From assembly GCF_000003605.2 (NCBI RefSeq), contig NW_003114958.1, forward strand, positions 421,835-443,398: a DNA stretch of 21,564 nt. The letters are read 5' to 3'. This stretch comes from Saccoglossus kowalevskii. Lineage: Eukaryota; Hemichordata; Enteropneusta; Harrimaniidae. The notes under the pieces were generated by a model. That model was not told the origin of the DNA and did no database searches. It worked only from the letters and a program-made list of their open reading frames with translations. Numbering within the stretch: position 1 is the first letter of the stretch; each line of letters begins with the position of its first letter. Of the stretch, positions 1 to 21,564 are shown one piece after another. The position numbers and the translations under genes are program-made.

Positions 1-470
1 CGAACTCCCCAGCATTAAATAGCTCCTTAGCAGAATCACAATTTGAGAAGAAACAAGATCTGCTTATGATGCTACCTTTATTTATTTAACGAAAACATTG
101 GTTCCGTCTATTTTTTATTGTTGATCTAATAGCCAACAACAGGATTTAAAGCGCCAGAACAAAGTCGACAGGGAATCGCCCTGTCTTACTCCCTTTACTT
201 CCACTTCACAATACCCCGTACTGAACCCGTTGTTCATAACACAGCATTCAACATTAGTATATGAAGACTTTACCCATTTCTGGAACTGTGGATCGAACTG
301 AAAATGTTTCCTAAACCCTAAAAAGATACGTCAAACCGACCATGTCAAATGCTTTTTCGAAGGTAAACGTTATTGCCGCACTATTAAACTGATCTGAATA
401 GTGGCATGCCTCGTCAATCAGTCTGACGGAGTCATTTGAAAAAAAGCTCTTGCGTTTCCCCAATTATATT
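1..470 (-). mobile_element. L1-like LINE reverse transcriptase fragment (decayed)
   Basis: Reading the minus strand from about 470 down gives pieces of a non-LTR reverse transcriptase in the expected order. An IIGET stretch is followed by SVRLIDEACHYSDQ, then FEKAFDMV (about 361-338). After an in-frame TAG and a frame change come HFQFDPQFQKWVK, CCVMNNGFSTGY and GVRQGDSLS (about 195-165). Near the window edge lies CDSAKELFNAGEF, which fits the region just after the YADD box of L1/Tx1-type elements. The catalytic YADD itself is not readable. The stop codons and frame changes show a dead copy. It runs off the left edge, so the 3' end and tail are not seen; the 5' side is also truncated. The L1/Tx1 clade is inferred from the spacing of the motifs. 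Confidence 0.72.
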
Positions 471-1700
471 AGTATGGTTTTAATTAAAGCATACTCATGT
501 GTAAATACAGACCAAAACGCAGTAACTATCATCCAGAATTACAAATAAGTCGTGGCAGCTGGTAACAATTATTTTCACATGACTTATTACGACTAGTAAA
601 AAGAGAGTATAAATGTAATTTTACTGAGCTACTTACGATTGCGAATCATATGTTAATTTTAGCTATCCTGTAGTGCGCGTAAGGTCATGTATTTGAAATT
701 TCTCGGCCGAAATTTGTTCGAGCATCGTAACAATTTTTACTCTTATTTGGACATGAATGTACAAAATAAATGTTCATTTGGCATGGTTGCGCAACTGTTT
801 TATTGAGTCTGAAATTATCATATTATAGCAATTAACATCGTATAGTGTGTTATTATTGCGAGTTGATGTATTTACTATTACCCGCCTCGAAGCACGTCCG
901 GGTGCCCGCAGCAATTGTTATCGCCCTAGGCATCAAGCAGGGAAGTGGAGATTGGAAGTTGTAGTTTGTGAACATGTCACATATCTTATTAGTCAACATT
1001 TTTCGTTTGGTTGGCAATCAGGACCAAACTACAAACTATGTAACACAGTGATGTTAAAACTTCTCTATGGTAACTGTCGTTTTCTCACATGATTCCTGTC
1101 AAGTCTAGTGATGATATATATAAAATATATATATAAAATAGTAAAAGTGGGTCAGTAAAAGTCTTATTTCCGATTGAGTAAAGACTCCAGTGAAACTTAC
1201 ATGTCAGCTGTATCAAATGAAAGAATGGGTGAATGTAATCAAGCGTCATAATTATTAACATTATTACATTTAATTTAGTGAAAGCTCCCGGGTCCGATAA
1301 TATATATAGAGAGAGAATGGTAGGTAGGTAATTGTTGTTCATGGTAATTATTCAATATAACAGGACGTTTCGGACACAGTGTCTAGTCTCAATGATAGAT
1401 ATGCATAAATTGAGAGATCGTAGAAAAATAGAAAACATAAATAATACAATACTACATCCGAGATGATGTCACCAGGAAATTATATACTTGTCGTACGTGT
1501 ACACAGTACCCCAAACGTAGACGGGTTTCTAGAAAGAATTGTTGAATTTGTTTGGAATTGGAAAGCCACTCTCTTTCTATTTCACATTAAGCATCATATC
1601 ACATTGTGAATTATATTAAAGTAATAAAACATTACATATTCGCATTGTGTGTCAATGTGTGGGAAATAACATACCCGCAGTAGTCGTGTTTATAGTGCAC
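471..1700. other. Intergenic AT-rich stretch, no gene recognised
   Basis: I see no coding exon with flanking splice sites here. It contains an alternating AT run at about 1111-1140, an 11-bp palindrome GACACAGTGTC at about 1372-1382, and a short inverted match of GTAGTTTGT around 960-1050. Small open frames on both strands carry no recognisable motif and have the composition of the surrounding AT-rich sequence. Confidence 0.5.
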
Positions 1701-1703
1701 TGA

Positions 1704-1737
1704 ATACAGATTATAATTTCCAATTTATAATCTGTAT
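1704..1737. repeat. Perfect 13-bp inverted repeat (hairpin)
   Basis: The left arm ATACAGATTATAA (1704-1716) and the right arm TTATAATCTGTAT (1725-1737) are exact reverse complements around an 8-nt loop. No flanking gene uses it as a terminator. It may be the core of a small palindromic element or a chance hairpin in AT-rich DNA. Confidence 0.75.
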
Positions 1738-2304
1738 AACAATTATCATAACTTCAGTAAACGCTAATAATATATTGTTTTTATTTGTTATGTATGATAC
1801 ATCCTTATATTATTTTATATTACAGGAGGTGTGAAATTATGATACATTGCTAACTATTTTTATGAGTATTTGTTAGAAGAGTTGCATAGATTAAATAAAT
1901 AAATTGTTTTATTTCTGACAATCATCTAAGTATACAAACATGTTCACAAGGAATACAACTTGAATTAAACGTGTTCAATAACCTGGTCTCAGGGCGTAAC
2001 AAGTAGTAGTTTACTTGTCATTAGAGTATGTATTACCAGTTACTAAGCATGCAACTATGGAAATTCGTTAAAGTTGAGATGAAAATACGATGATGTGTTT
2101 TGCGTTGATACGGAAATGAAATAAATATTAAAATGTTCGATCATTCTGTGTCTTTTATTGTTAACTTCGGCTCACCAGTTGGTAACAGTTTGAACTTGAT
2201 CGTCAGATCTCAATCGTATAATAATGTTGATCGTATAACCCAAGGCATTCAGTCAATGTAATATTCACAATTTTGATTTCCAATTTATTCATCACCTGTT
2301 CGTA

Positions 2305-2440
2305 GTCATTGACATTTAAGCATCACATCAGGGAGATGTGTGGTTGACAATGTCAAACCCCTTGTCGATAGCCATGCCAATTCCTTCGCAACTAGGTGTT
2401 TTGTTAATATGCTGTCATTGTTGTAGTCCATGGCCAGACA
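2305..2440 (-). mobile_element. Possible DIRS-like retroelement fossil (RNase H region)
   Basis: One minus-strand frame reads ICLAMDYNND, then KELAWLSTRGLTLSTTHLP. This resembles the tyrosine-recombinase retroelement RNase H pattern, in which MDNTTA is followed some 20 residues later by a W and an (A/T)HIPG motif. The fragment is short, visibly broken and old, and no recombinase, repeats or ends were recognised around it. Identification rests on about 40 residues, so it is weak. A minus-strand open frame at 2460-2684 lies just upstream, but nothing ties it to the element. Confidence 0.35.
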
Positions 2441-3000
2441 AATGAAGACAATGGTAAAATTAATAGTCGCCAAGTATTCCTACGTATTTTCCATCGTGAC
2501 AACGCAATTTTACTGGAGGGTTTAGTACATAACGTTCTGCGCGAATGTATGTCTCGGACTGAGTAATTTCGTTGCCCCAATAAACATGCATGAGGTGAAT
2601 AAACAAATGTGTATTACTGGGATATGTTTTGCAATGTTTGCCCGTTTGGTCCAACTGGTATAGTTTGCATCTACTTTCGGTCAATATGGCATTTGTTTTG
2701 AGAGTTTATTAAATTTTGTATTTGCATTATTGGCATTTGAATATTTTGGAATTTTTCAATGCATCACGCAAAAAGGCCCTCGGGCTGCTACATACATTGC
2801 ACAACATGGTGAAAGGGCAATATTGTGACTAGCACTTTACTAGTATGTCTGGTTTTAGGATTTTATGAGTAGACAAAATTTCATCTTTGCCGGCCAAGGA
2901 TCATTTATTCGGCCAAAGTCTCAACATTAATCCTTGGCAGATTTCATCACAATTTACTGTATGTCGCACGCCCTCAAGCAATTATAAGATTCACTCGGGC
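2441..3000. other. Intergenic stretch with a weak CCAAGGAT hairpin
   Basis: Apart from an unrecognised open frame (2460-2684, minus), the only structure is a hairpin with arms CCAAGGAT (2894-2901) and ATCCTTGG (2930-2937). The motif TTTCATC lies outside each arm in direct orientation. CTCGGGC occurs near 2780 and 2994. This may be a remnant of a small palindromic transposon, but no boundaries can be drawn. Confidence 0.35.
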
Positions 3001-3002
3001 TC

Positions 3003-3173
3003 ATTTGCATTACCCAATCAGAACTCACAATAGAAACGACACATACTACTACTTGGTAAAATCAAAATAGTGGAATATTTAAATCAACGAACTATGAACT
3101 AGTTTACTGACCATCAAAATTTATGATACAGCAAAGCTGATTGGTGGCGCCAGCTTCTTGGCGCGCCCAATCA
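3003..3173. promoter_or_regulatory. Octamer plus three CCAAT motifs, two of them in a hairpin
   Basis: An ATTTGCAT octamer (3003-3010) is followed by CCAATCA (3014-3020). A 14-bp inverted repeat follows, with arms 3138-3151 and 3160-3173, two mismatches and an 8-nt loop. Each arm carries a CCAATCA/TGATTGG box next to a GGCGC block. Octamer and CCAAT boxes together are known from vertebrate and invertebrate histone and other proximal promoters. No histone or other gene is recognisable nearby, so a regulatory role is only a possibility; repeat-derived sequence is the main alternative. Confidence 0.3.
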
Positions 3174-3645
3174 AATGACTCAATTTAACTGCAGTGAAAT
3201 ACAGTTTTTCCTAACACGATCACGTACAGGTTCGTGGGCCGGTTATGAATGGCCGGTATTAGCGAAACCGTGCGATTCGGACGATGACAAAATATGAACA
3301 AGAACATTTGCCTACTTTGGGGGATGGGGTTATGTGATGCAACTACTTGTTTTGCATTGACAAATTTAAGCTGGTACTAATTTAATATAACTTAATAATA
3401 TTCTATTATTTTGACCACGTTAGCAATATCAATTATAACATAAAACAACACAAATATTTATACAAGCTATCCAGCTCAAGTAAATTCAATGTCATGTGAA
3501 TTTAATTTTATAGTTGAATCACAGTTCAAATATTGTAGTTAAAATAGTAGTTCTATACAATTTAAATTGAATTTAATGTATTTTATATTAGTAAATTGTA
3601 TTCAGGATTGCGATGACGGGATACAGTGTGTTGATACATTTATCA

Positions 3646-3700
3646 GGGGGAATATCTTCTCTCTGAGGTTCTCCACACGTTTAAGGGGGGAATATCGTCT
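3646..3700. repeat. Two 40-bp-spaced copies of a G-run/AATATC motif
   Basis: GGGGGAATATCTTCTC at 3646 and GGGGGAATATCGTCTC at about 3686 lie 40 bp apart with loosely similar spacer sequence. The block sits just left of the 11-bp minisatellite and gives an open frame (3567-3767, plus) that matches no family I know. Confidence 0.5.
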
Positions 3701-3850
3701 CGTCTCTATGTCACGTCCCCTTGAGGTACGGGATCGGGAAAGTCACTTAAACTTTACAGTCAAATAATACACACACAACGAAATACGTTTCAACTCTCGT
3801 CTTAGTCGGTCAGTCAAGCACTCTATAAGACACAGCGCCCTGGGAAAAAG

Positions 3851-3917
3851 TCCCCAAGACTATCGCAAGACTGACCCAAGACTTTCTAGACTGCGTCAAG
3901 ACTGCCCCAAGACTGCG
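3851..3917 (+). repeat. 11-bp minisatellite, unit CAAGACTGCCC, about 6 copies
   Basis: CAAGACT starts at 3855, 3866, 3877, 3897 and 3908, with a variant CTAGACT at 3886. The period is therefore 11 bp apart from one 9-bp step. The third segment of each unit varies (GCCC, GACC, GCGT). Two further diverged matches follow near 3937. No frame continues through it. Confidence 0.8.
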
Positions 3918-3959
3918 TCTGTCCTGGGGTACTCGCCAAGACCAACTAAAAACTCTTTA

Positions 3960-4600
3960 TTCACTTTCAAAACCTAAACCATTTACAAAGCAGTTTAAAG
4001 ACTCTAGGGCGTAACCTTCACACATTCAACCAATCACACTAATTACTGAACACGTCATATATTTTGATTAATCGTTCACTACATTAATAACTGCGAATAC
4101 CAACTGCCAGAAATAGTAGTCCGAATACCGACGGTTATATCGTAATTAGTTCCAAATCACTAAACCAAGTTCCGTCCAGAACCTCGCATGGGCCTAAACG
4201 ATGACAGACATAACACAGCCATCCGCTAGTAATCAGCTAATTAAGTCGATTAACAGATACGTGCAAACAATTTCATCATACATTAAGCCTTAGTTCTTTT
4301 TGAACCCCCACCCCTATTCCTAACTATAACCCCTCGCCCCAGGCCCTCAATTCAATTGCATATGCCCCTCTAGATAATTATAGGTGTCCTTGATAGGGTC
4401 ATACATAATTCAATTTTGAAGCGCTGAATTAGGGTTGGATTGGAGGTACAAAATGAACGCTTTCTGCTGCCAGGACACATACTTCTTTCTTAAATTGTTA
4501 AATTTAAAATATAAATGTTTCGGAGCCATTTGAATTGGTTATAATATTACGATATGACTTTCATTTTAACACACACATACACGTCCAATAATTACAAAAT
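3960..4600. other. Intergenic stretch downstream of the VWD gene
   Basis: No gene or exon was recognised. A C-rich patch around 4303-4350 (repeated CCCC runs) sits next to related ATAATTCAATT/CAATTCAATT words on either side (about 4350-4415). This could be an old repeat, but it has no clear ends. The polyadenylation region of the minus-strand VWD gene lies at its right edge. Confidence 0.4.
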
Positions 4601-4620
4601 GCATTTTCATGTAACTGTAT

Positions 4621-4626
4621 TTTATT
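4621..4626 (-). terminator. AATAAA polyadenylation signal of the VWD gene
   Basis: The minus strand reads AATAAA 131 nt downstream of the proposed stop codon (4757-4759). That is a normal position for a short 3' UTR and supports the small last exon as the true end of the gene. Confidence 0.55.
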
Positions 4627-4756
4627 ACCGCTAAAACATAATGTATACATTACTTATTACGCGTATTTTACATACGAATAATTTAAACCAAAGACCCGTC
4701 ACCAACGTTGAATATGTCATTGTAGATTTTCTCAACATCAACGTCGTCCTTTCGGA

Positions 4757-7700
4757 TTATATACTGCAACTATAGAGAGAACAAACAGTAAATTGTCATT
4801 GCTTGTAGACATGGCAGTGCCAACAGAGGACGTGTTGGAAAAAATACTACTTACATTCTACTGAAATAGGAATTTGTCAAATTTAGTCTTTTGGATATTT
4901 GTTAATATGACAAATTATATAGCAACGTAATATTGGCGCTCTACCACAAAACGACTTAAAACAACAATGTACAACAATGCATTTTTGTCAAACCTTCTGC
5001 GCAATTTGCAATGCTATTATTAAATAATGTAATGTATAATTTGTTTGAGAAAGTTGATACCGGAATCTTCCCATGATGTATTATAAGTATCACTTTACAA
5101 ATCGTTAATATGCCTGACTTTTCAGAGTTCATTCACTTTTTTTAAAAGTGTCTGTAAAATGTGCACGAACTGATTATGCAAGGCCGAGTTTTACAACTGA
5201 TCGGGTAAGTGCAAACTTGAATAGCTCCAAAAAGCTTGCTATGTTTTTTTTTTTGTGAAATCTTCACAATATGTTGGTGTCTTGATTATCTTGTTTATTT
5301 CTTTTAATTTAAAATATTTTTTAATATGTCCCACTTGTTGTCTAGCTCTACAATATAAACACTGTTCAGCTAACGATATCTAAATTTTGAAAATGCAAAT
5401 ACAAAATTGTAGAATTCCGAGTGTTGGCGAAGTAATATATAACATCTATACTTCAATAATTAGTTGTTTTATTTATGCCTTTACCTTCCTGGAACAATCC
5501 ACTTGTCTCCAAATTCATCAGACTCAGTAACTAATTTCAGTGTCCCATCAGGCATCGGTATCTGCATATCATTAGACGGATCCCCGTCAGCATTTCCCAT
5601 CAAGCCACACACTTTTCCGAACAAATCTTGGTTCAGAACAGGAGCAACGCGCCCCTTGCCGTTCCATGTCAATGTAAATGTTGAATCCAGTTTTGCTCTC
5701 ACATATCCTGCATTATCTCGTGTCACTGTCAGATTCCCGAATATCAGTGGAGTCAGAAGATTGTGGATTTTGCCATTAATCTGGAAATGACATTCAAAAT
5801 GTATAAGCCGATGCGGATTTGTATTTCAATATGCTTGTACACACTGGATTCTAATTTATTGCAACAATTGAAAACAGTTATTATACAATGCACCAATTTC
5901 TACAAATAACCACTTTCTCACACGACAATTCGAACTCATAAATAAATGAGGTTACCTGGGTGGCTTTGGAAAGCGTGTTGTGAGTGATAAGCAAATGCAA
6001 TGGATGAGCACGAGGGCAACTACAATTCCGTAAAAATAGTCCAGGTAAGATTGTAAACGTTACATAAACCAAACAATTACAAATGTAAAGGGAATATTGG
6101 ACGTACTAAAATCGTCGGTGTTTTCATTGCACGGAAATGATAACTGTCAGACGCACTATTAATTTGACACTATCCACATTCAATTGTAAAAAATAAACCT
6201 TCAGGATTATATTAGAAACAATTCAATATTCAATGCTGGAGACCAGTTAGATTCGATGATAGACTTGTTTTTGGAATGATTTGTTTTAATCTTGGGTCCG
6301 GCTCAGAATTTTGCAAATTAATTCACATTAGTAAATATTAAACAATAAAACAATTGGGACATCCAAGGGAACTGATTGTTACATTGCGTAGGATTATAGC
6401 AGCGCTGTTCATCTCTCATCTGAATTGTGTTGTCATGTTGTGATTATTCTGCCACGATAGGAGTAACGGAACAACATTTCTGACAAGCGTACAACAGCAA
6501 TAGAGAGGAATGGAATCTACTCACGTAAAACCTGTCTTCAATCAAGGTAACACGGTCACCATTGAAAACAATCGAAACTTCAGTAACCACCATTTTCATA
6601 ACTTCCTTGAGGTGATGGACCCGGAGCAAAACAGTGAATGATGGACGAGGCACACACTCTTGAAAGAATACGTACTCGCAATCACTGTTGCCGTTGTACA
6701 TGAAATGAAAGCCGTCGAATGTACGAAATTGTGGATCAGCTTGTGCACTAGGGGATACTTTTGTTGGCCCCATGTACGGTGCTGTTGCTGTAATAAAACG
6801 TTGTTTTCATTACATTACTGAATACTTCTTTTTGACAGAACTGCGTAATATTTCGAGAATCTTGCATAACAACACTTAAAGTGAATTCAACGTGTACTAG
6901 AGGTTTCATCTTAGACCAATAAGTTATATCAGAGGTACATTACTTGGGGTTTGCAACACACATAGTACTGTATGGTGACATCATGTCAAGATCCCATTCA
7001 AGTATCATCTCGAAGATAGCGAGACTGATGCTACTACCTTCTGACATGACATAGGCGGTTTGTAATAAAACAATAAAACATGTATTATCACATTCATAGT
7101 GAAAAAATTGAATACATCGAAAATGTACAGGTATGGTTATGGTTATCGTAATGCGTCATATCGTGAGCAGCTATTTTGATCCACCTGGACATCCCAGTAT
7201 TCTAGTTACCTCGGGAATGCGCATTCGCATTTTTCTGAGTTGGAACGCTTATGCGAGCGCGAGATTGTAACGGGGTCTTGGTATCATGTCACCGTAGTTG
7301 CAAACCCCAAGTAATGTTCCTCTGGTTATATATATTATAGCTAGTTTCTAGTTGATCAAATAATTTATACTTATCACAACTAATACCCAAAGTAATTTTG
7401 TTATAAGAGCATCTAGTATACAAACCAACTTACTGGGGTCCGCTGAAACAAAATGAGAAATAGTTATAATAACAGTATTATTAGGTAGAATTTAAAAATA
7501 ATATGCTGTAGTATTTCGATATAACGTGTATTTAAATATACGTATCATTCTTACGTTTGCAACATTTGCACAACCAGGGCAAATGACAGGTTGCTTGTTT
7601 TCCTATGCGCTCGTTGTCTTTACATTTGAACATTCTACACACTCCTCCAGCTTTTTGGCAATCGCTGTCTGCAATTTGAAAGCAACATTATTTAGTTTGT

Positions 7701-9093
7701 CAAATATTTCGTTCTAGATTATATGCGCTCAGATTTTCATGACGTCTGCATTCCTCGATCGTGTGTGCATATGGATAGATGTCTTTCAAGGACCAAATAT
7801 TCATGATGTTATATTACGTGTACGTGGTGTACAATATTTCATACCGACAAAATCATATATATTACGTTAAGGTATTACATTATAACTAAGTTTGTTGAGA
7901 TAATATATTCATAACTTACGACAAAACCAACTGCATACATTAAATCCGTAATCTACCTTCGTTTTCAGATCTGGAACAAAATGAGAATCCAATTGTGGCG
8001 ATGAGTTGTTAATTTTTTTATCAGTTTCAAGTAGTATATTCAGTGCCACTGACTAAAAAGTGTGATAACCGCTATATGAAACAAGTTTATTTGTTGACAA
8101 GAGCCTACCGTTATCACTAGCGCAACACTTGCATCCTAATTTGTCATAAGAGGTACCACAGGGTAGGACACTTTTATGATAGTCACATATTTCTGTTTCA
8201 TCAGATTTACACCAACTTCGGCACATCACATTAACAGAAGTATCGGGCTCAGCCGCAACTAGGGCAGAATATGAAGTTGCTACAATGCGAAATAGAATGA
8301 GTTTAAATATATATTCAGACAACAGGAGAATTAAACAATCAGGTTAGGTTGGAAAAACAATATTTGTCATACTTACAAGGGCAGGCTTGTTCAGTACCTG
8401 AGAAAATAATAAAAGACTCGGTAAAGATGACATAGAAAATATATATAGCAAATATAAATATTGCACGTAGCAATATGGTCATTTTAAAGGAAACTACATT
8501 TTTCATATAAAAAATATAAGAATGATTCTCGACACTCCATCTCAATATTTGAGCGACAATGGATATTCTTCATATACACATTTTTATGCAAGTATATCTG
8601 GGTTCTACTTGCAATGAATTAGATTTAAACAAATTTGGGAACATGATGGTAGTTTGTTTAAATTGTCATCACACAACATAAACAGTTTCTCAAAGGGTGA
8701 AAATAACAGTACCATGTCACACCAAAATAACAATTATGTGATGATTAATTACATATCGTGAAAATCTTAAATTTGAATCAAAATCTTAAACTGTTACACA
8801 TAACAGAAGATATACATAGTCAGTAATCATGTCACATGCAGTAGCTTTGTGTAAACAAAAGTCGTAACTTACGAGTTTGTTTGGGGAAAACCCATTTAGA
8901 ACGTCCATCCTGAACAAACAAAAATATGAATAAAATGATGTTGATATACTTGACATATTCACATTTGTTGTTCTTGTTGTGTTTCCATGACAACATTGAT
9001 ACAAATAAATGGAAATAATGACATTACCTCATTGCACGTGGCCAGTGTCAATATGGAGGCGACTAACAAGCATCGTAATACAACAAACGACAT
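4757..9093 (-). CDS. Secreted protein: tandem defensin-like Cys modules plus VWD domain
   Basis: Proposed join, minus strand: 9093-9028, 8909-8873, 8397-8377, 8258-8109, 7970-7920, 7668-7555, 7442-7434, 6787-6525, 5780-5485, 4769-4757. Every junction is GT-AG, all phases agree, and the 1020 nt encode 339 residues plus TAA. Residues 1-22 form a signal peptide (MSFVVLRCLLVASILTLATC). Residues 54-87 hold cysteine module 1: C-x3-C-x7-C-x8-C-x8-C-x-C-C. Residues 104-145 hold module 2, which begins C-x3-C and continues as the beta-defensin-like C-x6-C-x4-C-x11-C-x5-C-x-C-C (DCQKAGGVCRMFKC). Residues about 160-339 are one VWD domain, with DPQFRTFDG (167-175), CEYV (186-189), VCGLMGNADGD (294-304) and a final cysteine (337) contributed by the last exon. 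The usual CGLCG reads CGLMG. The protein is likely extracellular and disulfide-bonded; a defence or matrix role is inferred from domains only. Small exons 3 and 7 are the least certain. Confidence 0.8.
5485..6787 (-). other. VWD domain exons (8 and 9) of the secreted protein
   Basis: The two long exons, 6787-6525 and 5780-5485, are separated by a 744-nt intron. The first has the VWD opening (DP-x-F-x-TFDG, then CEYVFFQEC). The second has the strand-rich middle with LTWNGKGR and the VCGLMGN turn, ending at DKWIVPG before an AAG|GTAAAG donor. If that donor were ignored, the frame would stop at once and the domain would lack its last cysteine. The antisense plus-strand open frame at 5464-5790 is a shadow. 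Confidence 0.85.
6930..7324. mobile_element. Non-autonomous hAT-like MITE in a VWD-gene intron
   Basis: Terminal inverted repeats begin CAGAGG(T/A)ACATTACTTGG and match 26 of 27 bases (6930-6956 against 7324-7298). Looser similarity runs on inward through GGTGACATNATG. The element is flanked by the exact direct repeat GTTATAT (6923-6929 and 7325-7331), read as a 7-bp target-site duplication. The CAGAG start and 7-8 bp duplication suit the hAT superfamily; P-type elements are an alternative. About 395 bp long, it holds no transposase reading frame, so it would depend on another element. It lies in the intron between exons 7 and 8 (7433-6788). Confidence 0.8.
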
Positions 9094-9485
9094 CCTGAAA
9101 ATATCAAAATCTGTGAAACAATGGAATCCACGTGTGATATATTTATTCCATTAAGAATACCGAATTAATTATTTAAAGTGATAGATTGTTCCAAATAAAA
9201 AATGAGATATATTAAATACTCGCTAATCATAATATCGATGTTTCGCTATCAGGTTATTACAACGGTTGAGTTATTTATTTGCAGACGGCTGTAAGCAACC
9301 AAACCGTTCAGTCATGTATCCGGTCATTTCGCCTGGTTTATAGCAATGTGTATTTGATAATGAACTGTCAATAGGACTATATCATAATGCCAAAGTACCA
9401 AAACAAACTATTTGTATATCAACATGTAACCACCGAAATTAGAACACAGTGCGCACCAATGCAATGGCGTAATAAAATGACATAC

Positions 9486-9545
9486 CTTGAATGCGTGAAT
9501 TGGTACACCGGTCAAGCTTTCTACTGAGGAATTGCACGATGTATA
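9486..9545 (-). other. Non-coding first exon of the VWD gene
   Basis: The minus strand has a strong donor CATTCAAG|GTATGT (exon end 9486). An acceptor ATATTTTCAG lies directly before the start codon (exon resumes at 9094). Splicing places AAGG before the ATG, with A at -3. The 5' limit is set only by distance from the TATA box. Use of the same acceptor for spliced-leader trans-splicing would be the alternative. Confidence 0.5.
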
Positions 9546-9568
9546 AATTATATGTTGTCCTGTGTCAA

Positions 9569-9574
9569 TTTATA
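9569..9574 (-). promoter_or_regulatory. TATA box of the VWD gene
   Basis: TATAAA on the minus strand lies about 30 nt upstream of the likely start of the non-coding first exon, in the right orientation and spacing for a core promoter. No initiator or other element can be assigned with confidence. Confidence 0.45.
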
Positions 9575-9702
9575 GAGAAAGATCAACTACTATGTATGGA
9601 GATAGACATGACGTAATCCGTAAGAGAAAGGACATCGTGTACTATGCGTGTATTGTGTTATCAATAAGAACGCGTGGTATTGTATAAAACACGGTCTGCT
9701 GC

Positions 9703-9770
9703 ATGGATTAAATTGGTCTGATACCTCTGACGAACGTTTTTTGACATTTCATCTGTTTTAGCGATTGTTT
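9703..9770 (+). repeat. Dispersed repeat R2, copy a
   Basis: TTGGTCTG, ACCT and TTGACATTTCAT occur here in the same order and spacing as in copy c (11505-11640). It is the most diverged copy of the three. Confidence 0.45.
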
Positions 9771-9989
9771 GAATAATCATACACGGTAAGCCTTCTTCTG
9801 CACAGTCGCACAATTATAAAAAATATATTTCCCTAGGACAGTCTATAGATCTACACAGTTTAGTCGACATGAGACATGATGGAATCGAAGAACAATTAAC
9901 TCTGCATGATAGATGTCATATTATGTCGATGTAATATAATAAATAGATCACAATAGAATAAATATATTAAAATACGAGCTGTTGAGAGA

Positions 9990-10100
9990 ATTGCACTGCT
10001 CAGTTATCTAAGATGGACTTTTGATGACATTCATATCATTATCTAGGTTTTGAATTCATTTCATATGTGATTATCATGATGTTATGTCGTCGTCGCCGTT
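9990..10100 (+). repeat. Dispersed repeat R2, copy b
   Basis: The 23 nt at 10008-10030 match 11524-11546 with a single mismatch (CTAAGATG, one varied base, then ACTTTTGATGACAT). The shared word TTTGAATTCATTTCA and a TCGTCGTC stretch follow in both copies. The family is unknown and no terminal repeats or coding potential are visible. Confidence 0.65.
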
Positions 10101-10299
10101 TAATTAGTATAACATGGAATTATTGTTTAAAATAGTAGTTTTGGTGTAAGCGTTTTCATATATTAACCTAAACATGATGCACTATTAATACGAAGAACTG
10201 TTATACGAAGAAATTATGAGGTCGTAATGTGTAGCTTCTTCGTCAATGGCCAGGGACCGTTTCCATTTACGCAATACCCTCGCAGTTAAAATAAATTCT

Positions 10300-10512
10300 T
10301 TTCTCCTCACAATCATAACTGCTAATAGCTTAGTAATAACGCATCGCGATAACCTCGCTATATTAAGAATTATAGCAACAGCTGATCTTAGCTGAGCCGA
10401 GCATGAATGGATGAGATGCGTAGTATCCTCATCAAATCGCTCCAATCCTCACATCCTGCCATGTTCGTAAGCCTTCTTTATTATGTGATGTTGTTCGGGG
10501 ATGTTGTATGTG
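10300..10512 (-). repeat. Dispersed repeat R1, copy 1
   Basis: On the minus strand it contains ACACATACAACAT, GGCAGGATGTGAGGATTG and AGCGATT, then CATCTCATCCATTCATG and AGATCAGCTGTTGCTATA. Homology to the copy at 12078-12500 continues through GAGGTTAT and TATTAG. The minus-strand open frame at 10185-10445 lies across it and is most simply part of the repeat. Confidence 0.7.
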
Positions 10513-10525
10513 TTGGCAAGAATGA

Positions 10526-10640
10526 TAGCAACAGCTGATCTTAGCTTAGCCGAGGATGAATGAATGGATGAGATTAATAGTAGCCCCATCGAATCGCTTC
10601 AATGCCCACATCCCGCCAAGTTGAAAAGTGTGATGATGTA
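10526..10640 (-). repeat. Dispersed repeat R1, copy 2 (tandem to copy 1)
   Basis: TAGCAACAGCTGATCTTAGC recurs at 10373 and 10526, 153 bp apart in the same orientation. GAATGGATGAGAT, AATCGCT and CACATCC follow in each. This copy is shorter at its tail than copy 1. Confidence 0.7.
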
Positions 10641-10659
10641 CGTGGCGGCTGGTATGTAT

Positions 10660-11500
10660 CATGGATAATTTTGATTGACCCAAATCTCCAGCCAAGTTAA
10701 ACTTATAGAGACGCAGGTCAGACAATGAAGAGTTAGAATTGTCATAGAGAACTATAAACGGATTTTATGTATTAGTAGAAATGGTGCCATGAGTTGAGGA
10801 ATATCTTGGCCAGTACTAAAACTAGTCTACCTGTATGACCCGCGTGATTAATATGTCCTCAACCAATAACAGGATTAATCAAAAGACACTTGATATTAGA
10901 TATATTTCTGTACTGTAGTTGACTAGTCATGGATTGCATTCAGAGTTCAGCATATCATTACATTATTCAGTAACTTCACTTTTTCCACACCAGCTGGTTA
11001 CTGCACACATCTATGGATACCTGTGGCTTGTCATTTCTTGTGCGAGGAAGTTCACAAATCAATCAAATAAAAAAACTGACTAAGCAGGTGATCTATGACG
11101 ATAAAGAGTTCGATTATACATGAACTGTAGCTTATTGTTAGTCTGCCCATATGGAATTAAGTAGCATACGCGCGTATCGGAATTTGTAGTGAAAAATAAG
11201 TACAATGTAATCAGCGAGACATTTGGAAGCTTGGCAATGTTCTTTTTGTTTTTTGTTTTTGTTTTTTTTTTGTGTAAAACAGTACGATTTCAATTGCCCT
11301 GTTTCGGTTTTAATTAACGTTCAAGGCGCTACGGTACCCGTGGATGCTGTTAGCTACAGTTAGTGTCATGTTAGTCGTCCTTTAACTATGAGACGAAATA
11401 TTGTTAAAACAACAAATCGAGAGGAGAACAGAAATCGATATACATGCATTATTCATAATGAAATAGTGCAGTGCTGAATATGTAACACAGCGAACCGTTG
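10660..11500. other. Intergenic stretch, no gene recognised
   Basis: I see no exon or RNA gene. The only low-complexity feature is a T-rich run with G interruptions at about 11240-11271. Sequence just before R2 copy c (about 11390-11500) may belong to the same repeat family. Confidence 0.45.
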
Positions 11501-11504
11501 TGTG

Positions 11505-11640
11505 GGTTGAACTGGTCTGTCACCTAAGATGAACTTTTGATGACATTTCATGCGTTACAATGTTCATAATTTGAATTCATTTCAAACTGAATGCATGAGA
11601 AATTATCACGGGTAAGTGCTGTCGTCGTCCGTTAGTTGGA
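11505..11640 (+). repeat. Dispersed repeat R2, copy c
   Basis: This is the longest R2 copy and matches both copy a (start) and copy b (core and TTTGAATTCATTTCA). It is direct to the other two. Confidence 0.6.
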
Positions 11641-12077
11641 TGGCGTGGTGATATTATTTGAAATATTTATTTCAATTTAAGACATTCATATTTTAGACCA
11701 ATAAGGTTGCACTACAGATATGGCGAACCGTACTACGGAATATTTTGTTTTCCGCAATATGATCGCATTCGATAGCGGAGCTTTGTTAGCTCGCAGACAG
11801 ACTGTTACGATTCATTGTAAGCATTTCAAACACAAAGAAATGGAGAAAATAACAAGTTGAGATTTCTGGAGAGCGTTTTTTGCAACTAATCTTAAAATCG
11901 GGCAGTTTGTGCGAAAGTTTTCGATTTACTGTTAATTTAAAAATTTGCCATATAATATCGTTTCCATAAATCTGTGGATACAAATACATATCATTTTGTC
12001 AAATAATCAGTAGACTACTCATAAGATTGGAGTGGTGCACTAGATAATTGGGGCAATCAAACCCTAGCCCCCTGCTA

Positions 12078-12500
12078 CCACATACAACATTACAAGGTAG
12101 GCTTACCAAGCTGGCAGGATGTGAGGATTGAGCGATTAGATCCGGGTACTACTCATCTCAACCAGTCACATTCATATTAGCTGAAACCATCTGTTGTTAT
12201 AGCTCTCGTGGTAGTGAGGTTATTGTGAGGCTTTATCACTATAAGGCCAAAACAAATTGTTTGGTTGCTCTCCGCGACCGACCGAAAAATATGAAATATC
12301 GGGTCGCGTTTTTTCCCATATACCTCGGCTATTTACGATACCCTTAGTTTTCACGAGTTTAAAAGAAAATCCGACCGACCGACCCAATTTTTCAATTTTC
12401 CGACTTGAGGGCAAAATAAGTTTGTTTTTTGGTTTTTTTGGCCTAACATATTAGTGTTGTGAGGATTTGTCATCAAAAGTTGTGATTGTGATTGTCAGGC
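12078..12500 (+). repeat. Dispersed repeat R1, copy 3 (inverted, split by a MITE)
   Basis: Read on the plus strand it follows R1 copy 1 on the minus strand: CCACATACAACAT, GGCAGGATGTGAGGATTG, AGCGATTAGAT, CATCTCA, CTGTTGTTATA, GAGGTTATTG. The homology then breaks at 12245-12443 and resumes as TAACATATTAGTG. The gap is exactly the MITE below. Confidence 0.7.
12245..12443. mobile_element. PIF/Harbinger-like MITE, 199 bp
   Basis: The ends are GGCCAAAA and its reverse complement, flanked by TAA (12242-12244 and 12444-12446). Comparison with R1 copy 1, which reads TTATTAC-TAA-GCTATTAG without the insert, supports insertion with a 3-bp TAA duplication. A TWA duplication and GG-starting ends are typical of PIF/Harbinger MITEs. 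Inside are CGCGACC/GGTCGCG hairpin arms and runs of CCGA. Open frames on both strands (12220-12414 and 12257-12454) are by-products of this structure. Confidence 0.72.
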
Positions 12501-13170
12501 ACCTATCCAAGTAATATCTTCATAACAGTTAGTGGCAGTGCTATGAAACATGAAAAGCTTGAACTGAGATTTCTATTTCAAACAATAACACCCTATGTCA
12601 TACTAATTAAACGGCGGTGACAACACCATATCATATACCACACATTCAATATGAAGTGGATTCGGCACCTAAATAATCACCTAGGAATGTGATACTTATT
12701 TTGGACTATGACCAACTAAAGCTAAGATAAACAATATTGACATATTTGATTTGATAATCTCTAGAGATCTGACGAAAATACTGAAATTTGCTGAAAATGC
12801 TGGCTCTGGGATAGCATGGACGCTCATTTGTTTCTACCCTTTACTTCTAAAGTAGTCCTTGCCTGGGTAAAAAGGGAAATACAACTGTGTTACATTAGCA
12901 AGCAAAATTGAGCACAGGGTGAGTGGTTTCCTTGTCACTCATCCCTGAGATTGACTACCTGTGTCTTGTCGCGGAGACAAGGGTATTCACTGACAGTAAT
13001 CTCTGGCAAATCACTAGCTCCTACTCTCCCTATTCAAGCATTTATTCTCCTTCCCTCCCGCCCTTGGGACAGAGAATCGACAATTCAAAAATATCAACGC
13101 CCTGAGTTACATATAGCTATAACACGGTTACATTGTATTCTAGCTCGGGCCAAAGAAGGTGGTCCCCTAG
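12450..13170. other. Intergenic stretch with a possible old repeat
   Basis: No exon with splice sites is seen. The section from about 12780 to 13170 is less AT-rich than its surroundings and contains a small hairpin CTTGTC-GCGGA-GACAAG (about 12965-12981). Overlapping plus-strand open frames (12923-13105, 12951-13265) show no known motif. It may be a degenerate retroelement or SINE, but no tRNA-like promoter boxes were found. Confidence 0.35.
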
Positions 13171-13177
13171 CAAACAC

Positions 13178-13207
13178 AAACCCAAACCCAAACCCAAACC
13201 CAAACCC
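13178..13207 (+). repeat. (AAACCC)5 hexamer run
   Basis: Five perfect AAACCC units. The hexamer differs from the common animal telomere unit (CCCTAA), so this is treated as an ordinary microsatellite, not a telomere relic. Confidence 0.9.
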
Positions 13208-15950
13208 GGTTGTCAGTGGTTCTTGCAAACTTAAAGTGCAATATATACCTTTTTTGTGTAAGTGAACATTGGAGTGATGAGCAGAAAAAAACATTACAGT
13301 TTTACAATGCTGACAATATGCACAGTGATGATTAAAAGCAAACCTGCGCTACTTATAGTATAAAACATATATTTAATATGTCAACTGACTTGACATGTTT
13401 ACGCAATATATATATTCTATACTATTGAATTGACAAGCATGGTTATTAATGTATTCTCCCATGCCTTTGGAATATTTGCTTTTTAATACATTTTAAGATA
13501 AGAAACAGAGAGTTCAAGTCAACCACACATCGATTATACGGCGACATCGTGACATTATAATCGACATTATTCACTATCAAATCGAAGCTAAGTTGTGGTT
13601 GGCGGCATGAATATTTCACTTGATAACTTTATGTACACTGTAATAACACACACATACACACACACACACGCACACATAACAATCAGCGTTGTAATTTATT
13701 TTATTTCACATTTTCATGTTCTCAGCTTAAGTGTACAAGTATTATACTTATTTACTTTGCAAGCAACACAATTTTACATGTATATTAAAGTCAGAACATC
13801 GGTAAAGCTGTTCGTCAAGTCAGATTATTGCTGAAAATTAAGTATTTAATTTCGGCAAAATCAAAATAAAACGAATTAGCATTAGCTGGAATGTAGCATT
13901 CCGCCCCACATTAAAAAGACATAAAAATGATGTCCTTTTATTAGACAATTGTGTAGTAAACAAATTGACAAAGATTACGTCACAGCTGTACTGTGCGTGT
14001 TGCGTACACATACATTAGAAGGATTAAATATATCGACTACGCGGATGTAATAAACAACTATATTGTCAACACAGTAGTTGGTGAAATAATACATTAGGAT
14101 TGGTAACATCAGCGCACCTCAATTCGCCACAGACACCGGCCCCTCCCACAAAGTCGGCCCAAGTCTAATAAATATACCCTCACAGAGACTAGATGAACAT
14201 GCATAAGTTGAATCTATAATATCACAGACAACATACATATACAGTCAATGTACATTTCACACAAACCTGGAGTGGGTATAACATATAGTACAGTGTATAC
14301 TCTACATCTCATTTAAACCTGTTATTCTTATTCTCTTATCCTTCCATTGCCTCACCCCCCCCCCCCTCTCGCACTAGAAATCTATATTTATTATAATAAA
14401 TAAATAAATACTTTCTCCGGACCCACACTCTTCTCTCCCCCAATCTCTTTACCGCAAATTAAATAAAAACAGTAAATTGTGACAATTAAATCTCATTCAG
14501 TCAATTTTCAGTCAAGGCAGTTTCCTCTCTGACGCTTTGAGATAATCTTAACGTTTTATAAAATTACTTTGTAACAGGGATCTACATTCTTTGGTCTGTT
14601 TGGGTCAAATATCAGGCTTCCTGAACACTGGGAATGTTTCACAGGTCAATAGTTTTATCTTCACATCATAGTTTATTTGATCATCTGATTAATTGCAACA
14701 CTATTAACTCATGGTATCACCAGAAAATGATAATTTATTTCATGTAATGCAAATATTTTTTTAAATAAATGCATAATATTAATAGTTGCATTGTTGACTT
14801 CGAACACTTTCAACTGCTGCGGCATTGTCTTCTCCGCCCCTCGTGCTCTAATTTCCTAAACTGATAGACCCTCAATAGCTGGCCAACTATCCAGATGATA
14901 GATTCCCTTGTTTAATGGGTAATTAAAGGAATACTCCTACATTATGTAATATGATTATTGAACCATAATACATGTGAGCGCTATTGTGTAACACATCCGG
15001 TTCGCAAGGCAAGGATGTCAGTTTCAGTTTTCTTTTAACAAAATATTGTTGAATTTATACTATGTAGTGAGAATCGGTTATCTTTTCTTAAATTCACCAC
15101 CGAGGGCGCGATTTTAGTTCGCACCGAGCGTTCAGGCAATAGAGTTTTGTTTCCGACACTATTGGGATCGCGATCGAGTTTCGGCATTACAAGAGTTTAA
15201 TGGGGACCAATATGTGTGGTAGTTTGTTGGTATGAATACGCCATTTCGACTCCATTCATCGAACTAATTCATTATATTTCTTAGTATACTAGGTAAACAA
15301 AGATATATGTTCCTATGGTAGTCAGAAAAATACTAATGGTGCAATCTTATTTTTTTAATTAGACACATTATTTAGAAATTTACAGTTACAATACTACTTT
15401 TCAGAAGTAATTAAAATATTCAATAATAAAAATTAATAAGCAACATGCATTATTACTACAATTATTATTACAACTGAATCTATATGAATGGAAAGTTAAG
15501 TTATTTGGAAAATAGAAATCAAGAACGCAATATAGAGGAACTCACTGGACGAGTTGTCCATAGAGTACAGCGGAATCATTAGAAGTGTTCAGTGAATGTG
15601 GTTCAGGCGAATTCACACTAGGGAGGGGGGGGAATAGAGTTAAAACAAGGAGGTGGGAGGAGTATTGAAGGAGTGATACGAAGCAGATAGTGTGGAAATA
15701 GTGTGACGCTGGAAAGGATATGCAGAAAGTATGATATGAAGAGAAAAGAGGACAAGAAGAAAAATGGACGATTTATAATATACGCAGCTATCAAATTGTA
15801 TAATAAATGGGGAAGTTTGCCAATTGATATTTTGCCATAGAACAGTCAACTGATATCTTTGATTTTGTGATGTGAAATAGAACATAAAATAACAATATTT
15901 CGTCCACATCTGAATGCCATTTGGTGGTTCAAAAATGACTGTTCTTACTG
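13208..15950. other. Long intergenic stretch, no gene recognised
   Basis: It holds a CA-rich run (about 13646-13676), a perfect 9-bp inverted repeat TCGATTATA/TATAATCGA (about 13530-13564), a C run (about 14356-14367) and a G run near 15624. A locally CpG-richer patch lies at about 15105-15185. Small open frames (13595-13834, 15640-15909) lack motifs and splice context. Some of it probably derives from old repeats that I cannot classify. Confidence 0.4.
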
Positions 15951-15987
15951 GGTTATTAATATTTAATCAATAACCTTCGCCGAAGGT
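15951..15987. repeat. Two overlapping palindromes
   Basis: GGTTATT (15951-15957) pairs with AATAACC (15969-15975). ACCTTCG (15973-15979) pairs with CGAAGGT (15981-15987) around one base. The arms overlap, so only one hairpin can form at a time. The downstream sequence repeats GAGTATAT and GAGTGTATAT. Confidence 0.65.
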
Positions 15988-16550
15988 GAGTATATCACGA
16001 AATATATGCACGGGCCGAGTGTATATTTGAAATTAATTGTGTAATATTGAGTAGTATACTTCAGCAGGAGTTATTACTATTTGATTTTATCAGCATTACT
16101 TTTCTTTAGTTCTTAGCGACATCGTTACAATAAATCTATTTTTGTAAAATATTAGTTGCAAAACAATACAGCTGATGGGGGGGTATGTAGAGTAGCCACG
16201 GGTTGATTCAAGTTCGTTTGTTTTTTAATTCAAAAATCATTTAGAATATAGTAGAACAAGGGGAGGGGTGAATATAATGGGACAAAGTGTCAGGAGGGTA
16301 GAGAAAGGGAAGGGAGCATGCCTGTGAATGTGATAGTAACCGCATTGGTCTATGTTATTGATCTGTAAATGAAGGGGGTCCATCTAATGATATGTAAGTT
16401 CTGGTGCCCCATAATGACAAATACAATTCCTAGAGTTCATTTCAGTAATTGAAAACTTGTATGAGATATGTTCAATATCAACTCCTACTCTTTCCATTCT
16501 TTTAGATTTAAAACAGTAATAAATATAAATGATGAATAAATTACATGCTT
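15988..16550. other. 3' flank of the fucosyltransferase gene
   Basis: No canonical AATAAA was found on the minus strand after the stop codon. The variant ATTAAA occurs at 16224-16229, about 320 nt downstream, and may serve. The plus strand has clustered G runs (about 16176-16315), so the transcript side is C-rich. The minus-strand open frame at 16384-16572 is an out-of-frame shadow overlapping the last exon. Confidence 0.35.
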
Positions 16551-19500
16551 TCATGACATCCCGTGCTTCCAAATAGCGTCATATTTGTAGTCGTCAGTGA
16601 TTCCGGGAAGGTCTTGATAAAACAACGCGTCTTTGCCAACATTTATTCGATCCAGTAAAACGAATTGTGACCAATGTGATTGGGACCAACCAAGAAATAA
16701 ATCAGCTCCTGAAAACGTCACCATAAAATCGTTATGTTAAACTATTATGTTTTTGTAATTTTTGATTCATTTATGTGCACTCTACACAAATCAACTATAT
16801 TTCTCATGTATATATGTTTTGATCAAATGTTATACTTTATGGCGATCACGTGGAAAAGATGGGCCATTCATTCTCAAAGTAACGGACCATATGTCAAGGG
16901 GACATATTTGGCTCACCTAAGACTAGTAGTTAGTCCTAGGGCTCCTTTTCTGTCAGACCCGCGTAAAATATAGAAAATACTGACAAAAATAGACTACAAC
17001 TCAACCCTTTGTCATGAAATTTTTATAGTAATTGTGATTAGATGATTATGTTGATAAGGAATGCAGCTGAATTTAGGAATAAAATCATATGGGATGGTGG
17101 AATTTTTAGTACGGACGATATACTTACGAAAACATATTTCTTGTTCCAAAAGGGTAATTAGAGTAGTACTATTTCTGAAAACCATTACATCCGGACTGAT
17201 GCCATTAAGTAGTGCATCTGTGTCGTAAATATTGCCCATCGACAATGAGGAAGCAAAATAACTTATAATTTTCTACAAATAAAACAATATATACGTTATA
17301 CTGAAGAAAAGTTAGTTATTTATGTCAACACCAAAGTTAATATTATGTACGTATATATTACCTCACTCTTTAAAGCTTTTAATTGATCCATATAAAAAAT
17401 TAGGCATGGCAAGATGTGGGCTATCACTTTTCTAGGCAAATACATTTCGCATGTAATAAGATTAACACTAGGGTGAACACTATTTACCCCGTCATATATT
17501 TTATAATACTTTTGTCTTTCATTTTACTAATGGTTTCTAGTGGAACTTGTCTGACATGGTGGCTGTTAACCTGAGTGGTACCAAATGGCATTACCATGAA
17601 AAAAATATCTTTTCAAATATTTTCAGTGTATGTTTTTTCTACAATTTCGTTCATACGACATATATTACTTTTGTATCATTGCAACTATCATCTGTTAATT
17701 TCAGCAGTAATCGCCTGTACATTAATTCATGTGATTAATTCATGTGATTAAGGCCTTGCAATTTTTTGAACAAAATTAGTGAGACTCATTGTCGCGGCTG
17801 TATTTTACATCAAAATGGCTTTTTTATAACGATGTGTTGTGTCAATATTATCACTGTAGCCGTCTGTTTGATTATGGCTTTTCTGGTCTCAATATCCATA
17901 CCAGAATTGCCAGCAATAGAACTGTTGATGTTTGTCTAAGCAAAATGTTGGTCACTTTGTGTTGAAGGATATATTTTACAAATATTTTGACTATAATGTC
18001 CCTGTAGGTTTCCGGATGTGCTCTGTGTTACTGTAGACACTTAAGTAGTAGGGAAAATTGATTAGGCTTTAACACTTAGGCTTTTCCTAACGATTCTAAA
18101 ATCTCATAATAAAAGTTTTGTAAATATATAAGGACACATGACAACAACGTGAGATGTTCTTCTAGAAAGTGCATTTATTCTGCGATTTATTTATATATTA
18201 ATTAATTATACATTCATATTGCACATGGCAATCAATTTTATGCAAAGTAACAACTTGTTGAATGCTGAAAACAATATAAATTATTATCATCACTGAGGCC
18301 GTTTATTTGACATATCTGGCACGTTATCAAACACATAACAGGTCAGCAAGGCTGATAATGCCATGTTTAATAATATTCTAATAAAGTTATACAGGACTAA
18401 ACTTACCTTCATTGTTATAAAATTAAGTTCAACTTCCTCAACTTACCTCTGAATTGTTCGGGTGCGCTATATAGAGACATTCCAGTTTATGTTTATTCAT
18501 GACATTCATTACAGCTGAGCTGATTATTTCCGCTGACTCGTCAACTTTCTTCATTAAACCGATACATCTAAGTTCATCAAAATCGTATGTACACCTACAC
18601 AATACACAAATAGCAAAGTTTTTAGCTCCGCTGTCAAGTATCGTCCGGTGTCGTCCGTGTCAACTTTTTTACTTTTTCGACTTCTTCTTGAAAACTACAA
18701 TTCGTATTGCTTTGATACTTGGTGTATATATATTTTGAATTATTTTTGTCATTTTTGCTAGAAGGTAATATTTTCAACTTCTTGTGAAAAACCGCTAGTT
18801 CGATTGCTTGGATACTATACATATAGGTACCTCAGGTAGACCTCTTGCAGATTTGTTTATTTTGTGACGATATCTTCAATTCTCTAATTTTGATAAGTAT
18901 TTTTGTCATTTTTGGTAAAAAGTGATATTTTCGACTACTTGTTAAAAACCTCAAGCCCGATTGCGGTGATACTATACATATATGTACCTCTTGTAAACCT
19001 CTCTCAGATTTGTTCCTTTTCTAATGATATCTTCAGTTCTTTAATTGAAATGTGCATTGCTAACAGCAGAGCTATCTCAGTCGAGAGGCTGTTTGTTTAG
19101 TTATTTTACCTAGTTGATTTTAAAGCCCTTGTTAAGAATGCGAAGAGATGTAACACCGGTAATTATTTAGCACATTATATTTAAGCTTTCGGAAAATATA
19201 ACTGTTGCTAAAGATCTGTCTTGTAGTACATCGAAGAACGTGATAAATTAGACAGTCGTTAGTGTTTAAATGTATAGGAACTCACGTTGTTCAATCATAA
19301 ATGATGGAGCTCGTGAGAAATGCAGGCAAAGGAATCCAACAAACAAACGATCTCAACTCATATCTATATGATCATTACACATAAGTGATTTAGACTAAAG
19401 ATAGAATTATACGATAGTACTAACACTTCTCCTGTTCTGTTTCGCCAGTGCATGGCTAGAAAACGACCATCGCATATATCCTTCACCACTTTATCTGCCA

Positions 19501-20855
19501 TTTCACGAATGAATGGCGCCCTCGCCAGGTGACGTTGTACATCAGCTAAGGGGAATCTGTTGCTTGTATAATTCATTGGATCATAAAATGCCACGCAGTC
19601 ATAATTACTTGAATTTTCCAACCAATCAATGTCTGTAATGTTCGTGTATAGTGTTGCATAATCGGGGAGTTCAAGTGCATGTAGTCGTTGTAGTGATTTC
19701 AGTAACAATGTGTAACGATGCTGGATGGGAGGGGTTTTCCAAAATATCACGTGAATCCTTCCATTACAATTATTTTTGAAATCATCCATTGTTGTCACTG
19801 ACACAAACTCTTTAAATTTATCAACGTCAAATGTCATTCCCCACGGTCTCATTGTTCTAGCATTATATCCTCTATCGTTACTCCCAGTATCAAAGAAAGG
19901 AATGAGTACAACACTATAGTTGTGCTCCTTAGCAAATACAGCAGCTCTCAGAAACGTGTTGTATTGTACATTACTGCCGTACGCAAGTTTATTTAATAGG
20001 AGTGGTAGCAGCATTTTTGTCGACAAAGTTGTGTTATTTTGAAACAGACCGTTTCTTTTCATCAATTTATTGCGTACCTGCGAAAATACAAGTCGAAAAC
20101 TGAAATATTAAGTTAAACTATACATCGAAATATTTTTTTTTTATTTGAAGTTTCATTTCATAACATTTCACTTCTATGTAATCAATTAAATGTTAATAAC
20201 TGACATTTAACTTCAGTTAAGATCATTCAAACCGAAAACCAGTAAACGCACTCACTATAATAATACAGTATGGATTACACTTATAATGAAGAAGAAAGTG
20301 ACGTCATAACACATAATATGCTTAGCCGACAACGAATAAGCGACAAATACCTTAATACTTAGTGCTCGCTGACCTGCAGCGATGTTTAACAGCATCTCAC
20401 CACAAGACCCGACATCACTCTCCCTCTTTCACTCGCTAACTCTGTTACTCACTACAATCAAACTACACTGTGACATATTAGTCTACTCTTACATTTTGCA
20501 TAGATTAAATATTTGAATAATTATGCACCATCAATACTGTTCTTGTTGACGATAGAGATACAGTGTGATCTTCACTTACAATACTCTCCTCTGCGTATCG
20601 CACCACGTTATCCGAATTAACTGCCTGTAAATACAACATAATGTCAAATCCACAATAGTAACCAGCATAAATTCGTGATATTTCTCGCAAAAACGTTTCA
20701 TTATCTTCTATTTCACCAAAGACTTCACGAACACATTAACTTACCATGTAAGGAATTTGAATATCAGATGTCCTCGACCACATTAGATATGACGCAATAC
20801 AAAATGGAAACAGTAATATCAATAATTTGTTCTTGGTACACAATACATCCAACAT
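16551..20855 (-). CDS. GDP-fucose O-fucosyltransferase-like type II membrane protein
   Basis: Proposed join, minus strand: 20855-20745, 20624-20580, 20077-19425, 18594-18447, 17272-17128, 16708-16551. All introns are GT-AG, phases run 0, 0, 2, 0, 1, and 1260 nt give 419 residues plus TGA. A short basic tail (MLDVLCTKNK) leads into one hydrophobic segment, LLILLFPFCIASYLMW (11-26), the layout of Golgi/ER type II glycosyltransferases. The lumenal part has NKLAYGSNVQYNTFLRAAVF (81-100), where the family's nucleotide-sugar binding G-x-x-N-Q region falls. FLAMHWR (258-264) follows, with the H-x-R whose arginine contacts GDP-fucose in known enzymes, then LECLYIAHP near 308-316 and LLEQEICFRADLFLGWSQSH (360-379), the conserved C-terminal motif. 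Several N-x-S/T sites (NNT, NYS, NIT, NYT, NRT) fit a lumenal protein. It is not POFUT1 or POFUT2 by motif wording; the acceptor is unknown. The exon 3 donor (GTTAGT) is non-consensus but is the only one whose phase fits. Confidence 0.82.
17129..18446 (-). other. Coding exon 5 edge and the 1174-nt intron 4
   Basis: Intron 4 of the fucosyltransferase gene runs from the GTAAGT donor at 18446 to the TTTTATTTGTAG acceptor ending at 17273. I see no nested gene in it. ATTAATTCATGTGATT is duplicated back to back at about 17720-17750. The plus-strand open frame at 17547-17738 shows no motif. Confidence 0.4.
18660..19055 (+). repeat. 157-bp tandem repeat in fucosyltransferase introns
   Basis: TATTTTTGTCATTTTTG starts at 18741 and again at 18898. 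Similarity holds across the unit: CGATTGC, GATACTATACATATA, GTACCTC, CAGATTTGTT, GATATCTTCA. A shortened, more diverged third piece precedes them (about 18672-18740). All lie in the intron between coding exons 3 and 4 (19424-18595). The short open frames in this block are repeat-derived. Confidence 0.75.
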
Positions 20856-20864
20856 ATTTCCGAT

Positions 20865-20949
20865 CTACAAATAGAACACATTGTTTTTATGAATGATGGA
20901 AAAAACATTAACAGATTAATTAATTATTTATTCAAAAAACGTAGTTACC
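20865..20949 (-). other. Possible 5' UTR intron of the fucosyltransferase gene
   Basis: A TTCTATTTGTAG acceptor lies 10 nt before the start codon, leaving ATCGGAAAT as leader with A at -3. A usable donor AATATAG|GTAACT sits at 20949-20948. This suggests a non-coding first exon to the right of 20949, but an intron of about 83 nt and no promoter signal make the exact model uncertain. Confidence 0.35.
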
Positions 20950-21423
20950 TATATTGAAGCATCAATTATGCATTTCCGGGGCGTACATCTGAGTGAAAAC
21001 AGTGAAACGGTGAAAACAAAAACAGATGGCTGTATTTTATTCTGCCTACTATGGTTGATGTTTTGTGTTCTGAAGTCATAGTCTTTGTATTAGCATAGGC
21101 GCAAGGTGTGATTTGAAATAACTGAAAACAAGCTATGCACACTTGTGTAGCTAATACGATACATAGTTCTGCTACAATTACCCTTTGCACATGAATACAA
21201 CTATTGTGATTTAAAATTTGCACACGAATACAGCTACGTGAATGTAAAGAATTACGCGTACATCCTGCAAAATGGATCAATTAGCCACGAGTGGTATAAA
21301 AAGGGATAAACAACAAATAATGACGTCTTGAGTATTGGGCAACTTTTTTTCTTTCTCTTTACAATAATATATTGTAATAACTGACAGTTCAATGTATGTA
21401 TATAATTTCTGGGTGAATATAAC
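20950..21423. other. Upstream flank of the fucosyltransferase gene
   Basis: This should hold the non-coding first exon and promoter, but no clear minus-strand TATA box or CpG cluster is visible. The related words TTTGCACATGAATACAACTA and TTTGCACACGAATACAGCTA (about 21184-21236) form a short direct repeat 40 bp apart. Confidence 0.4.

Positions 21424-21508
<85 letters not shown>
21424..21508 (+). repeat. (AAT)n microsatellite, about 28 units
   Basis: An uninterrupted AAT run of about 85 bp. It creates long poly-Leu and poly-Ile open frames on the minus strand that are not genes. Confidence 0.97.
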
Positions 21509-21564
21509 TAATTGCAACATTCATATATAGATTCATACATTGATGACTATTGACATGACGAGCG

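Follow-up and report, generated by a model that had tools for sequence, protein, structure and literature searches.

The window, a 21,564-nt stretch of DNA from Saccoglossus kowalevskii, contains a gene whose ten coding exons lie on the minus strand (9093-4757). Its predicted product is a secreted protein of 339 residues, in which a signal peptide is followed by cysteine modules 1 and 2 and by a single complete VWD domain. We favor, with a probability of about 0.6, the reading that this protein is a secreted, disulphide-rich fusion of a beta-defensin-like (trans-defensin) part with VWD, and that it belongs to a family in which a binding or killing head is carried on a VWD scaffold. Judged from sequence, the gene is real and its architecture well supported, and by homology it is a member of a multigene family in S. 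kowalevskii.

In the gene model, 9/9 introns are GT-AG and all exon phases are compatible; the coordinates, the strand, and the length of 339 residues given by the original prediction proved correct. The acceptor of the last exon, CTATAG/TTGCAG, brings in Cys337, the counterpart of the terminal VWD cysteine in the alignment with VWF D2/D3. The acceptor TTGCAG/TATATAA, which gives a model of 337 residues, was dropped in favor of it. The reading frame remains open if exon 7 is skipped. A probable 5' UTR exon has its donor at 9486/9485, with the acceptor directly upstream of the ATG. Searches with Rfam (at gathering score), ARAGORN, and NCBIfam gave 0 matches each.

Features of the predicted gene, with positions in the window and the evidence for each
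Feature	Position	Strand	Evidence
Putative TATA-like promoter element, CTATAAAT	9568..9575	-	sequence
Coding exon 1: start codon and signal peptide (MSFVVLRCLLVASILTLATCNE)	9028..9093	-	splice/phase fit, hydrophobicity; counterparts in five paralogs (weak for C1003 and C1742)
Coding exon 2 (DGRSKWVFPKQT)	8873..8909	-	splice/phase fit; kept in five paralogs
Coding exon 3, 21 nt, containing Cys40	8377..8397	-	splice sites and phase only
Coding exon 4: cysteine module 1 (CRSWC...CKCC), phase 1-1	8109..8258	-	kept in five paralogs
Coding exon 5: CSWFC lead-in of module 2, phase 1-1	7920..7970	-	kept in five paralogs
Coding exon 6: beta-defensin-like core of module 2, phase 1-1	7555..7668	-	PF00711 below cut-off; family profile; shuffled controls
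Coding exon 7: 9-nt microexon, putative linker	7434..7442	-	splice sites and phase only
Coding exon 8: VWD domain, first half	6525..6787	-	PF00094; PDB matches FCGBP, VWF
Coding exon 9: VWD domain, second half (VCGLMGNADGDPSND)	5485..5780	-	PF00094; PDB matches
Coding exon 10: terminal VWD cysteine and stop (CSI, then stop)	4757..4769	-	terminal Cys aligned with VWF
Putative AATAAA polyadenylation signal	4621..4626	-	sequence

We searched the 572-Mb genome to which the window belongs for related genes. Exons 1, 2, 4, 5, 6, 8, and 9 (7/10) were matched in the same order at five other loci, and the predicted architecture of signal peptide, two cysteine modules, and VWD was upheld. The best 30 of 126 VWD matches fall into 21 loci when grouped by eye (the window and the five paralogous loci among them), and a defensin-like exon was found upstream of the VWD exons at 19 of these 21. 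The compact fusion, which had been described as unusual, is a real architecture but not a single odd gene. Upstream reading covered these 21 top loci and nine lower-ranked ones, out of the 126 VWD matches. A defensin-like exon was present upstream in 1/9 of the lower-ranked loci sampled: 0/6 of those with 3.2 kb read, in three of which the first VWD exon was not reached, and 1/3 of the others. In the paralog C1003, Cys4 has been lost and the VWD is damaged. A pattern match at the locus L038 was attributed to chance, the VWD exon there being on the other strand. No relatives were found in viral contigs scanned with module 2 and VWD exon 9, or in phage records searched with a C504 module. In the sample read, the VWD subfamily ranks apart from the other VWD genes of the same genome, so that a count of the family members and direct tests of their expression are feasible.

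The same loci bear on the reading that two neighboring genes were wrongly joined, in which intron 6 would contain the end of a short defensin-like peptide with two modules (...CKCCKRKNDTYI, stop at 7534-7532) and the VWD exons would belong elsewhere. Read-through of exon 6 does give a short basic tail and a stop, and similar read-through is seen in several paralogs. However, modules on the same strand precede the VWD exons at 19/21 top loci, the full matching exon order recurs at five loci besides the window, the splice sites and phases fit, and there is no AATAAA or ATTAAA between 7560 and 6800 on the minus strand. A different upstream gene joined to the VWD exons had been named as contrary evidence; in the genome, the same upstream exons precede the VWD exons at five paralogous loci. 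We regard a wrong joining as very improbable, and a minor alternative isoform may end in intron 6.

Module 2 has six cysteines in the order C-x6-C-x3/4-C-xn-C-xn-CC as well as the Gly of G-x-C. When 11 modules were aligned, the invariant columns were the six cysteines and this Gly; the invariance of the cysteines partly reflects the choice of modules, because they were picked by eye or by the cysteine pattern. The strict six-cysteine beta-defensin spacing occurs once in the six frames of the window and in 0/300 random windows of the same dinucleotide make-up, and CKCC, which is found twice in the window, occurs twice in 1/300 of them. The cysteine pattern is therefore not due to chance.

The beta-defensin fold is a three-stranded sheet with the bonds C1-C5, C2-C4, and C3-C6. 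A profile of 21 family modules, from which C1003 and the truncated second module of C446 (at the end of a stretch) were left out, gave seven matches at E<=10 among PDB sequences; these were individually weak (E 0.1 to 4.6), and 7/7 have the beta-defensin fold. The control profile, made from the same 21 modules with the cysteines fixed and the other residues shuffled, gave 0 PDB matches. In Pfam, PF13841 was matched by three of the 21 modules (best E 0.075), PF00711 by two (best E 0.0052), and other families by none, whereas 0/21 shuffled versions matched PF00711 or PF13841. The module 2 of the window scored 14.6-17.2 bits against PF00711, below the curated cut-off of 21, and its shuffles gave 0/50 and 0/9 matches in two runs. 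Single values mean little, because one shuffled module reached E 0.0086 with an unrelated family and because an equally strong match of module 1 to zf-primase (E 0.0027-0.018) is a local match of 17-18 residues, which we take as noise. A search of the whole genome with PF00711 at E up to 10 gave eight matches, none above the cut-off, and the exon of the window and its paralogs were absent. Searches of PDB with module 2 of the window alone and with a profile of six close paralogs found no defensin, and both found a ferritin chain (E 0.0077 for module 2 alone). Exon 6 modelled alone as a single sequence was mostly strand and coil, with a mean pLDDT of 55.8 and no fold match.

The intron position was also compared. 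An AG in phase-1 register was located 2, 5, or 8 nt before the codon preceding Cys1 in 21/22 modules (predicted splice sites). A phase-I intron at the 5' end of the cysteine-rich region is described as common to big and beta defensins in section 9 of PMC7203481. These results support the assignment of module 2 as beta-defensin-like, on the basis of the family profile, the shuffled control, and the intron position.

The original prediction had regarded both modules as defensin-like and both as ending in C-K-C-C. The former claim is supported for module 2; for module 1, no defensin match was found in Pfam or PDB. The Pfam defensin search that had been proposed found PF00711 below cut-off for module 2 and no defensin family for module 1. 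The CKCC ending is present in both modules of the window copy, but that of module 1 is not conserved, since close paralogs have CKSC or CKWC. A CSalpha-beta defensin, considered for module 1 from its C-x3-C and C-x-C, was rejected because no such family was found in Pfam or PDB. The profile of module 1 aligned with the family profile of module 2 with an hhalign probability of 60% (E 8.5e-5), and the two modules were not detectably similar pairwise (316/2000 cysteine-fixed shuffles scored as high). Module 1 is a second cysteine module, probably related to module 2. Its exon 4, modelled alone, gave a low-confidence structure of a helix followed by a hairpin (mean pLDDT 55-56, as for exon 6), with no useful fold match.

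The VWD claim was confirmed by a match to PF00094 (E 4.6e-21; 76.2 bits, well above the curated cut-off of 22.9) covering profile positions 3-153 of 156. The domain is complete to the terminal cysteine after FGxxW, and WIVPGSC aligns with the ends of VWF D2 and D3. Its closest solved relatives in PDB are FCGBP, VWF, and mucins. Neither C8 nor TIL was found after the VWD in Pfam at E up to 10, and in the model the stop codon directly follows the VWD end. The cysteine modules did not match C8 or TIL in Pfam either; such a match had been named as evidence against the reading. The version of 337 residues gave no Pfam match except VWD. The predicted protein therefore does not appear to be an assembly of the gel-forming mucin, VWF, or zonadhesin type, with C8, TIL, and repeated D assemblies. 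A candidate second VWD copy at 16370-16409 on the plus strand (tblastn E 9.4, with a stop) was taken as chance.

We compared substitution rates among the paralogs, leaving out C1003. The dN/dS values were 0.28-0.55 for exon 4, 0.11-0.32 for exon 8, and 0.10-0.35 for exon 9, and dN was 0.17-0.41 for exon 6 versus 0.03-0.07 for exon 9. All four exons tested are under purifying selection, and the module exons accumulate amino-acid changes at several times the rate of the VWD exons. The net charge of the 21 modules ranges from -5 to +6, being negative in 8/21 and zero in 2/21; the window copy has +5 over its 37-residue core. Because eight of the 21 modules are negative, a uniform membrane-killing role is a poor fit. 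The module region (residues 40-145) has 17 cysteines, an odd number. No dibasic site was found in the window protein, suggesting that it probably acts whole and not as a precursor releasing a free peptide.

These properties could also fit a secreted material with a structural or adhesive role (mucus, egg coat, byssus-like material, or mineral matrix), with the modules as disulphide linkers or cross-linking knots and their likeness to defensins convergent. The solved relatives of the VWD, the acidic modules, and the odd cysteine count, which leaves room for an inter-chain link, are in line with this. On the other hand, the 21-module profile found beta-defensin folds only and its same-cysteine shuffles found none, the phase-1 intron agrees with defensin genes, and the modules change much faster than the VWD, unlike a structural knot. 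We consider this reading unlikely. Alternatively, the beta-defensin-like fold might be real but act by inhibiting or binding a protein of the host or of prey (as an enzyme inhibitor, a channel ligand, or a signalling molecule) and not as an antimicrobial. The second-best PDB match of the 21-module profile is helianthamide, a sea-anemone alpha-amylase inhibitor of beta-defensin fold, and the wide span of module charge points the same way. However, no target is known, and the binding of microbes by the VWD of crab vitellogenin (PMC7949091) speaks against it, making such a role quite improbable.

In the favored reading of a defensin-VWD fusion, exon shuffling would have placed a mobile defensin exon of phase 1-1 ahead of a VWD gene, with many duplications of the fusion afterwards. 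The VWD part would act as a secreted scaffold that keeps or concentrates the protein on a microbial surface, on matrix, or on mucus, and microbes would be bound or damaged by the variable defensin-like part. An antimicrobial or adhesive role of the window protein is plausible as a prediction. More tentatively, at slightly less than even odds, this lineage made the beta-defensin domain a shuffled exon and built a large secreted defensin-VWD family, with a conserved scaffold and a rapidly varying head of one or more modules. If so, the animal would have a diversified repertoire of proteins, held on a scaffold, that recognize or kill microbes. Such a multigene family would show the defensin domain as a module and give a concrete case, visible within one genome, for the exon-shuffling hypothesis of beta-defensin origin (PMC7203481, section 9). 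It would also provide a protein open to testing, with a variable head of antimicrobial type on a conserved scaffold. Since the genome has many relatives of the same build, defensin-like domains are seemingly parts of larger proteins and not only free antimicrobial peptides. To our knowledge, trans-defensins are either free-standing peptides or big defensins, which carry a single hydrophobic domain. No title on a defensin-VWD fusion protein was found in the one open-licence library searched; papers pairing beta-defensin with VWD dealt, by title, with salmon mucins and sea trout skin. The passages of PMC12373286 about big defensin make no mention of Willebrand or VWD.

The VWD of the window protein has in common with those of FCGBP, VWF, and mucins the whole domain, the VCGL.GN..GDPSND loop, and the terminal cysteine. 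It differs in being single, without C8 or TIL, in lacking the first cysteine and the second cysteine of CGLC, which in VWF are bonded to each other, and in having ADPQ in place of GDPH, the self-cleavage site. We know of no defensin-like domain in vitellogenin, and its VWD, unlike that of the window protein, is part of a large lipid carrier; the lipovitellin match to the window VWD is marginal (E 0.0041). The VWD domain of crab vitellogenin alone binds and inhibits bacteria, according to PMC7949091.

Big defensins resemble the window family in joining the defensin domain to another domain and in having a phase-1 intron before the cysteine domain (PMC7203481, section 9). Oyster Big defensin 1 (PDB 6qbk/6qbl) has the same C-x6-C-x3-C spacing, and its GWCRPTC corresponds to GxCRPxC in several family members. 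The partner of big defensins, however, is a hydrophobic N-terminal domain placed before the defensin domain, whereas in the window family it is VWD placed after it. Many family modules have a seventh or eighth cysteine (often C-x-CC), and some are acidic. In PMC7203481, big defensins are defined by a hydrophobic N-terminal globular domain and a dibasic prodomain site; the window protein has no such site, and its predicted sequence (337-residue version) matches only VWD in Pfam. Compared with vertebrate beta-defensins (PF00711, PF13841), the family module is not stand-alone, has extra cysteines and longer loops, and gives weak profile matches below the curated cut-offs, whereas the six cysteines, the Gly of G-x-C2, and the phase-1 intron are common to both, and the CC-K end is also found in most family modules.

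The window has a G+C content of about 35% and is eukaryotic DNA, animal judging from its genes; in the assembly we searched (572 Mb, 4830 contigs), it lies at C844:421835-443398. The original prediction had proposed a ten-exon gene on the minus strand with a 339-residue product, and all of its exons were found. Every intron starts with GT and ends in AG, and the exon phases are all compatible. The gene is flanked on one side by a TATA-like element and what is probably a 5' untranslated exon, and on the other by a polyadenylation signal. The protein has one N-glycosylation motif and no dibasic site. Reading on from exon 6 gives a basic tail, CKCCKRKNDTYI, and then a stop, and a similar CCKRK or CCKRN read-through is seen in several paralogs.

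Coding exons of the gene and other features of the window
Feature	Position	Strand	Remarks
Coding exon 1	9093-9028	minus	
Coding exon 2	8909-8873	minus	
Coding exon 3	8397-8377	minus	
Coding exon 4	8258-8109	minus	module 1
Coding exon 5	7970-7920	minus	module 2
Coding exon 6	7668-7555	minus	module 2
Coding exon 7	7442-7434	minus	
Coding exon 8	6787-6525	minus	VWD
Coding exon 9	5780-5485	minus	VWD
Coding exon 10	4769-4757	minus	VWD; 13 nt, acceptor CTATAG
Read-through of exon 6	7532-7555		in intron 6
Inverted repeat	6930-7324		in intron 7
O-fucosyltransferase-like gene	19364-20107	minus	PF10250, E 3.3e-11
Tandem pair	18741-19046		157-nt unit, ~81% alike
Related repeat pieces	10365-10622, 12087-12130		direct and inverted

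The inverted repeat, with 28-nt arms that are 96% complementary and 339 nt between them, is probably a small non-autonomous transposon, and the related repeat pieces are likely a mobile element. The neighbour gene encodes a GDP-fucose protein O-fucosyltransferase-like enzyme; from open frames, which found no support in Pfam, we guess that it extends downstream to about 16551.

The predicted VWD domain was borne out by PF00094, which matched residues 164-312 of the whole protein (E 4.6e-21). This was the sole Pfam match at E up to 10, and the protein thus has neither C8 nor TIL. Cys337, encoded by the last exon, pairs in the alignment with the terminal cysteine of the VWF VWD domains. The nearest sequences of solved structure are FCGBP and VWF. 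Compared with these, the window protein lacks both the first VWD cysteine and the second cysteine of CGLC. In VWF these two cysteines form a bond with one another, so the window protein has lost one disulphide bond as a unit.

As judged by sequence comparison, relatives in the same genome decided the question of identification. The search with module 2 gave five loci beyond the window, and that with VWD gave 126 matches. In all five additional loci, matches to exons 1, 2, 4, 5, 6, 8, and 9 keep one order. This conserved order nearly excludes a misjoined gene model; the window gene may also give a short isoform, a free peptide ending in intron 6. On contig C1003, the VWD exon is shortened and Cys4 of module 2 is lost, and this copy may be decaying. 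The best 30 of the 126 VWD matches were grouped by eye into 21 loci, including the window and the five paralogous loci, and in 19 of the 21 the stretch read upstream of the VWD exons contains a defensin-like exon on their strand; the two without it lie near C348:258 kb and C4555:229 kb (2.6 kb read at each). Contig C504 carries canonical six-cysteine modules, C-x6-C-x3-C-x12-C-x5-CC. A cysteine-pattern scan of 98 kb found 12 matches against 0.25 expected by chance; one of the 12, at locus L038, was discounted because it was on the wrong strand. Module number varies across the family, since C514, C446, and C3423 have two each. The second module at C514 and C446 is acidic, alike at both, and far upstream of the VWD exons (at C514, for example, CMDIRKEPCENEEGEEGDYRSGLC; at C446 its start is outside the stretch read).

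Among lower-ranked VWD loci, one of three (C3423) had defensin-like exons, and C1362 had another kind of cysteine-rich stretch. Such exons were found in none of six further loci (~3.2 kb each), of which three have a different VWD type and three have their first VWD exon beyond the stretch read. Loci L074-L076 represent a distinct VWD gene type, GDPHxxTFDGRxYSFQGxCW, reminiscent of BMPER/crossveinless-2; no defensin-like exons were found within 3.2 kb.

Five copies (the window, two on C373, C1742, and C3649) were compared pairwise, giving simple estimates from short exons. In exon 4 dN/dS spans 0.28-0.55 and in exon 6 0.27-0.95, compared with 0.11-0.32 in exon 8 and 0.10-0.35 in exon 9; dN is 0.17-0.41 in exon 6 versus 0.03-0.07 in exon 9. 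Exons 4, 6, 8, and 9 therefore behave like coding sequence under constraint, and change in the cysteine modules is several times faster than in VWD.

VWD would anchor the protein and serve as its scaffold, with the defensin-like part as a variable working head, both acting together as one protein; we infer the anchor role from VWD proteins generally. A VWD of crab vitellogenin is reported to show bacterial binding and growth inhibition (PMC7949091). The window core, with a net charge of +5, would suit binding to bacterial surfaces, and acidic family members would need another target (among 21 modules, 11 are positive, 2 neutral, and 8 negative). Alternatively, the product might be a structural secretion with defensin-like knots, or it might inhibit another protein or serve as its ligand.

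For module 2, PF00711 (beta-defensins) matched the exon 6 sequence, whether or not exon 5 was included, below threshold (E 0.0052 to 0.033), and the match was lost in 50/50 and 9/9 cysteine-fixed shuffles. By itself this match is weak, because module 1 draws an equally strong but meaningless primase zinc-finger match in Pfam and one shuffled module scored E 0.0086 against an unrelated family. Searching the whole genome with PF00711 at a limit of E 10 brought up neither the window exon nor those of its paralogs, and a profile from six close paralog sequences found no defensin in PDB. Structures of exons 4 and 6 predicted without alignment had a mean pLDDT of 55-56, and a fold search with these low-confidence models gave no useful match. 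In an 11-module alignment, invariance is limited to the G-x-C glycine and six cysteines, which follow the beta-defensin order; in a 21-module MAFFT alignment, five of the six cysteines are strictly invariant and the glycine nearly so. Cysteine invariance is in part a selection effect, because modules were picked by eye or by their cysteines.

The independent test of fold was a PDB search with the 21-module profile (177,635 sequences, cut-off E 10). Seven sequences passed, all beta-defensin folds: beta-defensins 106, 7, and 8, CpoBD13, oyster Big defensin 1 (two constructs), and helianthamide (we take the oyster protein and this sea-anemone protein both to be of beta-defensin fold). With the non-cysteine residues of the same 21 modules shuffled, nothing passed. 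Searched singly against Pfam, three modules matched PF13841, two PF00711, and none any other family; 21 shuffled modules matched neither, their four matches being spread over four unrelated families. The beta-defensin likeness originally ascribed to both modules is thus upheld for module 2, whose family profile finds beta-defensin folds only, but no single match passed a curated threshold, and module 1 had no defensin match in Pfam or PDB. The profiles of the two modules resemble each other only moderately.

A search of one open-licence literature collection found no defensin-VWD fusion by title; the domain type is known, but we found no description of this architecture, and relatives in other organisms may well have been deposited without comment. 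Of 22 modules, 21 have an AG in the phase-1 register 2, 5, or 8 nt ahead of the codon preceding Cys1 (predicted splice sites, with an alternative AG in several). The 5' end of the cysteine region is marked by a phase-I intron in big and beta defensins alike, and exon shuffling is one proposed route to beta-defensins (PMC7203481). The GWCRPTC of oyster Big defensin 1 resembles the GxCRPxC of several family members.
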